Shown one piece after another: positions 1 to 64,000 of a stretch of DNA of 64,000 nt; position 1 is the first letter of the stretch; every line of letters starts with the position of its first letter. This DNA comes from Chitinophagales bacterium. Its GTDB lineage: Bacteria; Bacteroidota; Bacteroidia; Chitinophagales; CAIODY01. The DNA is taken from positions 62,001 through 126,000 of the forward strand of contig CANGEV010000006.1 in NCBI GenBank assembly GCA_947452995.1, in the 5' to 3' direction. The notes beneath the pieces were generated by a model, which was not told the DNA's origin, searched no databases, and was given only the letters and a program-made list of their open reading frames with translations. The position numbers and the translations under genes are program-made.

Positions 1-804
1 TTTTACGGCAGCCGGAAAGTGAGGAAACATGGAAGCGGCAATATAGAGGAGCAGACTTTCTGTTAGCGCATGATTATTTCTTACGGCTATGCGAGAGAAG
101 TTGATGTTTTGATATACGTGCATTAGCTGCGCATAAACACTTTGCTCCAATCGTTTCCAAAACTCTTCAGTTATATGTTCATCTGCCTGATAATAATTAA
201 GTGCCATCAACCAATGTAGGAGGCGTAGTGAAATTTCTTGACTGCAGCGATAATGTGGACCAAGTTCTGGAGGGTTATTTAAGATCCAGTCGTTGATTTC
301 ATCAATAACTTCTTTTGCATGATTTTCTTGAAAGTGATAGTCGTGTCGAATGATATCTAGCAGGTGTGTGAATCGTGCGCGTTCCCAAACGTATTTGATA
401 TCTCCTTGTGCTGCGGAATAGTCTGCTATTTTCGACCAATGTGTTTTATTATTGTAAACATAGCCGCTATCTGGGTTTTGATGCCATGGATTATCCGCAT
501 TTATTTTTTTCCATTCGCTTCGAAAGAAATAGATGGAACCATTTTGGATATTTTCATAGTGGGTTCGTAAAATTTGACTATTATTTCGTTCAAGATTAAA
601 TGTTCCACGTGTAACAAAAAGCTTTGTGGAATTGTCTTTCAGCCAATTTTTATAGGTCGTTAATTGGCTTAATTTCGAATGAGTGGGTGCGTATAATTGA
701 ACTGGCAAAAAGATTTTTTTCGCCTCGTATTGCAGACGAAAAAGGGCATAGCGAGCCCCCATATTTCGGAGTAGTTGCCCTATCAAAAACAGCTTTTGTA
801 TCAT
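1..804 (-). CDS. Heparinase II/III-like (alginate lyase family) protein, 3' part outside the window
   Basis: The reading frame opens at 804 with ATG overlapping the upstream gene's stop as ATGA and stays open for 268 codons to the left edge, so the C-terminal part is missing. The visible part resembles the helical N-terminal domain of heparinase II/III-type lyases, with motifs YVWERARF, GPHYRCSQEISLRLLHWL and NNHALTESLLLY. Such proteins are usually 550-700 residues, with the catalytic and beta-sandwich parts in the missing half. It is the last visible gene of a capsule/exopolysaccharide operon and directly follows a two-domain oxidoreductase, a pairing seen often in polysaccharide loci. I infer that it cleaves or edits a uronic-acid-containing polymer. 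No signal peptide is obvious. Family assignment is fairly firm; substrate is unknown. Confidence 0.8.
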   Translation of the reverse strand, partial: MIQKLFLIGQLLRNMGARYALFRLQYEAKKIFLPVQLYAPTHSKLSQLTTYKNWLKDNSTKLFVTRGTFNLERNNSQILRTHYENIQNGSIYFFRSEWKKINADNPWHQNPDSGYVYNNKTHWSKIADYSAAQGDIKYVWERARFTHLLDIIRHDYHFQENHAKEVIDEINDWILNNPPELGPHYRCSQEISLRLLHWLMALNYYQADEHITEEFWKRLEQSVYAQLMHVYQNINFSRIAVRNNHALTESLLLYIAASMFPHFPAAVK

Positions 805-2912
805 ATAGAAATCCAGCTTCCTTTTTTCAATGATTCGATAGCTGCTAGGCTTGCGCGCGAAGTATTTATAATTTCATCGAAGGGGATTAATGCTGCACCA
901 CCATGATTCATAAGCGTAGTGAGTTGTTCGAACTGCTTTGCATGACCTTTATCTTGCTTGGTTTTTAACTTGCTGAAGCCCTTTATACCAAAACCCTCTG
1001 TGCTTCTGAAATTATCCATAACAATGGTTTTTTCTTGGAAGTATAGTTCAAGACGTTCTTTTGAATATTGTTTACTACCATTTGCGAAATAGTTGATCAC
1101 GACATTTGAACCGTTCTCATATTGCAGTACGATGCTTGCGTTATCTGTGTTTTCGCTTGGATGTGTACCCAATGAATTCATCATAACCGCTTTCACCTTG
1201 CTGCCTGTAAAGTAAGTTGCTAAATCGATAAAATGACAAGCTTCTCCGATAATCCGTCCGCCACCTACCTGCATATCGTGTACCCAACTATTTGCTGGAA
1301 TAAAGCCTGCATTCATTGTCGCAACCATATTGATTGCTTGTCCGGCAGATAACAGACTTTTTATTTTCTGGCTATGCGGTGAAAATCTTCTATTGAAACC
1401 AACGTGTAATGCTTTGCCAGACTTTTGATAGGCTTGAATGATTCCGTCCAAGCTTTCATTATTTAACGCGAGCGGTTTTTCGACAAATACATTTTTCCCT
1501 GCTTCTAAGGCCTTTTGTACCATGGAAGCATGTAAATTGTGTCGTGTAGTAATGATGAGCGTATCTACCTGTGAATCTGCGAGAGACTCTTCAAAATTTG
1601 TTGAAGAAACTGCTATACCATATTTTTTGGCCATGAGTGATCCGTTCAAGCCATTGAGGCTCACGATACTATGTATCGGAGCATTCAATTTTTTCAGCGC
1701 AGGTAATAAGGTCATTTTAGTAAAATTACCTGAACCAACGATACAGAAGGCTTTTTGGGATGCGGCTTGACTATGATTTGGATAGCGAATGGTTTGACTT
1801 CTATCTACCATCTGTGGATAGCGGAGGATAGACGCGATTGTATTTCTTTTTCCTAAATCACCATAAATTGTTTTGTATTCTTCAAGTGCTACGATTTCCG
1901 AAATTAATTCTTTCAGCTGTAAGTTCCCTTGGGCAGCGGCTTGTAAGATTGTTTCGAAATTTCGCTTCTCTGTCCAACGTACATACGCTAAAGGATAATC
2001 TTGTCCTTTGCTTTCATATTGTTCATCATAACGCCCTGGTCCGTAAGAACAAGAAACTTGAAAACTTAATTCCTTTTCATAGAAGTCGGCTCGCGAAATA
2101 TCAAGTCCGATTACGCCCACCAGTACGATTCTCCCGCGCTTTCGACTCATTTTTGCGGCATGACTAATAATACTATTATCTTTTGTGGATGCTGTGATAA
2201 GAACAGCATCTGCACCGATACCATTGGTGCATTGCATCACCGCGGCAACAACATCATTTTGTACTGCATTGATAGTAGTAATGCCCCATTTGGCGGCCAT
2301 TCCTAGTTTTTGTTCGTCAATATCAATTCCTATAACACGACATCCGTTGGCTTTTAATAACTGTGCAGTGATTAAGCCAATGAGTCCCATTCCATATACT
2401 ATCACAGTTTCACCAAGGGTTGGAGCAACCAAGCGAATTCCTTGCAGTCCGATAGAACCGATAACGGTGAAGCAAGCTTCTTCATCCGAGACATTGTCAG
2501 GAATAGCAGCGACTAAATTAATGGGGACAGAAACGATTTCAGCATGTGCTCCGTTAGAAGCAACGCGATCGCCGATTTTAAAATCACTCACGCCATCGCC
2601 GATTCCGATAACTCTACCGACGTTACAATAACCTAGCGGAAGGGGCTGATCTAACTTATTGAATACAGCTTCTAGAGTTGGTAGCAGTCCATCACTTTTT
2701 ATTTTGTCCAACACTTGTTTCACCTTATCAGGTTGTTGACGAGCCTTCGCAATCAAGCTTGATTTGCCAAACTCAACCAACATTTTCTCAGTCCCTAAAG
2801 ACACCAGACTATGCGTCGTTTGGATGAGTACATGTCCTTGTGAAACTTCTGGTGCAGGTATTTCTTCTAAAAGTGTTTCACCACTTCTCAGGTTTTGTAT
2901 GATTTGCTTCAT
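801..2912 (-). CDS. Two-domain oxidoreductase: zinc-type alcohol dehydrogenase fused to Gfo/Idh/MocA dehydrogenase
   Basis: The 703-residue protein has an N-terminal medium-chain dehydrogenase-like half (about 1-360) with a Rossmann motif in [18 protein letters not shown] second Rossmann domain of the Gfo/Idh/MocA family (about 385-700) starts at [12 protein letters not shown] and contains the EKPLAL segment typical of that family's active-site lysine. This fusion occurs in bacterial polysaccharide clusters and is thought to modify nucleotide sugars or sugar residues; the reaction has not been established to my knowledge. The start overlaps the upstream acetyltransferase stop by 4 nt (ATGA) and the stop overlaps the next start likewise, so translational coupling is likely. 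Domain calls are firm; substrate is unknown. Confidence 0.9.
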
Positions 2913-3379
2913 GGGTTTAAGCGCTTTCGTTCTCTAATAAATTTTGCAGGGTTTCCGCCTACGATAGCGTAAGGCGCGACGTCTTTAGTGACGACTGCTC
3001 CGGCAGCAATAACGGCTCCTTGACTAATATGTACTCCTTGTAAAATAATTGCTCCATGTCCGACCCACACATCCTCTTCAATCGTGATTGTCTTAAACGT
3101 ATCTCTACCCGCAAAACGCATTGGCACGTCGATATCATCAAACTTATGATCACCACCTACTAGGGCTACGCAAGATGCGAACATGACGTTTTTGCCGATG
3201 TTGGCATTCGCTCCTAGATGACATTGATGTCCCATAAAGAAGTTTTCGCCGATATTGATTTCATTCTTCCGACTCACGTGGCATTCTTTACCGCAAGAGA
3301 ATCCTGCTGCAATTTTCAGCTTGGGGTGTAAAAACTGCAATCGCATTTTTCTAATGCCGAATATTATTTTGCGAAGCAT
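2909..3379 (-). CDS. Acyltransferase of the left-handed beta-helix (hexapeptide repeat) family
   Basis: The 156-residue protein carries hexapeptide repeats ([20 protein letters not shown], then [20 protein letters not shown]) ending in [20 protein letters not shown], the usual C-terminus of sugar O-acetyltransferases of the maltose/galactoside and WcaF/WbbJ groups. The histidine in GGDHKFDD sits where the catalytic histidine is expected. It probably moves an acetyl group from acetyl-CoA to a sugar of the polysaccharide made by this operon. It lies between a glycosyltransferase (2 nt gap) and the two-domain oxidoreductase (4 nt overlap). The family is certain; acceptor sugar unknown. Confidence 0.9.
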
Positions 3380-3381
3380 AT

Positions 3382-4542
3382 CTAGAGGTATTGATAGTAT
3401 AAGTTAAGATATTCTTGGGATATTTTCCGCCAGCTGTATTTCGAAGTATAGTTGGCAATGTCTGCATGATTTATCTGCGCTGTTCTTTTCTGCGTCCGGT
3501 AAAATTCTATTTTGTCACGGAGCTCTTCTTCTGTAGTAAATAAATATCCTCGTCCATCCGCCACTCTATCTTCCAGACCTTGGATACTGTTATTGAGTAG
3601 AATAGGTGTTCCGCAGGCGTTTGCTTCAATAGTTGTAATGCTTATACTTCCAGGATATACCGCCACATCTATATGATTATAGAATGCAGCTAATTCTTCA
3701 CTATTCAAGAATGGAAGAAACTCAACATTAAGTTGATGTTCTTTCGCAAAACTTTCTAACTCATTTTTGATAGCTAAATTACTTTCGTTGAAGCCGGCTA
3801 TTTTACAAAGAATATTCTCTTTCGAACTTGAATGGGCGAGTGCTTTCAGAATACGATCTACCCGTTTGTCTGCGTTAATCTTTCCAGCGAAGCCAAGTAT
3901 GAGTTTGTCCTTTTCCTGATTCCGCATACCTCCTTGCAGCGAGAAAATAGTTTCATCGAAGCCTAAAGGAATGATGTGAATTTTTTCAGGAGCGACGCCA
4001 TATCGATCGATTATGAATGCCTTCGACTCTTCATTCGGTGCGATGAAGGCTTTAATTTTTTTACGACCGAATAGCTGATAAATGAAGTAGGCGTTCCAAT
4101 AAAATAGTTTCGCTTTCCATCCGTTTTTATTCGCAGCGAGTCGACCGTGTTCGTTGACGAAGACAGGTGCTTTTGAAACAAGCAAGGATGTTAGTAAGGC
4201 AAGTTGGTTAACAGGATACGCAAGACCCAGTAGATGTATAATGTCTGGCTGTTTTAACTCAACCGCACGAATAAATTTAGAAATCGTTATAAGAAATGGC
4301 TTATTCGCGATTGTTATAGAAGGGAAACGTTGTATGTTATGACCCGACCATGTTTCATTCAAGTCGAATTGCTTTTTCTTTAAAAATGGTTTCCACGCAG
4401 GCTCTACACTATCGGAGGCAAAGAAGGTGGTTTCATGACCTTCTTCCCGCATACAATTTGCTAAGTAGTGATCGTGATATTTAATTTCCGTTTGAAAGGT
4501 CGACCACACTTTCAATATGGAAAGCGGTTTATTTTTTTTCAT
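3382..4542 (-). CDS. Glycosyltransferase, GT4-like (GT-B fold)
   Basis: This is a 386-residue GT-B glycosyltransferase. The N-terminal half begins with the [20 protein letters not shown] segment and contains [10 protein letters not shown]. The C-terminal half has [20 protein letters not shown], the nucleotide-sugar-binding start of glycosyltransferase group 1, and the acidic patch [14 protein letters not shown], matching the E-x7-E motif of retaining GT4 enzymes. No signal peptide or membrane segment is apparent, so it should act on the cytoplasmic face. The start overlaps the polymerase gene upstream by 14 nt. It most likely adds one sugar of the repeat unit to the lipid-linked intermediate; donor and linkage cannot be read. 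Confidence 0.9.
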
Positions 4543-5740
4543 GGTCGATTTCTAATACTTCCCCTTCTGCACTATTATATTGTGACAATAGCAGCAAAAC
4601 ACCTATTGTTCCAAACAGTAATTTGTTTTCGAAGAAAGAGTTTGATTTTAGGTTTTCCAAAAAAAGAAAAAAGGCTACGTAAACTGCTCCTTTATATTTG
4701 ACGAAAAGGTGTTTGCGCATGAAGAAATATTTCAGACTGGCCCAAATAACACTTATTAAAAATAATAAGGTGAATAATAAGCCAGTAAAGCCAATTTCGG
4801 AAGCGACCTCTAAAAAGAGGTTATGGGGATACGCTTTGAAATCGATTCCTTTCGCTTCTTGACCATAGGAGCCTATTCCTGTACCAAGCCAAGTATTGTC
4901 TTCGATAATATTGAAGCTTGCGTTGATTAAACGAATGCGCTCATTGAGTGATTTATCGTTTCCTGAATTTAAGCGTTGAAAGCGATTTAAAGATCGGTTA
5001 TTGGATACATCGACATCCAGATAAATCATGACACTGATTAGAATCAATAGGCCACTGATAAATAGTAAAAGCCGTTTCATTCTAAAATTTAAAATCATAT
5101 AGTCGAGGAAGAGTATTGTAACTAAAATGATGATTGGTCCTCTACCACCTAGTTGAAATAAAAGGAACGCCGCAACTAGCTTTAGGGACACATCAAAAAG
5201 CGAATTTTTATTTATCAGATAGAGAAGTGAAATAACTAAAAAAGCTGACAGGACTAAATAATTAGGAATAGAGGTGGTACCATCCGTTGCTAGTATGATT
5301 AATGGTAGGAAGGTAAATCCAAAGTTTATAAAAAAAAACAAAAGGGTACCCGCTGCTACTAATAAAAAGCCTTTTACATAGTTTGTGAAAAGCGAATAAT
5401 CTGCTGGCATTAAAACGATTTGTGGGTAATAAAAGGCGGCTACAGTTAGGACAAATTGTAATATTTTTTTGTAGCAATAAGCATATGAACTTGTATACAA
5501 GAGTGATAAAGCGCTCAGAAAAAGAATTATCAAAACAAACAAAGAAGGCCATCGCCAAATTTTACCTAATAGCTTAGGTTGTAACATGATTTCAGAGGAC
5601 ATGATTAAAATGCAAAGAATACCAAACACAATTGTACTATCAATTGCTTGCAACGGCCCCCATTTCATCATCCCTGAGAATAACAAGATCAGGTAAAAAA
5701 GAATTTTTATATGTCTATAGACTTCATTCATGCGTAACAA
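4529..5740 (-). CDS. O-antigen polymerase/ligase family membrane protein (Wzy-like)
   Basis: The 403-residue protein is strongly hydrophobic with about ten predicted membrane segments. The large loop with NERIRLINASFNIIEDNTWL followed by GTGIGSYGQEA and YPHNLFLEVASEIGFTGLLF is the signature of the Wzy_C/O-antigen ligase family (PHN and the E-x-G-x2-G segment). It probably polymerises or ligates the repeat units in the periplasm after flipping. It sits between the flippase (17 nt overlap) and the glycosyltransferase (14 nt overlap), the expected setting for a Wzx/Wzy pathway. Polymerase and ligase cannot be separated from sequence alone; the flippase neighbour favours polymerase. Confidence 0.85.
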   Translation of the reverse strand: MLRMNEVYRHIKILFYLILLFSGMMKWGPLQAIDSTIVFGILCILIMSSEIMLQPKLLGKIWRWPSLFVLIILFLSALSLLYTSSYAYCYKKILQFVLTVAAFYYPQIVLMPADYSLFTNYVKGFLLVAAGTLLFFFINFGFTFLPLIILATDGTTSIPNYLVLSAFLVISLLYLINKNSLFDVSLKLVAAFLLFQLGGRGPIIILVTILFLDYMILNFRMKRLLLFISGLLILISVMIYLDVDVSNNRSLNRFQRLNSGNDKSLNERIRLINASFNIIEDNTWLGTGIGSYGQEAKGIDFKAYPHNLFLEVASEIGFTGLLFTLLFLISVIWASLKYFFMRKHLFVKYKGAVYVAFFLFLENLKSNSFFENKLLFGTIGVLLLLSQYNSAEGEVLEIDHEKK

Positions 5741-7025
5741 GACCTTTGCTGAATTTATACATAAAACTAAAGCTCACGGCATATAATAGAATATTCATGA
5801 CCACCCATCCATAAAGATATTGTAGAATATCCCAATGGAAGAAGTAGCAAAGGGCAACCACACCGAAATTCATGAGCATTCTAGCAAAATGCCACGAAAA
5901 CAAAAATCCTGTTTTACCAACTATGATTGCAGTATTGTCGACTGGGTTGGTAATAATGTTTACCATTACCATCATACTGAGGATTCCCGCCATTTTTCCT
6001 GCGAGGATCCATTTACTACCATAAATTAAATCGAAGAGAAATTCTGACGAGAGAAAAAAAGCAAGGAAAGGAATGATACTTAGGATGGCTGTTTTTTTGA
6101 CTGTGTTCATGAATAGCTTGTCAAAATGTCCTTGTTGGTGATATAGGTCGGTGGCGAACTTACGGAAGGTATCTCCAAAAGAAGTAACCACCATAGCTGT
6201 TGGTATAGTGACAATCATATAGGCTAAGGAAAAATTCCCTGCCGCTGCTTTCGAAAATTGATAGGTGATAAACCAAACAGGTATTTGTGCATAGAAGACT
6301 GAAATACCTTGGGTAAGCATCATATGTTTTGGAAAATGACTAAATTCTTTAGCAGTTTCTCGTAGATTTTGCCAAGTTAAATTCGGCTTTGAATGTTGTA
6401 TTTCTTTCCAAAGAATTCTACCTAGAATCATTGCGGAGAATAAAACACCTAATGTGCGACCGATCAGCAAACCAAAGTAGGTTTTAAAAAGGAAGAAGGC
6501 TAGGACTAGTTGGAAAGCGCCTATCAAGCCGTTTTGTAAAATTCGGTTAATTGAAACTTGTGTAAATAGTTTGTTTCTGCTACACCAAAAAAAAGTGACT
6601 TGATAAAAATTACTGAGCACCAAGTTGATGATCACTAATGGAATCCAAATCCAGCCATCTGTTTTGAGGAAATGATTAATCGTATCTTTTAGTAGCAAAC
6701 TGATTCCTAAAAGTAAGGTGCCAATTACTAATGAGAAAAGTATACTTAAGGTAGCAAGTCGTAAAGCCTTATTATCTTCCTTCGGAAGAATTATCGCCAT
6801 TTCATATCGAAGTCCGACAAAGGCATTCGCGATATTGATGATACTTAGATAGATGGCGAAGGTGCCGAAATCATCCGGACCATAAAATCGGGTAAGTAAG
6901 GGAGATAGTGCGATTGGTATCAACCCTGCAATTCCACTTCCGAGCGTGAGCTTAAGCACGGTCTGAAAGAACTCAGAACGACTCTTGTAGAAGTGATGAT
7001 ATAGAGAATCTATTTTTTCGCGCAT
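5724..7025 (-). CDS. Polysaccharide flippase (Wzx/MATE superfamily)
   Basis: The 433-residue protein has 12 or so hydrophobic segments. The N-terminus LKLTLGSGIAGLIPIALSPL followed by LTRFYGPDDFGTFAIY is the classic start of Wzx-type lipid-linked oligosaccharide flippases. It should move undecaprenyl-linked repeat units across the inner membrane. It is the first gene of the minus-strand polysaccharide operon and overlaps the polymerase gene by 17 nt. A weak -7-like element lies 42 nt upstream. A second, unrelated-context flippase is encoded at 31179-32528. Confidence 0.9.
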   Translation of the reverse strand: MREKIDSLYHHFYKSRSEFFQTVLKLTLGSGIAGLIPIALSPLLTRFYGPDDFGTFAIYLSIINIANAFVGLRYEMAIILPKEDNKALRLATLSILFSLVIGTLLLGISLLLKDTINHFLKTDGWIWIPLVIINLVLSNFYQVTFFWCSRNKLFTQVSINRILQNGLIGAFQLVLAFFLFKTYFGLLIGRTLGVLFSAMILGRILWKEIQHSKPNLTWQNLRETAKEFSHFPKHMMLTQGISVFYAQIPVWFITYQFSKAAAGNFSLAYMIVTIPTAMVVTSFGDTFRKFATDLYHQQGHFDKLFMNTVKKTAILSIIPFLAFFLSSEFLFDLIYGSKWILAGKMAGILSMMVMVNIITNPVDNTAIIVGKTGFLFSWHFARMLMNFGVVALCYFFHWDILQYLYGWVVMNILLYAVSFSFMYKFSKGLVTHE

Positions 7026-7066
7026 AAGAAGTTATTCCATCTCAAAAGCTTGAGACAGATGACCTT

Positions 7067-7074
7067 TAAAGATA
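7067..7074 (-). promoter_or_regulatory. Candidate Bacteroidota -7 element for the polysaccharide operon
   Basis: On the minus strand this reads TATCTTTA, one base off TAnnTTTG, about 42 nt upstream of the flippase start. It lies in the only gap (7026-7096) between the flippase and the ABC permease gene. I could not place a convincing -33 TTG. A short inverted repeat CTCAA-N4-TTGAG at 7041-7054 lies downstream in the leader. Weak support. Confidence 0.3.
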
Positions 7075-7096
7075 CGGCGAAAAAACGATTTTAACC

Positions 7097-8602
7097 CTAT
7101 GCTGCTTCGTTAAGCAAGGTATATCTGTACCACCACCACGCAGCTCCGGCTTGTATGGCTAGAGCAATGAAGGAGGTCCACGCTACAGACGCGTAAAAGG
7201 GCAAGAAAACAGCAATAATACTATACTCGTCATTATGGCCAACCATGAATAGTCCTGGAATAGCCCAATATACAATCACGTAGTATAAAGCAACCACTAA
7301 TAACTTGTTTTTGAATTTCGTACGATACAGTAGATAACGGCTTATCCATACATCCCGCAACAATAAAAGAATAGTAGACAATAAGCAGAGTACAATAGAA
7401 AGTCTGGAAATTTCAACTGCATTCGTAATTTCACTACCATCTTGTGACAGCCCATAATAGCGTGGATAAGCATGTAATGCATCACGAATAAAGCTACCTG
7501 TTTCACTGAGGTTAAACGTTTTAATGATGATCACAGCACCTATCGTTAGGATAAAAGCGATTAAAGAACTGAACCAAAGTGGTGCCTCCACCCAAAGCTT
7601 TCTCCATTGCAAAGTACGCAATTGTGCTATAAAGGAACGATACTCATCTTCCGCCTTACGTTCGATAAGTAATAAAAACTGTGTGATGCCGAAAAATAAG
7701 CCACTTATAAACAAGAGATGATAGTACATTGAAGTAGTGAAACTCATTTTTGGCGCATGGTAAATGTTCTTACGCAAAGTTTCATCCCATTCTCCTTCGT
7801 TAAACATAAATCCATAAAAGTATATTGCTACGAAGGCTAGAAACGCAATCCAGTAGCCTGCTTTGTTGCGATACTGTAGTTCAGTGCGAAGGTTTTGATG
7901 AATGCCAATCATACTCCAAGCAATGAAGATGAGCAAAGAAATGAAAATGGTTAATTTATTCCAGATAATTCCAAACCAAGTGATGGCACCTGATTCATAG
8001 CCAAGACTTAACAAGATACCGAAGAGCCAAGCAACGCAAGCAACGGTAACAATAGAAAGAATAAAAAAGAGGGTGGTATTGATTTTCGAATGACTAAACG
8101 AAGATTGTGCGTTTCCTGTTATGTTTAACAAGCTAAGTAAAAGCGCCAGCATATTAGCCATTAGTCCCAGTCCGAGGTGAATCATTCCGGCAAGTAGCAT
8201 ATCGCCAGCTTTTGCTGAATTGAGTGCTGCGGTGAAATAGACAAGCATAGCCAATAAACCACCGAGCCATTGAAATAAAGTGGGTCCAAAAAGTTTACCG
8301 ATCGTAAGTGTCCATGGATTTTGTCCGCTCATACGTTGACGATCCCAGGTCTTTTGATTGATTTCTTCGGCTACGGCATCTGCTGCATTCTTCGTACCCC
8401 ATACGCCTACTAAAAAATAGAAGATAGTCAGTGAAGTATTCATCATCACTTCGTTGGCGGGCGTATATTGATTGACGAAGGCGGTATTTGCAAACACGAA
8501 TACAAAGGCCATCAGGCCAAGCATTGCCCAAATTCTATTCGGACGGAGTTCAATCCACGCATTACGTTTTAATTCCGGGTTAGTGAAAATATCGAATAAC
8601 AT
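7097..8602 (-). CDS. ABC transporter permease (ABC-2-like)
   Basis: The 501-residue protein is hydrophobic throughout, with about 10-12 membrane segments and a cytoplasmic N-terminus (FTNPELKRNAWIELRPNRIW) typical of ABC-2-type permeases in Bacteroidota. It starts 1 nt after the ATPase gene's stop, so the two genes form one exporter. No periplasmic binding protein is near, which fits an exporter. Substrate is not evident. The pair could export a lipid, peptide or natural product; the adjacent beta-helix protein is secreted by another route. Confidence 0.8.
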   Translation of the reverse strand: MLFDIFTNPELKRNAWIELRPNRIWAMLGLMAFVFVFANTAFVNQYTPANEVMMNTSLTIFYFLVGVWGTKNAADAVAEEINQKTWDRQRMSGQNPWTLTIGKLFGPTLFQWLGGLLAMLVYFTAALNSAKAGDMLLAGMIHLGLGLMANMLALLLSLLNITGNAQSSFSHSKINTTLFFILSIVTVACVAWLFGILLSLGYESGAITWFGIIWNKLTIFISLLIFIAWSMIGIHQNLRTELQYRNKAGYWIAFLAFVAIYFYGFMFNEGEWDETLRKNIYHAPKMSFTTSMYYHLLFISGLFFGITQFLLLIERKAEDEYRSFIAQLRTLQWRKLWVEAPLWFSSLIAFILTIGAVIIIKTFNLSETGSFIRDALHAYPRYYGLSQDGSEITNAVEISRLSIVLCLLSTILLLLRDVWISRYLLYRTKFKNKLLVVALYYVIVYWAIPGLFMVGHNDEYSIIAVFLPFYASVAWTSFIALAIQAGAAWWWYRYTLLNEAA

Positions 8603-8603
8603 A

Positions 8604-9497
8604 TTATGCGTTTTTGATGGTTTTTAAATAAGCGTCTTGAATGTTTACATTATGTTTTCCAAAGGCGTTCACCTGAATTCCATTTTCGAGGAGGTATTGT
8701 AAAACGAGGTGTGGTGCGCTTGATTCGCTTATGTTGAAGATTGCGTTAGTGTCAGTACATTCTAATAACGTGAACAGTGCTTCGTTAGGGCAGTTTGCTA
8801 TCGAAGACGCATTGTCAGCCTGGATGAAATAAGGGATGCTCGTGATATTATTCTCGTGAATGGCGAAATCCGTTTCTACCAAATTTCCTTGTTTCAACAC
8901 AATTAAGTTGGTCGCATATTGATCAAGCTCCGCCAAAATATGAGAAGAAACTAATAAGGTAATCCCCTCCTTACAAAGCTCTTTGAATAAGCTTGCAAGA
9001 TGAATGCGCGCCTCAGGATCTAATCCGGAAGCGGGCTCGTCCAATATTAAATATTTCGGATGATGAATGATGGCTTGCGCGATGCCAACCCGTTGGCGCA
9101 TCCCACGTGATAGGCTTTTGATTGTTTCAAAACGCTTGTCTAGTAAATTTACTTGCGCGAGCACTTCATCAACACGTTCTTCGTTCACGCCATGAGCCGC
9201 CGCAAAATAACTTACAGATTGCTCAACCGTTAAGTGTTCATACAAACCGAAATTATCTGCAAGAAAACCTAATAGTCGATGACAAGCATGCGGATCAATA
9301 CTTGTATCAATGCCGTCTATAATAACACTTCCTTCTGTTGGTCGAGCGAGGGCGGTCATGCAACGCATGAGTGTTGTTTTACCAGCACCATTAGGTCCGA
9401 CCAATGCAGTGATACTACCTTCTGGAATATTGACAGTGACGTCGCTGAGGGCGTTATGACTGCCGAAGCGGAAGGAGAGGTTTTTAATTTCTATCAT
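8604..9497 (-). CDS. ABC transporter ATP-binding protein
   Basis: The 297-residue ATPase has Walker A GPNGAGKTT (about residues 34-42), signature LSRGMRQRVGIAQA, Walker B YLILDEPASGLDPEA and the H-loop SSHILAEL. The C-terminal 80 residues form the accessory domain often found in ABC-2 exporter ATPases. It powers the permease encoded immediately downstream. Its start codon lies inside the 3' end of the secreted beta-helix gene (14 nt overlap), so its translation may be coupled to that gene, an odd combination. Function as exporter ATPase is secure; cargo unknown. Confidence 0.95.
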   Translation of the reverse strand: MIEIKNLSFRFGSHNALSDVTVNIPEGSITALVGPNGAGKTTLMRCMTALARPTEGSVIIDGIDTSIDPHACHRLLGFLADNFGLYEHLTVEQSVSYFAAAHGVNEERVDEVLAQVNLLDKRFETIKSLSRGMRQRVGIAQAIIHHPKYLILDEPASGLDPEARIHLASLFKELCKEGITLLVSSHILAELDQYATNLIVLKQGNLVETDFAIHENNITSIPYFIQADNASSIANCPNEALFTLLECTDTNAIFNISESSAPHLVLQYLLENGIQVNAFGKHNVNIQDAYLKTIKNA

Positions 9498-11406
9498 GTG
9501 GTAAAATTATCAATTTACGAGTGGAAACGGTTCCATTTAATAGTCTAACTTTTATTAAATAAAGACCAGGTGGTGTAGTATCCAAATTAATTTTCAATTT
9601 TCTATCTACTAAATTTGGACTTATTTTTTTTATGAGAATACCATTTAAATTAAAAATAACAATTTCATTTATCGCACTACCTGATTCCACAGTGATTTCG
9701 CTAACAGCTGTAGGATTTGGATAAACGCTGAATTTATCTACAGATAGTCCTTCTGTAGCTAAACAGCCTATTCGTTCAAGTGCGCCCACATTACAATCGT
9801 TGGTATGCCTAGGATTGTGTTCGAAATCGTCCGTTATAAAAGAAAATAGATTACTTGTTCGCCAATCTAAATCAATATTACCACACATCACCATTTGATT
9901 TGCTTTGTCAGAAGGACAAAAATTACCATAGAGCATATTAACGAATACTGGCGCTGTGGAAATCATTGGTATAAAAAGACTAGTGTCATTATTAAAATTT
10001 AAGCTAGCTACAGATGGCTTCACCGTCCATATATTTTTATTAAAATGAAGGGCAGTCGACCAATTATTAGAACAAATAGAAGGATTGCTTACTGCTACCA
10101 AATTAGTATTGATTGTAATACTGGTGTCCACTGAAATTATATTCCCTGCAACATGAATATTATCAATATATACATATGGCGTTCCAAAGGAAATTTTTAA
10201 TGGGCTCTGGGTCGTTGTATTAGCTCCTAAGGTATTAAGAATGGTATTATGCGTAATATAAATATTACCCAAGTAGCCATAACTCCCAAAACCTGAAAAG
10301 GCGTCCCAGACTGATACATCAGCATTTGCTATTAGATTATTATAAATAAAGACAGAGTCAATTTGCAAATGACTTACACTCTGTGGGATTGCATTATCAT
10401 AATCGGTCTCTGCGCAACATGTGTATTTAGAACCACAAGAATTAGTGTAAAGAAAACACCCGTTCGTGCAAGTAAGTTCATTCGTTAAACTAATACCTGC
10501 AGCAGCACGGCCAGCACCATTTATACAATTTCTAAAAAAAACAGAATCGTTATTATAAATATAATTGTAGGCATAAATCGCGTTAGAAGTTGAGTGGTCA
10601 TAGATATTACAAGAATAGTTGTCGTGCACAATATTATCATGAATGTTCGTATAATTATCTAATGAAGTGTTCAATCCTTCCCCCCAATTATAAGCAACAT
10701 TACAATGATGAATAGTAATGTGTGACGATCTATGTACTCGTAATCCTGATGGCCACTGACAGTTAGCTGCAGGATTTTCAAATTCATTCACTTCGCAATT
10801 ATGGATAAACTGAGAGCCTTTAATTTCAACATTATAGTAACCTTCAATCCAGCAACCAAAGCCAGCGCAGGAATCCACCTGAATTGAGTCGAGTAAGAGA
10901 TCATGATGTGGATTTATTGCGCTTCCAATAATTCTAATTCCATCTGATTTTCCATTTGTGAAGCGTAACTTTTGCAAACTGATTCCATTTCCCATTAGCT
11001 GTAAAAGTGGAATGCCTGCTGGAAGACTATCACCATGAATTACTACCTGACCAATACCTCTGATGTGTAGATTGTTATATTCGTAATTCGGATTTATCCC
11101 TCTTCTCCATCTATTAATATCTTGGACGAAATTATTCGATTGTGTAGGGAAATAATGGCCAGGTAGTAATACTATTTCTACATGAAATTGAGGCACACCT
11201 TGTCCTGCAAAGTTGATTGCATTAAAAGCTGCAGAGAATGTTTTTTTAGGTGAATTTGCAGTTCCTGAATTTGCGTCTGAACCAGTTGGAGACACATAAA
11301 TGGAAAAGCTTGGTTGGATTATTGTTGGCGCTTGAATGTGCGGTATATTCTGCGCTAGCGTGATACTTTGCCAGCTAAGCAAAATTATCAATATAAGATA
11401 TCGCAT
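9484..11406 (-). CDS. Secreted right-handed beta-helix protein with T9SS type A sorting domain
   Basis: The 640-residue protein has a signal peptide (MRYLILIILLSWQSITLAQ) and then IYVSPTGSDANSGTANSP, the usual start of pectate-lyase-like parallel beta-helix domains. Repeated N/D/H-rich rungs (for example IHHCNVAYNWGEGLN and IHDNIVHDNYSCN) fill about residues 100-430. A cysteine-rich insertion lies near residues 290-335 (several Cys within 45 residues). The last 80 residues (SVYPNPTAVSEITVES to the end) form a type A T9SS sorting domain, so it should be exported and anchored on or released from the cell surface. It may bind or cut polysaccharide, but no catalytic residues could be assigned. 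Its 3' end overlaps the ABC ATPase gene by 14 nt. Confidence 0.85.
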   Translation of the reverse strand: MRYLILIILLSWQSITLAQNIPHIQAPTIIQPSFSIYVSPTGSDANSGTANSPKKTFSAAFNAINFAGQGVPQFHVEIVLLPGHYFPTQSNNFVQDINRWRRGINPNYEYNNLHIRGIGQVVIHGDSLPAGIPLLQLMGNGISLQKLRFTNGKSDGIRIIGSAINPHHDLLLDSIQVDSCAGFGCWIEGYYNVEIKGSQFIHNCEVNEFENPAANCQWPSGLRVHRSSHITIHHCNVAYNWGEGLNTSLDNYTNIHDNIVHDNYSCNIYDHSTSNAIYAYNYIYNNDSVFFRNCINGAGRAAAGISLTNELTCTNGCFLYTNSCGSKYTCCAETDYDNAIPQSVSHLQIDSVFIYNNLIANADVSVWDAFSGFGSYGYLGNIYITHNTILNTLGANTTTQSPLKISFGTPYVYIDNIHVAGNIISVDTSITINTNLVAVSNPSICSNNWSTALHFNKNIWTVKPSVASLNFNNDTSLFIPMISTAPVFVNMLYGNFCPSDKANQMVMCGNIDLDWRTSNLFSFITDDFEHNPRHTNDCNVGALERIGCLATEGLSVDKFSVYPNPTAVSEITVESGSAINEIVIFNLNGILIKKISPNLVDRKLKINLDTTPPGLYLIKVRLLNGTVSTRKLIILPHDRN

Positions 11407-11517
11407 AACAGAAATTTTTATGAATATAATATAAAAATCAGTATTTCGAAGCCTTCTTATTGCTTAATTCACAAATCAATTAATGATTTATTGTTTCCAA
11501 AATTTGCCTATGAAATG

Positions 11518-11525
11518 TATCTTTG
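11518..11525 (+). promoter_or_regulatory. Promoter -7 element TATCTTTG of the TM2 gene
   Basis: TATCTTTG matches the Bacteroidota -7 consensus TAnnTTTG exactly and ends 18 nt before the ATG at 11544. A TTG at 11491-11493 is a possible -33 element, with a slightly long 24 nt spacing. The element overlaps an in-frame TTG at 11523, which argues that TTG is not the translation start. Confidence 0.65.
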
Positions 11526-11543
11526 TGGAAACATTTAGTTGCC

Positions 11544-11954
11544 ATGCAAAAACTTTTAATTCTTATTATCGCCATTCTAGGAATGACCTTTAACAGTAAA
11601 GCAAGTATTTATAAGCTTGATGCAAAGTCTATAGAAACGAAGTTTGCAGCAGCACAAGCGTTGGACATCACTACGTTGAATATGAATATGTTGACGCAGA
11701 ATACAATGTTAAAAGAAGATGTCTCACGTATTACTGCAGGCGTTTTGGGAATTTTCTGTGGTAACTTCGGCATTCACCGTTTTTATATGGGACATACCAA
11801 TGCAGGTATTGTTTATTTAGTCGTTGGAGTTTTTACAGGTACCGCCGTTTCAACTATTGCAGGTGTGATTGATGGTGTACTTTATTTGGTGGCGACTGAT
11901 GAGGAGTTTACTTCAAAATATTTGCATAACGATAAGATAATTCAGTGGCTTTAA
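11544..11954 (+). CDS. TM2 domain-containing membrane protein
   Basis: From ATG 11544 the protein is 136 residues: a signal peptide ending near NSKA, a short linker and a TM2 domain (GIFCGNFGIHRFYMGHTNAG, then a second membrane segment with GVIDGVLYL). TM2 proteins have two membrane helices joined by a short turn with a conserved DR/HRFY motif; the HRFY form is seen here. Their role in bacteria is poorly known. An in-frame TTG 21 nt upstream falls inside the -7 promoter element, so I chose the ATG. It appears to be transcribed alone. Confidence 0.85.
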   Translation: MQKLLILIIAILGMTFNSKASIYKLDAKSIETKFAAAQALDITTLNMNMLTQNTMLKEDVSRITAGVLGIFCGNFGIHRFYMGHTNAGIVYLVVGVFTGTAVSTIAGVIDGVLYLVATDEEFTSKYLHNDKIIQWL

Positions 11955-12007
11955 TGCCCTTAATAATTTGATGTCTTACTAAAGCGCTTTTTTACTAACT
12001 TTAAGGT

Positions 12008-12385
12008 ATGAAGCGTAGCATTTTGTTGCTCCTTACTGCCTTATTTATCTTCTCTAGCACAGAATGTAAACAGCTATTGAAGTTACCATTACTTTTAGAA
12101 CATTTCGCTGAACATCATCGTCATAATCCCACTATAAGCGCATTTCAGTTCTTTCTTCATCATTATGCTTGTCAGGATGATCATTCGGATAACGAAGATC
12201 AAAAGTTGCCTTTCAAATCAGGCACACAATCTATTCATCTGTTATTACCGTTCTCTGTTAGTCAAACGGATTGTGCTTTACCCTTTTTTTCGAATGAAGA
12301 CGGGAAGCCGTTAAATGGCGCGTATCAAGCACCTTATAGCACTGCTGCGCATGACCTTGTATGGCAGCCTCCTAAAGTCGCGTAA
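12008..12385 (+). CDS. Small exported histidine-rich protein upstream of the metal efflux operon
   Basis: The 125-residue protein starts with a signal-like segment (MKRSILLLLTALFIFSSTEC) whose cysteine could be a lipidation site or an ordinary residue. It is followed by histidine clusters (EHFAEHHRHN and FLHHYACQDDHSDNED). I do not recognise a domain. Histidine and acidic residues together with the czcA-type gene 63 nt downstream suggest periplasmic binding of a divalent metal, which is inference. A TAACTTTA element just upstream of the ATG (about 11996-12003) may be its promoter. A small hairpin with a T-run lies between it and the transporter gene. Confidence 0.65.
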   Translation: MKRSILLLLTALFIFSSTECKQLLKLPLLLEHFAEHHRHNPTISAFQFFLHHYACQDDHSDNEDQKLPFKSGTQSIHLLLPFSVSQTDCALPFFSNEDGKPLNGAYQAPYSTAAHDLVWQPPKVA

Positions 12386-12406
12386 TTTTATTTACGGACT
12401 TTTCAT

Positions 12407-12430
12407 GCAGACCCTGTCTGCCATTTTTTA
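12407..12430 (+). terminator. Hairpin with T-run between the His-rich gene and czcA-like gene
   Basis: GCAGAC (12407-12412), loop CCT, GTCTGC (12416-12421), then CATTTTTTAT. The short strong stem followed by a T-run resembles an intrinsic terminator. It lies only 28 nt before the transporter start, so it could end the small transcript or act as an attenuator. No metal-sensing leader was recognised. Confidence 0.5.
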
Positions 12431-12448
12431 TTTCTAAATTAATCTATT

Positions 12449-15400
12449 GTGCTGCAAGCAATCATTGACTTTTCAGTCAAGAATAAATTATTAATTGGTT
12501 TATTCATTCTCGCTCTCATTGGAATGGGAGCCTATCAGGTGACGCAACTTCCTATTGATGCCGTACCTGATATTACAAACAACCAAGTTCAGATTATCAC
12601 ACAAGCGCCTTCTTTGGGTGCAACGGATATTGAGCGATTGATCACCTTTCCTATTGAACAAGCAAATCGTAATATCGCAGGGATTCAAGAGGTGCGTTCT
12701 TTCTCACGATTTGGCCTTTCCCTCGTAACACTAGTGTTCTCCGATGAAACGGATATCTATTGGGCGCGTCAACAAGTGGCAGAGCGTATGCAGGGCTTAC
12801 AGTCGGTGATTCCGCCAAGTATTGGGGTACCTGAATTAGGTCCGATTTCAACGGGTTTAGGAGAAATCTATCAATACATGGTTCGCCCTAAGCCAGGTTA
12901 TGAGAAACGTTATGATGCGATGCAATTACGAAGTATTCAGGATTGGTATGTTCGTCCGCAATTGTTGAGTGTGAAGGGTGTTGCGGAAGTAAGTAGCTTC
13001 GGCGGCTTGTTGAAGCAATATGAAATCGCTATACGTCCGGAGCAGTTAAATGCTTATCGCATCAGTATTCCAGAGGTTTTACAAGCTTTGGAATCTGCCA
13101 ACCAAAACACAGGAGGTTCTTATATCGAACAACAACATGAAGCGATATTCATACGTACAGAAGGGCTTTTGAAGACGATGGAAGACATCGAAAATATTGT
13201 GGTTCGTACGAGTAGTGATGCACAGCCAATTAAGATAAAGCAAGTAGCAGATGTACGTTTAGGACATGCGGCTCGTTATGGTGCCATGTGTTACAATGAA
13301 GAAGGCGAAGTGGCTGGTGCGGTTGTGATGATGTTGAAAGGTGCGAATAGCAGTCAGGTGATAAAGGGAGTGAAAGCCCGTGTGGCAGAGATTCAGAAGT
13401 CCTTACCGGAGGGTGTGTTAGTAGAACCATTTTTGGATCGGACTAAAATGGTTGATAACGCGATTGGTACGGTTGAACATAATCTTTTAGAGGGAGCCTT
13501 GATTGTCATATTTGTATTGGTGTTGTTTCTAGGTAATTGGCGTGCAGGATTGTTAGTTGCTTCTGTCATACCTTTGGCGATGTTATTCGCAATTATACTG
13601 ATGAATATTTTCGGTGTCAGTGGCAACTTGATGAGTCTTGGTGCGCTCGACTTCGGATTGATTGTTGATGGAGCCGTGATCATTGTGGAGGCGGTATTAC
13701 ATCAACTTCACCATCAAAAGAAATGGGCTTTAAAGAATTCGGGTGAGGTGAAGATTGATGAGATGGTGCGTTCGAGTGCAGGCAAGATGATGAACAGCGC
13801 CGTCTTCGGACAGATCATTATTCTCATCGTTTATATTCCTATTTTTTCTTTAAGTGGTATCGAAGGAAAGATGTTCAAGCCGATGGCACAAACTGTTGCC
13901 TTTGCCTTACTTGGGGCGTTCTTACTTTCGTTAACGTATATTCCAATGATGAGTAGTTTGTTTTTACATCGTCCGGGAAGAGCAGAATCATCTGAACCGA
14001 AATGGATGTTGTGGTTGGAGCAACGTTATCAAAGCGCTATGCTATGGGCGATTCATCATATCAAAGGAATATTTATCGGAGTCGCTGTTTTATTTGTTCT
14101 TGCCATTGTATTAGGTTCAACGCTTGGAGGTGAATTCATCCCAACTTTAGAAGAAGGAGATTTTGCTGTCGAGACACGTGTATTAAGTGGAAGTGGATTA
14201 TCTGTTAGCATCGAACAAACACAGGCTGCAGCAGGTATTATAAAGCGTAATTTCCCAGAAGTGGAGAAAGTGGTGACAAAGATTGGAAGTGGTGAAGTGC
14301 CTACAGATCCGATGCCGATGGATGCTGCCGATATGATAGTCGTATTGAAACCAAAGTCGGAATGGACTTCGGCAGATAATTTCAATGATTTAGCCGCAAA
14401 GATGCGTGAGAAAGTTTCAGCGATTCCTGGTATTACAACAAGTTTTCAATACCCCGTACAAATGCGTTTCAACGAGTTGATGACTGGTGCTCGACAAGAT
14501 GTGGTTTGTAAAATTTATGGAGAAAACTTAGATACTTTGGTAGCCTATGCGCAACGTTTGAAAGGCTGTATGGAAAAAGTGGAAGGTGTGCAGGATATCT
14601 ATTTGGAGCCCGTTGCTGGAGTTGGGCAGATAGTCGTTCGTTATAAGCGAGAAGCCTTGGCGCAATATGGTTTGCGAATTGAAACAGTCAATCAAGTGGT
14701 GAACGCTGCTTTCGCAGGAAAAACAGCTGGCTTATTATTTGAGGGTGAGAAGCGCTTCGATATCGTTGTTCGTTTGCATGGTGATGAACGCAGTCGTTTA
14801 GAAGATGTTCAGAAACTACGCGTTCCATTAGCGAATGGCGAACAAGTTGATCTTAGTCAGATAGCCGAAGTAGGATTGGAGAACGGACCCTTCCAAGTGC
14901 AAAGAGAAGACGGCCATCGTAGGATAGTGGTAGGATTCAATGTACGTACAAAGGATGTAATGACCGTGGTGGAAGATTTACAGAAGCGTGTGAATACCGA
15001 TATTCAGTGGCCTTCGGGTTATACGATTACGTATGGAGGAACCTTTGAAAATTTCAATGCAGCGAAAAACAGATTGATGATTGTGGTGCCTGTTGCGTTG
15101 TTATTGATTTTCTTCTTATTGTATTTAGCCTTCAATAGTCTTCGTCATGCAGCTTTAATTTATACCGCCATTCCTTTTTCTGCGATAGGCGGATTATATT
15201 TCTTGGTGCTTCGTCAGATGCCTTTCAGTATTAGTGCAGGGATTGGCTTTATTGCTTTATTTGGGGTTGCTGTGTTGAACGGGATTGTTTTATTAACGGA
15301 GTTTAATGCGCGGCATCAGCAAACAAAATCATTGATACGAATTATTATACAAGGGGGCACACGACGATTGCGGCCGGTATTGATGACTGCCTTTGTTGCG

Positions 15401-15565
15401 TCGTTAGGCTTTTTGCCGATGGCAATCAGCAACGGAGCAGGCGCCGAGGTACAACGTCCACTCGCAACTGTCGTAATAGGAGGTTTGCTTATTGCTACTT
15501 TCCTTACCTTATTTGTTCTTCCTCTCTTTTACCTTTTAATTGAAAAGCGTTATGAAAAGAAGTAA
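12449..15565 (+). CDS. czcA: Heavy-metal efflux RND pump, CzcA/CusA family inner-membrane subunit
   Basis: The 1038-residue protein has the RND layout: an N-terminal membrane helix, a large periplasmic loop, six helices, a second loop and a C-terminal helix block. Its N-terminus (IIDFSVKNKLLIGLFILAL) and FIPTLEEGDF are typical of the heavy-metal efflux (HME) branch. The fourth-helix motif GALDFGLIVDGAVIIVEA, near residues 395-415, with two Asp and one Glu, is the proton-relay type of divalent-cation pumps (CzcA, CnrA, NccA) rather than that of Cu/Ag pumps. GTG 12449 is the best start because it precedes the conserved N-terminus directly and no ATG lies nearby. It should form a tripartite pump with the TolC-like and adaptor proteins encoded next. 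Zn/Co/Ni/Cd as substrate is inferred. Confidence 0.93.
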   Translation: MLQAIIDFSVKNKLLIGLFILALIGMGAYQVTQLPIDAVPDITNNQVQIITQAPSLGATDIERLITFPIEQANRNIAGIQEVRSFSRFGLSLVTLVFSDETDIYWARQQVAERMQGLQSVIPPSIGVPELGPISTGLGEIYQYMVRPKPGYEKRYDAMQLRSIQDWYVRPQLLSVKGVAEVSSFGGLLKQYEIAIRPEQLNAYRISIPEVLQALESANQNTGGSYIEQQHEAIFIRTEGLLKTMEDIENIVVRTSSDAQPIKIKQVADVRLGHAARYGAMCYNEEGEVAGAVVMMLKGANSSQVIKGVKARVAEIQKSLPEGVLVEPFLDRTKMVDNAIGTVEHNLLEGALIVIFVLVLFLGNWRAGLLVASVIPLAMLFAIILMNIFGVSGNLMSLGALDFGLIVDGAVIIVEAVLHQLHHQKKWALKNSGEVKIDEMVRSSAGKMMNSAVFGQIIILIVYIPIFSLSGIEGKMFKPMAQTVAFALLGAFLLSLTYIPMMSSLFLHRPGRAESSEPKWMLWLEQRYQSAMLWAIHHIKGIFIGVAVLFVLAIVLGSTLGGEFIPTLEEGDFAVETRVLSGSGLSVSIEQTQAAAGIIKRNFPEVEKVVTKIGSGEVPTDPMPMDAADMIVVLKPKSEWTSADNFNDLAAKMREKVSAIPGITTSFQYPVQMRFNELMTGARQDVVCKIYGENLDTLVAYAQRLKGCMEKVEGVQDIYLEPVAGVGQIVVRYKREALAQYGLRIETVNQVVNAAFAGKTAGLLFEGEKRFDIVVRLHGDERSRLEDVQKLRVPLANGEQVDLSQIAEVGLENGPFQVQREDGHRRIVVGFNVRTKDVMTVVEDLQKRVNTDIQWPSGYTITYGGTFENFNAAKNRLMIVVPVALLLIFFLLYLAFNSLRHAALIYTAIPFSAIGGLYFLVLRQMPFSISAGIGFIALFGVAVLNGIVLLTEFNARHQQTKSLIRIIIQGGTRRLRPVLMTAFVASLGFLPMAISNGAGAEVQRPLATVVIGGLLIATFLTLFVLPLFYLLIEKRYEKK

Positions 15566-16772
15566 TATATTTTTAATGGTCTGTTTGTGCTTTAATAGTA
15601 TTGTTCATGCACAGCATTTGCTTAGCTATTCGCAGGCATTGGATAGTGCGATGTTAAAGAATCCTGATTTGATAATGGCGCGGAAATTTCAGGCGTATCA
15701 ATCTGCTAAAGTTGCTACAGCATTTGATTTGCCGGCGACACAGTTTGTTCAAGAGTTTACACGTGGTGTTGCAGTGAATGTACCATGGCAGTCGACTGTG
15801 ACGCAAAGCGGTGATTGGCCTGGCGTGTATAAAAATCAACGCGAAATCTATCAAGCAGAGGCTAAGATAGCAGGATGGACCTTAAAAGATAAAGAGGCAT
15901 TCATTCAAAAGTCAGTTTTGTTGGCGCAGTTGAATTATGTAACAACTGTTCGGCTTTTGCAAGAGATGGCGCATTGGGATTCGCTTTGGGTGACTGGTGT
16001 TAAATATTCTAACTTGCGTTTCAGATTAGGAGAGAGTGCTGTTTTAGAGTCGAAGAGTATTCAGCAGCAACACCTTCAGTGGCAATCGCAGATTGTATCA
16101 TTTCGTGCCGATAGCTTACGTTATTTAAATGAGTGGCGCCAGTTATGTTCCTCTTATTCTGATACCCCTGTTCTTGATATCTTTTTGTGGGACGATGTTT
16201 CAGCTTATGCTGTGGAGGCTCCGTTAAAACATCCGTACTTACAACAGTGGTCAGGAGCTAGTCTTGTTGCGCGAGAGGAGGTTCAATTAGAAAAAGCAAA
16301 GTTATTTCCTTCCTGGACTGTTGGATTTCAACATTATCCTGCAACGCCTTTAAATACAGCTTTTTTGGGTGGTAAGGATGCGAAGGCTTATGTAATGATG
16401 GCGGGATGGAGCCTTCCAATATTTACGCGTGGTCAACTAGCTCGTGTACAGCAAGCAAAGCAAGGTGTTCAGTTAATAGATGCAGCTACCAGTGCAGCGC
16501 AAAGCCGATGGCTTAGTAATTATCGGATTGCCTATGCCAACTATGTTGCTGCTAAGAACAAACGCCTGCTTTATGAAAACTCTTTATTGCCAGAAGCTCG
16601 TCAGCTTCTAAAAATAAGTGCTGAACAATACAAACTTGGTAATATTAACTATTTAGAGTGGTTGATGTTAGCACAACAGAACTTACAAACCGTGATTAAC
16701 TATTGGCAATCTTTGCCTGCATATAATCAAGAGGCGCTTGAATTACATTACTTAAACACTACAACAAAATAA
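15552..16772 (+). CDS. czcC: TolC-family outer-membrane efflux protein (CzcC-like)
   Basis: From ATG 15552 the protein is 406 residues with a signal peptide (NIFLMVCLCFNSIVHAQ). It has the paired helical repeats of outer-membrane factors: LLSYSQALDSAMLKNPDLIM in the first half and YANYVAAKNKRLLYENSLLP with LKISAEQYKLGNINYLEWL in the second. The start overlaps the czcA-like stop by 14 nt. An upstream in-frame TTG at 15540 is a less likely start because it would precede the signal peptide. It should be the trimeric exit duct of the metal pump. Confidence 0.9.
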   Translation: MKRSNIFLMVCLCFNSIVHAQHLLSYSQALDSAMLKNPDLIMARKFQAYQSAKVATAFDLPATQFVQEFTRGVAVNVPWQSTVTQSGDWPGVYKNQREIYQAEAKIAGWTLKDKEAFIQKSVLLAQLNYVTTVRLLQEMAHWDSLWVTGVKYSNLRFRLGESAVLESKSIQQQHLQWQSQIVSFRADSLRYLNEWRQLCSSYSDTPVLDIFLWDDVSAYAVEAPLKHPYLQQWSGASLVAREEVQLEKAKLFPSWTVGFQHYPATPLNTAFLGGKDAKAYVMMAGWSLPIFTRGQLARVQQAKQGVQLIDAATSAAQSRWLSNYRIAYANYVAAKNKRLLYENSLLPEARQLLKISAEQYKLGNINYLEWLMLAQQNLQTVINYWQSLPAYNQEALELHYLNTTTK

Positions 16773-16773
16773 A

Positions 16774-17913
16774 ATGAAAAAATTATATATATTCGGAATG
16801 GTTCTCACAGCTTTATTTTCTTGTGGTCAGCATAAAAAAGGCACCGAGGTTGAATCTAAGAAGGATCAGTTGTTTGTCTCGACAGTTATCACGTTAACAG
16901 ATGCACAAGCGAAGGCAACTACGATTCAACTAGATTCTGTATCTCAAAAATTGATTTCGCATCGCATCGAGGTAAGTGGGCAGACAGAAGTTCCGCCACA
17001 AAATTTAATTACTGTATCAGCTCCATTGGGAGGCTATTTGAAGTCGACAGATCTTTTGCCTGGCATGCCGGTTCGTAAAGGACAAGTGCTTGCGATTTTA
17101 GAAGATCCGCAGTATGTTGAATTGCAGCAAAATTATCTTTCTGCAAAGGCAAAGCTTCCTTTTTTGGAACAGGATGCAAAGCGACAACAAACATTATTTG
17201 AGTCGCAAGCGGGAAGTGAGAAGCAGATGCAATTGGCGAAGAGTGAGTTTTTGCAACAGCAAATTCTTGTTAAGGCCTTACAAGAGAAGTTGAATTTAAT
17301 TGGCGTAGACGCGGCTAAGTTGAGTGTTGAAAATTTGTCACGGAGCGTGGTTTTACGTTCTCCGATTGATGGGTATGTTTCACAGGTGAAAGTTAATATC
17401 GGAAAATATGTTCAGGTTTCTGAAGTGGTGGTAGAGCTGATTAACCCAAGTGATCTACATTTGAAGCTGAAGGTATTTGAAAAAGATATGGTGTATTTGC
17501 AAGCGGGTCAAAAGGTAGAAGCAGCGCGCGTAAATGGTAGTGATAAAATTTATCCGGCAGAAATAATTTTGATAGGACAGAATTTGGATGCGGATCGCAG
17601 TACAGAGGTGCATTGTCATTTTGATGGAGGCCAAGGTGATTTAAAGCCAGGGATGTATATGAGTGCGCACATTGATTTGGATGAAGCGATGGTGCCTGTT
17701 TTACCAGAAGAAGCCTTGGTTTATTTTGAAGGCAAGCAATATGTTTTTGTGGCAAAAGGATCGAATACCTATACGTTGCTTGAAGTTAAGCTTGGCCGTA
17801 AAGAACATGGTTACGTGGAGATATTAAATGCTGATGAATTCTCGGAAGGCCAGGTAGTGGTAAAGGGAAGCTATAACTTGTTGATGGCTATGAAAAATGC
17901 TGCGGAGGAATAA
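16774..17913 (+). CDS. czcB: RND efflux periplasmic adaptor (CzcB/CusB-like lipoprotein)
   Basis: The 379-residue protein begins with a lipoprotein signal ending in LFSCGQ, placing a lipidated cysteine at residue 17. It then shows the membrane-fusion-protein order: a barrel-sandwich half (APLGGYLKSTDLLPGMPVRK), a helical hairpin (about 110-170), the second half-lipoyl region (RSPIDGYVSQVKVNIGKYV), and beta-barrel and proximal domains. It lies 1 nt after the TolC gene and should link pump and duct. No long N-terminal His/Met metal-binding extension of the kind found in some CusB/CzcB proteins is present. The last gene of the operon; a perfect palindrome follows 28 nt later. Confidence 0.92.
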   Translation: MKKLYIFGMVLTALFSCGQHKKGTEVESKKDQLFVSTVITLTDAQAKATTIQLDSVSQKLISHRIEVSGQTEVPPQNLITVSAPLGGYLKSTDLLPGMPVRKGQVLAILEDPQYVELQQNYLSAKAKLPFLEQDAKRQQTLFESQAGSEKQMQLAKSEFLQQQILVKALQEKLNLIGVDAAKLSVENLSRSVVLRSPIDGYVSQVKVNIGKYVQVSEVVVELINPSDLHLKLKVFEKDMVYLQAGQKVEAARVNGSDKIYPAEIILIGQNLDADRSTEVHCHFDGGQGDLKPGMYMSAHIDLDEAMVPVLPEEALVYFEGKQYVFVAKGSNTYTLLEVKLGRKEHGYVEILNADEFSEGQVVVKGSYNLLMAMKNAAEE

Positions 17914-17941
17914 TATCAGGTTCTATGCGTGTTAGGGTCGC

Positions 17942-17977
17942 TTACTATCTGCAGGAATTAATTCCTGCAGATAGTAA
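17942..17977. repeat. REP-like perfect palindrome, copy 1 (36 bp)
   Basis: Every base pairs around the centre between 17959 and 17960. The core GCAGGAATTAATTCCTGC (17951-17968) is shared with copy 4 and differs from copies 2 and 3 by one compensated G/C exchange. It lies 28 nt after the czcB-like gene and could also act as a terminator, with AAAA after it on the plus strand and no T-run. On the minus strand its flanks resemble those of copy 2 (GCGTT on one side, TAAGYGA on the other). Confidence 0.9.
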
Positions 17978-18060
17978 AAACGCGAAAATTAGTGAAAAAC
18001 GTATCTAGAATTACTTAAATATTTTAATAAGGATTTTTCGTTATCTTGTAGTACCGTGAA

Positions 18061-21000
18061 ATGAAAAAACTATTGACCATACTATGTTTGGCCATATTGT
18101 GCTGTATGACTACAGCGCGAGCTGGTCAGTGGCAATGGGTTAAAGGCGACTCTACCCAATATGCTTTAGGTTCGTATGGTATCAAATATTTAGCATCTCC
18201 AAATAATAATCCGCCTGCGCGTTATGCAGCAGCACATTGGAAAGATCAACAGGGAAATTTTTGGCTTTATGGTGGCGATATGCATGATGACTTATGGAAG
18301 TTTAATCCCACAAGTGCAGAATGGACATGGATGGGAGGTTCACCGCTACTGAACCAAGCGCCTATCTATGGCACTTTAGGTGTTCCTTCTATTATGAATA
18401 GTCCTGGAGCACTTCAACTTACCAATGCAACATGGGTAGATAATAATGGAGATCTTTGGTTGTTAGGAGGTATCAATCAAGGCTTGTATAAGTCGAATAC
18501 CATGTGGCGTTATCATATCGCAACGAATGAATGGACTTGGATGGCCGGCACGAATTTTAGTCAGATCGCTAGTTTCGGACCTCCAGGGATTTTTAGTACT
18601 AACTATACACCGCAAGGTATTACGGAAGATAATGTCACCTGGGTTGATTATCAGAATAATTTATGGTTGTATGTAAGTGGCAGTTCTGATCTATGGGAGT
18701 TTAATTCGAGTACAAAAGCATGGGCTTGGATTAAAGGAAATCATGGCGTTAGTTCGTCGGGTGTTTATGCACCTTTGAAGCAATGGGCTGCCAACAATTT
18801 ACCACCTTCAGGGATTGCTTATTGCAGTGGGATGAAGAGTTTACAAGGCTGGTTAGAGATTGTGGTTCCTAATCCAGGAAATGGTTATAGCAATGAGTTA
18901 TGGGCCTATGATCCCTTGCAAAATATGTGGTCCTTACGTGCCCGGACGCCCGGTGCTAACGGAGCTTATCTTCATAAGTGTTTACCGGATTATATCGATT
19001 ATCCAAAGAAGAATGTAGATTATCGAGTGACGCCAGCTTATTGCCCGAATACGTATTGGTTTTTTGGAGGAGATATTGCCGGGAACGACTTATGGTTATT
19101 CAATGCTAATTCGGCTTCGTGGAATTGGATTGATGGTGCCTTAGGCCAGACGGCCATCTTCGGTACTAAAGGTGTCAACAACCCATATAATCGACCTCCG
19201 GGAGGTACGGGCAATTGTTTGTGGACAGATAATAATAATAATTTATGGGTTTTTGGTGCGAATAAAACAAATAGTATGTGGCAATACATGTACAATCCTA
19301 ACTGTACTGCTCCATCCTGTGTGACCGATTCCACCGTTATTTTGACCTTTTGTGCGAATGATAGCGTCTGGATTCCCAATCAATGGATAAAGAATGAAGG
19401 GGTGTATACGACGACGCAAATAATCAATGGCGTCACGCAGAATGTTGTTTATCTCGTATCACAAATTCCGCCTATCATTCATTATATAAGTATTGCCTAC
19501 GATTGCCATCAAATCCAGCTTTGGCCGAATGGTGATACAGTAAAAGCGCCTGGCTCACAAACCTTACAATTTAGTTCTTTCGGCGGTTGCGACTCCGCAG
19601 TAGTCATGAGTTATAATATGCCGGAAGCTTTTATTAATGCTTGTGCACAACCACCACATCAGCTACCGAACGGGCTTTATTCTAGCACACCAGGGTCTTA
19701 TACCCATATAATACAAACACAAAGTGCTCCTTATTGCGATAGCTTAATCATTCACACGGCGATCTATGCGATGCCGAAGGTTGATTTTAGTTTTCAGGAT
19801 ACCGTTTGTATCGGTCAGTCTGTATTGTTTATTGATTTTATTATTCCAGATACTGCCATGCCAACGGCTTCGATAAATATGATTTCTGAGCAGTGGTATT
19901 TTGGGGATACCTCTGTTGCAAGTATTAATCCGAATAATCCTAATAACGCATCAACACATGCCTACGGCTTGCATACGTATTATACTAGCGGTGTTTATTC
20001 AGTTAGCTTGCTTGTGATGAATCCTGCTGGCTGTTATGATACCATTACCAAGCCGATTTACGTTATAAGAAAGCCGAAGCCATTAAGTATTCATAGCACG
20101 CAAGATTCGGTATGCATTCCATACGATACCACCACGCTCTATTTACAAGGCGCACCAAAATTTGGATGGACTTATTTTTGGGAATTGAATGGTGCGCAGC
20201 TAGTGAAGGGAAATGTTAATAGTCCTAAAGCGATACGTGTTTCTTGGTTTGTAGGCGGCGATCATCAAGTGATGTTGCATGCATATCCACCTGCGAATGA
20301 TACGGCTTGTCCGGCAGTGGACACTGTTTTAATTCATACGAAAGGAATTAATCCTGATGTGCACGTAATGGGAAGAGATGTTATATGTTCGCATGCTCAA
20401 GATACTTTATCCGCGAGTTCTTTAACAGCACAATGTGGTCCTTCGAATATGGCCTGCGCTAATCCCTACACTTATGTGGTGGGCGCCTATAAGCCACAAT
20501 TAGTTTCATGGCAAAATGTTGCAGTAACACCTTTTAAAACGGCCAGTGCGCGTGGAAGAGTGCAGTATCTGTATAGTGCGGCTGATCTGAACGATTTAGG
20601 ATTGAATGGGGCGTGTACGATTAGTGAAATGGCATGGCAGATCATCAATAAGCAAAGCACGACTCCGGTACATAATTTAAATGTCAAGCTCGCCTGCGTT
20701 TCCTATAGCAGCATCCCAGGTAACTTAATCTTCGATACGATCACTTCCTTAACAACTGTATATTGCGCAAGCACCTTTGCAACGGTACTCGGCATGAATA
20801 AATTAATATTACAGACTCCTTATAATTGGGATGGCGTCAGCAATCTTTTAGTGGATATCTGTTTTGATAATGGAAACAATACAAGTGCTGATGATGCAAT
20901 TGCGGCCTATTCTGGGCTTAACTGCCGTTATAATTTTTCTAATTTCCCGCTCGCGGGAGGTGCTTGTGGCGTGCGTAATGCCAACCTAAACATCAGCGCT

Positions 21001-23079
21001 GTCCCTTATTTGCATTTAGGCGTTTGTCGGAACTTTACGAGCACGCCGGCTGGAACACAGTTCTCATGGACTTCTTCGCAGAGTGGTTTTTCCGCAAGCG
21101 GTTCTCCAATCGTCGTTAGTCCGAGTCAGGCGACCACTTATTATGTACACGCCTTCAACGGAGTCTGCACCTCTACGGATAGTTTTACGGTTAGCTCTCC
21201 AGCAAAACAAACAACGATACAGCTACCGAAGGATACAATTTTATGCAAGGGCAGTGGATTTACGCCTCCGACGTTTTTACTACAGTCGCAGACAAATGGC
21301 TTACATCAAATTTCTTCGGCTTTAACTTGCATGTTAGCGCCACCATGTACCAAAGCCGACTTTAGCGTTGATGTAGGGAATGGAAGTATTTTGAATGGAC
21401 CATGTTCTCCATTTTATGGCATTATAGAAAATCATAAAATGACGATGCGTTATAAAGCGAAAGAACTCCGCCAGAGTGGACTTACTGCTTGTAGAATTGA
21501 TAGTATTGGATTTTTTGTGACGAATAAAATGTCGTTATTACCTTTCGGTAATTTTACGATTAAAATGCAATGTGGTGATCCGAATGCAGCTTCCATGTCG
21601 AATTATCCGGGCGGTAATATCGTAGCTTATTATCCGAGTTTAATCACCAATGCTGGTTGGACTATGTTGGCGCTTACGAATGCATTTGTTTGGGATGGTG
21701 TCAGTGACTTAATTGTAGAGACTTGTTATAATTCCGGAATATTTCAAATTGGTACGGATGAAGTAAGGAAGTCGCTGCATTCCGAAGTACGCTCTATTTA
21801 TGGATATTCAAACAGTCCGATGGCAGTGCCGGGTTGCAATATCTTTCAATGGGTTTTTAACACTTCTTACAACTATACGCATGAGTTGCCAGATATTCGT
21901 TTAGCAGTTTGCGATGCAGATTCTAGCAATAGTGTTCCATTTGTTTATGCCTGGCAATCTTTTCCTTTAGACTCTGCAACCGTTGGAGCTATTGGTCCGA
22001 ATATTAGCATTCATCCTACGCAGACAACAACTTATGTCGTGAGTTTGTTGAATACTGCAGGTTGTCCGGCGACAGACACGTTCAACGTTGTATTGGCAGA
22101 TCCCTCCATTCCAGATACGAGTACCATTAATTTATGTTCGGGACAGGTGTTTAACTGTGGTCATGGACATACGCTTACGCAAGCGGGTTTTCATAGTGAT
22201 ACCTTAGTAAATAAATTTGGCTGTGATAGTATTCACGTCGACAATATTATTCAGCATAGTAGTAGTTACGATACCCTTCTATATTCACTTTGTTCGAATC
22301 AATCCTTTGTTTTACCGAATGGACTGCTCGTTACGCAGACGGGCATATATCGTGATACTTTGGTGAATCAATATTTATGTGACAGTTTTGTTGTATATGA
22401 TGTGAAGCTAGTACCTGCAAGGGACACCACCTTAAATGCAAGAATATGTATAGGGGATTTGTATACCTTGCCTAATGGACATAAAGTATGGTTGGCAGGT
22501 GATTATTATGATACAATTTCTTCATCCAATGGATGTGATAGTGCGATCCACGTTCGCTTGTCGATAAGTCAAAAACCATATATTGATTTAGGTCCGGATA
22601 CGTTTGTTTGTTTGCAGCAAACACTGCTATTGTTCGTGCGCGATTCCATTGCCACACAAATACGTTGGAGTGATGGAAGTGTTGGTTCGAATTATACGGT
22701 TCATTTACCGGGTACTTATTCAGTCACAGTTTCGAATCCTCCATGTTTGGATGCAAGTGATCGTATTGAAATTAAGCAATATGATTGTCAGTGTAACTTG
22801 GTGATACCGAATGCGTTTTCGCCGAATGAGGATGGCTTAGATGATAGGTTCTTCCCTATTATAGATTGTGATTTGCCCTATGTTGATTTTGTGTTTAGAA
22901 TTTTTAATCGCTGGGGGGAATGTGTATTTTATACAAGTGATCCCTTGAATGTTGGCTGGGATGGCGTATATAGAGGGCGTCAACAGCCAATTAGCACCTT
23001 TGTTTATGAGTTGATTTATACAGATCCGTTTACGCATATACGTCAGTTTAAAAAGGGGAATTTGGAGTTAATAAGATAA
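18061..23079 (+). CDS. Giant secreted surface protein: kelch-like repeats, PKD region and T9SS type B domain
   Basis: The 1672-residue protein has a signal peptide (to about residue 22). Residues 25-425 hold propeller-like repeats with recurring NNLWLFGG and W-x-W-x-G elements. A PKD-like region (QWYFGDTSVAS and HTYYTSGVYSVSLLV) lies near 590-670. Two related modules of about 110 residues follow near 820-945 and 1125-1230 (both have a GL-x-AC segment and end in WDGVS-x-L-x-V-x-x-C). At about 1355-1500 are three tandem 45-residue repeats with LPNG, a DTL element and CDS. The C-terminus (IPNAFSPNEDGLDDRFFPI, FRIFNRWGECVFYT, WDGVYRG) is a T9SS type B / gliding-associated CHU_C domain. It is probably a surface adhesin; ligand unknown. 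Confidence 0.85.
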   Translation: MKKLLTILCLAILCCMTTARAGQWQWVKGDSTQYALGSYGIKYLASPNNNPPARYAAAHWKDQQGNFWLYGGDMHDDLWKFNPTSAEWTWMGGSPLLNQAPIYGTLGVPSIMNSPGALQLTNATWVDNNGDLWLLGGINQGLYKSNTMWRYHIATNEWTWMAGTNFSQIASFGPPGIFSTNYTPQGITEDNVTWVDYQNNLWLYVSGSSDLWEFNSSTKAWAWIKGNHGVSSSGVYAPLKQWAANNLPPSGIAYCSGMKSLQGWLEIVVPNPGNGYSNELWAYDPLQNMWSLRARTPGANGAYLHKCLPDYIDYPKKNVDYRVTPAYCPNTYWFFGGDIAGNDLWLFNANSASWNWIDGALGQTAIFGTKGVNNPYNRPPGGTGNCLWTDNNNNLWVFGANKTNSMWQYMYNPNCTAPSCVTDSTVILTFCANDSVWIPNQWIKNEGVYTTTQIINGVTQNVVYLVSQIPPIIHYISIAYDCHQIQLWPNGDTVKAPGSQTLQFSSFGGCDSAVVMSYNMPEAFINACAQPPHQLPNGLYSSTPGSYTHIIQTQSAPYCDSLIIHTAIYAMPKVDFSFQDTVCIGQSVLFIDFIIPDTAMPTASINMISEQWYFGDTSVASINPNNPNNASTHAYGLHTYYTSGVYSVSLLVMNPAGCYDTITKPIYVIRKPKPLSIHSTQDSVCIPYDTTTLYLQGAPKFGWTYFWELNGAQLVKGNVNSPKAIRVSWFVGGDHQVMLHAYPPANDTACPAVDTVLIHTKGINPDVHVMGRDVICSHAQDTLSASSLTAQCGPSNMACANPYTYVVGAYKPQLVSWQNVAVTPFKTASARGRVQYLYSAADLNDLGLNGACTISEMAWQIINKQSTTPVHNLNVKLACVSYSSIPGNLIFDTITSLTTVYCASTFATVLGMNKLILQTPYNWDGVSNLLVDICFDNGNNTSADDAIAAYSGLNCRYNFSNFPLAGGACGVRNANLNISAVPYLHLGVCRNFTSTPAGTQFSWTSSQSGFSASGSPIVVSPSQATTYYVHAFNGVCTSTDSFTVSSPAKQTTIQLPKDTILCKGSGFTPPTFLLQSQTNGLHQISSALTCMLAPPCTKADFSVDVGNGSILNGPCSPFYGIIENHKMTMRYKAKELRQSGLTACRIDSIGFFVTNKMSLLPFGNFTIKMQCGDPNAASMSNYPGGNIVAYYPSLITNAGWTMLALTNAFVWDGVSDLIVETCYNSGIFQIGTDEVRKSLHSEVRSIYGYSNSPMAVPGCNIFQWVFNTSYNYTHELPDIRLAVCDADSSNSVPFVYAWQSFPLDSATVGAIGPNISIHPTQTTTYVVSLLNTAGCPATDTFNVVLADPSIPDTSTINLCSGQVFNCGHGHTLTQAGFHSDTLVNKFGCDSIHVDNIIQHSSSYDTLLYSLCSNQSFVLPNGLLVTQTGIYRDTLVNQYLCDSFVVYDVKLVPARDTTLNARICIGDLYTLPNGHKVWLAGDYYDTISSSNGCDSAIHVRLSISQKPYIDLGPDTFVCLQQTLLLFVRDSIATQIRWSDGSVGSNYTVHLPGTYSVTVSNPPCLDASDRIEIKQYDCQCNLVIPNAFSPNEDGLDDRFFPIIDCDLPYVDFVFRIFNRWGECVFYTSDPLNVGWDGVYRGRQQPISTFVYELIYTDPFTHIRQFKKGNLELIR

Positions 23080-23081
23080 AC

Positions 23082-23123
23082 TGACTTTAGTCATTGTTCT
23101 TTATGCGAGGATTGCTTAACTTG
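23082..23123 (+). promoter_or_regulatory. FNR/CRP-type operator plus -7 element of the FIST operon
   Basis: A perfect palindrome TGAC-TTTA-GTCA (23082-23093) is followed after exactly 23 bp by TAACTTGT (23117-23124), a degenerate TAnnTTTG. The same operator and spacing occur upstream of ccoI, ccoS and the gene at 62913. The predicted transcription start near 23129 supports ATG 23139 rather than the two earlier candidate starts at 23094 and 23103. Confidence 0.65.
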
Positions 23124-23138
23124 TTAGAAATCTTCACT

Positions 23139-24281
23139 ATGCTTATTCAACAATTTACCTCCTCTTTAAAGCATTCAGAATGGAAAGAGCTAGTGTCTCC
23201 AACACGTACTATTCATGCTCAACTCGTTTTGATATTTGCTACACCCGGTATGGCAAAGAGTGAATCGGTTTTAAATTTTATACGGACTAAATTTCCTGAA
23301 GCGTATATCATGGGTTGCAGCACTTCGGGTGAAATTGCAAATGGTATAATTGAAGAGGCTGGTGTTGTTATCACGGCGATTGAATTCGAGCACACAAAAT
23401 TGGAGAAGCATTCTGTCTCTTTAAGTGGTGCTGCCGATAGTACACGCGTCGGAGAATCTTTGGTGAATCAATTTACGAAGGCTGGCCTTCGTCACATACT
23501 TGTATTGAGTGAAGGACTTCATATCAACGGTACGCAGTTAGTAGAAGGGATGCGTTCGGTATTGCCGAAGGAAGTGAATGTGACAGGTGGTTTAGCGGGC
23601 GATGGTGCCGACTTCTCACAAACCTATGTCATTGATAGTGAAGAAGGAGCTACAGGTGACCGAGTAATAGGCTTAGGATTTTATGGTGATAAGATAAAGA
23701 TTGGTTATGGTTCGTATGGTGGTTGGGATATCTTTGGTATTGAACGTTTGGTAACGAGAGCCGAAAATAATGTGCTTTACGAAATAGATAATATGCCTGC
23801 ATTGAGCTTGTATAAGTCATTCTTAGGTGATTTAGCAAATCAGTTGCCTGCATCAGGTTTATTGTTCCCATTGAGTTTGAGGACTAATAATGTTGATGAG
23901 CCTATTGTTAGAACGATACTTGCAGTTGATGAAGAGAAACAAAGTTTGACATTTGCAGGAGATATTCCAGAGGGTAGTTATGTAAAGCTGATGAAGGCTA
24001 ATGTAGATCATTTGATTGATGGTGCGAATCAAGCAGCCGAACGCTCCAAGCAAGGCTTTTCTACAAATATAGAATTTGCGTTATTGGTTAGTTGTGTTGG
24101 TCGGAAGCTAGTTATGAAGCAAATTACAGAAGAGGAGATTGAAGCGGTTCATGATGTGCTAGGAAAAGATACGGTACTGACAGGCTTCTACTCGTATGGA
24201 GAAATTTCGCCTTCGAAAATGGGTGCTCCATGTTATTTGCATAATCAATCGATGACCATTACGACGTTCAGCGAAAAATAA
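23139..24281 (+). CDS. FIST-domain sensory protein (FIST_N + FIST_C)
   Basis: From ATG 23139 the protein is 380 residues. It has the FIST N-terminal domain (LVLIFATPGMAKSES, IMGCSTSGEIANGII, VTGGLAGDGADF) and a FIST C-terminal domain (ALSLYKSFLGDLANQLP through FYSYGEISP). FIST domains are thought to bind small ligands such as amino acids and act as the sensory part of signalling systems. This one has no effector domain of its own and stands 4 nt upstream of a PAS histidine kinase, so it probably feeds that kinase. ATG 23103 would add 12 residues, but it lies upstream of the predicted -7 element. Confidence 0.85.
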   Translation: MLIQQFTSSLKHSEWKELVSPTRTIHAQLVLIFATPGMAKSESVLNFIRTKFPEAYIMGCSTSGEIANGIIEEAGVVITAIEFEHTKLEKHSVSLSGAADSTRVGESLVNQFTKAGLRHILVLSEGLHINGTQLVEGMRSVLPKEVNVTGGLAGDGADFSQTYVIDSEEGATGDRVIGLGFYGDKIKIGYGSYGGWDIFGIERLVTRAENNVLYEIDNMPALSLYKSFLGDLANQLPASGLLFPLSLRTNNVDEPIVRTILAVDEEKQSLTFAGDIPEGSYVKLMKANVDHLIDGANQAAERSKQGFSTNIEFALLVSCVGRKLVMKQITEEEIEAVHDVLGKDTVLTGFYSYGEISPSKMGAPCYLHNQSMTITTFSEK

Positions 24282-24285
24282 GTTT

Positions 24286-25539
24286 ATGGTAAATAAAGGA
24301 AGGCATCGTTTATTGGCACGTCAGATGAAGAAGCTCGTTCAACCGGAATGGTTGGAATTGCCGGGCTTTGAATCTTTCCTCGAATCTATCAATGAAGCCT
24401 ACCAGGAGCACGATTCAGAGTATAAACAGCTAGAGCATATATTTGAATTAAGCTCTAAAGAATCGTTTAAAGAGTTAAGTAATTTCCGACTTGCACTTGA
24501 TGAGGCAGCAGCCGTTTTTATTATGGACACCAAACAAATTATTCAATATGTGAATGATAAGTTTTGTGACATAACAGGATTCTCACGTCAAGAGGTTTTA
24601 CATAAGCCGTATACAGCCTATTTCCCGGTTCTGAATTTTAGTAGTGAAGAACGCATTCAAATCGCGAAAGATTTATTAAAAGGAAGCGTTTGGAAAGGTA
24701 CCGTGCAAGGACAAGATAAAAATCTTGCTAATTATTGGACAGACACTACCATTGTGCCATTCGTGAATGAACAAGGTAATCCTACCCAGTATCTTGTTAT
24801 TTCAGTAGATATCAGTTCGCGAATAAAAATTGAAGAAAAGCAAGCAGAGGTATTGATGGAACTTAAGAAGTCGAATCAGGAATTAAATGACTTTGCCTAT
24901 ATCATTTCGCATGATTTGAAAGCCCCTTTACGCGCAATTGGCTCACTCACTAATTGGTTAAATCAAGATTATCGTGATAAGCTAGATGAGCAAGGTCAAC
25001 AACTAATCGACTTGCTAAATCAAAGAACGGTACGAATGCATAATTTAATCGAAGGGGTGCTTAACTATTCTCGTATCAGTCATATTCATCAAAACGTTGT
25101 AAAGCAAGACGCAAATGCTATCGTGAATGAGGTGGTGGCTGATTTAAATTTACCGAGCGGTATTCAAGTTAAAATTGCTTGTATTCTTCCTGCTGTTTGG
25201 TATGAAGAAACAAAGCTCCGTCAGATATTTCAAAATCTTATTGGCAATGCAGCCAAATACATGAATAAAGAATTCGGACTAATTGAGGTGTTGTACAAAG
25301 AAGATGAAAAGTTTTGGTGGTTCGAAATTAAGGATAATGGACCAGGTATCGAAGAGAGTCATTTCCATCGCATTTTTAAAATTTTTCAAACATTACAGCC
25401 TAAGGATACTTACGAAAGCACAGGAATTGGCTTGTCAATTGTTAAAAAAATCGTAGAAATGGGGGGTGGAAGTATTCATTTGACCTCAAAAGTAGGGCAA
25501 GGCACAAGCTTTTTCTTTAGCATACCTAAAAATCATTAA
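24286..25539 (+). CDS. PAS-domain sensor histidine kinase
   Basis: The 417-residue soluble kinase has a PAS domain at about 70-185 (AVFIMDTKQIIQYVNDKFCD, ITGFSRQEV), a coiled linker, a HisKA domain with phospho-acceptor H209 in IISHDLKAPLRAIGSL, and an HATPase domain (IFQNLIGNAAKYMNK, DNGPGIEESHFHRIFKIF, STGIGLSIVKKIVE). No membrane segment is seen, so it senses a cytoplasmic signal, likely together with the FIST protein. It is followed by a response regulator and a REC-HPt protein in one operon. The H-box form IISHDLKAPLR is like that of bacteriophytochrome-type kinases. Confidence 0.93.
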   Translation: MVNKGRHRLLARQMKKLVQPEWLELPGFESFLESINEAYQEHDSEYKQLEHIFELSSKESFKELSNFRLALDEAAAVFIMDTKQIIQYVNDKFCDITGFSRQEVLHKPYTAYFPVLNFSSEERIQIAKDLLKGSVWKGTVQGQDKNLANYWTDTTIVPFVNEQGNPTQYLVISVDISSRIKIEEKQAEVLMELKKSNQELNDFAYIISHDLKAPLRAIGSLTNWLNQDYRDKLDEQGQQLIDLLNQRTVRMHNLIEGVLNYSRISHIHQNVVKQDANAIVNEVVADLNLPSGIQVKIACILPAVWYEETKLRQIFQNLIGNAAKYMNKEFGLIEVLYKEDEKFWWFEIKDNGPGIEESHFHRIFKIFQTLQPKDTYESTGIGLSIVKKIVEMGGGSIHLTSKVGQGTSFFFSIPKNH

Positions 25540-25571
25540 CTTCGTAAAGGACTCCCGCTAATAATAATAAT

Positions 25572-25985
25572 ATGGATAGTAATAAGACTATTTTATTGTT
25601 GGAAGATGATATGGTTGATGTAATGACCATTCAACGTGCAATGTCACAATTGGGCATTAAAAACCCCCTTGTGGTAAAGTCGAATGGAGAAGAAGGTCAA
25701 TCATTCCTAGCAACATCAACAGAACGTCCGCATCTCATTTTATTGGATATTAATATGCCGAAAATGAATGGTCTGGAGTTTTTGGCGATGTTGAAGAAAA
25801 GTCCAGAATGGCGCGTTATTCCAGTTGTCATTCTTACAACGAGCGAAGATCATAATGATAAATGGACTGCTTTCCATGAAGGGATTGCAGGCTATATGGT
25901 AAAACCAGTTGACTATGATCAGTTCAAATCAATGGTTAGTATTTTGAGTCAGTATTGGTCGTATAGCGAAACCTTCACCGGATAG
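25572..25985 (+). CDS. Single-domain response regulator (CheY/Rcp1-like)
   Basis: The 137-residue REC domain has the acidic pair EDD near residues 11-13, phospho-acceptor D59 in ILLDINMPKMNG, T in ILTTSEDHND and K in MVKPVDYDQF. The N-terminus (LLLEDDMVDVMTIQRAM) and the long loop before D59 are those of the Rcp1-type single-domain regulators that partner phytochrome-like kinases. It carries no output domain, so it probably relays phosphate from the kinase to the HPt domain encoded next. Gap to the next gene is 1 nt. Confidence 0.93.
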   Translation: MDSNKTILLLEDDMVDVMTIQRAMSQLGIKNPLVVKSNGEEGQSFLATSTERPHLILLDINMPKMNGLEFLAMLKKSPEWRVIPVVILTTSEDHNDKWTAFHEGIAGYMVKPVDYDQFKSMVSILSQYWSYSETFTG

Positions 25986-25986
25986 T

Positions 25987-26700
25987 ATGCGTCATATCCT
26001 GTATATTGAAGATGACCTCGTTGACCAAATGGCCTTCAAGAGGCTGATACAACAGAACAGTCATATTTATTCTTGTTCTATATTTAATTCTTGCTCCGAA
26101 TTTAAAAGTGCCGTTCCAAGTTTATCGCACGATTTATTAGTGGTGGATAATAACCTTGGAGATGGCAATGCACAAGATATCATTCAGCTTTATCCAGATA
26201 AGAAAATTGTCGTTTTAACGGGGACCTTAGAATTGAATTGGACCTTTAATGAAAAAGTTAAAGTAATTGCAAAGCCACTAGAGGCCGATACTTTACATCA
26301 TCTCTTACATTGGGCCATGAATGATGAACTCGTTGAAGCCCAGCGCCCGCCGTTGAAATTTGTCAATCTGAACTATTTAGAAAAAATGGTAGGTGGCGAC
26401 AACGCCTTTATGGTAAAGATGCTTTCGCTAACTTCTGAAGAGCTGGGTAAGGATATTATTGCCTTGCAGACAGCGATGGATACAGCAGATTTTGCGGCAA
26501 TAAAATTTCATGCGCATCGCCTTAAAACACGTAGCCGTGTACTAGGCTTGGGAATGGACCAAGAGGCCTATTGGATTGAATCTCACGCAAGCGCGGAATT
26601 CTTTACTGAGATCAAAGAGATCTATGCAAAATTTGCCATAGTTTTAAAAGAATCACTCGTTGAAGTAGCGGCCTTGGTAGACTACTTTAAACAAGATTAG
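25987..26700 (+). CDS. Response regulator receiver domain fused to an HPt domain
   Basis: The 237-residue protein has an N-terminal REC domain (YIEDDLVDQMAF, phospho-acceptor D54 in VVDNNLGDG, K in VIAKPLEAD) and a C-terminal HPt domain at about 125-235 with H177 in AHRLKTRSRVLGL, matching the AHxLK-type HPt motif. The KGSS normally after the histidine is replaced by KTRS. It should pass phosphate between the FIST-linked kinase and a final regulator that is not in this operon. Its stop overlaps the convergent gene downstream by 4 nt. Confidence 0.85.
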   Translation: MRHILYIEDDLVDQMAFKRLIQQNSHIYSCSIFNSCSEFKSAVPSLSHDLLVVDNNLGDGNAQDIIQLYPDKKIVVLTGTLELNWTFNEKVKVIAKPLEADTLHHLLHWAMNDELVEAQRPPLKFVNLNYLEKMVGGDNAFMVKMLSLTSEELGKDIIALQTAMDTADFAAIKFHAHRLKTRSRVLGLGMDQEAYWIESHASAEFFTEIKEIYAKFAIVLKESLVEVAALVDYFKQD

Positions 26701-28859
26701 CGTACCATCATTATTCGACGTGTGATACGTTGATGCGCCGTTTCTACATTCACCAAATAAATACCTGCCGGCCATTCTTTGCTTTCTATGCTTGTAATCT
26801 GATTCCTGTTTTCGCCTCTTGCAATCAAGTCCCCAAGAGAATTGTAAACACTGTAATGAAACTCCTCGTTGGATTGAAGTACAATTACTTGGTTCTCATT
26901 TTGAGTGATGTTTATAGCAGAATTTTTTATCTCATTCATTCCTACCAAAGAGAAGAGTACACAGCTTGAAGTGTCGGAGCAGAGGGAGTCTTGTGCTATT
27001 AAAGCATAGCTGCCAGTATGTGTTGGCGTAAAGGAATAATTATTCGCTCCGTTAATTATTTGCATATTAGTAGTGAAACATTCCATCCATTGATAATGCA
27101 AAAGCGTTGTATCAGCTGCTAATAAATTATTGCCTTGAATAGAAAAGTTTGCATTAACAGAATCAATATTAAAAACTAGCGTATCGCTCACAAAACCAAA
27201 GCAGCTAGAGCTGGGCATTAACATATAAGAGCCGCTTTGTGGAGCGGTGAAGGCAATCGTATTGCTGGAATAATACCATGCCTGCGAACCAAAGGGCATA
27301 GGTCCTGCAATCAACCAATTGGCAGCACTACCTTTAGTGCCGTTGAGTTGAATGATTGCTTGTTGGCCTTCGCAAAGTGTTTCCGAGTAATTTACTCCAT
27401 GGATATATGCTTGATGACAAGCACCAAACTTCGCAATAAAAACATCGTAGAGAAATTGTGTTCGTAGTTGGAAGGTGTCTTGTGTTGCTGGATCGAAATC
27501 TACGGTATCACTAGTGCCACCTGCTACTAAGACATTGCCACGAAGGTCGACGCAGAGCGCATTAGCGCCATCATCAGTAATACCGCCAATATCGAAGGCC
27601 CATCTATAGTTTCCGGCTGAGTCGAGTGAATTGACATATATATCGAAGTCGCCTTTACTTATAATCATTTGTTGAGCGGCACTTGGATCGCAATCCAGGG
27701 AGTCTTTATTAAATCCTGCAATAAAGACATTATCATTTTGATCGCAAGCAATACCGTATCCTGTTTGGATATCTGTTCCACCAAGAGGAGCCACCCATTT
27801 GAAAAGTCCGTTGGAATCGAGTTTCAGCACAAAAGCGTCGCGGTCGTTGATACCAGCGTAGGCACTAACGGAGTACACATTATTTGAAGGATCGAAATCC
27901 GCTTGTGATTCAAACCAGCCCGTAGTGAGTACATTTTTCTTTGAATCGAGACAGATGCCGAAGGCGATGTCAGCCATTAAGCCTCCGCCATTTTTGGCCC
28001 ACACAAGATTGGTATTATTATATTTTGCAATGAAAAAATCTTTATCGAAACTTCCGCCCGCAGATGTTAAGGTATAGTTGACTATACTTGGGTCGAAGTC
28101 GGCACTCGCTTCAAAGTATCCGCTTGTATAAATATTATTATCTGCATCGCTACAAAGTCCGTAAATACAGTCTTTCAAGGGGCCACTTATGGCAAATGCT
28201 TGTATGAAGTTGCCATTACTATCTAGCTCATTGATAAATGCATCTTGAATTCCTTGTGCCGTTAAATTGAAGTTTGCTGCGCTAGGATTAAAATCGGCAG
28301 TGCCCATGAAATAGCCTCCTATAGTGATGTTGCCGTTTGCTTTCGCAGTGAGAGCAAAAGCTTCTTCAGCACTTGTCCCTCCAAATGTTTTAGCCCATAG
28401 TAAATTTCCATTTGGTGAAAGCTTAGCGATAAAGGCATCATAAGATCCGGATGACATAATCATATTCGGCGTTCCACCCACATTAAAATCGCATCGATTA
28501 CTAAAGCTACCTGCGATTAAGATATTATTATGTTTATCTGTTGTTATAGCATAGCCAAAATCACCTTGTACGCCACCGATTTGACGCGTCCAAAGAAATT
28601 GACCATTTGAATCGAGCTTCGTTATAAAAACATCTTCTTGTCCGGCACTATAAAACAGCTGTGCAGTAGCGCTTGGATCGAGGTCGGCCGTGTCCCTAAA
28701 AGTGCCTACACTAATACTGTTGCCGGATTGATCGCTTGCAATGGCATAGGCGACGTCATTAGGACGTAAGGCGCCCATTTTTTTTGCCCACAGCAAGTTT
28801 TGTGCGGAAGCAAAATCAATTAAAGAAAGAAAAAATAGGGTATAGAATACTTTCTTCAT
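26697..28859 (-). CDS. Secreted beta-propeller-like repeat protein with T9SS type A domain
   Basis: Taking ATG at 28859 gives 720 residues beginning with the signal peptide MKKVFYTLFFLSLIDFASAQ; an earlier in-frame ATG at 28910 would only add 17 residues in front of it. The body (about 20-480) is built from some nine repeats of 45-50 residues with the pattern ADFDPS, DAF..KLDSNG, W...GG, and D..N....G, close to SBBP/delta-60 type repeats. After an Ig-like region the last 75 residues (ITQNENQVIVLQS to the end) resemble a type A T9SS sorting domain. It is likely a surface protein of unknown ligand. Confidence 0.85.
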   Translation of the reverse strand: MKKVFYTLFFLSLIDFASAQNLLWAKKMGALRPNDVAYAIASDQSGNSISVGTFRDTADLDPSATAQLFYSAGQEDVFITKLDSNGQFLWTRQIGGVQGDFGYAITTDKHNNILIAGSFSNRCDFNVGGTPNMIMSSGSYDAFIAKLSPNGNLLWAKTFGGTSAEEAFALTAKANGNITIGGYFMGTADFNPSAANFNLTAQGIQDAFINELDSNGNFIQAFAISGPLKDCIYGLCSDADNNIYTSGYFEASADFDPSIVNYTLTSAGGSFDKDFFIAKYNNTNLVWAKNGGGLMADIAFGICLDSKKNVLTTGWFESQADFDPSNNVYSVSAYAGINDRDAFVLKLDSNGLFKWVAPLGGTDIQTGYGIACDQNDNVFIAGFNKDSLDCDPSAAQQMIISKGDFDIYVNSLDSAGNYRWAFDIGGITDDGANALCVDLRGNVLVAGGTSDTVDFDPATQDTFQLRTQFLYDVFIAKFGACHQAYIHGVNYSETLCEGQQAIIQLNGTKGSAANWLIAGPMPFGSQAWYYSSNTIAFTAPQSGSYMLMPSSSCFGFVSDTLVFNIDSVNANFSIQGNNLLAADTTLLHYQWMECFTTNMQIINGANNYSFTPTHTGSYALIAQDSLCSDTSSCVLFSLVGMNEIKNSAINITQNENQVIVLQSNEEFHYSVYNSLGDLIARGENRNQITSIESKEWPAGIYLVNVETAHQRITRRIMMVR

Positions 28860-28922
28860 ACTTAATTCGAAATTAGAGAAATAAGGAGAAAGAATAGTAT
28901 TTTTAGTCACTAATTACTTTTT

Positions 28923-30953
28923 ATGCGCAAACTATTTTCTCTTCTATGTGTAAGCTTGAGCTTTACTTATTTTACGCAAGCACAAACGATGATGACTCCG
29001 GAGTTGTTATGGCAGCTCGGTCGTGTCGGAGCTGAAGGTGTCAGTGCTGACGGTCAGTCGGTTTATTTTGGTATTGCTTATCCAAATGTTGATTCTAACA
29101 AGTCGATTCGTAATATCTGGAAAGTGTCGATCAATGGAGGTTCTCCAGAAATTGTTACGAAGGGTTGGGGAAGCAAAGGATCTATGCGTCCGTTTGCTAA
29201 TGGCAGATATTTATTTAACTATCGTGGAGGATGGTATACAATGAAAGCGGATGGAAGTGATTGGCAGCATATCAATGGCTTGCCTGAGGATGCAGATAAC
29301 TTGCAGCTTTCACCTGATGGAAACTGGCTTTCCTTCACTAAAGAAGTTAAGATGGAACGCATCTCCGGTAGCGACTTCTATCCGCAATGGAATAAATCAA
29401 ATGTTCAAATTTATACAACTCTAAACAATCGCCATTGGGACGAATGGGAAGACGGTGCTTACTCACATGTTTTTGTTGTTTCTTATAAGGAAGGCGTAAT
29501 AGGACAGCCACGTGATATCATGGAGGGTCAATTATTTGATTGTCCGCAAAAGCCACATGGTGGTGCAGAGGATATGGTTTGGAATCCAAATAGTAAATCA
29601 TTCGTGTATGTAACGAAGCGTAAACATGGTTTAGATTACGCGGTTAGTACGAATACAGAATTGATGTTATACGATGTGGCGAGCGGCTCCGTGACGGCAT
29701 TACCTGGTTCGGATGGTTATGATATGGCACCAGCTTTTGCGCCTGATGGAAATAGCATCGCTTGGTTGTCTATGGCACGTGAAGGTTTTGAAGCTGATAA
29801 AAATGATATCCGTATTTATGATTTCATGAGCAAGCGTCAATACAATGTTACAGCGACTTGGGATGGTACCGTGAGTAGTTTCAAATATTCAAAAGATGGC
29901 TTGAAATTTTACTTTACTGCTTATACTGACGGTACGGAGCAATTATTTAGCGCTATAGTGCCGATGGGCGAACGTCCTGCAGCTCCGAATGTTACACAGC
30001 TGACAAAGGGTGTTTTCGATGTGAGTGAAATCGTTGGGGAGAGTGGTGATAAAATGGTAGTAAGTCGTAGCGATATGAATCATGCTGCTGAATTGTATAC
30101 CGTTGAATTGAAATCGGGAGTGATGACGCAGTTGACGCATGTGAATGATCAAGTGTATGCAGGATTAGCGATGCCGAAAGTGGAGAAGCGTTATTATACG
30201 ACAACGGATGGTAAGAAGATGTTGGTATGGGTAGTATTGCCGCCTAATTTCGATGCGAAGAAAAAGTACCCTACTTTATTGTATTGTCAAGGCGGACCAC
30301 AAAGTGCTTTATCGCAATTTTATTCATTCCGTTGGAATTTCCAGTTGATGGCTTCGGAAGGGTATATTGTGGTTGCACCGAATCGTAGAGGGATGCCTGG
30401 TCATGGTGTGAAGTGGAACGAGGCTATTAGCGGAGATTGGGGCGGACAGCCGATTCGTGATTATCTAACGGCGATTGATTCTGTATCGAAAGAGCCCTAT
30501 GTAGATGTGAAGCGTAGAGCAGCTGTCGGAGCGAGTTATGGTGGTTATAGCGTGTATATGTTGGCGGGCGTTCATAACGGTCGTTTCAGCTCATTTATCG
30601 CTCACGATGGCGTCTTCGACACACGTAGTTGGTATGGCACAACAGAAGAAATTTGGTTTAGTAGTTGGGATATGAATGGTCCTTATTGGAAAGGCGCAAA
30701 TAAGTCTTTCACTGCGTTTAATCCAAGTACGATGGTTGAGAAGTGGACAGCTCCGATCTTAATTTATCAAGGCGGTAAGGATTTTAGAACGCCGATAGAG
30801 CAAAGCTTACAAGCCTTTCAAGCAGCACAGTTGCACGGTATTAAATCGAAGTTAGTTTATATGCCGACAGAAAATCACTGGGTATTGAGTGCGCAAAATG
30901 CGATGGTATGGCAACATGAGTTTTACAAATGGTTGCAAGAAACCTTGAAGTAA
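28923..30953 (+). CDS. S9-family peptidase (prolyl oligopeptidase/DPP IV-like), exported
   Basis: The 676-residue protein has a signal peptide ending near YFTQAQ. It has an N-terminal beta-propeller (PD40-type elements such as LQLSPDGNWLSFTKE and MAPAFAPDGNSIAWLS) and a C-terminal alpha/beta-hydrolase. The nucleophile is the serine in GASYGGYSVYM (about residue 537), the acid the aspartate in YQGGKDFRTP, and the base the histidine in ENHWVL. Such enzymes release dipeptides or cut after proline in the periplasm. It is divergently transcribed from the propeller-like T9SS gene and ends at a clear intrinsic terminator. Confidence 0.93.
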   Translation: MRKLFSLLCVSLSFTYFTQAQTMMTPELLWQLGRVGAEGVSADGQSVYFGIAYPNVDSNKSIRNIWKVSINGGSPEIVTKGWGSKGSMRPFANGRYLFNYRGGWYTMKADGSDWQHINGLPEDADNLQLSPDGNWLSFTKEVKMERISGSDFYPQWNKSNVQIYTTLNNRHWDEWEDGAYSHVFVVSYKEGVIGQPRDIMEGQLFDCPQKPHGGAEDMVWNPNSKSFVYVTKRKHGLDYAVSTNTELMLYDVASGSVTALPGSDGYDMAPAFAPDGNSIAWLSMAREGFEADKNDIRIYDFMSKRQYNVTATWDGTVSSFKYSKDGLKFYFTAYTDGTEQLFSAIVPMGERPAAPNVTQLTKGVFDVSEIVGESGDKMVVSRSDMNHAAELYTVELKSGVMTQLTHVNDQVYAGLAMPKVEKRYYTTTDGKKMLVWVVLPPNFDAKKKYPTLLYCQGGPQSALSQFYSFRWNFQLMASEGYIVVAPNRRGMPGHGVKWNEAISGDWGGQPIRDYLTAIDSVSKEPYVDVKRRAAVGASYGGYSVYMLAGVHNGRFSSFIAHDGVFDTRSWYGTTEEIWFSSWDMNGPYWKGANKSFTAFNPSTMVEKWTAPILIYQGGKDFRTPIEQSLQAFQAAQLHGIKSKLVYMPTENHWVLSAQNAMVWQHEFYKWLQETLK

Positions 30954-30973
30954 AGGTATTGCGTCCATAAATG

Positions 30974-31007
30974 AAAGCCTTTCAATTCTCGGGTTGAAAG
31001 GCTTTTT
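30974..31007 (+). terminator. Intrinsic terminator of the S9 peptidase gene
   Basis: A 12-bp perfect stem (AAAGCCTTTCAA / TTGAAAGGCTTT) with an 8-nt loop TTCTCGGG, continuing into a T-run. It begins 21 nt after the stop codon. Confidence 0.85.
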
Positions 31008-31093
31008 ATTATAGAAGTGGTGAGGAAATTAAAGGAATGTTTTTCGTGAAATAATTCATGGTTGATACTAAATTGTATTTTTTTGCGTTATCA

Positions 31094-31125
31094 TTAGTAT
31101 GCACGAATTAATTCGTGCATACTAA
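31094..31125. repeat. REP-like perfect palindrome, copy 2 (32 bp)
   Basis: Perfect palindrome centred between 31109 and 31110 with core GCACGAATTAATTCGTGC. It lies in the gap between the convergent S9 peptidase and flippase genes, about 86 nt after the peptidase terminator. The left flank TTTTTTTGCGTTATCA resembles the left flank of copy 3, and both flanks resemble copy 1 read on the other strand. Confidence 0.9.
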
Positions 31126-31178
31126 GTGAGGGGAACAATTTAAATGTGCTCTTAGGTAGAAACTTATACATTGAAAAC

Positions 31179-32528
31179 CTAAAACGGCGAAAGGAAATAA
31201 GCCGCAAGAATTGCAGTGATGGCGATAATTGTAAAAGGCTTTAGCAGAAAAGATTTAAAATACAATCCTATCATTCTTTCGTGCGCAATTTGCAATAAGG
31301 CAAGAGTACTGGTGGAAATGAATAGTACCCAAGGTAATGCATTTATAGAATAGAATTTAGTTACTATAAAAATGCCAGCAGCCACCAAGCCTAGGTTGAG
31401 TACGCTATAAAAACTAATCCATTTACTTTTTCCAGAGGCGCTCAAAATCGCTCCGTAGTAATTATTCCGCCACAATGCAATCAATAAAAATGTTTTGAAA
31501 ATAATTAACCCTTGTAAGAGGGAAGGACCATAAATTGTACTGAAGATTGTTTTGGCAAAGAGCATGCAAATGAATAAAGTGGGATACGTTATATAGGATA
31601 CTTTACGAGTGATATTAATCCACAATTGCTTTGCCTCTTGCTGAAGATCGGCGCTTAGTAATCGAACATACTCAGGAAATGTGCTTTGCGAAAATGCTGC
31701 ACTCAACATCGCAAAAAGCGGGATTTCAAGGGCCCCTGCTGCGTAAATGGCAAAGCTATCTTTTGAATAAAAATGACTTAACCAAGCTTTGTCAATATTA
31801 GTTACAATGATACTTATGAAGGAGGCAATATAAAGAGGGAATCCTATTTTAAGATATTTTATCCAAGTTTCTTTGCTAGTAATAATTGCGAGGCTTTCAA
31901 TTTTGAAGGAATTTAAAAGCAGTAATGGCATGAAATAAAAGCTAGCAATGGCAATTGCAAAAACACTCATTCTAACTGCGATCGGGAAATTATAAAGAAT
32001 AAGGTCATCAAAAATAAATGTTAGTATTAAAAGGGCAGTAGCGCAAATGCTTGCAATTAAAAATCGTCTTGTTTTTTTCTCATTGATACATTCATACCGC
32101 AAGACGCGGTTCATATTGATAGCAAAAAATAAAAATATAATTCCGATAGCACTGTATTTGAAATCAGTATGATGAAAAAAAGACAGTGTGATAGGTGCTA
32201 GGAAAAAGTAGGCGAAGACAAGCCAGAATAGGCTGATCAGTAATAAAGCGTTTAATGTAAATTGATAATGAAAATGAAATTGATTCGGCTCTTTGGCACT
32301 GTAATATTTATAAGCTTCCGGAATGCCAATTGCAAGTACAGGCAACACTAAATTAATTAGTAGTTGTAATTGCTTCCAAGATGCGAAAATTTCGAAATGA
32401 CGGTGTGCAATGAAATAATCAATGACTAAAAAAGAGACACTAATTATTATTTGCGAAAGTAATAAGTTGATACTACTACCTGCGATTGATTTCGACGAAA
32501 GGTAATTGCGTAGTTTAGCGAGTATCAT
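31179..32528 (-). CDS. Polysaccharide flippase / Wzx-like membrane protein
   Basis: The 449-residue protein has about 12-14 hydrophobic segments and the start LRNYLSSKSIAGSSINLLLS, typical of Wzx/MATE-type exporters of lipid-linked glycans. Segments such as YLKIGFPLYIASFISIIVTN and LAAYFLSPF fit the fold. It stands alone next to a divergently transcribed methyltransferase and is far from the polysaccharide operon at 1-7025, so it may serve another glycan. Family confident, substrate unknown. Confidence 0.85.
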   Translation of the reverse strand: MILAKLRNYLSSKSIAGSSINLLLSQIIISVSFLVIDYFIAHRHFEIFASWKQLQLLINLVLPVLAIGIPEAYKYYSAKEPNQFHFHYQFTLNALLLISLFWLVFAYFFLAPITLSFFHHTDFKYSAIGIIFLFFAINMNRVLRYECINEKKTRRFLIASICATALLILTFIFDDLILYNFPIAVRMSVFAIAIASFYFMPLLLLNSFKIESLAIITSKETWIKYLKIGFPLYIASFISIIVTNIDKAWLSHFYSKDSFAIYAAGALEIPLFAMLSAAFSQSTFPEYVRLLSADLQQEAKQLWINITRKVSYITYPTLFICMLFAKTIFSTIYGPSLLQGLIIFKTFLLIALWRNNYYGAILSASGKSKWISFYSVLNLGLVAAGIFIVTKFYSINALPWVLFISTSTLALLQIAHERMIGLYFKSFLLKPFTIIAITAILAAYFLSPF

Positions 32529-32625
32529 GTTTAAAGATTGTCTTTATTCTTGACCTTAAATTTAACTATATGTTACCGCAGTATTAACAAGTGAAGAACT
32601 GAGTATTTGACATGATGAAAGAATC

Positions 32626-32633
32626 TAACTTTG
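32626..32633 (+). promoter_or_regulatory. Promoter -7 element TAACTTTG of the methyltransferase gene
   Basis: Exact TAnnTTTG match ending 13 nt before the ATG at 32647. A TTTG at 32606-32609 is a possible -33 element, with 16 nt between, slightly shorter than usual. Confidence 0.6.
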
Positions 32634-32646
32634 AAAAAAAATTGGC

Positions 32647-33423
32647 ATGACATCTACTTTTGAATTAGACGCCACGTGGGAAGCGAATCATTATTTAAAT
32701 GGAACAGAAAGGGAGCGGATTGAAAAGACAATTTCAATGATTCCTGAAGGTGTTTTTAATTTATTGGATGTAGGAACAGGAAATGCTGCGTTTCTTGCCG
32801 TTGTTGAAGAAAAACTTTCATTGGATCACATAGAAGGTTTAGAGTACAGCGAGGCTGGGATTCGTAATAATCTATCGAAAGCGCCTGTGAATCGTGGAAG
32901 TGCTGATGCGATACCGCATAAAGCATATACTTTTGATATTGTTACATGCTTAGAAGTTTTAGAGCATCTACCACAACCTGTTTACTCTAAAGCATTACAA
33001 GAGTTACAACGAGTATCTGGCAAGTATCTCCTCGTGTCTGTGCCTTATCAAGAGAACCGAGTGAACGTAACTTGTCCGAAATGTAATTGCAAATTTAATC
33101 CCAATACGCATGTTCGCTCTTTTTACAAAAAGGATATGCAAGCATTGTTTACTGATTTTGAGTTGACCTACTTAGAGTCGTTCGGAAATAAAAGAGAGAT
33201 GTATTTTGGTAAATATCGCAATGTTGCCAAGCAGGTATTTATGGGAAAGAAATTCCCTAAACAAGCCGTTTGTCCACTTTGTCAATATACCTTAGCTTCT
33301 AATGAAATGAAGAAAAGTGTAACAATGAAATCAGGGTCTAACAAACTTAGTCTAATAAAGCGCTTATTTTTTTATAATGCTCCTCGCTGGTATATTGCTT
33401 TGTACAAGAGAAAAGGTATTTAA
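32647..33423 (+). CDS. SAM-dependent methyltransferase with cysteine-pair (zinc-ribbon-like) insert
   Basis: The 258-residue protein has class I methyltransferase motif I in LLDVGTGNAAFLAVVEE (about 41-57), an acidic residue after the next strand (IEGLEYSEAG) and VTCLEVLEHLPQP as motif III region. Beyond the core are two cysteine sets, TCPKCNCKF (about 142-150) and AVCPLCQYTL (about 216-225), which could bind one zinc ion. It is divergent from a flippase, so a role in glycan or lipid methylation is possible but only inferred. It ends at a strong terminator. Confidence 0.85.
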   Translation: MTSTFELDATWEANHYLNGTERERIEKTISMIPEGVFNLLDVGTGNAAFLAVVEEKLSLDHIEGLEYSEAGIRNNLSKAPVNRGSADAIPHKAYTFDIVTCLEVLEHLPQPVYSKALQELQRVSGKYLLVSVPYQENRVNVTCPKCNCKFNPNTHVRSFYKKDMQALFTDFELTYLESFGNKREMYFGKYRNVAKQVFMGKKFPKQAVCPLCQYTLASNEMKKSVTMKSGSNKLSLIKRLFFYNAPRWYIALYKRKGI

Positions 33424-33455
33424 AAAAAGGCGTTCGTACTGAACGCCTTTTTTTT
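33422..33455 (+). terminator. Intrinsic terminator after the methyltransferase gene
   Basis: A-run, stem GGCGTTC / GAACGCC with loop GTACT, then eight T. With the A/T tracts the stem reaches 14 bp. It could also work on the minus strand because of the A-run. Confidence 0.9.
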
Positions 33456-33536
33456 AGCTATGATGGATGTTTGTTTAATGCATCAACATCCCTATGGCTA
33501 AATTTCCTATGAAAGCCTCATAAAGCGCTAAACGGT

Positions 33537-34163
33537 TTACTGAATGATATATCCTACAGAAATATTCCCGCGCGTTGCAATCCCATTGGAAGAGGTGCTT
33601 TCGATACTATGATTCTGTAGCGAATATCCGAATCGATTATAGGTGCTATGTTTAGCTCCAAGACCAGCGAATAGGTCAATTGCGATATCTTTTCTTGGTC
33701 CAAGTAAAAACTGATAACCGATTTCCAAACCAACAACTGAGACTAATGTATTTTGTCTGATACTGCCATTTGTTGGCGTTTGTATGCCATTTACATTAAA
33801 CATTTCATCATAGAAGGAGGTACTATATCTGAAGGATGAAAATATCCCCGTATAAAAGCCTTCAAATTGGTTTTTCCTCGGCGCCCAATAGTATTTTAAC
33901 GATGGTTCTATAGATAGGCCTTTAAAGGAACGTGCATTATTAAGAATTAATAATGAATCAGACAGTTCGCCTTTGTAAACGAAATTGTTTGCAAGACCAA
34001 CGGTAAAAGTAAAATTAGGAGCAGTTGGAATCGTAAATTCTCCACTAATATTTACTACTTGATTTTTTAGAATTACAAAAGGGGTTGCTTTAATAATGAA
34101 TTGAGCTTTGGAAAAGGTGTTCAAACACAATGATATAGAGATTATAAGCGCTATTTTTTTCAT
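33537..34163 (-). CDS. Putative outer-membrane beta-barrel protein
   Basis: The 208-residue protein has a signal peptide (KKIALIISISLCLNTFSKAQ). Beta-rich amphipathic strands follow, such as SIEPSLKYYWAPR, GFYTGIFSSFRYS and VVGLEIGYQFLLG, and it ends in NISVGYIIQ, which fits a small eight-strand barrel. It resembles DUF3575/outer membrane beta-barrel domain proteins of Bacteroidota; I assign no function. It lies 9 nt downstream of a T9SS repeat protein on the same strand, so they are probably co-transcribed. Confidence 0.65.
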   Translation of the reverse strand: MKKIALIISISLCLNTFSKAQFIIKATPFVILKNQVVNISGEFTIPTAPNFTFTVGLANNFVYKGELSDSLLILNNARSFKGLSIEPSLKYYWAPRKNQFEGFYTGIFSSFRYSTSFYDEMFNVNGIQTPTNGSIRQNTLVSVVGLEIGYQFLLGPRKDIAIDLFAGLGAKHSTYNRFGYSLQNHSIESTSSNGIATRGNISVGYIIQ

Positions 34164-34172
34164 TGTATTTAA

Positions 34173-35687
34173 TTAATGATTCACGATAATCTGTGCAGTT
34201 TTTACTTCTGTATCCTTACTATGTATTAAAATTAAATATTCTCCGTTAGGAATGCAATTAACATCTAAAAAAGTTTTATTTGTTTCAAGCAGTTTCACCC
34301 CGACAAGGTTAAATAGTTCTATTCTTACTAAATCTGTCTCTGGGATATCGAAATACACTTGTGTACAAGCTGGGTTTGGATAGCAGTTAATAGCCGATTC
34401 TTGGATAGCAATTTCTTTTGTCCCGTTGACAGCTGTAGTGCTATTGTTAAAACGTGCAATGTGAGAGAAAAGGCCATTATCATTCGAACCAACCATTAAA
34501 AGCTTTCCATCCGATTGTAAGGTCATGGCAGTGCCGTAGTCGTTCGCGATCGACCAATTGATACTCGTAGCGCCACTGCTTCCCCATGCATTATCTGCGG
34601 TGCCATTTGCCTTCAACTTCGCAACAAAACTTTCGTATGAATTATTGATATAATTATTGCCACATAGCAAGAAATCGCCATTTTGGTCAATACAAAAGCT
34701 GTTGAATATTTCCGAACCGCCTAAATCGAAATTGGCACGGCCGTTCGTTGCGAAGGATGGATTGATACTGCCATCATTTTTTATACTTAGCATATATGCA
34801 TTCGTAGCACACATCCCTGCTAGATAGAAGTTTTGATTGAAAGGGTTATAGCGTAGTGCTGCGCAAGAGCTCTGCCCGGCAGTTTCTAAAAATTCCGCCT
34901 GACCATTTGTTCCGAAACCGCTGGCAGCTGTGCCGTTGCTATTTATTTTCGCCATAGCCATTCTGCTATTTCCTAATACGATGGTCGATCCTGCCAATGC
35001 GATGCTTCCATCGTTCATCACGAGGCATGATGAGAAATAAGCGGCTCCGGTAAATGTAAAGAGCACATGACCATTCGTGCCGAAGCTATTATCTAGAGAG
35101 CCGTCTGTATTCAATCGTAATGCTAAGGCATTGCCAGCTGTGGCGGTGCTGCTAAGTCCTGCGATAATAATTTTTCCATCTTTTTGAAGCGTAATAGTAC
35201 GCGCTTCATCGCTTTCACCTTGCAAATCAACTAATACTTTTCCTGATCCGTTGAAGCTATTGTCGAGCTGTCCGTTTGCATTTAGACGAGCGATGGCAAC
35301 GTCATAATAGACATTACTAGTACTTCTTCCTGCAACTAAAATTTTGCCATCGCTTTGTATAGCAAGTGCGTTAGCTGCATCATAATTGGATGAAAAGTCG
35401 ATGGTGGTAAATCCGTTTGTACCGAAGCTTGGATCGATGCTGCCATTGCTATTATAACGTGCTACTAGAAAATCGAAGCTAGTAAATGAGTTGTTGTTTG
35501 CCACAGAACCCGCAACGAGAATCTGTCCGTTAGGCAGTTGCTGCACTGCATTTAACGAAGCGTAGTATTGACCGAAATTAGTCATCAACTTCCCGTTTGT
35601 ATTGAAGGAAATATCTAGCTGACCATCTTGTGCATTTACTGTGTTGAAAAGGAAGAGAAGGGCTATTAAAAGGAATTTGTTTTTCAT
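34173..35687 (-). CDS. Secreted delta-60 repeat protein with T9SS type A sorting domain
   Basis: Start at ATG 35687 gives 504 residues with signal peptide MKNKFLLIALLFLFNTVNAQ; the earlier in-frame start at 35708 lies inside a terminator and is unlikely. Residues 25-410 are delta-60 repeats of about 55 residues (VARYNSNGSIDPSFGTNG, IQSDGKILVAGRS, and variants). The C-terminus, from INCYPNPACTQVYFDIPE onward, is a type A sorting domain (YPNP start, then NGEYLILIHSKDTEVKTAQI). It is a likely surface propeller. The gene is probably co-transcribed with the barrel gene 9 nt downstream. Confidence 0.87.
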   Translation of the reverse strand: MKNKFLLIALLFLFNTVNAQDGQLDISFNTNGKLMTNFGQYYASLNAVQQLPNGQILVAGSVANNNSFTSFDFLVARYNSNGSIDPSFGTNGFTTIDFSSNYDAANALAIQSDGKILVAGRSTSNVYYDVAIARLNANGQLDNSFNGSGKVLVDLQGESDEARTITLQKDGKIIIAGLSSTATAGNALALRLNTDGSLDNSFGTNGHVLFTFTGAAYFSSCLVMNDGSIALAGSTIVLGNSRMAMAKINSNGTAASGFGTNGQAEFLETAGQSSCAALRYNPFNQNFYLAGMCATNAYMLSIKNDGSINPSFATNGRANFDLGGSEIFNSFCIDQNGDFLLCGNNYINNSYESFVAKLKANGTADNAWGSSGATSINWSIANDYGTAMTLQSDGKLLMVGSNDNGLFSHIARFNNSTTAVNGTKEIAIQESAINCYPNPACTQVYFDIPETDLVRIELFNLVGVKLLETNKTFLDVNCIPNGEYLILIHSKDTEVKTAQIIVNH

Positions 35688-35709
35688 GATCATTAAGGAT
35701 AAACACAAA

Positions 35710-35741
35710 AAAAGGCAACCTACGAGAGATTGCCTTTTTTA
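35710..35741 (-). terminator. Intrinsic terminator of the PKD-domain gene
   Basis: Stem AAAAAGGCAA / TTGCCTTTTT with an 11-nt loop, flanked by A and T runs, 18 nt beyond the stop of the minus-strand gene at 35759. It separates that gene from the delta-60 repeat gene. Confidence 0.8.
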
Positions 35742-35758
35742 TTGGTTATAAAATTAAA

Positions 35759-36913
35759 TTAGTTCTTTACGAAGCGGCTACGAACGTTACCTTTGTTGGT
35801 TGTGAATTCGATAAGGTATAAGCCAGTGTTCAAGTTAGAAATATCCAAACGTGTATTGCTAGGAATGCTGTGTTGCACTAGCATACCGTTTACAGAATAG
35901 ATATTGATCGCATTTACTTGTGCATTGCTAATCGTCCAATTCAATACTTCAGAAGCAGGATTAGGAGCGATGTTGATGTTAATTTGATTTGCAGAAGGAA
36001 TTCCTGAAGCAGGGTTCAAGATGCTAACAGTGTGCATGCTATTACTGCTTGCGCCACGGTAAACATAGTAAGGAATACACATAGAGTCCATACAGTTGTT
36101 AGGACCATATACGGTCAAGCAAATCGTATAAAATCCTGCAGAAGCATAGGTATGCGTTGGGTAAGCAGTGTTAGATGTTGTACCATCACCCCAGCTCCAG
36201 ATGTATTGCAAGTTATTACCAAAAGACATATTATATCCCCAATAGTTATGTAATGAAGTAGTATCCGGGAATAGATAGAAAAATGCGTTACAAGAAGAAG
36301 AGGCCATTGTATTTAAACCAACTGGTGTATAGCCAGTACTTGCCACACAACCTGTAGAGTCCGTTACCCAGAGAGTTACCATTGCGTAAGTTCCTGTAGG
36401 AATAATAACAGTAGGATTCACCGCATTACCGCTATATAACATAACACCATTGATTGTGTCGAAGATACGCCAGTAGTAAGTGAAAGGCGCTACTGCGTTA
36501 GAGGATACAGGGGTGAATGTATAAAGGGTATCTTGATTAGCAACAGCATACGAAGCCATACAAGGATTACCAGGATTAGCTCCAGGGTTGCCTCCTACGC
36601 TATCGCACCAAGCATTATTGTTCGGGGTGCAGAATCCAGCTGAATCCATGATGGAGATACATGCGATAGGTACACCAGGCACGTTATAGGTATGTGTTAC
36701 AGTTGGCACATAGGTTGTTTGCGTAGTACCATCACCAAAGCTCCAGATATAAGCAAGTACACTGCCAACTGTTCCAGGAGCAACAATGTTCGTGGCATTG
36801 AATGTTCCTACACCATTGTTTAAAGTAGAGGTGAAGGTGGCGCCACATTGATTTTGGGCGAATGAAGCGCTTACACTTAAAATTAGAGCGAAACTTAGTA
36901 AAAGTTTTTTCAT
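35759..36913 (-). CDS. Secreted PKD-domain protein with T9SS type A sorting domain
   Basis: The 384-residue protein has a signal peptide (KKLLLSFALILSVSASFAQ) and PKD-like domains (YIWSFGDGTTQTTYVPTVTH, YIWSWGDGTTSNTAYPTHTY) near residues 30-95 and 235-290. A T9SS type A domain starts at INIAPNPASEVLNWTIS and ends in RSRFVKN. PKD domains usually give extended, protein- or glycan-binding surface structures. The gene has its own well-formed promoter and terminator, suggesting a separately and possibly strongly expressed exported protein. Confidence 0.88.
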   Translation of the reverse strand: MKKLLLSFALILSVSASFAQNQCGATFTSTLNNGVGTFNATNIVAPGTVGSVLAYIWSFGDGTTQTTYVPTVTHTYNVPGVPIACISIMDSAGFCTPNNNAWCDSVGGNPGANPGNPCMASYAVANQDTLYTFTPVSSNAVAPFTYYWRIFDTINGVMLYSGNAVNPTVIIPTGTYAMVTLWVTDSTGCVASTGYTPVGLNTMASSSCNAFFYLFPDTTSLHNYWGYNMSFGNNLQYIWSWGDGTTSNTAYPTHTYASAGFYTICLTVYGPNNCMDSMCIPYYVYRGASSNSMHTVSILNPASGIPSANQININIAPNPASEVLNWTISNAQVNAINIYSVNGMLVQHSIPSNTRLDISNLNTGLYLIEFTTNKGNVRSRFVKN

Positions 36914-36935
36914 GGTATAAAATTTTTAGGTGTTC

Positions 36936-36965
36936 AAATATACTTATTTTTTCTTGTTTGGACAA
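36936..36965 (-). promoter_or_regulatory. Promoter of the PKD-domain gene: TTG-N19-TATATTTG
   Basis: Read on the minus strand, TTG (36965-36963) is followed after 19 nt by TATATTTG (36943-36936), matching both Bacteroidota promoter elements at normal spacing. The -7 element ends 22 nt before the ATG at 36913. Confidence 0.75.
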
Positions 36966-37082
36966 TAGTAGCAATAGAGAATCTTAACCTTTGATATTCA
37001 GTGAAAAAGCTTATTTCATCGGTTAATCGGGAAATTAACTCAGATAATTTATGTTGTTTTGCATAGCTAAAACATTACATGA

Positions 37083-37880
37083 ATGAAAAAAATTATCCTC
37101 TCTTTTGTAGCGATTGCTACGGGTGTTGCATTAATGGCTTCACAAATTCAAGCAAGTTCTAACGGACGTTCTAATTTAACTGGCGGTGCAGGTCAATCGA
37201 CTTGTTCTAACTGTCATGGTTCTGCTGGTGCCGGCGGGTCTGTTGCTTTGACAAGTGATATTCCTGCAGGGGGATATACACCTGGTACCACCTATCATAT
37301 GACTGCTACCGTTACCTATTCTGGTCGCTCTTGCTTCGGTATAGATTTGATTGCTTTGAATTCTTCTAATGCTTCAACAGGGACTATCACCGTTACGGAT
37401 GCTTCGTATACTAAAACAGTTACTTCCGCTTCTAAAGTTAATTTAGAACAAAAGACGCCTAAGCCAACTGGAACATTTACATTCGACTGGACAGCTCCTG
37501 TAGCTGGTACTGGAAATGTAACCTTCTATTTTGCTGGCTTGGCGGCTAATAACAACGGTACAGATGATGGTGGCGATTATACCTATACAGGTAACAAGCT
37601 ATATGCAGAAAATGTAGGCGGTTCTAGCGGAATCGAAGCTATCCAAGCAACTGCAAGTGTGTTCCCTAACCCAGCTTCAGCACAATTGACTGTTAAATCG
37701 AATATTCAATCAACTGCTGTAATCAGCGTATTGGATATGAATGGTCGTTTGATGCAACAGACAAGCGTAGCGAACGCTGCTCAATTCGATTTAAATATTG
37801 CTGACCTAAACGCAGGTGTTTATTTCGTACAAGTGCAAGGTGCTGGTAAAACAGCAAACGTACGTTTTGTAAAGAACTAA
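37083..37880 (+). CDS. Secreted protein with CxxCH motif (choice-of-anchor V / reeler-like) and T9SS type A domain
   Basis: The 265-residue protein has a signal peptide (to about residue 24). Then comes GGAGQSTCSNCHGSAGAGG, where CSNCH forms a CxxCH heme-c-like motif, and a beta-sandwich resembling the choice-of-anchor V / reeler region (about 55-180). The C-terminus, from SVFPNPASAQLTVKSN to VRFVKN, is a type A T9SS sorting domain. Choice-of-anchor V proteins are known for an N-terminal CxxCH; whether heme is bound is not established here. The gene ends in a G+C-rich terminator. Confidence 0.82.
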   Translation: MKKIILSFVAIATGVALMASQIQASSNGRSNLTGGAGQSTCSNCHGSAGAGGSVALTSDIPAGGYTPGTTYHMTATVTYSGRSCFGIDLIALNSSNASTGTITVTDASYTKTVTSASKVNLEQKTPKPTGTFTFDWTAPVAGTGNVTFYFAGLAANNNGTDDGGDYTYTGNKLYAENVGGSSGIEAIQATASVFPNPASAQLTVKSNIQSTAVISVLDMNGRLMQQTSVANAAQFDLNIADLNAGVYFVQVQGAGKTANVRFVKN

Positions 37881-37899
37881 TTTCTAGTTAATAAAAGGG

Positions 37900-37934
37900 A
37901 GCCCCGTCCGCCGTTTGGTGGGCGGGGCTTTTTT
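37900..37934 (+). terminator. Strong intrinsic terminator after the CxxCH protein gene
   Basis: A 13-bp stem AGCCCCGTCCGCC / GGTGGGCGGGGCT with two G-U pairs and a GTTT loop, followed by six T. It begins 20 nt after the stop codon. Confidence 0.9.
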
Positions 37935-38020
37935 GTTGATAAAGAGAGGGTTGGTGCAAAACTACACTCCTTTATTTTCTCGAAATTTAGTATTCTTGCA
38001 GTACTAAAAACAGCGTAACA

Positions 38021-38740
38021 ATGACCGTCGACGTATTCATTCCTTGTTTTGTGGATCAACTATATCCTGATACGGCTTTCAATATGATTAAAGTATTGGA
38101 AAAGGCCGGCTGTAAGGTGAATTATAACGACAAACAAACTTGTTGCGGTCAGCCTGCTTTTAACTCTGGTTTTTGGGAAGAGGCGCGTAGTGTCGGCACG
38201 AAATTTATTAAAGATTTTGAAGGGAATAATCCCATTGTAACGCCAAGTGCTTCTTGCTGTGGTTACGTTAGAAACTATTATGGCAAGTTGTTTGAGAACT
38301 CCGCAATGCATAATACGTCGCGTAATGTTGGTAAGAACATATATGAGTTTTCCGAGTTTATGGTTAATATCTTAAAGGTTACAGATGTAGGAGCTATCCT
38401 TCCAGGGAAAGCTACTTTTCACGATAGCTGTGCAGGTTTGCGTGAATGTAAAATCAAGGCTGAGCCACGTCAGTTGTTGAATAATGTACAAGGCTTGGAA
38501 TTAGTTGAAATGGTTGATACGGATACCTGTTGTGGATTTGGAGGCACGTTCACCGTAAAATTCCCGGATATTTCTAACGGGATGGCCACGCAAAAGGTTG
38601 AAAACGCCCTTGCTACCGAAGCCGAGTATATCATCAGTACCGATATGAGCTGTTTAATGCACTTGCAAGGGAAGATTAACAAGGACAATTTGCCTATTAA
38701 GACAATGCACTTGGCAGATGTCTTGGCAATGGGCTGGTAG
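38021..38740 (+). CDS. lutA: (Fe-S)-binding protein with two CCG domains, LutA/YkgE-like
   Basis: The 239-residue protein has two cysteine-rich CCG modules: TCCGQPAFNSG with SASCCGYV in the first half and FHDSCAGLREC with DTCCGFGGTF in the second. This arrangement is that of LutA/YkgE, the CCG-domain subunit of the lactate-oxidising LutABC complex and of related heterodisulfide-reductase-type proteins. No lutB or lutC lies next to it in the window, so either the partners are elsewhere or it serves another oxidoreductase. Family firm; gene symbol is by similarity only. Confidence 0.85.
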   Translation: MTVDVFIPCFVDQLYPDTAFNMIKVLEKAGCKVNYNDKQTCCGQPAFNSGFWEEARSVGTKFIKDFEGNNPIVTPSASCCGYVRNYYGKLFENSAMHNTSRNVGKNIYEFSEFMVNILKVTDVGAILPGKATFHDSCAGLRECKIKAEPRQLLNNVQGLELVEMVDTDTCCGFGGTFTVKFPDISNGMATQKVENALATEAEYIISTDMSCLMHLQGKINKDNLPIKTMHLADVLAMGW

Positions 38741-38769
38741 GCTTCAAATGCCTTCTCAGAAGCAAGGTG

Positions 38770-38777
38770 TATATTTG
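38770..38777 (+). promoter_or_regulatory. Candidate -7 element for the SGNH-MBOAT operon
   Basis: TATATTTG is an exact TAnnTTTG match 84 nt before the first ATG of the operon (38862). No convincing -33 element was seen. The long leader contains no obvious structure. Confidence 0.4.
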
Positions 38778-38861
38778 CTTAAACAATGCGCATCCCCCTG
38801 CTAATTAGTTTTTTATATAGGCCAAATGCTTCTCCTAAATTGCTGAGGCAATCAGCGACCT

Positions 38862-40256
38862 ATGACCGCCCCATTACCCGAAGAATCACCTAAGCCTTTC
38901 AAGCCTTTTTGGCTCGTATTATTTGTTTTTATATTTTGTTTAGCGTTAAGTTTTTTACCGCGAAGCTTTCATCTTTTTGGGGTGGAGTGGAAACAGATTA
39001 GTATTATTTCTGATTTTAAAAAAGAACAAATTGCAACGGATAGTTTACCTATTAATTTAGATTCTCTAGCCGAAGCGATTGCTAAAGCTTCGGATACGAT
39101 TAAGTTTGATGGAACGCCTTTATTGAATTTTGGTAAAGGAAAGGATTTGAAAGATATTAGCAATTTTGTTGTTGCGTTACAAAAAGCAAAAAAGAAAAAA
39201 GGGAAGGCGCGCATCTTATGGTTTGGCGACTCGATGGTAGAGGGTGACTTATTCGTAGAAGAGTGGCGTAAGCGCATGCAAGATACCTTCGGAGGACATG
39301 GAGTGGGTTGGGTACCGATTGTTTCTGTGGTTGAGAATTTTCGTCTAACGATACGTACCCAACATTCAGACGACTGGAAGCATGTGAGTATTTTAAATAA
39401 AGAAAACAGTCATCATGCACTCGGTTTGGATGGCGAAGCATTTATACCGTCGGAAGGTAGTTGGGTGAAATACACGGCAGTTAATCGACCGCACTTGGAT
39501 TATTTTGAAGAGGCTTATGTTTTGGTATATGCACCGCAAGGCGGCTTCGAAATGCAAGTAAGTATCGGTGATTCAGTGGTTCGCATCCCTGTCGAAGCAA
39601 AGCCTACCTTGCAAAAGATTAAATTATTTAGCGGAGTACATATTAAACAAACAACGCTCGCGTTTAATAGTATTTCATCTGAAACATGGATTTATGGTGT
39701 GTCCTTTGAATCGGCTCAGGGTGTATTTATTGACAATATGGGATTGCGTGGATCAACTGGTCTTTTCTTAGGTAATATTAATCCTGCAAGTTTAAACACG
39801 GATTGGGTAACGGAGCATCCATATGATTTAATCGTTTTAGAATATGGATTGAATGTGATGAAGAAAGAGGCGAAGAATTATATATGGTTTATTAAAAGCT
39901 TTAATAAGACTCTTGAACGATTGCAAGCATTATATCCTAACACAACGATTGTTTTAATGGGTGTTGGCGATCGTAGTGAAAAAATAAATGGATCTTATCA
40001 AACCATGCCGATGTTAACACAGTTCATTCAGCTGCAACAACAAATGGCTGTCGAACATCATTTGTTTTTCTGGAGCATTTATAATGCTATGGGAGGCGAT
40101 GGAAGTATGCAAAATTGGGCTTTTCAAAAGCCTAGTCTAGCGAATAAAGACTTCACTCATATCAATGCACGTGGCGGACAAGTATTAGGTGATAAGTTGT
40201 TTGATGCCTGTCTTTTTGAATTTAATCGTCAACGCAAACGTATTCCTAATGAATAA
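38862..40256 (+). CDS. SGNH-hydrolase-like membrane-anchored protein, first of a pair
   Basis: The 464-residue protein has one N-terminal membrane segment (about 15-35), placing the rest in the periplasm. SGNH blocks are visible: WFGDSMVEGD (block I, nucleophile serine), VLEYGLNVM (block III-like Gly/Asn) and KDFTHINARG (Asp/His block V). A middle beta-rich domain (about 170-300) separates block I from the rest, as in AlgX/AlgJ-like or PatB-like O-acetyl transfer proteins. Together with the second SGNH protein and the MBOAT protein downstream it should transfer or remove acyl groups on a periplasmic glycan. It overlaps the next gene by 8 nt. Confidence 0.82.
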   Translation: MTAPLPEESPKPFKPFWLVLFVFIFCLALSFLPRSFHLFGVEWKQISIISDFKKEQIATDSLPINLDSLAEAIAKASDTIKFDGTPLLNFGKGKDLKDISNFVVALQKAKKKKGKARILWFGDSMVEGDLFVEEWRKRMQDTFGGHGVGWVPIVSVVENFRLTIRTQHSDDWKHVSILNKENSHHALGLDGEAFIPSEGSWVKYTAVNRPHLDYFEEAYVLVYAPQGGFEMQVSIGDSVVRIPVEAKPTLQKIKLFSGVHIKQTTLAFNSISSETWIYGVSFESAQGVFIDNMGLRGSTGLFLGNINPASLNTDWVTEHPYDLIVLEYGLNVMKKEAKNYIWFIKSFNKTLERLQALYPNTTIVLMGVGDRSEKINGSYQTMPMLTQFIQLQQQMAVEHHLFFWSIYNAMGGDGSMQNWAFQKPSLANKDFTHINARGGQVLGDKLFDACLFEFNRQRKRIPNE

Positions 40257-41580
40257 GATGAAGTATTTATTTGTATTCTTGATTTTTGTCGGAGTCGCTA
40301 ATTCTTCATTGGCGTATAGTCAGGCAAAGAAGAGTACAGCAAAGAAAAAACAAGTGGCTAGTCATAAGGCCCCAGCAAAGAAGAAATCTCCTGCACATGC
40401 TTCGCATGCGACACCAGCAAGTGTCGTTTCAAAGGCCTTGTTTGATGCGAATTTAAATTTCATAGAAAATGATTTTGCCTTACGCCATTTCTATGAGCAG
40501 CTTGCATTGCTGGAGCAAGGGAAAATAAAACAAGTCCGAATTATTCATATAGGTGATTCGCATATTCAAGCAGATTTTTTTACGGGTACGGTACGCGACT
40601 CCTTGCAAAGGCGTTTCGGAAGTGCAGGACGTGGTTTATATTTTCCATATCATACAGCAGGAACGAATGGTCCGGATGCAGTGAAAGATAGGGCAAGTGA
40701 AGCAGCATGGAAGATGAAGCGTTGTGCTTTCCCGAATCAACCGATGCCGATTGGATTAATGGGTATTACCTTAGAAGTTGCTCAAGACGCCTATATTGAT
40801 GTGTATGTAAGAGAAGAGGATAGTGGAGCCTTATTTGATGAATTGCGGGTATTTTCTGACGATGCGTCGAAGTTGGAATTGACAGTGCTGTCGGCAGATG
40901 GAAGTACCCGTTATGCTTCGCAAGGGGCACCGAATGAAAAGAAAAAGCATTTAAGGGAGTATGGTCTTGGGGATTTAAAATCCGCTATACGCATTCAATT
41001 GGAGCCACAAAGAGCGGATTCAGTTGCTGCCGTACATTTATATGGTGTGCAACTAAATAATTCGAAGGCGCATGGCGTACAATACAATATGATTGGTGTG
41101 AATGGTGCTAAATTTTCAGATTACAATGCGGCGCGCTATTTCTTCTCGCAATTGGAATATGTGCCGGCAGATTTAATAATCGTTTCCTTAGGGACGAATG
41201 AAGCCTTGAGCTTAACCTATGCTGCCGACTCTATGTATATGGCTTTAGATCAGTTTTACAAGAAGCTTAGGCAAGTTCAACCCAGCTGTTCTATATTATT
41301 TACTTCTCCTCCAGATACCTACTATCAACATACACAAGCTAACCCGCATACGGCTGAAATTGTAGAAATAGAAAGAAGATATGCCATCGCACATGATTGT
41401 GGCTTTTGGGACTTTTATACGATAATGGGCGGCTTAGGTAGCGTTGTGAATTGGTATAAGCAAGGGATGGGAAATAAAGATTTGGTGCATTTTCTCCGAC
41501 CCGGTTATCAGAAGCAAGGACAGCTCTTGTATAGCGCTTTGATGAATGCGTATGAGCAAAATATAGAAGTTAAAAAATAA
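40249..41580 (+). CDS. Exported SGNH-hydrolase-like protein with Lys/Ala-rich linker, second of the pair
   Basis: I start at ATG 40249 (443 residues); ATG 40258 is equally possible and gives the signal peptide MKYLFVFLIFVGVANSSLA. After it comes a basic low-complexity linker rich in Lys, Ala and His (about residues 27-60). The SGNH blocks are IIHIGDSHIQADFF, VSLGTNEALS and KDLVHFLRPGY. A beta-rich insert lies between blocks I and III as in the preceding protein, suggesting an old duplication. It lies between the first SGNH gene (8 nt overlap) and the MBOAT gene (5 nt gap), so it belongs to a glycan acylation machine. Confidence 0.82.
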   Translation: MNKMKYLFVFLIFVGVANSSLAYSQAKKSTAKKKQVASHKAPAKKKSPAHASHATPASVVSKALFDANLNFIENDFALRHFYEQLALLEQGKIKQVRIIHIGDSHIQADFFTGTVRDSLQRRFGSAGRGLYFPYHTAGTNGPDAVKDRASEAAWKMKRCAFPNQPMPIGLMGITLEVAQDAYIDVYVREEDSGALFDELRVFSDDASKLELTVLSADGSTRYASQGAPNEKKKHLREYGLGDLKSAIRIQLEPQRADSVAAVHLYGVQLNNSKAHGVQYNMIGVNGAKFSDYNAARYFFSQLEYVPADLIIVSLGTNEALSLTYAADSMYMALDQFYKKLRQVQPSCSILFTSPPDTYYQHTQANPHTAEIVEIERRYAIAHDCGFWDFYTIMGGLGSVVNWYKQGMGNKDLVHFLRPGYQKQGQLLYSALMNAYEQNIEVKK

Positions 41581-41585
41581 TTAAT

Positions 41586-43043
41586 ATGTGGGCGCAGTTA
41601 ATCGACTATTTAAAATTTGACCCTAAACAGCCATTGATATTTAATACAGGTTTGTTTCTGTATTTGTTTTTGATATTATTGTTTTTCTATCAATTTGTCT
41701 ACAAGCGTAAGAAGGCTAGGATCCTTTATCTAACGATATTTTCTTTGTTCTTTTACTATAAGAGTGGAGGCTGGTATTTTCTATTATTAATAGGCTCGAC
41801 GATTACAGACTATGTCTTGGCTAATTTAATTTATAAGTCGAAGGAACAACGTCGCAAGACTTTGTTTTTAATGATTAGCTTGATTATAAATTTAGGGCTC
41901 TTAGCGTATTTTAAGTACACGAATTTTTTGGTGTCTATTGTGAATGATGCTTTAAAATCACATGTTAAATTTATAGATGTTATTCTTCCTGTTGGAATAA
42001 GCTTTTATACGTTCCAAGTATTGAGTTATACGATTGATATTTATCGTGGGCAGTTAAAGCCCGCCAAGAGCATTTGGGACTTTGGTTTTTATATTTCCTT
42101 CTTCCCGCATTTAGTTGCTGGTCCGATCGTACGCGCAAAAGATTTTTTACCGCAGATAGGCCTAGACATTAAGTTGTCAAAGCGTGATATCGGGCAGGCT
42201 TTGTTTTTGATAATGACCGGTCTTTTTAAGAAGGCAATTATCAGTGATTATATCAGTATCAACTTTGTGGATCGTATTTTTGATAATCCTACACTATATT
42301 CCGGGACGGAAAATTTGTTAGGTGTTTATGGTTATGCCATGCAGATTTACTGCGACTTTTCAGGATACAGTGACATGGCTATAGGTGTGGCTTTGTTGAT
42401 GGGGTATCGACTAGGAATAAATTTCGACTCTCCTTATCAATCGACTAGTATTACGGAGTTCTGGCGTCGTTGGCATATTAGTTTGAGTAGTTGGCTACGT
42501 GATTATTTATATATTCCATTAGGAGGGAATCGTAAGGGAAAAATAAGACAGTATTTCAACTTGATGATGACGATGGTATTGGGAGGCTTGTGGCATGGGG
42601 CTTCTTGGAATTTTATCGTTTGGGGGACAATGCATGGCATGATGTTGGCGATTGATAAATTGCGTATGGAGTATTTACCGGCGATGAAGGGAAGAATATG
42701 GAGTGTCTTGGGTTGGATATTTACTTTTCATTTTGTTGCCTTTTGTTGGATCTTTTTTAGATCGCCCGACTTCGAAACATCTTGGCAAGTAATACATCAA
42801 ATTGAAACGGGTATTCAATGGAATTTGTTGGTGCAGTGGTTTAATGCGTATACTTTATTGGCGATAATGTTGGTGTTTGCCTATGCAACACATGCTTTAC
42901 CAAATCGCTTTAACGAGTGGGTGACAGAGCGTTTAGGGAAAACGAATTTGTTAGTGCAAGCCTTATTAGTGGTTGGTTTGATTTTCCTTGTTATGCAAGT
43001 AAAGACCAGCGATATACAGCCGTTTATTTATTTTCAGTTCTGA
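41586..43043 (+). CDS. MBOAT-family O-acyltransferase (AlgI/DltB/PatA-like)
   Basis: The 485-residue integral membrane protein has about 11 hydrophobic segments. Family motifs include PVGISFYTFQVLSYTIDIYR, FFPHLVAGPIVRAKDFLPQ, CDFSGYSDMAIG, EFWRRWHISLSSWLRDYLYI with PLGGN, and the catalytic-histidine motif GLWHGASWNFIVWG. Such proteins pass acyl groups across the membrane to a periplasmic SGNH partner, as AlgI does for AlgJ/AlgX in alginate acetylation. Here two SGNH proteins precede it in the same operon. The acceptor polymer is not evident. Confidence 0.95.
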   Translation: MWAQLIDYLKFDPKQPLIFNTGLFLYLFLILLFFYQFVYKRKKARILYLTIFSLFFYYKSGGWYFLLLIGSTITDYVLANLIYKSKEQRRKTLFLMISLIINLGLLAYFKYTNFLVSIVNDALKSHVKFIDVILPVGISFYTFQVLSYTIDIYRGQLKPAKSIWDFGFYISFFPHLVAGPIVRAKDFLPQIGLDIKLSKRDIGQALFLIMTGLFKKAIISDYISINFVDRIFDNPTLYSGTENLLGVYGYAMQIYCDFSGYSDMAIGVALLMGYRLGINFDSPYQSTSITEFWRRWHISLSSWLRDYLYIPLGGNRKGKIRQYFNLMMTMVLGGLWHGASWNFIVWGTMHGMMLAIDKLRMEYLPAMKGRIWSVLGWIFTFHFVAFCWIFFRSPDFETSWQVIHQIETGIQWNLLVQWFNAYTLLAIMLVFAYATHALPNRFNEWVTERLGKTNLLVQALLVVGLIFLVMQVKTSDIQPFIYFQF

Positions 43044-43056
43044 TAAGTAGAAAGAA

Positions 43057-44229
43057 TTATTTATTATCAATGATTGCTTGAGCTTTTAAATAATCAGCGT
43101 AGTAACTTTTATTATAGATTATTTGTAATTGTTCGATACGAAGTGAGTCCGAAAATTTGGATAGGTATTGCTTAAACTTGTTATCGTATTCAAGAATGAG
43201 TTTGTTTCGGAGTTGAATCAACTCATTTTTGCTAAGGTGTTCCTGTGATTGTATGAACGGTTGGATAAATCGAAAGGTGTCTAAATTTAAAATAGGCTCT
43301 TTTTTGCTGAAAGATTTGGTTTGAATTTCTGTTGGTTGCTTAAATCCTTCTCTTGAGGAATTTTCTTGTTTTGGTGTTTTGCTAATGCTGATGTTAGGAA
43401 GTTTATCTAAAATATATTGTTTCGTTAGCCAATATCTATAAGTTCCAACAATCAGCATTATGCACATAGCTAACGCGAGCCAGCGTTTTTCTGTTTTGAA
43501 ACGAGATTCCGCATTATTTTTTTTAATCCATTGCAACGCATTCTCTAATGTTAGGGAATATTTATTTTCGATTATAAAACGACTAAATGGATTGAATGAA
43601 ATAAGTTTATCTTCTTCCTTGATATGTAACAAACTACCTATAATTCTTACAAGACTAAAAAGTAGTTGGGCATCTCCTATAAGTGCTTTGTTATAAAAGT
43701 TGTTTCGACCACCATGAACCGTTGAAAAATCTTTCGTGTTGGCAATACCAAAGTCTATTAAGTAATACTTATTTAAATGGTGATTGTATATAATGTTTCC
43801 AGGATGAAGATCGCCATAAGTTATATCCTTGTGTTTTAAATAAATTAATGTTTGTAGAATTTGCTCGCTTAGACTATCTATCTCAGCATTGTCTATATCT
43901 CGGTCATGAGTGCTTTGAACTTTGTTTTCAAGGCTCGTACCTTCAATATACTCGGTATAAAGTAGGCATCTATTTTGGTCCTCCTTGAGAAAATAATATT
44001 TCGGGATATTGGGGTGATTGCATTGCAATCCAATAGTAAATTCTTTACGAAGTATATCATTCAGAAAAGAATCGTTGGAGAACTCCTCTCGTACTTCTTT
44101 TCTAATCATCCATTGTAAGCCAACACGAACCTTAAATAATTTGTAGTAGGTACTTTGTGCGATTAATTCTTCAAATTCATCCGCTGTGGTGGAATGGAAT
44201 GAAGATTGACTATCGCTGGGTTGTGTCAT
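43057..44229 (-). CDS. Protein-kinase-fold protein with C-terminal membrane anchor
   Basis: The 390-residue protein has a kinase fold at about 25-235. A lysine in MIRKEV (about K44), the glutamate in RKEF (about E63), the catalytic loop YGDLHPGNIIY (D140, N145) and DFG (159-161) are present, so it may be active although no clear glycine-rich loop is seen. One membrane helix (about 249-267) is followed by a periplasmic tail of about 120 residues. It is co-oriented with a small putative regulator (25 nt gap) and near a DnaJ-zinc-finger/TerB membrane protein transcribed divergently. Hanks-type Ser/Thr kinase is the best guess; a lipid or sugar kinase is possible. Confidence 0.75.
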   Translation of the reverse strand: MTQPSDSQSSFHSTTADEFEELIAQSTYYKLFKVRVGLQWMIRKEVREEFSNDSFLNDILRKEFTIGLQCNHPNIPKYYFLKEDQNRCLLYTEYIEGTSLENKVQSTHDRDIDNAEIDSLSEQILQTLIYLKHKDITYGDLHPGNIIYNHHLNKYYLIDFGIANTKDFSTVHGGRNNFYNKALIGDAQLLFSLVRIIGSLLHIKEEDKLISFNPFSRFIIENKYSLTLENALQWIKKNNAESRFKTEKRWLALAMCIMLIVGTYRYWLTKQYILDKLPNISISKTPKQENSSREGFKQPTEIQTKSFSKKEPILNLDTFRFIQPFIQSQEHLSKNELIQLRNKLILEYDNKFKQYLSKFSDSLRIEQLQIIYNKSYYADYLKAQAIIDNK

Positions 44230-44254
44230 GCATTTTTAAATTAACTCTTTCAAG

Positions 44255-44821
44255 TTAATTAAGAATACTGAAAGAAACAATGCCTCCTTCTTTGCCGCCT
44301 ATAAATTTACCTAGTTGTTTGCTATTTCGAATGACAGTCTCACAGACAAGCGGATAACCTACCTCAAAACGATGAACCACAATAATGTCATTAGGCAACA
44401 ATTTGCTTTTTGAAGAATTCTTGACAATAAAATTGTGATTTTGCAAGTACTCGATAATTACTTCACGGTCTGGACTATATGCGATTTTAATCTCTTTGCC
44501 TTTTTCTAAGCTTGCTGCTAAAAGTAATGCATCCCCTTCAAAACTAGATCCGTCATGTAGTTCGATGTTATGGATTGCGGTATCCCAGCTTGTAAAGCCA
44601 GCATATTGTGCTAAAACATCTAGGGTGAATAATCGTGGCTTTTTGACTGTTTCTACAAGGCCGAAGACCCGTTTTAAGGTCGTTGCACTAATTTTTTCAT
44701 CACAGACTTTATTAATGTCTATAGATAGTGCTTCGCAATCCTTCGGATAGCGAATCGACTTACCAAATTTAAGCTCTATTCTATTTTTTAAAAACTCTGG
44801 AATCATTCTATTAAAATACAA
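44255..44821 (-). CDS. Uncharacterised small protein with a helical, possibly DNA-binding N-terminus
   Basis: The 188-residue protein has an N-terminal helical part with KISATTLKRVFGLVE and PRLFTLDVLAQYAGFTSWD, a pattern I recall from Bacteroidota proteins of unknown function where it looks like a helix-turn-helix or helical adaptor. The C-terminal half (about 105-188) is beta-rich and has no motif I recognise. ATG 44806 is an alternative start. A TAGATTTG element on the minus strand at 44905-44898 could be the promoter for this gene and the kinase downstream. Function unknown. Confidence 0.6.
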   Translation of the reverse strand: MYFNRMIPEFLKNRIELKFGKSIRYPKDCEALSIDINKVCDEKISATTLKRVFGLVETVKKPRLFTLDVLAQYAGFTSWDTAIHNIELHDGSSFEGDALLLAASLEKGKEIKIAYSPDREVIIEYLQNHNFIVKNSSKSKLLPNDIIVVHRFEVGYPLVCETVIRNSKQLGKFIGGKEGGIVSFSILN

Positions 44822-44897
44822 ACTTAAGATTTTCAGAGCTTTTAAGGCTTCAAATGAACAAAATGGATGAAATGGATAAGAGGCTTCTTAACCTTGG

Positions 44898-44905
44898 CAA
44901 ATCTA
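44898..44905 (-). promoter_or_regulatory. Candidate -7 element TAGATTTG for the regulator-kinase pair
   Basis: Exact TAnnTTTG match on the minus strand, 77 nt upstream of the ATG at 44821, inside the 128-nt divergent gap. No -33 TTG at the right distance was found. Confidence 0.4.
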
Positions 44906-44949
44906 GAGATTACTTTAGTAATGTTAATGAATTAAAAAACTAAATTTTA

Positions 44950-47250
44950 ATGCAAAAAAAAGTTCAACAAAAAATTAGTGAAGCAGGAGCTATCACAAAA
45001 AAGCAAATTGAGGATAAAGTTAAGAGTGAATTTTCTGAACGGTATGATCAGATGATTATTGATTCTGACATTATTCGAAACGATGTTTTCTATATTAATT
45101 ATAGTGCAAAGTATGTGAGCATGTCGCCTAAGAAGCTTGTGTTTGCGATGGTGCCGGATGTTAAATATGTTTTTGAGAGCAACTGTACAGGCGGGACTTC
45201 TGCGCATGGTGAAGTGTCTGAGTTGGATGCATCAATTTTGAAGGAAATTAAATCATCGGGTGCAGTCGTTGCAGATAAAAATTTCGGTGCACAATCAGAG
45301 CCTAATAATTTTAAAAAAAGCAAGTCTGTACAATTTCTTGGCAAAGGATTTATGGATTCTAAAGAAGCAGTTGCGGGTGAGCAAGCCGAACTTGAGGCAG
45401 CGGGTGAAGTGGTGAAGGAAGAAAAGAAGGGCCTGATGGGATCCTTGAAAAGTGCAGGCAGTTCAATATCTAAAGCAATGGACCAGCCAATTGGAGGGAG
45501 TTCGACTAATAATGATGACGATGATTATGATGACGATGGAGACGATTTTTTCGAATCTTTTAATTGGTTAGAAACGGGCGGTCGTTCAGAAAATGATGAT
45601 TATACTTACTTGAAGGCAAACTGCTTTGAGCACATTGAATTTAAATATGATGGAGATTATCCGTCTAAATCACAACCGCTACATTTTATCCCCGCATTAA
45701 CTAGTGTTGATGATTGTAAAGTTTGTAAAGGGAAAGGAGAAGTTACATGCCCGACGTGTAAAGGAAAGGGAAGTATCAAGTGCCGAGGTTACGTAGGTAG
45801 TGGCTCTAGTGGTCCGATGGGTAATCAACGCTATTCTTGTTCTGGTGGCAAGGTGAAGTGTGAAAGTTGTGATGGTAAAGGGTGTAGTGTTTGTAATTAC
45901 AAAGGGAAGCGTTATTGTCCAACCTGTGGAGGAAATGGCGAAGTTCCATGTGAACGTAAATATGGTTCAAGTTATGGTGTAGGTAAGTTAGCAGATGCTG
46001 CTTCTGGTAAACCATTTTGTGGAGGTTCGGGTGTCATAAAGTGTAAACCATGTAAGGCCACGGGTGAAATAGGCACACTTGTTTATGTTAAAGTAGAGGT
46101 AGATGAAACGAAAGGTGAATTCTACAAGTATTCTAATCAGGAAATTGCGCAGTTGAAGAAACAGCCTAATTTATTGTACTCTTATTTGCGGAAAGGGGAT
46201 GTAAAACGTGAAACCGTATTTACAGATATTAATGGTAAGCAAAATGAGTATTATGATAGTTATTCTCGCGATTTTGCTGGATTAATTGCAAACGAGGGCG
46301 GATTGCATAAGGGTAATGAATATCCACGTTTGATGCAGGAAGAATTGTATTATGATGTTATCCCATTATCAACGCTTGATTATAATCATATTTTAACAGG
46401 AACTATTCATCAGGTAAGTGGTATCGCCAAAGGTAGTCAGTTTGATATTTTGTTCCATTCTGACCCAACCGCTGTGAAGAAGTTTCATTTGATGAACCTT
46501 GTTAAAGTATATGGTTGGTTAATCTTGAAAGCCTTTGCTACGAAGCGTTATAAGCAGAAGATGGATAAAAAACATGAGATTTTCATGTTAGTACGTATTG
46601 CAAAAGCGGATGGTCAGATTGAAGATTCAGAGAAGCGAGTATTAATGGAAATTATTACGCACTTGGATGATTTTTCTGCAGGCGAAAAAGCGCAGTTATT
46701 TAATTTGTTTTCATTAAAGGAATTACCTGCAATTACAGAGGAAGAGACAATTATTTCAACTAAGGAACGTGCAGCAGAAGTAGTGGTTAATTTGAACAAG
46801 ATGATGAAAGAAGATGGTGAAGTCGAGGCCCCTGAAGTAAAAATGATTGCTGATCTTAAGTCGAAAATAGATGCTAATATTGGTAAGCATCCAGGCTTTT
46901 GGAAGTCGTATTTCAAAACGTGGCAAGTGAGTATACCGATGATTTTGTTGTTAATCGGGATTACCACTTTTGTTGTCTATAAGATGTATTTTGCTCCTCC
47001 TCCAGTAAAAACAGAAGAGCAAATTATAGATGAACAAATAAACGCTGATGAGGCAAAAGCAAAAGCTGAATTTGAAGCAGAAAGAGCCAAATCTGAGAAG
47101 GAGGCTGCCTCTAAGGCCGCTGAACTAGATAAGAGAGCAGCTGAACAGGCCGAACAAGAGAAAAACCGGGAAGGGGCTGTTCCTTCGCAAGAAAATCAAG
47201 GGGTTGAAGACGCTCCTAATGATGCGGATGAGTTAGATCGTGATGAATAG
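44950..47250 (+). CDS. DnaJ-type zinc-finger and TerB-like domain membrane protein
   Basis: The 766-residue protein has an uncharacterised N-terminal region (1-180), an acidic linker (about 188-200), and four or more CxxCxGxG-type zinc-finger elements at 256-370 (CKVCKGKGEVTCPTCKGKG, CESCDGKGCSVC, CPTCGGNG, CKPCKATG). A TerB-like helical domain follows at about 538-642 (MLVRIAKADGQIEDSEKRVL and the second repeat KMMKEDGEVEAPEV). One membrane helix (about 660-680) and a charged coiled-coil with an acidic C-terminus complete it. The DnaJ J-domain is absent. The two TerB Asp/Glu-containing turns could bind metal. It is divergent from the kinase-fold module. A stress or envelope quality-control role is conceivable but only inferred. 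Confidence 0.8.
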   Translation: MQKKVQQKISEAGAITKKQIEDKVKSEFSERYDQMIIDSDIIRNDVFYINYSAKYVSMSPKKLVFAMVPDVKYVFESNCTGGTSAHGEVSELDASILKEIKSSGAVVADKNFGAQSEPNNFKKSKSVQFLGKGFMDSKEAVAGEQAELEAAGEVVKEEKKGLMGSLKSAGSSISKAMDQPIGGSSTNNDDDDYDDDGDDFFESFNWLETGGRSENDDYTYLKANCFEHIEFKYDGDYPSKSQPLHFIPALTSVDDCKVCKGKGEVTCPTCKGKGSIKCRGYVGSGSSGPMGNQRYSCSGGKVKCESCDGKGCSVCNYKGKRYCPTCGGNGEVPCERKYGSSYGVGKLADAASGKPFCGGSGVIKCKPCKATGEIGTLVYVKVEVDETKGEFYKYSNQEIAQLKKQPNLLYSYLRKGDVKRETVFTDINGKQNEYYDSYSRDFAGLIANEGGLHKGNEYPRLMQEELYYDVIPLSTLDYNHILTGTIHQVSGIAKGSQFDILFHSDPTAVKKFHLMNLVKVYGWLILKAFATKRYKQKMDKKHEIFMLVRIAKADGQIEDSEKRVLMEIITHLDDFSAGEKAQLFNLFSLKELPAITEEETIISTKERAAEVVVNLNKMMKEDGEVEAPEVKMIADLKSKIDANIGKHPGFWKSYFKTWQVSIPMILLLIGITTFVVYKMYFAPPPVKTEEQIIDEQINADEAKAKAEFEAERAKSEKEAASKAAELDKRAAEQAEQEKNREGAVPSQENQGVEDAPNDADELDRDE

Positions 47251-47268
47251 TCGGATTGATGCAAGAAT

Positions 47269-47297
47269 AAAAAAGGCGAGGTTCACTCGCCTTTTTT
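47269..47297 (+). terminator. Intrinsic terminator after the TerB/zinc-finger gene
   Basis: A-run, GGCGAG, loop GTTCA, CTCGCC, six T. The A and T runs extend the stem to 12 bp, so it may also terminate the convergent acyltransferase transcript from the minus strand. Confidence 0.9.
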
Positions 47298-47315
47298 ATT
47301 TGCTATAGTTAATAA

Positions 47316-48434
47316 TTATTTCGCATTATCACCACTCACAATTTTTGAAAACTTTAGTTTCAATTTTATAAAGTAGGTTTCTAGAAATTCATACGACAAG
47401 GCCGCAATCAAAAAAGTGCTTGCGAAGAAACTTAATTCTAAGAGTAAAGTGGAGTGCCAACCCATAGATTGGAATAGTTTAATGCAGAGGAAAACCATGA
47501 TAGAATGGTACATATAAATTCCATAAGAGATCTTGCCTAGGTATTTGGTCGCCTTGGTATCGATGTTAAATATTCTATTTTCATTTAAGGCAAGATTTAG
47601 AATGATAATCCCAAAAAGTATTGCATAAACTTGGGATTGAATCGATGGGAAATATACACCCTTAATAATCATTAAAATTGTCAATGGAAAAATTATCCAT
47701 TGAAACCATTTTTTAAACAATAGCTGCTCAATAATTTTATGCTTCTCAACAAAAAGTATTGCAAGCAAACTACCAATGGCCATACAGTCTATTGTAAACA
47801 GATAAATGAAATCGCGAAGATGCACTACGATTGGTGTTTGCGGTAAAAAAGTTAAAAGTGTTTTGAGGAGGAAATAACCGACGATTATTGAAATAACAAT
47901 CCATTTTTTATTCCACTTTTTTCGTTTGAAGAGTAAAGGCCAAAACAGATAAAACTGTTCTTCTACTCCGATCGACCAAATTGGATTGAACAGCGACCAA
48001 TTATCGAAGCCGAAGATTGCAGCAACGACATTCGGCATGATGAATACAAAAAACGCAAGCTTAAGTGAGCTGTTTTCATAGAAAGCATCTCTGACCGAAC
48101 TTTCTGTAAAAAAGCTTAAGTTGGGAATAACAAAAAATCCAAGAATTAGGATTAGAAAATATAACGGCCAAATTCTTAACACACGTCGTATATAGAAATC
48201 TTTTACTGCAATATTTCCTGTTATTTTTTCTTCTGCTATCAATAGATAGGTTATCAAAAATCCACTCAATACAAAAAACATGACAACACCTAATCGACCC
48301 ATTTGCATGATAGCCGGAACTCTCCAAAGACTTGTAAAGTAGGTATGTTCTTTAAAGTGCTCTGCATGGTTTACAAGCACCATACTCGCTGCAATCAGAC
48401 GAATGGTATTTAAATTAGGTAATTGAAGTTTCAT
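47316..48434 (-). CDS. Acyltransferase 3 family membrane protein (OafA/YrhL-like)
   Basis: The 372-residue protein has about ten membrane segments and the family's N-terminal motifs: LNTIRLIAASMVLVNHAEHF (histidine in the first helix), MGRLGVVMFFVLSGFLITYL and the RRVLRIWPLYFLIL arginine motif. IGVEEQFYLFWPLLF is also typical. These enzymes acylate extracytoplasmic sugars. It has no glycan genes at its side, so the substrate is not evident. Confidence 0.92.
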   Translation of the reverse strand: MKLQLPNLNTIRLIAASMVLVNHAEHFKEHTYFTSLWRVPAIMQMGRLGVVMFFVLSGFLITYLLIAEEKITGNIAVKDFYIRRVLRIWPLYFLILILGFFVIPNLSFFTESSVRDAFYENSSLKLAFFVFIMPNVVAAIFGFDNWSLFNPIWSIGVEEQFYLFWPLLFKRKKWNKKWIVISIIVGYFLLKTLLTFLPQTPIVVHLRDFIYLFTIDCMAIGSLLAILFVEKHKIIEQLLFKKWFQWIIFPLTILMIIKGVYFPSIQSQVYAILFGIIILNLALNENRIFNIDTKATKYLGKISYGIYMYHSIMVFLCIKLFQSMGWHSTLLLELSFFASTFLIAALSYEFLETYFIKLKLKFSKIVSGDNAK

Positions 48435-48571
48435 TTCTTGGTTTGAAGCGGATCTGTAATTTGAGAAATCTATTGCAATTATACGAAAATCCCCGTTTCG
48501 AATTTGGAGTACTTGGTTGGTTGAACACTATATGGAAAAGTATGCTTTGGCTAGAATCTTTGATGTAAAAA

Positions 48572-48641
48572 AATATTTAGCACATCGGTGATCGGGAAAA
48601 CGCTGTACTTTTAATACAGTTGAAGAAGAGTGCTAAATATT
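48572..48641. repeat. Nested inverted repeat
   Basis: Outer arms AATATTTAGCAC (48572-48583) and GTGCTAAATATT (48630-48641) are perfectly complementary over 12 bp. Inside lies a smaller hairpin CTGTA (48603-48607) / TACAG (48615-48619). It could form an RNA or cruciform structure or mark an end of a decayed mobile element. Confidence 0.7.
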
Positions 48642-48697
48642 AGATGTTTAAATATTTCGATGAATTAGGATACTAAATATTTTAATTTTCCGTTATT

Positions 48698-48729
48698 ACA
48701 AAATGCACGAATTAATTCGTGCATTTTGT
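48698..48729. repeat. REP-like perfect palindrome, copy 3 (32 bp)
   Basis: Centred between 48713 and 48714, core GCACGAATTAATTCGTGC as in copy 2 but with outer arms ACAAAAT / ATTTTGT. Left flank TTTTCCGTTATT resembles the flank of copy 2. Confidence 0.9.
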
Positions 48730-48815
48730 GGAGCGAAATTTTTCTCAGAACAAAAATATATTACCAGATGTGAAATTTTTTCCAAAGTTGAGGCGTTTAC
48801 TTATTGTTCCCGATA

Positions 48816-48845
48816 CAATACGCAGGAATTAATTCCTGCGTATTG
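48816..48845. repeat. REP-like perfect palindrome, copy 4 (30 bp)
   Basis: Centred between 48830 and 48831, core GCAGGAATTAATTCCTGC as in copy 1, outer arms CAATAC / GTATTG. It ends 36 nt before the ATG of the IS200-like gene. Confidence 0.9.
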
Positions 48846-48881
48846 AGAATTAATTATTTTACAATCAACTTGAATCCACTT

Positions 48882-49256
48882 ATGCCTCGCTCGCAAAATA
48901 AAATATGGTTAGAAGTCACCTGGTACACTAAAGATAAAATACCAGTAATTAGAAAACACTTTTGTAAACTATTGCTCCGCTATTGCAAAAATGAATTTAT
49001 CGCTTTGGAATGTAAAGTCAAAACGATTACAGTCCGCCCAACACGTATGACGGTTATTTTTAAACCTAATCTTTCTATCCCAATAGCAGCTACCATTCAA
49101 CAAATCAAAGGAAGTTCCTCCTTTTATATCAATCATCAGCGTCTTTTGAAGTCTGAATTCGAATGGGAAAAAGCATATTCTATTACAAGTCCGCATGCTA
49201 GTGGAATTAAACAAAAAATCCCCGCTTCGTTAAAAGCAGAGACCTTTTCAGATTAA
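48882..49256 (+). CDS. Degenerate IS200-like (Y1 transposase / RAYT-type) protein lacking HUH and catalytic tyrosine
   Basis: From ATG 48882 the product is 124 residues. Its order of segments, KIWLEVTWYTKDKIPVIR, then AATIQQIKGSSSFYIN and FEWEKAYSITSP, follows Bacteroidota IS200/IS605-type Y1 transposases, where the corresponding segments are a WaTK.R.PvL strand, an HUH strand, an LKG.SS.wIN helix and FeWQ.eY..fSVS. Where the family has a His-hydrophobic-His motif this protein reads RPTRMTVIF, so both histidines are missing. The frame ends about 25 residues after the SVS-like segment, before the helix that carries the catalytic tyrosine. It is an intact reading frame, so either a decayed transposase or a repurposed DNA-hairpin-binding protein. 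It lies next to two REP-like palindromes. Confidence 0.75.
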   Translation: MPRSQNKIWLEVTWYTKDKIPVIRKHFCKLLLRYCKNEFIALECKVKTITVRPTRMTVIFKPNLSIPIAATIQQIKGSSSFYINHQRLLKSEFEWEKAYSITSPHASGIKQKIPASLKAETFSD

Positions 49257-49263
49257 CCACCTA

Positions 49264-50418
49264 TTATAAAGTTCCTCTTCGTGCTTGCTCAGCTTCGATA
49301 CTTTCAAACAATGCTTGGAAGTTACCTTTGCCAAACGACTTAGCACCTTTACGTTGAATAATTTCAAAGAAAATCGTCGGACGATCTTCGACTGGCTTCG
49401 TAAATATTTGAAGTAAATACCCTTCCTCGTCACGATCAACCATGATACCCCATTTCTTTAATTCTTCTAAGTCTTCTGCGATTTCACCAACACGATCTAC
49501 TACTGTATCGTAATAAGAGCCGGGCACATATAAGAATTCAACACCGCGCTTGCGCATTTCCGAAATTGTAAATACAATATCATCTGTCGCAACGGCTATA
49601 TGCTGACAGCCTGCCCCATGATAAAAATCTAAATACTCTTCGACCTGTGATTTTTTCTTTCCGGGAGCAGGTTCATTGATGGGAAACTTCACATAGCCAT
49701 TTCCATTCGTCATCACCTTACTCATTAAGGCCGTATATTCAGTTGAAATATCCTTATCATCAAACGTAACTAGATTAAAGAAGCCCATGGTCTCCGCATA
49801 AAATTTGCTCCATACATTCATCTCTCCAAGTCCGACATTACCGACCATGTGGTCGATATATTTCAAGCCTGTCCAGCCAGGATTGTACTCAGTTTTCCAA
49901 TCAACATAGCCGGGCATGAAAATACCTTTGTACTCTTTTCTTTCTACAAACACATGTACTGTATCGCCATACGTATGTATTCCAGACATTCGTATGATGC
50001 CATGCTCATCCTTAATTTCTTTCGGTTGCATATAGGCTCTTGCTCCGCGTTTGGTCGTTTGTTCGAATGCATCGTATGCGTCATTAACGCCTAGCGCAAT
50101 TACCTTGACACCATCACCATGCATACGAATGTGATGAGAAATTTCACTATCCGGATCCAACGGAGTAGTAAGTACCAAGCGTATCTTTCCTTGCTGTAAT
50201 ACATACGAAGTGCGATCTCTTGATCCTGTCTCTAAACCAGCGTAGGCAAGCTCTTGAAAACCGAAGGCCGTTTTATAATAATGTGCTGCTTGCTTCGCGT
50301 TGCCTACGTAAAGTTCTACGTAATCAGTTCCTAACAGGGGCAAGAAATCTTGTGCCGCTTGAAATATTTTTGTCGTTTCATTATAGTTGAAATTTTCAAC
50401 GTGTTTTAAATCTGACAT
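49264..50418 (-). CDS. hppD: 4-hydroxyphenylpyruvate dioxygenase
   Basis: From ATG 50418 (384 residues) the enzyme has the two vicinal-oxygen-chelate modules of HPPD. The iron ligands are in GLKYIDHMVGNV (His), GCQHIAVATDDI (His) and PTIFFEIIQRKG (Glu). It converts 4-hydroxyphenylpyruvate to homogentisate in tyrosine breakdown. An in-frame start at 50469 would lie inside the upstream gene and add a non-conserved extension, so ATG 50418 is preferred. It is 32 nt downstream of the homogentisate dioxygenase gene on the same strand. Confidence 0.97.
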   Translation of the reverse strand: MSDLKHVENFNYNETTKIFQAAQDFLPLLGTDYVELYVGNAKQAAHYYKTAFGFQELAYAGLETGSRDRTSYVLQQGKIRLVLTTPLDPDSEISHHIRMHGDGVKVIALGVNDAYDAFEQTTKRGARAYMQPKEIKDEHGIIRMSGIHTYGDTVHVFVERKEYKGIFMPGYVDWKTEYNPGWTGLKYIDHMVGNVGLGEMNVWSKFYAETMGFFNLVTFDDKDISTEYTALMSKVMTNGNGYVKFPINEPAPGKKKSQVEEYLDFYHGAGCQHIAVATDDIVFTISEMRKRGVEFLYVPGSYYDTVVDRVGEIAEDLEELKKWGIMVDRDEEGYLLQIFTKPVEDRPTIFFEIIQRKGAKSFGKGNFQALFESIEAEQARRGTL

Positions 50419-50450
50419 ATTTTTATATTTATTGAAAAAGAGTTTACTAA

Positions 50451-51614
50451 TTACTTGCCGCCAATCCAACTTTCGAAATAGGCTGTGATTTCCATGCCTA
50501 AAGCATCCTTCGTAATTTTAACAGGATTAAAAGGATCAATCATTACCGCTAATTCATTGGTTGCCTTTTGACCAATACTTCTTTCGATTGCCCCTGGATG
50601 TGGCCCGTGTGGAATACCGCCTGGATGTAAGGTTATTTGTCCTTTTTGAATATTATTGCGACTCATAAAATCACCATCCACATAATATAATAGTTCGTCA
50701 CTATCAATATTGCTATGATGATAAGGAGCTGGAATAGCGTCAGGATGGTAATCGTATAATCTTGGAACAAAAGAACATACCACAAAATTTTTGCCTTGGA
50801 ACGTTTGGTGTATTGGAGGAGGCATGTGAATGCGACCAGTTATTGGTTCGAAGTTGAAAATGGAGAACGCATAGGGATAACAACAACCATCATAGCCTAC
50901 CACATCAAACGGATGGTACTCATATACATAAGGGTATATCAATCCTCTCTTCTTTATTTTAATCACAAAATCCCCTTTCTCATCGATTGTCTGTAAGTTT
51001 TCAGGCAGACGCAAATCTCTTTCGCAGAAAGGTGCATGTTCTAAAAACTGACCATAATTATTGCGATATCTTGCAGGCGTCTCGATAGGCCCGAATGATT
51101 CTACCACTAACAAACGGTTTTGTTCAGTAGTGAATTCAATTTGGTAAACAGTTCCTCGAGGTACTATCAGGTAATCACCATAAGCGAATTTTAGTTCACC
51201 ATACGGACTCCGTAAAACACCACTCCCTTCGTGCACAAATAACATTTCATCCGCATCTGCATTTTTGAAGAAATAATCCTTCATCGATTTTTTTGGTGTG
51301 GCAATGCCAATACTTAAATCATCATTTACCATCATTATTTTTCTGCTCTCCAAATAATCATCGATAGGTGCTGCATTAAAGGTTAGATAACTGCGCGCCT
51401 GCAAATTGTCTTCAATGACTACTTCCGGACGAACTGAATATGCTTCGCCTTTTTGCTTAACAACCGTAGGTGGATGTAAGTGATAAACTAAGGATGAAAG
51501 ACCAGAAAAGCCCTCTGTACCAAACAATTCTTCATGATATAAATTTCCATTCTGCTGGCGAAATACAATATGTCTTTTTGCTGGGATATGTCCCACCTGA
51601 CGGTAAATAGGCAT
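50451..51614 (-). CDS. hmgA: Homogentisate 1,2-dioxygenase
   Basis: The 387-residue cupin enzyme has the family's N-terminal region (YRQVGHIPAKRHIVFRQ, EELFGTEGFSGLSSLVYHL) and the iron-site region (SNIDSDELLYYVDGDFMSR with Glu, and HPGGIPHGPHPGAIE with His). It is shorter than the eukaryotic enzyme (about 445 residues) but of usual size for the bacterial variant. It opens the homogentisate ring to maleylacetoacetate, the step after HppD. It is the first gene of the two-gene operon and divergent from ccoI. Confidence 0.95.
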   Translation of the reverse strand: MPIYRQVGHIPAKRHIVFRQQNGNLYHEELFGTEGFSGLSSLVYHLHPPTVVKQKGEAYSVRPEVVIEDNLQARSYLTFNAAPIDDYLESRKIMMVNDDLSIGIATPKKSMKDYFFKNADADEMLFVHEGSGVLRSPYGELKFAYGDYLIVPRGTVYQIEFTTEQNRLLVVESFGPIETPARYRNNYGQFLEHAPFCERDLRLPENLQTIDEKGDFVIKIKKRGLIYPYVYEYHPFDVVGYDGCCYPYAFSIFNFEPITGRIHMPPPIHQTFQGKNFVVCSFVPRLYDYHPDAIPAPYHHSNIDSDELLYYVDGDFMSRNNIQKGQITLHPGGIPHGPHPGAIERSIGQKATNELAVMIDPFNPVKITKDALGMEITAYFESWIGGK

Positions 51615-51683
51615 AGCAATTCAATTTCAACAAAGATGCTGCTAAACTTGTCATTGGATAATGAGTAGCGTCAAGTCCAAAAC

Positions 51684-51726
51684 TGATTTCCATCATATCA
51701 TTCATTTCTTAGTACGGCTAGTTTTG
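51684..51726 (+). promoter_or_regulatory. FNR/CRP-type operator plus -7 element of ccoI
   Basis: TGAT-TTCC-ATCA (51684-51695) is followed after exactly 23 bp by TAGTTTTG (51719-51726), an exact TAnnTTTG. If the operator is centred at -41.5, transcription starts at the A of the ATG (51731), giving a leaderless mRNA. The same spacing occurs at three other promoters in the window. Confidence 0.7.
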
Positions 51727-51730
51727 TTTC

Positions 51731-54139
51731 ATGCAAAAGAACACTATCCAAACTGAGTGTTATCATTGCCATGAAAAGTGTGACGAAACGGTTCAAATAG
51801 AGGGGAAATCGTTTTGTTGTGAAGGTTGTAAGCAGGTTTATCTCTTGTTGAGTGAGAATAATATGTGTTCTTACTACGACTTCGATAGTCAAGCAGGTAT
51901 CAGTGCGAAAGGTCGTTTTATCGATAAACGATTTGCCTATCTTGATACGCAAGAAGCCATTCAAAAATTAGCTACTTTTCGCAGTGATAATTTAATAAAT
52001 GTTACTTTTTATTTACCGCAAATGCATTGCGCATCCTGCGTGTATCTGCTCGAAAATCTGCATCGGATTAACACTGGTGTGATTAAGTCGCAGACGAACT
52101 TTCAGCGGAAAGAGATATTTGTATCCTTTAACCCGAGTTTGGTAAGTCTTCGTAAAATTGTAGAACTGCTAGCCTTTGTTGGTTATGAGCCGCAAATTTC
52201 CTTAGATGATGATCAGCAATTAAAGAAACCGGTTGCGAATAGCAAACAAATGATTTATAAAATCGGTGTTGCCGGATTCGCATTTGGTAATATCATGATG
52301 TTGAGTTTCCCTGATTATTTTTCAGGTGGAAATATTGATCAGCATACACTAAAGTTTGTCTTCGCTTATTTAAGTCTGACCCTGTCTATACCCGTACTTT
52401 TTTGGTCGGCCTCTGAATTTTTTATATCGGCTTGGAAGGGCCTGCGACAAGGAATCGTAAACATTGATGCGCCTATTGCACTTGCTTCTTTAATAACCTT
52501 TTCTCGATCCTATTATGAGATAATAAGTGGCATGGGTAATGGTTATCTCGACTCCGGCACAGGAATTATTTTCTTCATGCTAATCGGTCGTTGGTTTCAG
52601 CAAAAGACCTATGATTCCTTTTCATTTGAGCGCGACTATAAAGCCTATTTCCCGCTTGGTATTTCTCGGGTATTGTCAGACGATAGCGAAGAACAAAGTA
52701 TCATTTCTAATTTGAAAGTTGGTGATCATATTCGCGTCCGCAACGGAGAAATGGTTCCTGCAGATGCTACTTTACTTTCGGAGAAAGCATATATCGACTA
52801 TTCATTTATTAGTGGAGAAGAGCTTCCTGTAAGCGTTTCAAGAGAGTCTATCGTGTATGCAGGTGGAAAACAAGTCGGGGCCTCAATCGACCTTGAAATA
52901 AAACATGAGGTTTCCCAAAGCTATATCACGCAACTATGGAATAATACAGCCTTTCGAGAAAGCAAGAATAAAGAACAATCCTTCATTCATCCGTGGAGCC
53001 GTTATTTCACGCTTGTACTTTTCAGTATTGCACTGACGGCAAGTATATATTGGTATTTTCATGATCAACATGAAATGTGGCATGTACTCACATCAGTTCT
53101 AATCGTTGCTTGTCCCTGTACTTTATTATTGGCAGCTACATTCACCTTTGGTAATATGGTTCGTCATTTCGGGCGAAGTAAACTATATCTAAAAAATAAC
53201 GCAGTAATCGAATCAATGGCGAAAGTAAATACTATCGTCTTCGATAAAACAGGCACTTTGACAACCCATGAAAATGCATTAGTTGAATTTAAAGGACCAG
53301 CTTTGACTGCTCAACAATGGATAATTATTAAATCCATCGTTTCACATTCTTCGCATCCCTTAAGCAGAATGATTTTTAAAAGTATAGAATCCGATGAAAT
53401 TCAAATGCTGAATAGATTTGATGAAATTAAGGGGAAAGGTATTATCGCGATTGTTGACGGCCGTGAATGGCGGATTGGTTCGGCTAATTTTATTCTGGAT
53501 CAAGAAACAGAAACAGTTGTTAATACAACTTCGGTACATATTATGGCGGATGGAATTCACTTAGGGTACTTCGCTTTCAAAAATCGTTATCGCGAGCAAC
53601 TCACGAAAATGGTCGCTGCTCTAAAGAGTTCAAATTATGAATTGCATGTTTTATCAGGTGACAATAACAGTGAAAGAAATGTGATAGAAACAATCTTCGG
53701 TAAAGAAGCAAAAATTTTATTTAATCAAACTCCGCAAGATAAACTTGATTATATCGCAAATTTACAAAGTGAAGCTAAGCGAAATGTTATGATGTTAGGT
53801 GATGGCTTGAATGATGCGGGTGCTTTACGTCAAGCAAACGTAGGTATCGCTGTCACAGATCAAACAGGTCTCTTTACGCCTGCTTGTGATGCAATACTTG
53901 AAGGGCAGCAAATTGCCAATTTAGCGCTATTCTTACGCTATGCAAGAGAAGAAAAGTTAATTGTTGGAGCGAGCTTTGTGCTTTCAATCCTGTATAATAT
54001 CGTCGGTGAAGCATATGCCGTAACTGCCAACTTAAGTCCAATCGTTGCCGCAGTTTTAATGCCAATCAGTAGTATAAGTGTCATTGCTTTTGTCACAGCC
54101 CTTTCTACTTATCGTGCCAAACGCGTTGGACTTTCCTAA
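51731..54139 (+). CDS. ccoI: Copper-type P1B ATPase for cbb3 oxidase assembly (CcoI/FixI/CtpA-like)
   Basis: The 802-residue ATPase starts with a Cys-rich domain (CYHCHEKCD, CCEGCKQVY; residues 10-37) typical of CcoI/FixI. An HMA domain follows with MHCASCVYLL (C100, C103), then eight membrane segments with CPC in VACPCTLLLAATF (about 460), the phosphorylation motif DKTGTL (about 505) and GDGLNDAGAL (about 690). It should move copper to the periplasm for the CcoN active site. Its place before ccoSNOQP supports the CcoI role rather than general copper detoxification. No alternative start lies nearby. Confidence 0.93.
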   Translation: MQKNTIQTECYHCHEKCDETVQIEGKSFCCEGCKQVYLLLSENNMCSYYDFDSQAGISAKGRFIDKRFAYLDTQEAIQKLATFRSDNLINVTFYLPQMHCASCVYLLENLHRINTGVIKSQTNFQRKEIFVSFNPSLVSLRKIVELLAFVGYEPQISLDDDQQLKKPVANSKQMIYKIGVAGFAFGNIMMLSFPDYFSGGNIDQHTLKFVFAYLSLTLSIPVLFWSASEFFISAWKGLRQGIVNIDAPIALASLITFSRSYYEIISGMGNGYLDSGTGIIFFMLIGRWFQQKTYDSFSFERDYKAYFPLGISRVLSDDSEEQSIISNLKVGDHIRVRNGEMVPADATLLSEKAYIDYSFISGEELPVSVSRESIVYAGGKQVGASIDLEIKHEVSQSYITQLWNNTAFRESKNKEQSFIHPWSRYFTLVLFSIALTASIYWYFHDQHEMWHVLTSVLIVACPCTLLLAATFTFGNMVRHFGRSKLYLKNNAVIESMAKVNTIVFDKTGTLTTHENALVEFKGPALTAQQWIIIKSIVSHSSHPLSRMIFKSIESDEIQMLNRFDEIKGKGIIAIVDGREWRIGSANFILDQETETVVNTTSVHIMADGIHLGYFAFKNRYREQLTKMVAALKSSNYELHVLSGDNNSERNVIETIFGKEAKILFNQTPQDKLDYIANLQSEAKRNVMMLGDGLNDAGALRQANVGIAVTDQTGLFTPACDAILEGQQIANLALFLRYAREEKLIVGASFVLSILYNIVGEAYAVTANLSPIVAAVLMPISSISVIAFVTALSTYRAKRVGLS

Positions 54140-54164
54140 ACATGATCTAAGTCAGTTTTGCATT

Positions 54165-54207
54165 TGATGACTATCATTAAAATATAATTAGACGGCAATT
54201 AGTTTTG
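54165..54207 (+). promoter_or_regulatory. FNR/CRP-type operator plus -7 element of the ccoS-NO-Q-P operon
   Basis: TGAT-GACT-ATCA (54165-54176; TTGAT on the left side as in FNR boxes) is followed after exactly 23 bp by TAGTTTTG (54200-54207). The ccoS ATG is 22 nt beyond the -7 element. Geometry is identical to the ccoI promoter. Another TGA-N6-TCA element lies at about 54153-54164. Confidence 0.75.
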
Positions 54208-54229
54208 CTATGTATAAACTACGAATCTA

Positions 54230-54391
54230 ATGAGTGTAATGTTATTATTAATCGGAGCAAGTATTCTCGTTGCTGTAGGCTTTTTACTAGCCTTTTTATG
54301 GAGCGTGAAGAATGGTCAATATGATGATGACTATACTCCATCAATTCGTATGTTATTCGATAATGAAAACTCAACTAATAATCATAATTAA
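54230..54391 (+). CDS. ccoS: cbb3 oxidase assembly protein CcoS
   Basis: This 53-residue protein has one membrane helix (LLLIGASILVAVGFLLAFLW) followed by SVKNGQYDDDYTPSIRMLF. The GQYDD element after the helix is the hallmark of CcoS. CcoS is needed for placing cofactors in CcoN. It is 6 nt upstream of ccoNO and is the first gene after the operator-promoter. Confidence 0.92.
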   Translation: MSVMLLLIGASILVAVGFLLAFLWSVKNGQYDDDYTPSIRMLFDNENSTNNHN

Positions 54392-54397
54392 ATCACT

Positions 54398-56557
54398 ATG
54401 TCACAAACAGGCACTTTAGAAGTGGAAAAGTTCAACTACGATAATAAGATCGTTAGGAACTTTGCATTCGCCTCCATCTTATGGGGCGCAGTCGGTATGC
54501 TGGCGGGTTTGTATGTAGCCCTACAGCTGGTGTTTCCCTCATTAAACATCACACAGTTTGGTTCTTTTGGTCGATTGCGTCCCTTACATACGAATGCTGT
54601 AATTTTTGCATTCGTAGGTAATGGCTTATTCATGGGTGTGTATTATTCATTACAGCGCTTATTGAAAACGCGAATGTGGAATGATACGCTTAGCCGTATT
54701 CACTTTTGGGGATGGCAATTAATTATCGTTGCTGCGGCTATTACTTTACCGCTAGGTATGACTTCAGGTAAAGAGTACGCTGAATTAGAATGGCCTATTG
54801 ATATTGCCATTGCCTTAATCTGGGTAGTGTTTGGTATAAATATGTTCGGTACGATTTTAACACGTCGTGAAAAACATTTGTACGTAGCAATCTGGTTCTA
54901 TATCGCGACATTCGTAACGGTAGCTGTTTTACATATTGTAAACTCTATGGAGTTGCCAATCAGCATGTTCAAATCCTATTCATTATATGCAGGTGTGCAA
55001 GATGCCTTAGTACAATGGTGGTACGGACATAATGCTGTTGCCTTCTTCTTGACAACACCTTATTTAGGAATTATGTATTTCTTCATTCCTAAAGCGGCTA
55101 ACCGTCCTGTTTACTCTTATCGTCTTTCTATCATTCACTTTTGGGCCTTGATCTTCTTATATATCTGGGCTGGTCCTCACCACTTATTGTACACTGCACT
55201 TCCTAACTGGGCACAGTCACTCGGTGTTGTATTTAGCTTTATGTTGATTTTCCCTTCATGGGGCGGTATGATTAACGGCTTGTTGACACTCCGTGGTGCT
55301 TGGGATCGTGTTCGTGAAGATGTTATTTTGAAGTTCTTCGTAGTAGCGGTTACTTGTTATGGTATGTCTACCTTCGAAGGTCCGATGTTGAGTTTGAAAA
55401 ATATCAATGCGATTGCACACTTCACAGATTGGATTATCGCACACGTACACATAGGTGCTTTAGGATGGAATGGTTTCTTGACATTCGGTGTTTTATATTG
55501 GATGTTACCTCGTATCTACGGTACAACCTTATATTCTAAAAAAGCAGCAAACTTACATTTCTGGATTGGAACATTGGGTATTATGTTCTATGCTATTCCA
55601 ATGTATTGGGCTGGTTTCACACAAAGTGAAATGTGGAAGCAATTCACTCCAGGTGGTCAATTACAGTACTCTTTCTTAGAAACTGTGAATCATTTACGTC
55701 CGTTCTACATGATGCGTTCCTTAGGAGGTACTTTATATATGATTGGTGTTTTGGTAATGGTTTGGAATTTATACAAAACTGTTAAGTCGGGTAAATTAAT
55801 TGCGGACGAAGCTGCTGAAGCTGCACCAATGGTGAAGGATTATCAGCCGCATGCTAGCGAATACTGGCATCGTGTAATTGAGCGTCGTCCGATTCAATTA
55901 TTGTTATTGAGCTTGGTGGTGATTTTGATTGGCGGATTGGTAGAGCTGGTTCCTACTTTTATGATTAAATCAAATATCCCTACAATTTCAAGTGTTAAGC
56001 CGTATACACCACTCGAATTAGAAGGTCGCGACATTTATATCCGTGAAGGTTGTTATGTGTGTCACTCTCAAATGGTACGTCCGTTCCGTAGTGAGACAGA
56101 ACGTTATGGTGAATATTCAAAAGCTGGTGAATTTGTATATGATCACCCATTCCAATGGGGAAGTAAACGTACCGGTCCGGACTTAGCGCGCGAAGGTGTT
56201 GGAAATAATAAGAAGTCCGATGGTTGGCACTTCCGTCACTTACGCGAGCCTTCATCTATGTCGGAAGGTTCTGTAATGCCTGCTTATGCGTTTATGATTG
56301 AAAAGTCACTAGATACGCGTAATCTCGAATCAAAAATAAATGCGATGCGTACCTTGGGTGTCCCTTATGCAGAAGGATATGAAAAGATTGCCTTGAAAGA
56401 CTTAGAAGCGCAAGCACAGCAAATCGCAGCCAATTTAAAAGCAGATAATATCGAAGTGAAAAGCGATCGTGAGGTTATCGCCTTGATTGCGTACTTGCAA
56501 CGTTTAGGTGTCGATATTACTAAAGAAAACAAAGCTGCAGAAGTAGCAGTAAAATAA
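54398..56557 (+). CDS. ccoNO: cbb3-type cytochrome c oxidase, fused subunits I and II (CcoNO)
   Basis: The 719-residue protein joins CcoN (about 1-465; 12 membrane helices; heme/copper histidines in LHTNAVIFAF, WWYGHNAVAFFLT and FTDWIIAHVHIGALGWNGF) to CcoO (about 490-719). CcoO here has one membrane anchor and the heme c motif CYVCHSQM near residue 550, with a methionine ligand probably in SVMPAYAFM. The fusion is common in Bacteroidota. It forms the catalytic core that reduces oxygen at low tension. The gene follows ccoS by 6 nt. Confidence 0.97.
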   Translation: MSQTGTLEVEKFNYDNKIVRNFAFASILWGAVGMLAGLYVALQLVFPSLNITQFGSFGRLRPLHTNAVIFAFVGNGLFMGVYYSLQRLLKTRMWNDTLSRIHFWGWQLIIVAAAITLPLGMTSGKEYAELEWPIDIAIALIWVVFGINMFGTILTRREKHLYVAIWFYIATFVTVAVLHIVNSMELPISMFKSYSLYAGVQDALVQWWYGHNAVAFFLTTPYLGIMYFFIPKAANRPVYSYRLSIIHFWALIFLYIWAGPHHLLYTALPNWAQSLGVVFSFMLIFPSWGGMINGLLTLRGAWDRVREDVILKFFVVAVTCYGMSTFEGPMLSLKNINAIAHFTDWIIAHVHIGALGWNGFLTFGVLYWMLPRIYGTTLYSKKAANLHFWIGTLGIMFYAIPMYWAGFTQSEMWKQFTPGGQLQYSFLETVNHLRPFYMMRSLGGTLYMIGVLVMVWNLYKTVKSGKLIADEAAEAAPMVKDYQPHASEYWHRVIERRPIQLLLLSLVVILIGGLVELVPTFMIKSNIPTISSVKPYTPLELEGRDIYIREGCYVCHSQMVRPFRSETERYGEYSKAGEFVYDHPFQWGSKRTGPDLAREGVGNNKKSDGWHFRHLREPSSMSEGSVMPAYAFMIEKSLDTRNLESKINAMRTLGVPYAEGYEKIALKDLEAQAQQIAANLKADNIEVKSDREVIALIAYLQRLGVDITKENKAAEVAVK

Positions 56558-56564
56558 GTATACT

Positions 56565-56729
56565 ATGTTCAAGTTTATCAAGCAATATGCCGAAACGATG
56601 ACCAATGCAGCAATCTATCCATTGGTTTCTTTGATGATCTTCTTTGGCTTCTTTGTACTGTTATTAGTAATGGTTAAAAAGATGCGTAAAGGTCATATTG
56701 ATCATATGTCTCAAATTCCATTAGATTAA
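56565..56729 (+). CDS. ccoQ: CcoQ-like small subunit
   Basis: A 54-residue protein with one membrane helix (YPLVSLMIFFGFFVLLLVMV) followed by KKMRKGHIDHMSQIPLD. It sits 7 nt after ccoNO and 18 nt before ccoP, where ccoQ is expected. The tail HID-x-MSQIPL resembles that of Bacteroidota CcoQ-like proteins. It probably stabilises the oxidase complex. Confidence 0.82.
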   Translation: MFKFIKQYAETMTNAAIYPLVSLMIFFGFFVLLLVMVKKMRKGHIDHMSQIPLD

Positions 56730-56747
56730 TCAAACTAATTTTCGATT

Positions 56748-57929
56748 ATGTTTAAAAATAAAATAAAATCATGGATGTTAATCGGAGTCCTAGTCTCTGG
56801 TTCTTTCATTGCTCAAGCTCAAAACGCGGCTCCGGTAGCAACCCCAGCAGCCGCAAGCCCAACTAACGACTTAATGCAGTTTTTCCTGCTTGCCATTATC
56901 ACCGTATTCGGAATTGTTATTTTTCGTATGACACAAGTTGTTGCCTTATTGTCCAAACAATTGATTGAAAAAGATAAGGCTAAGAGCACTAATAAAGTGA
57001 CTAGCATTATACTGTTATTTGCTGCGTTCGGTGTATTATCTAACGGTGCCTTTGCACAAGAAGCTACTACAGCTGCAGAATCTACTATTTCTTTTGCAGG
57101 AGTTTCTGGTGTAAATATGTATGTATTAGTAGCTGCGTTGGTAGTTGAAATATTCGCTATTTTTTATCTCGGTTCGCTCATTAACTCTTTGCACAAACGT
57201 GTCTTCGATATCAAAGTATTGGAAACTAAAGCAGTGAAGAAATCTTTATTGCCGTCATGGTGGCACGATTTAGACAAAAAAATCTTAACGCAAGCCGTTC
57301 CAGTTGAACGTGAAGCAGATGTATTGTTAGATCATGATTATGATGGAATCAAAGAATTAGATAACGCCTTACCACCTTGGTGGAAGTATGGATTCTATAT
57401 TACTATCGTAGTTGCGTTTATTTATATTATCGCTTATCATATAACTGGAACAGGTATGAATCCTACCCAAGAATACGCTGCACAAATGGAAGAAGCACGT
57501 CTTGCGAAAGAAAAATTTGATGCGGAAAATAAAGATAAAGTGGACGAAGCAAATGTGCCTATGGCCGATGCTTCAGGGATAGAAAAAGGTCGTGCAATCT
57601 TTAAAGAAAATTGTATCGCTTGTCATGGTCAACTTGGAGAAGGCGGTGCAGGACCTAACTTAACAGATAACTATTGGATACATAAAGGAAGTTTAAATGA
57701 TATTTATGCTTCCATTAAAAATGGTTATCCTGATAAGGGAATGCAGTCATGGATTATCAAATTCAATCCAAAAGAAATAAGTCAAATCGCATCATTTATT
57801 AAAACATTAAATGGCTCAAATCCTCCAGGCGCTAAAGCACCGCAAGGCGATTTGTTTGTAGAGGCTAGTCAAGATTCAACTTCGAACACCACATTGAAGG
57901 ATTCAGTGGTAGTGGCAAAACCACAATAA
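56748..57929 (+). CDS. ccoP: cbb3 oxidase subunit III, CcoP, with one heme c and a duplicated N-terminus
   Basis: The 393-residue protein has the FixP N-domain element DYDGIKELDNALPPWWKYGF, a membrane helix (about 210-232) and one cytochrome c domain with CIACH near residue 289 and its methionine in GYPDKGMQSW. Proteobacterial CcoP has two hemes; Bacteroidota forms commonly have one. The first 155 residues look like two copies of a signal-like helix, an Ala/Thr/Ser-rich stretch and a membrane helix (first ending LLSKQLIEKDK, second ending INSLHKRVFD). The two copies are only weakly alike in sequence. It passes electrons to CcoNO. Confidence 0.93.
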   Translation: MFKNKIKSWMLIGVLVSGSFIAQAQNAAPVATPAAASPTNDLMQFFLLAIITVFGIVIFRMTQVVALLSKQLIEKDKAKSTNKVTSIILLFAAFGVLSNGAFAQEATTAAESTISFAGVSGVNMYVLVAALVVEIFAIFYLGSLINSLHKRVFDIKVLETKAVKKSLLPSWWHDLDKKILTQAVPVEREADVLLDHDYDGIKELDNALPPWWKYGFYITIVVAFIYIIAYHITGTGMNPTQEYAAQMEEARLAKEKFDAENKDKVDEANVPMADASGIEKGRAIFKENCIACHGQLGEGGAGPNLTDNYWIHKGSLNDIYASIKNGYPDKGMQSWIIKFNPKEISQIASFIKTLNGSNPPGAKAPQGDLFVEASQDSTSNTTLKDSVVVAKPQ

Positions 57930-57994
57930 GGGATAGAAGATTTATAACAGTATTGATTAAGCGTGTTTGCTAAACAAAAGTAGATTCTTCGATT

Positions 57995-59419
57995 ATGTCT
58001 AATTCAACTTCGCAATTTGGTGCTAGCCCTGATCCAAAGGGGACTTTTAGGGATTCTGTCGCCACGATAGATAATGACGGCTCGCGTCACTATATCCATC
58101 CCAAAAAACCGAAGGGGAAATTGTATAATCGTAGAACGATGTTCAGCGTTTTTTATCTAACGCTCTTTCTTCTTATTCCTTTTATCAAGTGGCAAGGCGA
58201 ACCTCTTTTAATGTTGAATGTTCTCGAACGGAAATTCATCATCTTCGGCATGATATTTTGGCCGCAAGACTTTTTCATCTTCGGTATCGCAATGTTAACC
58301 TTCGTGGTTTTCATTACCCTATTTACAGTTGCATTCGGACGAATCTTTTGTGGATGGGCTTGCCCACAAACTATTTTCATGGAAATGGTATTTCGTAAAA
58401 TCGAATACCTCATCGATGGGGATTCAACAAAGCAGCAACAACTTCGCAAGATGCCTTGGAATAAAGAAAAAATCTTCAAGCGAATTTTGAAGTTTAAAGT
58501 TTTTTGGATTCTCTCCTTTATCATCGCAAACTATTTTACAGCCTACCTCACCGGCATGGATAACGTAATTTCCTATTACAAAGCACCAGGAGAACATGTC
58601 AAAAATTTTGTTTCATTAGCTGTATTTACCACTGTCTTTTTCTTTGTCTACTATTGGTTCCGTGAACAAGCGTGCATCGTCGTTTGTCCTTATGGTCGCT
58701 TACAAGGTGTGCTCCTCGATAAAAATACTATTATCGTTGCTTATGATAAAGTGCGCGGAGAACCGCGTGGTAAAGGGCCCTTAGCTGAAGGTCAATCACA
58801 TGGAGATTGTATAGATTGTAAAGCATGTGTTCGTGTTTGTCCAACAGGTATTGATATACGGAACGGCACGCAAATGGAATGTGTCAATTGTACAGCTTGT
58901 ATCGACGCTTGTAATGAAATCATGCATAGCATCGATAAACCCGAAGGCCTGATTCGTTATGCTTCTGAAAACTCGATTACAAAAGGAAAGCCACTTAAAT
59001 ACAATGCTCGACTAAAAGGTTATACTGCCGTATTGACTGTCCTTCTAGCTTTACTCATGACGCTCCTATTTACACGCTCTTCTGTCGATGTTACCTTGCT
59101 ACGTGTTTCTGGACTAAGCTATCAAAAAAATGCAGATAGCACCTATAGCAATTTGTATAACCTGAAGCTGGCAAATAAAACACATCATGACATAAAAATT
59201 GAAGTATTATGCGAAGATGTAGAAGGCAAAATTGTTCCTGTTGGAAGTAGTGATTGGATTGTGAAGCAGGGGAATTATGCTGTGATGGAATTCTTCTTGA
59301 AATTGAAACCAAACCAACTGAAGGGTTGGAAAACTATAGTGCGTTTACGAGTTAATGGGGACGGCCAAAAGCTGAAAATCGTAAAGGCAAAGTTTATCGG
59401 CCCGGATGTTTATAATTAA
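57995..59419 (+). CDS. ccoG: cbb3 oxidase accessory protein CcoG (FixG-like ferredoxin-type membrane protein)
   Basis: The 474-residue protein has four or five membrane helices, CGWACPQTIFMEMVFRKIEY, a 2x[4Fe-4S] ferredoxin domain near 270-305 (CIDCKACVRVCPTGID and CVNCTACIDACNE), another helix and a C-terminal Ig-like domain. CcoG/FixG is a copper reductase and assembly factor for the cbb3 oxidase. It starts 65 nt after ccoP and is probably in the same transcript, since no terminator or promoter was recognised between them. Confidence 0.95.
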   Translation: MSNSTSQFGASPDPKGTFRDSVATIDNDGSRHYIHPKKPKGKLYNRRTMFSVFYLTLFLLIPFIKWQGEPLLMLNVLERKFIIFGMIFWPQDFFIFGIAMLTFVVFITLFTVAFGRIFCGWACPQTIFMEMVFRKIEYLIDGDSTKQQQLRKMPWNKEKIFKRILKFKVFWILSFIIANYFTAYLTGMDNVISYYKAPGEHVKNFVSLAVFTTVFFFVYYWFREQACIVVCPYGRLQGVLLDKNTIIVAYDKVRGEPRGKGPLAEGQSHGDCIDCKACVRVCPTGIDIRNGTQMECVNCTACIDACNEIMHSIDKPEGLIRYASENSITKGKPLKYNARLKGYTAVLTVLLALLMTLLFTRSSVDVTLLRVSGLSYQKNADSTYSNLYNLKLANKTHHDIKIEVLCEDVEGKIVPVGSSDWIVKQGNYAVMEFFLKLKPNQLKGWKTIVRLRVNGDGQKLKIVKAKFIGPDVYN

Positions 59420-59430
59420 CACATACACTT

Positions 59431-59862
59431 ATGAATTGGGGAGCTAAAATCGCAATCGTTTATTGCACTTTCGCTGCCGGCATTGGCTACATGGCTTTTC
59501 GAGCCGCTAACCAAAATTTTGATCTGGTAACACCAGATTATTATGCCGAAGAATTGAAACATCAATCTCGAATTGATGCCGTTAATAATGCAAACGCATT
59601 ATCCACCGGACTTCGTTATCATATCTCATCTGAAAAAATACAAGTTGTATTTCCAAAGGAATGTGTCGGTAAAGATCTTCATGGCGTAATGAAATTGTAT
59701 TGCCCTTCCGATGCAAAAAAAGACTTGCAACGTTCCTTTACCCTTGCTGATTATAATTACGTATTTCTTATTCCAAAGGATACGGAAGGCTCGCGTGAAA
59801 TACAAATCACTTGGTATGCAGCGGGCAAAGAATTTTATTATTCTAAAAAAGTAATTTTCTAA
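59431..59862 (+). CDS. ccoH: FixH/CcoH family cbb3 oxidase assembly protein
   Basis: The 143-residue protein has one N-terminal membrane helix (WGAKIAIVYCTFAAGIGYMA) and then FDLVTPDYYAEELKHQSRID, the family signature of FixH. The rest is a beta-rich periplasmic domain. It is needed for stable assembly of the oxidase. It lies 11 nt after ccoG and 2 nt before the SafE-like gene. Confidence 0.93.
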   Translation: MNWGAKIAIVYCTFAAGIGYMAFRAANQNFDLVTPDYYAEELKHQSRIDAVNNANALSTGLRYHISSEKIQVVFPKECVGKDLHGVMKLYCPSDAKKDLQRSFTLADYNYVFLIPKDTEGSREIQITWYAAGKEFYYSKKVIF

Positions 59863-59864
59863 AA

Positions 59865-60584
59865 ATGTCTTGGCTCACGTTGTCTCCAGCACTAATAATC
59901 GGTTTGTTGGGGAGCCTCCATTGCGTTGGTATGTGCGGCCCCTTAGTATTGCTATTACCCATTCAACAGCAAAACGCTTATAAAAGAGCATTTGCCGCTT
60001 TATTATATGCTATTGGTAAAGCAATAACATATGCGTTCTTTGGAATCATTTTCGGTTTAATAGGCCAAAGTTTCGTAGCCTTTGGTTGGCAACAAGCACT
60101 GTCAATTACTATTGGTGTATTGATGTTGTTGGCGGGTCTTATTAATTTATTACAAGTAAGGTCGATAACACTTGAAGTTAAATTATCAAATGCCTTTGCC
60201 TTTATAAGAAATGCCCTTTCAAAGTCTATTCGAAAAGAAGGAATATCCTCACTTTTCCTTTTTGGTATGTTAAATGGTTTATTGCCTTGCGGATTAGTTT
60301 ATACTGCCGCTGCAGCCTCCATCGAAACTGGCTCTACCATAAATGGCGCATTGTTCATGTTTCTTTTTGGCTTGGGTACATTACCCATGATGTGGAGCGT
60401 TATTTTATTTGGAGCTACCATCCAAACACGCTTTCGGAATCAGTTGAAACGTATCATTCCCATTACCTTATTGTTGATGGGTACTTTATTATTACTGCGT
60501 GGGTTAGGACTTGGAATTCCATATCTGAGTCCGAAAGTTAATGTAGAAAAGAAGCATATGGATTGTTGTCATCCTGATGAATGA
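59865..60584 (+). CDS. SafE/TauE-like cytochrome-biogenesis membrane protein
   Basis: The 239-residue protein has six membrane segments and SLHCVGMCGPLVLLLP at the start, the Cys-x3-Cys signature of the DsbD-like/UreH-like family that accompanies cbb3 oxidase genes in many bacteria. The second half has GMLNGLLPCGLVYTAAA. The C-terminus is KKHMDCCHPDE, with a CCH element that could bind copper. It probably helps with copper supply or cytochrome maturation. It is 2 nt downstream of ccoH. Confidence 0.87.
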   Translation: MSWLTLSPALIIGLLGSLHCVGMCGPLVLLLPIQQQNAYKRAFAALLYAIGKAITYAFFGIIFGLIGQSFVAFGWQQALSITIGVLMLLAGLINLLQVRSITLEVKLSNAFAFIRNALSKSIRKEGISSLFLFGMLNGLLPCGLVYTAAAASIETGSTINGALFMFLFGLGTLPMMWSVILFGATIQTRFRNQLKRIIPITLLLMGTLLLLRGLGLGIPYLSPKVNVEKKHMDCCHPDE

Positions 60585-60614
60585 AATATGTATCTTGTCA
60601 ATAAGTTTTAAATT

Positions 60615-61790
60615 ATGGATGCTACAGAAGCTCTCTTTCAATACGCTACAGAAGGTATTTTGGTGGTTAATCGAATCGGACAAATCGTTCGCGCTAATCC
60701 TAGTGCAGAAAGAATGTTTGGCTATGCTAAAGGAGAATTATTACACCTTACCATTGAACATTTAATTCCTGAAGCAATTCGTTCACAACATCAAAAACAT
60801 CGCGAGGGCTTTAATGACAATCCGCATCCACGTTCGATGGGAATGAATATGCAATTAAGCGCCTTGCGAAAAGATAATATTACATTCCCGGTTGAGGTTA
60901 GTCTATCTCCCTATAATACTGCAGAAGGACCAATGGTCATTGCTTTTTTAATTGATATCTCTATTCGTAAAATAGCAGAAGATCAATTGAAAAATTATAA
61001 TGTAGAATTAGAGCGACAAGTGAAGAAGCGCACACTCATACTTCGCGAAGCAATTGATCAATTAGAAAAGACTAAACTGGAATTAAATAACGCGCTGGAA
61101 AAGGAACGCGAATTGAATGAGATGAAATCTCGCTTCGTTAGTATGGCATCACATGAGTTCAGAACCCCTTTAGCAACGATACTTTCATCACTTTCCTTGG
61201 TTACGAAATACGGTGAGATTAATGAGAAAGAAAAGCAATCCGTGCATATCAACAAAATAAAATCGTCCGTGAATAACCTTACGGATATTTTAAATGATGT
61301 GCTTTCTGTTAGCAAATTAGACGAAGGTAAAGTAAGTTTTCATCCCGAATTTTTTGATCTATTCGTCTTTATTGAAGAGTGTATTTCCGACTTACAACCT
61401 ATTGCAAAAGAAGGGCAGTTGATTCAATTTGATCATGCGGGTAATAATGAAATCAACTTCGATAAAAAATTGCTGAAACATATCCTCTTTAATTTAGTCT
61501 CTAACGCTATCAAATTTTCTCCTGAAGGAAAACCAATTCAAGTAAAGGTTAAGGTGAATAAGAAAAATTGGACCTTAAGCGTGAAAGACCATGGAATAGG
61601 CATTCCAAAGTCGGATCAGAAACACTTATTTGAACGTTTTCATCGTGGTAAAAACGTTACGAATATTCAAGGTACAGGACTTGGCTTAAATATCGTAGCA
61701 CGAATAACTGAAATGCTCGAAGGTAAAATAAGTTATGAGACCAAAGAAAACGCCGGCACACTATTCACATTATCATTTCCTATAGTATGA
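60615..61790 (+). CDS. PAS-domain sensor histidine kinase of the cbb3 cluster
   Basis: The 391-residue soluble kinase has a PAS domain (about 5-120) of the FixL-like subgroup, with IPEAIRSQHQKHREGF, where H59 aligns with the FixL heme ligand. A coiled coil, HisKA with H180 (SMASHEFRTPLATI) and HATPase (ILFNLVSNAIKFS, DHGIGIPKSDQKHLFERF, GTGLGLNIVARI) follow. The FixL arginine near the heme is not conserved, and many heme-free PAS domains share this histidine. Its stop overlaps the REC-CRP regulator by 4 nt, so the two are a cognate pair. Confidence 0.92.
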   Translation: MDATEALFQYATEGILVVNRIGQIVRANPSAERMFGYAKGELLHLTIEHLIPEAIRSQHQKHREGFNDNPHPRSMGMNMQLSALRKDNITFPVEVSLSPYNTAEGPMVIAFLIDISIRKIAEDQLKNYNVELERQVKKRTLILREAIDQLEKTKLELNNALEKERELNEMKSRFVSMASHEFRTPLATILSSLSLVTKYGEINEKEKQSVHINKIKSSVNNLTDILNDVLSVSKLDEGKVSFHPEFFDLFVFIEECISDLQPIAKEGQLIQFDHAGNNEINFDKKLLKHILFNLVSNAIKFSPEGKPIQVKVKVNKKNWTLSVKDHGIGIPKSDQKHLFERFHRGKNVTNIQGTGLGLNIVARITEMLEGKISYETKENAGTLFTLSFPIV

Positions 61791-62830
61791 AAAAAATTGT
61801 TTTAATAGAAGACAATAAAGACATGCGCGAAAATATCGCAGAAATTTTGGAGCTATCCAATTACAAGGTCTTTCCTGCACCTAATGGAAAGAAAGGAGTA
61901 GAGTTAGTTCAGAAGGAAAAACCAGATTTAATTATCTGTGATATTATGATGCCAGTTCTCGATGGATACGGTGTTTTACATATTCTTTCTAAAAGTGAAG
62001 ACACGGCCTCTATCCCTTTTATTTTTCTTACCGCAAAGGCTGAACGAAGCGAACTCCGCAAGGGAATGGAAATGGGAGCAGATGATTACGTGACGAAGCC
62101 TTTCGATGATATCGAGTTGTTGAATGCAATCGAAAGCCGTCTCCGAAAAGCAGAAGCGATGAAGAAAGCAGCCGCTGCCACGATAGATAACTTGATGCAG
62201 AACTTTAGTGGGGCAGATGCTATGAAGCAATTGACGGAAAGTGATGAGCAATTGCAGATTAAAAAGAAAGAGACTATTTACAAAGAAGGAGCTTATCCTC
62301 GTGGCGTATATTTTGTAAAAGAAGGGAAGATTAAAACCTTCAAAAAACATGAAATAGGAAAAGAGTTTATTACGGGCCTACATAGCGCAGGTGAGTTTTT
62401 TGGCTATACATCTTTATTGGAAGGTGTTAAATATACCGACACCGCCGAAGCCTTAGAAAATTCGATTATCACTTTTATTCCACAAGACGTGTTTTTCGAC
62501 CTGCTCTACAAAAATGCAGATATCGCTAAAAGCTTTATTCAAATACTTTCTGGCAACTTAACCGAACAAGAAGAACGACTAATGAACCTTGCCTACTCTT
62601 CCGTTCGTAAACGCCTTTCAGATACCTTAGTTAACCTTTATGAAAAACATTCTGCCGATAAAAATCATACCCTGACTTTCTCTCGCGAAGACTTGGCAAA
62701 TATCGCTGGAACGGCTATCGAGACTACTATTCGCACACTCAGTGATTTTAAATCGGAAGGACTAATTGAAATCAAAGGCACTGCCATTCAGGTTATCAAA
62801 TTGGATAAGCTGAAAGCAATGCGTAACTGA
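61787..62830 (+). CDS. Response regulator: REC domain fused to CRP/FNR-type cNMP-binding and HTH domains
   Basis: The 347-residue protein has a REC domain (acidic pocket EDN, phospho-acceptor D52 in CDIMMPVLDG, K104), a linker, a cyclic-nucleotide-type beta-roll (about 155-245) and a crp HTH (about 292-345). In the recognition helix TAIETTIRTLSDF, E312 and R316 take the places of the FNR/CRP residues that read the TGA core; the FNR serine is isoleucine. The only cysteine is C51, so it cannot carry an FNR iron-sulphur cluster. It probably responds through phosphorylation by the PAS kinase and is the best candidate to bind the four TGAY-N4-RTCA sites. Confidence 0.92.
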   Translation: MKKIVLIEDNKDMRENIAEILELSNYKVFPAPNGKKGVELVQKEKPDLIICDIMMPVLDGYGVLHILSKSEDTASIPFIFLTAKAERSELRKGMEMGADDYVTKPFDDIELLNAIESRLRKAEAMKKAAAATIDNLMQNFSGADAMKQLTESDEQLQIKKKETIYKEGAYPRGVYFVKEGKIKTFKKHEIGKEFITGLHSAGEFFGYTSLLEGVKYTDTAEALENSIITFIPQDVFFDLLYKNADIAKSFIQILSGNLTEQEERLMNLAYSSVRKRLSDTLVNLYEKHSADKNHTLTFSREDLANIAGTAIETTIRTLSDFKSEGLIEIKGTAIQVIKLDKLKAMRN

Positions 62831-62849
62831 CGAGCATCAGTTTTTATCT

Positions 62850-62892
62850 TGACCTAAGTCTGCAATACACGTTACAATCTAAGCTATCTTTG
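62850..62892 (+). promoter_or_regulatory. FNR/CRP-type operator plus -7 element of the gene at 62913
   Basis: TGAC-CTAA-GTCT (62850-62861, 5 of 6 half-site bases ideal) is followed after exactly 23 bp by TATCTTTG (62885-62892), an exact TAnnTTTG. The ATG is 20 nt further on. Confidence 0.65.
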
Positions 62893-62912
62893 TTATCATA
62901 GAAGAGTATTGT

Positions 62913-63284
62913 ATGCTATCGAAATCAGGAAAAGAATTATTACTGGAAGATTCTATGACACTCGCTGAAATTCAACATGAATTCAGTAACCTTTTCCCGT
63001 ATTTGAAATTGGAGTTTTATTCGATGCGAAATCCCTTGAAAAATACATTCAATAGCACCTTTCTTACTAAAACACTGAATGATTTTCGTAAAAGATCTAA
63101 ATCAGAAGATTTGAATATCTCTCCTGATATGAGCGTAACCACCTTGGAGCATAACTTTCAAGTGATATTTGATTTGAATGTACAAGTATATCGGAAGTCA
63201 GGTAAATCATGGCTGGAAACTTCTGCAACAGGAGAATGGACACTCTTTGAACAGAATGCTGAAGGGGAAGCCCTTGGTGAGTAA
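62913..63284 (+). CDS. Uncharacterised small protein of the predicted FNR-like regulon
   Basis: The 123-residue soluble protein shows no motif I recognise. It has SMTLAEIQHEFSNLFPYLKLEFY near the N-terminus and SVTTLEHNFQVIFDLNVQVYR in the middle, which may be two related helix-strand units, and ends with ATGEWTLFEQNAEGE. Its promoter has the same operator geometry as the ccoI and ccoS promoters, so it is probably made under the same conditions as the cbb3 oxidase. It is convergent with the DUF1801 gene (1 nt gap). Function unknown. Confidence 0.7.
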   Translation: MLSKSGKELLLEDSMTLAEIQHEFSNLFPYLKLEFYSMRNPLKNTFNSTFLTKTLNDFRKRSKSEDLNISPDMSVTTLEHNFQVIFDLNVQVYRKSGKSWLETSATGEWTLFEQNAEGEALGE

Positions 63285-63285
63285 A

Positions 63286-63654
63286 CTATCTCTTTTTCTT
63301 CATGGCTTTTTGTTGCTCCTTTATTGCTATCGCTTCTATTCTGAATTTGATAATATCTTTTAGCAATTTTTTAGGTAAGGCTTTGTTTAAGGGCAATTGA
63401 ATTGCTCCCTTACTAAATTTATAGCCTTCCAAGCGGTCTTCAAATGCTTTTACACCTGCACCTGTAGGGTAAAACCCAAGATGATTTTTAAAACGTGCAA
63501 ACCAGATAACTACTTCCGTTGTTTTAAACGCAGGCATTCCATAGCTAATACAGAATTCCGCTTGCGGCAGAAGCTTCTCTAAATAAATATACATCTCCTT
63601 TAATGAAGCCTCATACTCCTTTTCTTGTGTAGCTAAGTAGTCTTCGAAAGTCAT
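63286..63654 (-). CDS. DUF1801/YdhG-like protein
   Basis: The 122-residue protein has the YdhG/DUF1801 features: YLEKLLPQAEFCISYGMPAF, VVIWFARFKNHLGFYPTG and a basic C-terminus after KGAIQLPLNKALPKKLLKDI. The family includes the Bacillus iron chaperone Fra. The exact role here is unknown. A TAACTTTG element on the minus strand at 63684-63677 may be its promoter. Confidence 0.88.
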   Translation of the reverse strand: MTFEDYLATQEKEYEASLKEMYIYLEKLLPQAEFCISYGMPAFKTTEVVIWFARFKNHLGFYPTGAGVKAFEDRLEGYKFSKGAIQLPLNKALPKKLLKDIIKFRIEAIAIKEQQKAMKKKR

Positions 63655-63676
63655 AAATGTTGTTTAATCCAAAGTT

Positions 63677-63684
63677 CAAAGTTA
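63677..63684 (-). promoter_or_regulatory. Candidate -7 element TAACTTTG for the DUF1801 gene
   Basis: Exact TAnnTTTG match on the minus strand, 22 nt upstream of the ATG at 63654. No -33 TTG at normal spacing. Confidence 0.5.
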
Positions 63685-63748
63685 TTAAGTCACATTGAAT
63701 TATTTCCCCTTAACAAAAATTATAATTTCCTTTTCTTATCTTTCATAT

Positions 63749-64000
63749 ATGCTTCAACGGTTATTTCTTATTCTGGTTTTGATTAACGCATTCAGATTTT
63801 CTAATCCGTCTTTTGCGCAGCAAATCGCAATTGGCGATTGGCGCGTACATGCTGCTTTGCAAGATGCTATCGCTGTCGTAGATGGAGGCGATAGGATTTA
63901 TTGCGCCACCAAAAGAGGTTTGTATGCCGTTCTGAAAGAAGATAATAGCCTGATGCGGTTTTCAAAAGCTAATGGTTTAAGTGATGTTGCTATCTCAGCA
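63749..64000 (+). CDS. porZ: PorZ-like T9SS protein (beta-propeller N-terminus), 5' part only
   Basis: The frame starts at ATG 63749 and runs off the right edge after 84 codons. A signal peptide (LFLILVLINAFRFSNPSFAQ) is followed by IAIGDWRVHAALQDAIAVVD and GGDRIYCATKRGLYAVLKED, which resembles the start of PorZ and related two-component-regulator-propeller proteins of Bacteroidota. PorZ takes part in anionic-LPS delivery and cargo anchoring by the T9SS. Only the first blade is visible, so the assignment is provisional. A -7-like TATCTTTC lies at 63737-63744. Confidence 0.65.
   Translation, partial: MLQRLFLILVLINAFRFSNPSFAQQIAIGDWRVHAALQDAIAVVDGGDRIYCATKRGLYAVLKEDNSLMRFSKANGLSDVAISA

Follow-up and report, generated by a model that had tools for sequence, protein, structure and literature searches.

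Does a Y1 transposase-like protein that lacks its catalytic residues, encoded beside perfect palindromes, still act on these hairpins, or is it what remains of a mobile system? The question is raised by P0001, a frame located in a stretch of 64,000 nucleotides from a Chitinophagales bacterium, referred to below as the window. The original prediction saw in this frame either a protein domesticated for hairpin binding or what is left of such a protein. The frame and its convergent neighbor are arranged as follows.

48882-49256, + strand: P0001, Y1_Tnp-like frame of 124 residues without HUH or tyrosine helix (open reading frame, Pfam, and alignment with relatives)
49213-49256, + strand: final ~14 codons of P0001 (about residues 111-124 plus the stop), non-transposase; the opposite strand is the hppD terminator
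49213-49248, − strand: intrinsic hppD terminator with a stem of 16 bp and a loop of 4 nt; TTTTTT falls within the end of the stem (z = −4.5)
49264-50469, − strand: hppD (4-hydroxyphenylpyruvate dioxygenase; Pfam HPPD), whose terminator overlaps the P0001 frame

Identity of the frame and its intact relatives

In a profile search, P0001 matched Pfam Y1_Tnp (PF01797) at 31.1 bits (E = 2.9e-7), above the curated cut-off of 23, indicating that it belongs to the Y1_Tnp fold family by descent; its score against the NCBIfam IS200 equivalog profile was 17.7, below the cut-off of 55. Alignment with relatives placed TRMTVIF of P0001 at the site of DHVHCLF in intact proteins, so that both HUH histidines of an active Y1 transposase are substituted (TRMT for DHVH). 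Homology ends at residue 103-111, ahead of the YIKNQ helix, and the hppD terminator begins at about codon 111. Because the 3' end of the frame encloses this terminator, the final ~14 residues do not belong to the transposase, and P0001 has no catalytic tyrosine helix. The Y---Q--HH motif and the C-terminal domain, present in the nearest relatives (e.g., YIKNQKRHH in L042), are missing as well. Judged from its sequence, P0001 is catalytically dead and would be unable to cleave DNA because the HUH histidines have been lost. No stop codon or frameshift was found across 111 codons. Thus, the predicted IS200/RAYT-like protein and its predicted lack of HUH and of the tyrosine helix were both recovered.

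The best matches to P0001 were 29 to 37% identical and formed a clade of about 144-residue proteins characterized by an MPHS..KIWIHA start, DH[VI]H, WQ, and YIKNQKxHH; the nearest intact homologues retain HUH and the Y---Q--HH helix. The intact clade fits TnpA_Y1 subclass 1.2 (PMC6006769), an assignment by motif and length only and not by the published tree. The similarities include DH[VI]H, WQ, Y---Q--HH, a length of about 144 to 148 residues, low copy number, and occurrence in Bacteroidota, and P0001 can be aligned up to the end of its homology. On the same sequence criteria, P0001 is a truncated relative of this subclass 1.2-like clade and not a member by motif, since it lacks HUH, the Y motif, and the C-terminal domain. 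The subclass is listed as having no REP structures and is described as generally lacking typical terminal secondary structures (PMC6006769), whereas many clade members studied here have long perfect palindromes.

A perfect palindrome with arms of at least 10 bases was present within 400 nt of 17 of the 23 clade members, versus 3 of 34 other Y1 genes (Fisher, 5e-7), and genomes with GTTTAAAC-type palindromes largely coincided with genomes carrying the clade (8/9 against 4/141; Fisher, 8e-10). The palindromes beside clade members have TTTAAA, ATTAAT, or CTTAAG cores, usually inside AGCCCACG...CGTGGGCT, and their outer motifs, about 25 to 30 nt off, are often TTGAAACGGTTT-like. Two loci (L176 and L184) carry CACGAATTAATTCGTG, 16 bases that also form the core of most palindromes in the genome of P0001, and L184 displays both core types at a single locus. 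Since 17 of the 23 sampled members adjoin perfect palindromes, some of them with CACGAATTAATTCGTG, the pairing of protein and palindrome is real, and the palindromes beside P0001 are of the kind that flanks intact members of its own lineage. Imperfect palindrome copies were found in some relatives (G024, G096, G097, and L111), and decayed clade members also lie beside palindromes, including L108, which has DHIQ and a stop codon, and L058, whose frame breaks near residue 30. The association of subclass 1.2 motifs with long symmetric palindromes across many Bacteroidota families provides a candidate substrate that is testable. Two variant arrangements were observed among the relatives. In L096 (1501-1884), the palindrome lies within the 3' end of the gene, whose 127-residue product has YIRNQKMHH and no C-terminal domain. 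L152 and L156, from Chitinophagaceae bacterium ES-bin-54, have very long perfect palindromes (arms of 29 and 34) in which repeated CACGAATT-type steps surround the GAATTAATTC core.

Palindromes at the locus and across the genome

The window contains only four perfect palindromes whose arms reach 9 bases or more, and the arms of these four were 15 to 18 bases long.

48698-48729, no strand: palindrome 1, perfect, arm of 16, ACAAAATGCACGAATTAATTCGTGCATTTTGT, ending 152 nt before the P0001 ATG
48668-48697, − strand: outward tail of palindrome 1, AATAACGG...TTTAGTATCC, of the type found beside other genomic copies
48816-48845, no strand: palindrome 2, perfect, arm of 15, CAATACGCAGGAATTAATTCCTGCGTATTG, ending 36 nt before the P0001 ATG
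17942-17977, no strand: dispersed palindrome of the same family, arm of 18, between two tandem genes, with an AACGC tail from 17979
31094-31125, no strand: dispersed palindrome of the same family, arm of 16, between convergent genes, with the tail TTTAGTA...GCGTTAT on the left

The two palindromes predicted upstream of the ATG and the two related ones predicted elsewhere in the window were therefore all found, the latter two sharing the GAATTAATTC core. The genome-wide count that the original prediction called for gave 35 GAATTAATTC sites, of which 22 form perfect palindromes whose arms are 15 bases or longer and 13 have arms no longer than 7. The 22 palindromes are far beyond chance, since the reversed-pattern control gave only 2 sites for the 10-base core and none for the 18-base pattern. 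Pairing of the arms was complete at positions 1 to 15 in all 22 copies, fell to 12/22 at position 16, and was close to chance beyond. The 22 copies displayed 18 arm versions, and their 330 pairs contained 55 two-sided and no one-sided differences from the consensus, a count of which the outer arm is the unbiased part, the set having been chosen by an exact 10-base core and arms of at least 11. A scan allowing up to three mismatches in the 18-base core returned 20 exact copies, 2 with symmetric double changes, 6 with three mismatches (versus 2 in the control), and none with a single mismatch. Because arm differences are two-sided and never one-sided, the palindromes are young, selected, or self-correcting; this symmetric diversification makes it testable whether selection, recent copying, or hairpin-templated repair has rendered the hairpins perfect.

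The palindromes have the multicopy extragenic character of REP sequences, since none of the 22 lies within a sizeable open reading frame and a single copy overlaps a 72-residue unverified frame only. The GT[AG]G motif of REP sequences was not found at the 5' foot of the hairpins, whose flanks carry GCGTT instead in 20 of the 22 copies. Read on the other strand, this AACGC tail points outward 23 times and inward twice, and an A-run and TTTAGTA often come next. AACGC was rejected as a motif of intergenic DNA in general: coding and intergenic parts of the window contain it at similar density, yet beside palindromes it has this bias in orientation. All four genomic occurrences of the strict full tail pattern adjoin a palindrome, and the repeated unit seems to be a palindrome plus its tail, roughly 65 to 75 bp. 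A 12-nt inverted repeat (AATATTTAGCAC/GTGCTAAATATT) with a 46-nt spacer containing AACGC was also observed just left of the palindromes of the locus (48572-48641).

The palindrome family is genome-specific: this genome has 20 sites of the 18-base pattern, versus zero or one in each of 149 relatives, two congeners among them. One of these congeners, G002, contains a single palindrome (arm of 19) that bears an AACGC tail. Palindromes equally common in genomes lacking the protein, which had been named as a finding that would speak against the prediction, were thus not observed. A genome_contigs scan for the palindrome core returned 40 dispersed stretches whose arms vary, many of them likely to be chance or ordinary terminator-like hairpins; the same scan with P0001 returned no relative. 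No orthologue of P0001 was detected in the two congeners, in three other genomes of the family, or among 150 relatives, 398 genomes of the order, and 395 of the class (overlapping sets; about 900). This absence of conserved orthologues had been named in advance as evidence against domestication.

Proposed history of the locus

The right-hand palindromes that are usual in relatives are absent from the P0001 locus. The hppD orthologue of G001 likewise has a terminator downstream, beyond which the sequence is unrelated. A nucleotide comparison with the empty site in congeners was dropped, because the hppD protein of G001 shows just 83% identity and the sequence downstream of the gene could not be aligned. 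A second HPPD-like gene (G000:C4:1131-2234; L092), 69% identical to the hppD beside P0001, was noted in the genome, and such a pair of paralogues is also found in G001, G003, G004, and G005.

We consider it probable that a "REPtron" has decayed at this locus and that P0001 is its left half, i.e., a subclass 1.2-like Y1 gene with its two left-flank palindromes. The gene would have lost its 3' end, including the tyrosine helix, the C-terminal domain, and the right-hand palindromes, and the frame would run into the hppD terminator because of this loss. We infer past mobility and the order of the truncation and of the catalytic loss. The intact ancestor would have recognized the folded single-stranded palindrome and mobilized the short palindrome-plus-tail unit, seeding copies mainly at the 3' ends of genes in this genome. 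TnpA_REP and IS200/IS605 enzymes bind a folded single strand and cleave near it via HUH and the tyrosine (PMC8266576); by analogy, the intact relatives of P0001 would act in the same manner.

Comparison with these systems reveals both similarities and differences. REPtrons of TnpA_REP (RAYT) groups 2 and 3 (PMC8266576, PMC2817692) similarly comprise a single Y1 gene flanked by palindromes, with copies dispersed between genes and a short conserved motif on one side of the hairpin. In contrast, the relatives studied here have Y---Q and not Y---NP, GTAG is absent from the foot, the palindromes are fully symmetric, and the GCGTT motif is located at a variable distance. IS200/IS605 insertion sequences share the Y1 transposase and subterminal hairpins, whereas no tnpB was seen beside P0001, the dispersed palindromes lack a transposase gene, and the intact relatives are in low copy number. 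The newer points are the palindromes of a subclass 1.2-like clade and the occurrence of pristine palindromes beside a dead enzyme.

The positions of the copies offer another explanation, compatible with the decay of P0001, in which the palindromes are mainly hairpins useful to the host, such as bidirectional terminators, selected regardless of the fate of the transposase. Dispersed copies lie between convergent genes in 11 of 20 cases versus 7 of the 46 gene pairs of the window (p = 4e-5), an approximate count because gene context in the 900-base loci was deduced from open reading frames alone. The arms read AAAA-stem-TTTT and change only on both sides at once. However, a terminator needs neither the specific GAATTAATTC core nor a one-way AACGC tail, the tail runs on in A-runs and not T-runs, the palindromes are missing from congeners, and ordinary terminators exist in this genome, for example after hppD. 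We regard this explanation as possible, if doubtful.

Decay or retention of P0001

P0001 has kept 11 of the 19 family-invariant residues and lost 8, whereas other members have kept all or nearly all (Fisher, 8e-7, an optimistic value because related sequences are pooled). In the tree, its branch length was 2.58 versus a median of 0.32 (about 8 times), and this long branch was placed with modest support (80/78). It matches the consensus at 38 of 111 sites, corresponding to ~46% retention if a typical member matches about 82, which predicts that about 9 of the 19 invariant sites would be kept. Since the proportion lost is the same for invariant and variable residues, the sequence does not clearly indicate a preferential sparing of important sites. 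Most likely, the dead protein is a remnant, inert beside a still-intact set of hairpins, because it has no orthologue, has the hppD terminator in its 3' end, and has lost invariant residues proportionally. Of the two fates originally proposed, the remains are thus favored over the domesticated protein.

Besides the modest support for the placement of P0001 on the tree, two observations count against a remnant. Neutral drift to 46 to 58% identity would leave 111 codons free of stops 0.3 to 2% of the time, even without indels; the value rises to 4 to 15% at 70 to 80% identity, and part of the divergence of P0001 may predate the loss of function, which would raise the odds of an open frame. Moreover, if P0001 drifted neutrally by ~0.25 substitutions per site, equally old palindromes would be expected to hold about 165 substitutions in 660 bases, mostly one-sided, and the lack of one-sided changes in the 22 copies fits poorly with a long-dead parent enzyme unless the copies are selected or corrected. 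The palindromes may accordingly be younger than the decay, selected, or repaired from the hairpin template, or P0001 may have diverged under some function.

Such a function could be that of a domesticated protein that has ceased to cut DNA and instead binds the dispersed palindromes, in single-stranded or cruciform form for instance, and is retained for that purpose. The improbably open frame would fit this proposal, as would the persistence of the WYTK, IQQIKGSSSFYIN, and FEW segments and the restriction of the perfect palindromes to the sole genome with P0001. A domesticated protein would nevertheless be expected to have conserved orthologues under purifying selection, and none was found in the genus, family, order, and class samples; furthermore, the C-terminus has been replaced by terminator sequence, and the 11 invariant sites kept barely exceed the number expected. 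Domestication is therefore unlikely.

We find it a little harder still to accept that a different intact enzyme, assembled or not, now moves the palindromes and keeps them pristine. The search for a full-length Y1 protein with HUH elsewhere in the genome did find one, on contig C32 (14239-14583; L003, G000:C32:12739-14950, gene 1381-1857, − strand), with DHIH and YIQNQEKHH; pristine copies suggest recent spread, and a draft of 36 contigs may miss some repeats. However, the C32 protein belongs to another branch of the tree, its gene lies amid its own GC-rich repeats (CCCCATTGG...CCAATGGGG and CCCTGCCATGCGGCAGGG), no GAATTAATTC palindrome was found beside it, and the assembly is 99.96% complete. 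Least probable is a composite reading, in which a nuclease-dead subclass 1.2 relative is now the resident binder of about 22 species-specific perfect hairpins at gene 3' ends, each copy being kept paired by hairpin-templated correction or selection while the arms diversify. We retain the reading of P0001 as a remnant of a decayed REPtron. The C32 gene, which adjoins GC-rich hairpin arrays (CCCCATTGGCTTTAGTCCAATGGGG and CCCTGCCATGCGGCAGGG), is a second, separate repeat-associated transposase in this genome.

Follow-up and report, generated by a model that had tools for sequence, protein, structure and literature searches.

The window, a stretch of 64,000 nucleotides from a Chitinophagales genome, holds a run of cbb3 oxidase genes with a two-gene regulatory pair at its end; all window coordinates given as spans are on the forward strand. 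The run comprises a CcoI-type metal P-type ATPase gene (51731..54139, named by family search), ccoS (54230..54391; TIGR00847 above cut-off), a ccoNO fusion encoding cbb3 oxidase subunits I/II (54398..56557; NF011053, TIGR00780 and TIGR00781 above cut-off), ccoP (56748..57929), named by its place between ccoNO and ccoG, ccoG itself (57995..59419; TIGR02745 above cut-off), a ccoH-like gene (59431-59862), also named by place, and a DsbD_2-family gene (59865-60584) that ends 30 nt ahead of the kinase gene. The pair, which comes after these genes, consists of a PAS-HisKA-HATPase_c histidine kinase (P0001, 391 aa, 60615..61790) and a REC-cNMP-HTH_Crp response regulator (P0002, 347 aa, 61787..62830), and their genes overlap by 4 nt (61787-61790), as the first-pass annotation had stated. 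Beyond the pair lies the gene of a 123-aa protein of no known family (62913..63284; no Pfam match); 55 of the 81 loci have a relative of it close to the pair, and this conserved protein is likely a member of the regulon.

The regulator joins a receiver directly to a CRP/FNR-type protein within one frame (61787-62830), as had been proposed, and all of its Pfam domains score above cut-off: Response_reg (4-116), cNMP_binding (157-240; 68.6 bits) and HTH_Crp_2 (276-345; 54.4 bits), the last two placing it in the CRP/FNR superfamily. In the receiver (residues 1-116; 61787..62134) the residue set of a response regulator, an acidic pair, the phospho-Asp, Thr/Ser and Lys, is complete: D9, the phospho-acceptor D52 (61940-61942) and K104 are present in 81/81 relatives, and T82 in 79, with Ser in the other two. 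The description of the protein as cysteine-free is accurate with regard to the cluster cysteines of FNR, which are absent, but not literally, as exactly one cysteine, C51 (61937-61939), stands beside D52 and is invariant in the 81 relatives. The winged helix of CRP/FNR type (residues 276-345; 62612..62821) keeps the claimed Glu and Arg of the recognition helix, E312 (62720-62722) and R316 (62732-62734), and these residues and I315 are found in 81/81; the alignment of regulators (A2) holds 36 of the 81. The receiver resembles those of OmpR/PhoB-type response regulators, its best NCBIfam match being PhoB (TIGR02154), whereas the output differs from theirs in consisting of a cNMP fold and a CRP-type winged helix. 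Against the FixK model the regulator scores 79.1 bits (cut-off 300), and with its fused receiver it is at most FixK-like. No named family for the fusion was found above cut-off in NCBIfam and PADLOC, and none of the best 60 of 330 PDB sequence matches spans both the receiver and the CRP parts. The model of the full regulator reached a pLDDT of 78.0 and a pTM of 0.41, and a fold search with it, whose results were filled by receiver domains, was uninformative on the fusion. Plasmid records label the fusion as 'response regulator' or 'transcriptional regulator'.

The three domains of the kinase (PAS 5-115, HisKA 170-238, HATPase_c 283-389) are each above their Pfam cut-offs. Its sensor domain (residues 1-127; 60615..60995; AF2 pLDDT 92.9) is a PAS of the FixL/DosP/FG214 kind, with haem PAS domains as its nearest solved structures: the 14 distinct PDB sequences matched by its profile at E<=1e-12 are all FG214, DosP or FixL entries. 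For the comparison of distal positions, we take the reference residues to be Arg220 of FixL (B. japonicum) and Met95 of DosP. The former corresponds to M79 in the kinase and varies among relatives (M23, R12, L11 and I9 of 74), and Met77 was rejected as a distal ligand like DosP Met95 because its position varies as well, while Met75 is conserved. DosP is similar in its PAS and has its proximal His in register, but it is a phosphodiesterase, and the Met found here at its Met95 position is not conserved in relatives. The closest fold is the haem PAS of FG214 from Fimbriimonas ginsengisoli (10jx; Z 18.0, rmsd 1.6 over 113 residues), in which His156 aligns with His59 of the kinase (60789-60791) and Met172 with Met75 (60837-60839), both residues being placed by spacing; they are given as the proximal haem ligand and an alternative distal ligand, respectively (PMC13060918). 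The proximal His and an M-G motif thus align, although FG214 is a one-component HTH-PAS protein with a distal His175 (N78 in the kinase) and ours is a kinase. His59 is present in 72/72 of the PAS-type kinases readable at that position and Met75 in 69, and the readable ccoN-linked kinases have both in 20/20 cases; the alignment of PAS domains (A1) contains 51. Tyr occurs at position 59 in only two loci, L056 and L057, where we read the upstream protein as having a REC-like stretch aligned there and not this PAS. As 6 of 8 other PAS matches within the same loci also carry this His, it marks a PAS subfamily. The PAS of the kinase most likely binds haem via His59, with Met75 as a possible distal ligand.

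The operators of the window have the form TGAYN4RTCA, lie 35 or 57 bases before a -7 box of the form TAnnTTTG and are often paired 22 bp apart. Four operators like those mentioned in the first-pass annotation exist, along with weaker partners. The ccoI operator TGATTTCCATCA (51684..51695) is located exactly 35 bases from the -7 box TAGTTTTG at 51719, with a degenerate tandem partner at 51662, in an intergenic region common to a divergent HmgA-like gene. Ahead of ccoS-ccoNO, TGATCTAAGTCA (54143..54154) and, 22 bases downstream, TGATGACTATCA (54165..54176) stand 57 and 35 bases, respectively, before the -7 box TAGTTTTG (54200..54207), and the former is the core of a 22-base operator with 0 mismatches, of which the whole genome has just two. 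The operator TGACGAGCATCA (62828..62839) overlaps the stop codon of the regulator, has the 57-base spacing to the -7 box TATCTTTG at 62885 and is accompanied by a weaker tandem partner, TGACCTAAGTCT, at 62850; exact 57-base matches of operator and -7 box number two in the genome, both in the window and this one among them. Since the form of the motif was picked after seeing the window sites, these are no independent test of it; such a test is provided by the relatives and by the -7 spacing. TGAYN4RTCA was found upstream of ccoNO in 21/21 cases, of ccoI in 13/22, of the histidine kinase gene in 44/75 and of the ORF62913 family in 33/58 copies, against means of 0.5, 0.6, 2.4 and 1.7, respectively, in shuffles that preserve base content only and not dinucleotides, while the contrast genes gave 1/18 (ccoP), 0/10 (ccoG), 0/6 (ccoH) and 0/6 (dsbD2). 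The window's kinase gene has no operator directly upstream. Over 80 loci, the spacing to TAnnTTTG was 35 bases in 50 instances and 57 in 73, other distances occurring 0.7 times on average and at most 5 times. Two other motif forms were discarded: the generic TTGA-N6-TCAA gave no signal (64 matches in the window against 56.8 expected), and TGAYN4RTCA, tried after it upstream of homologous genes, did discriminate; TTGAC-N4-GTCAA has 3 exact sites in the whole genome, at genes without a clear respiratory link.

The fusion represents a family that is widespread in Bacteroidota, and it is no chance arrangement: of 581 confirmed matches, the top 80 are all full-length relatives with 53-63% identity. 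A kinase adjoins the regulator on its upstream side in 77/81 loci, and an overlap of 4 nt is the most frequent spacing between them (16/77). Among the matches listed, in E-value order, for 149 sampled Bacteroidota genomes, all of one class, the fusion is present in 75, several with two or more copies, and it co-occurs with cbb3 in 55 (Fisher p 7.5e-6). The search for the fusion near cbb3 genes in other genomes, suggested in the first-pass annotation, placed it, among these matches, within 15 kb in 18/55 genomes against ~0.5 expected. Again among the matches listed, cbb3 is missing from 20/75 fusion-bearing genomes and the fusion from 27/82 cbb3 genomes; thus, the fusion does not serve cbb3 exclusively, and cbb3 does not require it.

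In the FixL-FixJ-FixK system of Bradyrhizobium and Sinorhizobium, a haem PAS kinase acts through receiver phosphorylation on a CRP/FNR-family protein at cbb3 (fixNOQP) promoters. Our pair has the same elements, a PAS sensor resembling that of haem kinases, a receiver and a CRP/FNR-family protein at cbb3 promoters; it differs in that the FixJ and FixK functions would share one protein, in its single PAS and in that FixL Arg220 is not conserved. We consider it probable that the pair is a two-component low-oxygen switch, in which a FixL-like haem kinase would phosphorylate an FNR-like regulator, with FixL-FixJ-FixK collapsed into two proteins. In this scheme the PAS would hold haem on His59, perhaps with Met75 as distal ligand; a drop in O2, or reduction of the haem, would lead the kinase to phosphorylate D52, which would favour the CRP-type dimer. 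The dimer would bind TGAYN4RTCA and, from sites fixed at 35 and 57 bases ahead of the -7 box (~-41.5 and -63.5), recruit RNA polymerase, so that expression of ccoI, ccoS-ccoNO and the ORF at 62913 would rise. As the pair closes the cbb3 run, presumably within one operon, the ccoS-ccoN promoter would amplify its own regulators too.

The strongest alternative, which we regard as possible although clearly less probable, is that the pair regulates these same promoters in response to an input other than O2, such as redox state, NO, CO or haem supply, or without haem. The variable FixL Arg220 and DosP Met95 positions leave FixL-identical O2 sensing as an unsupported reading, and His59 is common to the whole subfamily. 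Moreover, the nearest relative, FG214, is described as a haem switch of bis-His/His-Met type that responds to redox state (PMC13060918). However, the targets, namely the cbb3 oxidase and, in relatives, UspA- and DoxX-like genes, and the exchange with FNR-like proteins point to low oxygen.

That exchange bears on the earlier proposal that the pair replaces FNR. The genome encodes an FNR-like protein of 234 aa (P0004, C1:113136-113837) with C11, C14, C23 and C113 and the Glu/Arg recognition pair, a finding close to what the first-pass annotation had named as evidence against its proposal. P0004 scores 104.3 bits against the NCBIfam Fnr model, under the cut-off of 228, and on the basis of these residues it is a putative iron-sulphur protein; in its family (n=31), C11, C14, C113, E198 and R202 are present in 31/31 members and C23 in 22/31. 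The fusion shares with E. coli FNR and this family the CRP/FNR fold, the Glu/Arg pair, TGA-N6-TCA sites and cbb3 promoters, and differs from them in lacking the cluster cysteines and in having a receiver where those proteins have their N-terminal cysteine region. A rather unlikely alternative is that P0004 is the true controller of the TGAYN4RTCA sites here and that the fusion has an accessory role there, as a modulator, as a competitor or in the service of other signals. In cbb3 genomes with only an FNR-like protein, the same operator is found in 19/23 with similar geometry, so the site does not identify its reader protein, and FNR-like genes lie within 15 kb of ccoN in 10/27 fusion-less genomes. 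Nevertheless, the P0004 gene is on a different contig from the window, beside thioredoxin and CoA-transferase genes and with no operator upstream, while the fusion adjoins cbb3. Among the matches listed, a Cys-bearing FNR-like protein occurs in 23/27 cbb3 genomes without the fusion but in 18/55 with it, the latter count being threshold-dependent (18 or 22), so that 37/55 fusion-bearing cbb3 genomes have none at E<=1e-45 and 33/55 under a looser rule. The ccoN operator is kept in 21/21 of the fusion-bearing, FNR-less genomes examined (upstream regions were sampled from 27/27 fusion-less and 33/55 fusion-bearing cbb3 genomes, and the shuffles used with them likewise preserve base content only). 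The avoidance is weaker by family majorities (p 0.02), and within-family swaps give 8 differing pairs in one direction and 0 in the other (5 families); the tree includes 28/81 regulators, 31 FNR-like and 3 plain rows, one of which duplicates an FNR-like row. In relatives, the pair thus appears often to occupy the place of the usual iron-sulphur FNR, and the replacement of FNR fits them but, as P0004 is present, not demonstrably this genome, where sequence cannot decide which of the two proteins may occupy the sites. The earlier proposal is thus supported in part: comparison speaks for a sensor domain of FixL type, a receiver that is intact, a DNA-reading head of FNR type, conserved operators of fixed geometry at cbb3 promoters and the mutual avoidance of the fusion and a Cys-bearing FNR-like protein among cbb3 genomes, but not for the replacement claim in this genome.

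Finally, it is very improbable that the REC-CRP proteins regulate generally, with varied inputs and targets, and stand beside cbb3 here incidentally, as the multi-copy genomes, those without cbb3 and the L056/L057 upstream protein, which lacks this kind of PAS where His59 would lie, might suggest, given the linkage to cbb3 and an operator and geometry common to the ccoN, ccoI and kinase gene promoters.

Our literature searches of open-licence PMC papers found no description of a REC-CRP/FNR fusion, nor of how most Bacteroidota sense low oxygen for cbb3 induction. It appears that many members of the group run cbb3 by a haem-type kinase and a receiver/FNR-type partner, which, if true, would offer a simpler route than the FixL-FixJ-FixK relay with its three proteins. 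There is an even chance that the cbb3 promoter is fixed across Bacteroidia, with its operator, 22-base tandem and 57/35 geometry, while its reader alternates between an iron-sulphur FNR-like sensor and a REC-FNR driven by a haem kinase. The conserved operators are ready reporters, and the within-family swaps are a natural test in which the regulatory input is replaced and the output promoter is fixed. If the reader does alternate on a fixed promoter, one cis-element would accept either of two interchangeable inputs, an oxygen sensor of one component or a haem relay of two.

In the window, the PAS-HisKA-HATPase_c kinase (60615-61790, + strand, 391 amino acids) and the regulator (61787-62830, + strand, 347 amino acids) occupy two frames that overlap by 4 nt, and the first-pass annotation, which had placed them in this way, is right on the pair. 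PAS, HisKA and HATPase_c in the kinase, and a receiver, a cNMP-binding fold and a Crp-type helix-turn-helix in the regulator, all exceed the Pfam cut-offs. The genes 5' of the kinase are, in order, those of a CcoI-type ATPase, ccoS, a ccoNO fusion, ccoP, ccoG, a ccoH-like gene (this and ccoP named by place) and a DsbD_2 gene that ends 30 nt before the kinase start.

At least 581 stretches of the named bacterial contigs searched encode relatives of the regulator; the best 80 cover its full length or almost all of it, with 53-63% identity, and are almost all titled Bacteroidota, the exceptions being one 'uncultured bacterium' and one contig titled Bifidobacterium breve (L041), which carries a Bacteroidota-type pair and is probably a wrongly named bin. 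These 80 and the window's own locus make up our 81 loci, in 77 of which a kinase like the window's lies directly 5' of the regulator; in several (L047, L048, L057) a second kinase, its PAS from the same subfamily, stands 5' of the pair. Throughout this set D9, D52, K104 and C51 are invariant, position 82 holds Thr (79 loci) or Ser (two), and the recognition helix always holds E312 and R316, the Glu/Arg pair noticed earlier, together with I315, so that the regulator appears to combine a functional receiver with a DNA-reading head of the FNR type. C51 is its single cysteine, and those of an FNR cluster are absent, as had been proposed. Of 149 genomes from the window's class, 75 carry a full-length copy (74 in a single frame, one split), and several of these carry more than one. 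Plasmids of Hymenobacter, Spirosoma and Runella hold a few copies, which their records name simply 'response regulator' or 'transcriptional regulator'. No description of the fusion's function was found in the open-licence papers searched; surveys listing receiver-Crp architectures may exist. In a 62-row tree, a single branch (SH-aLRT 99) sets the REC-CRP proteins apart from the other rows, which is consistent with a single origin of the fusion.

Regarding the sensor, the top PDB matches of the window's PAS domain were FG214, FixL and DosP, and a profile of 51 PAS domains retrieved 14 distinct PDB sequences at E<=1e-12, each of them FG214, DosP or FixL. The structure predicted for the window's domain (pLDDT 92.9) comes closest to FG214's haem-binding PAS (Z 18.0, rmsd 1.6, 113 residues), with FixL and DosP next, for the most part at Z 15-16.5; LOV domains, which bind flavin, start at about 15.4, within that range, so the modelled fold by itself does not decide between haem and flavin. 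In an ungapped alignment, His59 and Met75 of the kinase fall on His156 and Met172 of FG214, a pairing that we assigned from residue spacing in the alignment; in FG214 these are the proximal haem ligand and, in one crystal form, the distal ligand (PMC13060918). Leaving out three of the 77 kinases that are gapped at that stretch and two loci with something other than such a PAS there (L056, L057), His59 is present in 72 of 72 and Met75 in 69 of 72, and both occur in all 20 readable ccoN-linked kinases. In contrast, the kinase relatives do not conserve the positions of FixL Arg220 and DosP Met95, which counts against an exact FixL copy. His59 also occurs in six of the eight other PAS matches of the same loci, so it marks a PAS subfamily and is no proof of haem.

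The 5' regions of homologous genes from all 81 loci were searched for the operator TGA[CT]N4[AG]TCA and compared with shuffles. It was found before ccoNO in 21/21 (shuffle mean 0.5), ccoI in 13/22 (0.6), the kinase gene in 44/75 (2.4) and relatives of the ORF at 62913 in 33/58 (1.7); no excess over chance was seen before ccoP (1/18), ccoG (0/10), ccoH (0/6), dsbD2 (0/6) or the regulator gene (4/81, with 2.4 expected). The motif widens to roughly aaacaTGAY-N4-RTCAtgttt. Two regularities emerged that had not been sought in advance. First, operators are paired exactly 22 bases apart in 7/21 ccoNO, 19/60 further ccoN and 11/78 kinase regions, all other spacings there being single occurrences. Second, over 1.13 Mb and 638 site-strands, 50 operators start exactly 35 and 73 exactly 57 (35+22) bases before TAnnTTTG, the Bacteroidota -7 box; the 106 other distances averaged 0.7 cases and reached at most 5 (at 58).

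Three promoters in the window have this geometry: that of ccoI (sites 51662, degenerate, and 51684; -7 box 51719), that of ccoS-ccoNO (54143 and 54165; 54200) and that of the ORF at 62913 (62828 and 62850, one mismatch; 62885). The 57-base form without mismatch occurs twice in the whole genome, both times in the window. The 22-base operator without mismatch also occurs twice, at ccoS-ccoNO and between pckA-like and iscS-like genes (L182, G000:C20:39007); the latter site has no -7 box at 35 or 57, and hints at control of iron-sulphur assembly. The window's kinase follows the cbb3 genes and has no operator of its own, so the ccoS-ccoN promoter would govern it if all of them form one transcript.

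Among relatives, 96 promoters with the geometry include those of genes that, judged by the look of their sequences, we take to be DoxX-like (12), UspA-like (4) and Hsp20-like (3), in keeping with a low-oxygen regulon. The 123-aa protein at 62913-63284 (+) matched no Pfam family; its relatives lie near the pair in 55/81 loci and often carry the operator. The gap that holds the ccoI operator at 51684 also separates ccoI from a divergent homogentisate-dioxygenase-like gene, behind which lies an HPPD-like gene (49264-51614); both presumably encode O2-requiring enzymes, and a 57-base match with one mismatch also points toward the divergent gene. Elsewhere, an exact 35-base operator/-7 match (L203, G000:C12:34073) precedes an FAD-dependent monooxygenase-like gene, whose product is likely another O2-using enzyme. 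An operator-like site at 23082-23093, just 3' of the 18061-23079 gene and without a match at the fixed -7 distances, precedes a gene after which come those of a PAS kinase and two receiver proteins; L208, a FIST-domain gene located elsewhere, has such a site too.

It had been proposed that the fusion may replace FNR. Within the 149 genomes, cbb3 (ccoNO) occurs in 82, the fusion in 75 and both in 55 (p 7.5e-6), and a search for the fusion beside cbb3 found it no more than 15 kb from ccoN in 18 genomes out of these 55, against about 0.5 expected. The window's genome has three proteins with HTH_Crp_2 over the cut-off: the fusion, one of 213 aa near a rhodanese-like gene and one of 234 aa (C1:113136-113837, on another contig), whose family we call FNR-like; this family has C11, C14 and C113 in 31/31 members, C23 in 22/31, and the same Glu/Arg pair as the fusion. 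At E<=1e-45, the FNR-like protein is present in 23 of the 27 cbb3 genomes without the fusion but in 18 of the 55 that carry the fusion (p 1.3e-5; 22/55 by a looser rule, p 1.2e-4). The avoidance is weaker on family majorities (p 0.02), and within five families all eight pairs differing in both proteins, some sharing members, go the same way. By hand count, the FNR-like gene lies within 15 kb of ccoN in 10/27 fusion-less and 3/55 other cbb3 genomes, and never where a fusion is ccoN-linked. The two groups share one ccoN operator (21/27 without the fusion, 32/33 with it), which is also found in 21/21 genomes that hold the fusion but lack an FNR-like protein (18/18 by the looser rule); so the site is constant while the adjoining protein alternates, which argues for REC-CRP reading it where FNR is missing. 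Replacement is supported for many relatives but not for the window's genome, which holds both proteins; there, sequence cannot decide which of them reads the sites, and the FNR-like gene has no such operator upstream.

The fusion occurs without cbb3 in 20/75 genomes, and several genomes hold multiple copies, so the family has other duties as well. For the pair in the window, haem reduction in the PAS domain or low O2 would most likely activate the kinase, which would phosphorylate D52 of the regulator; a REC-CRP dimer would then bind at about -41.5 and -63.5 and activate transcription. Class II and tandem CRP/FNR activators act in such a way, and activation at low O2 is inferred as the direction from the role of the cbb3 oxidase and FNR practice. 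By comparison across genomes, the two-protein relay resembling FixL-FixJ-FixK that had been suggested is well supported; the match to haem PAS domains, the geometry of the promoters and the swap with FNR extend it.
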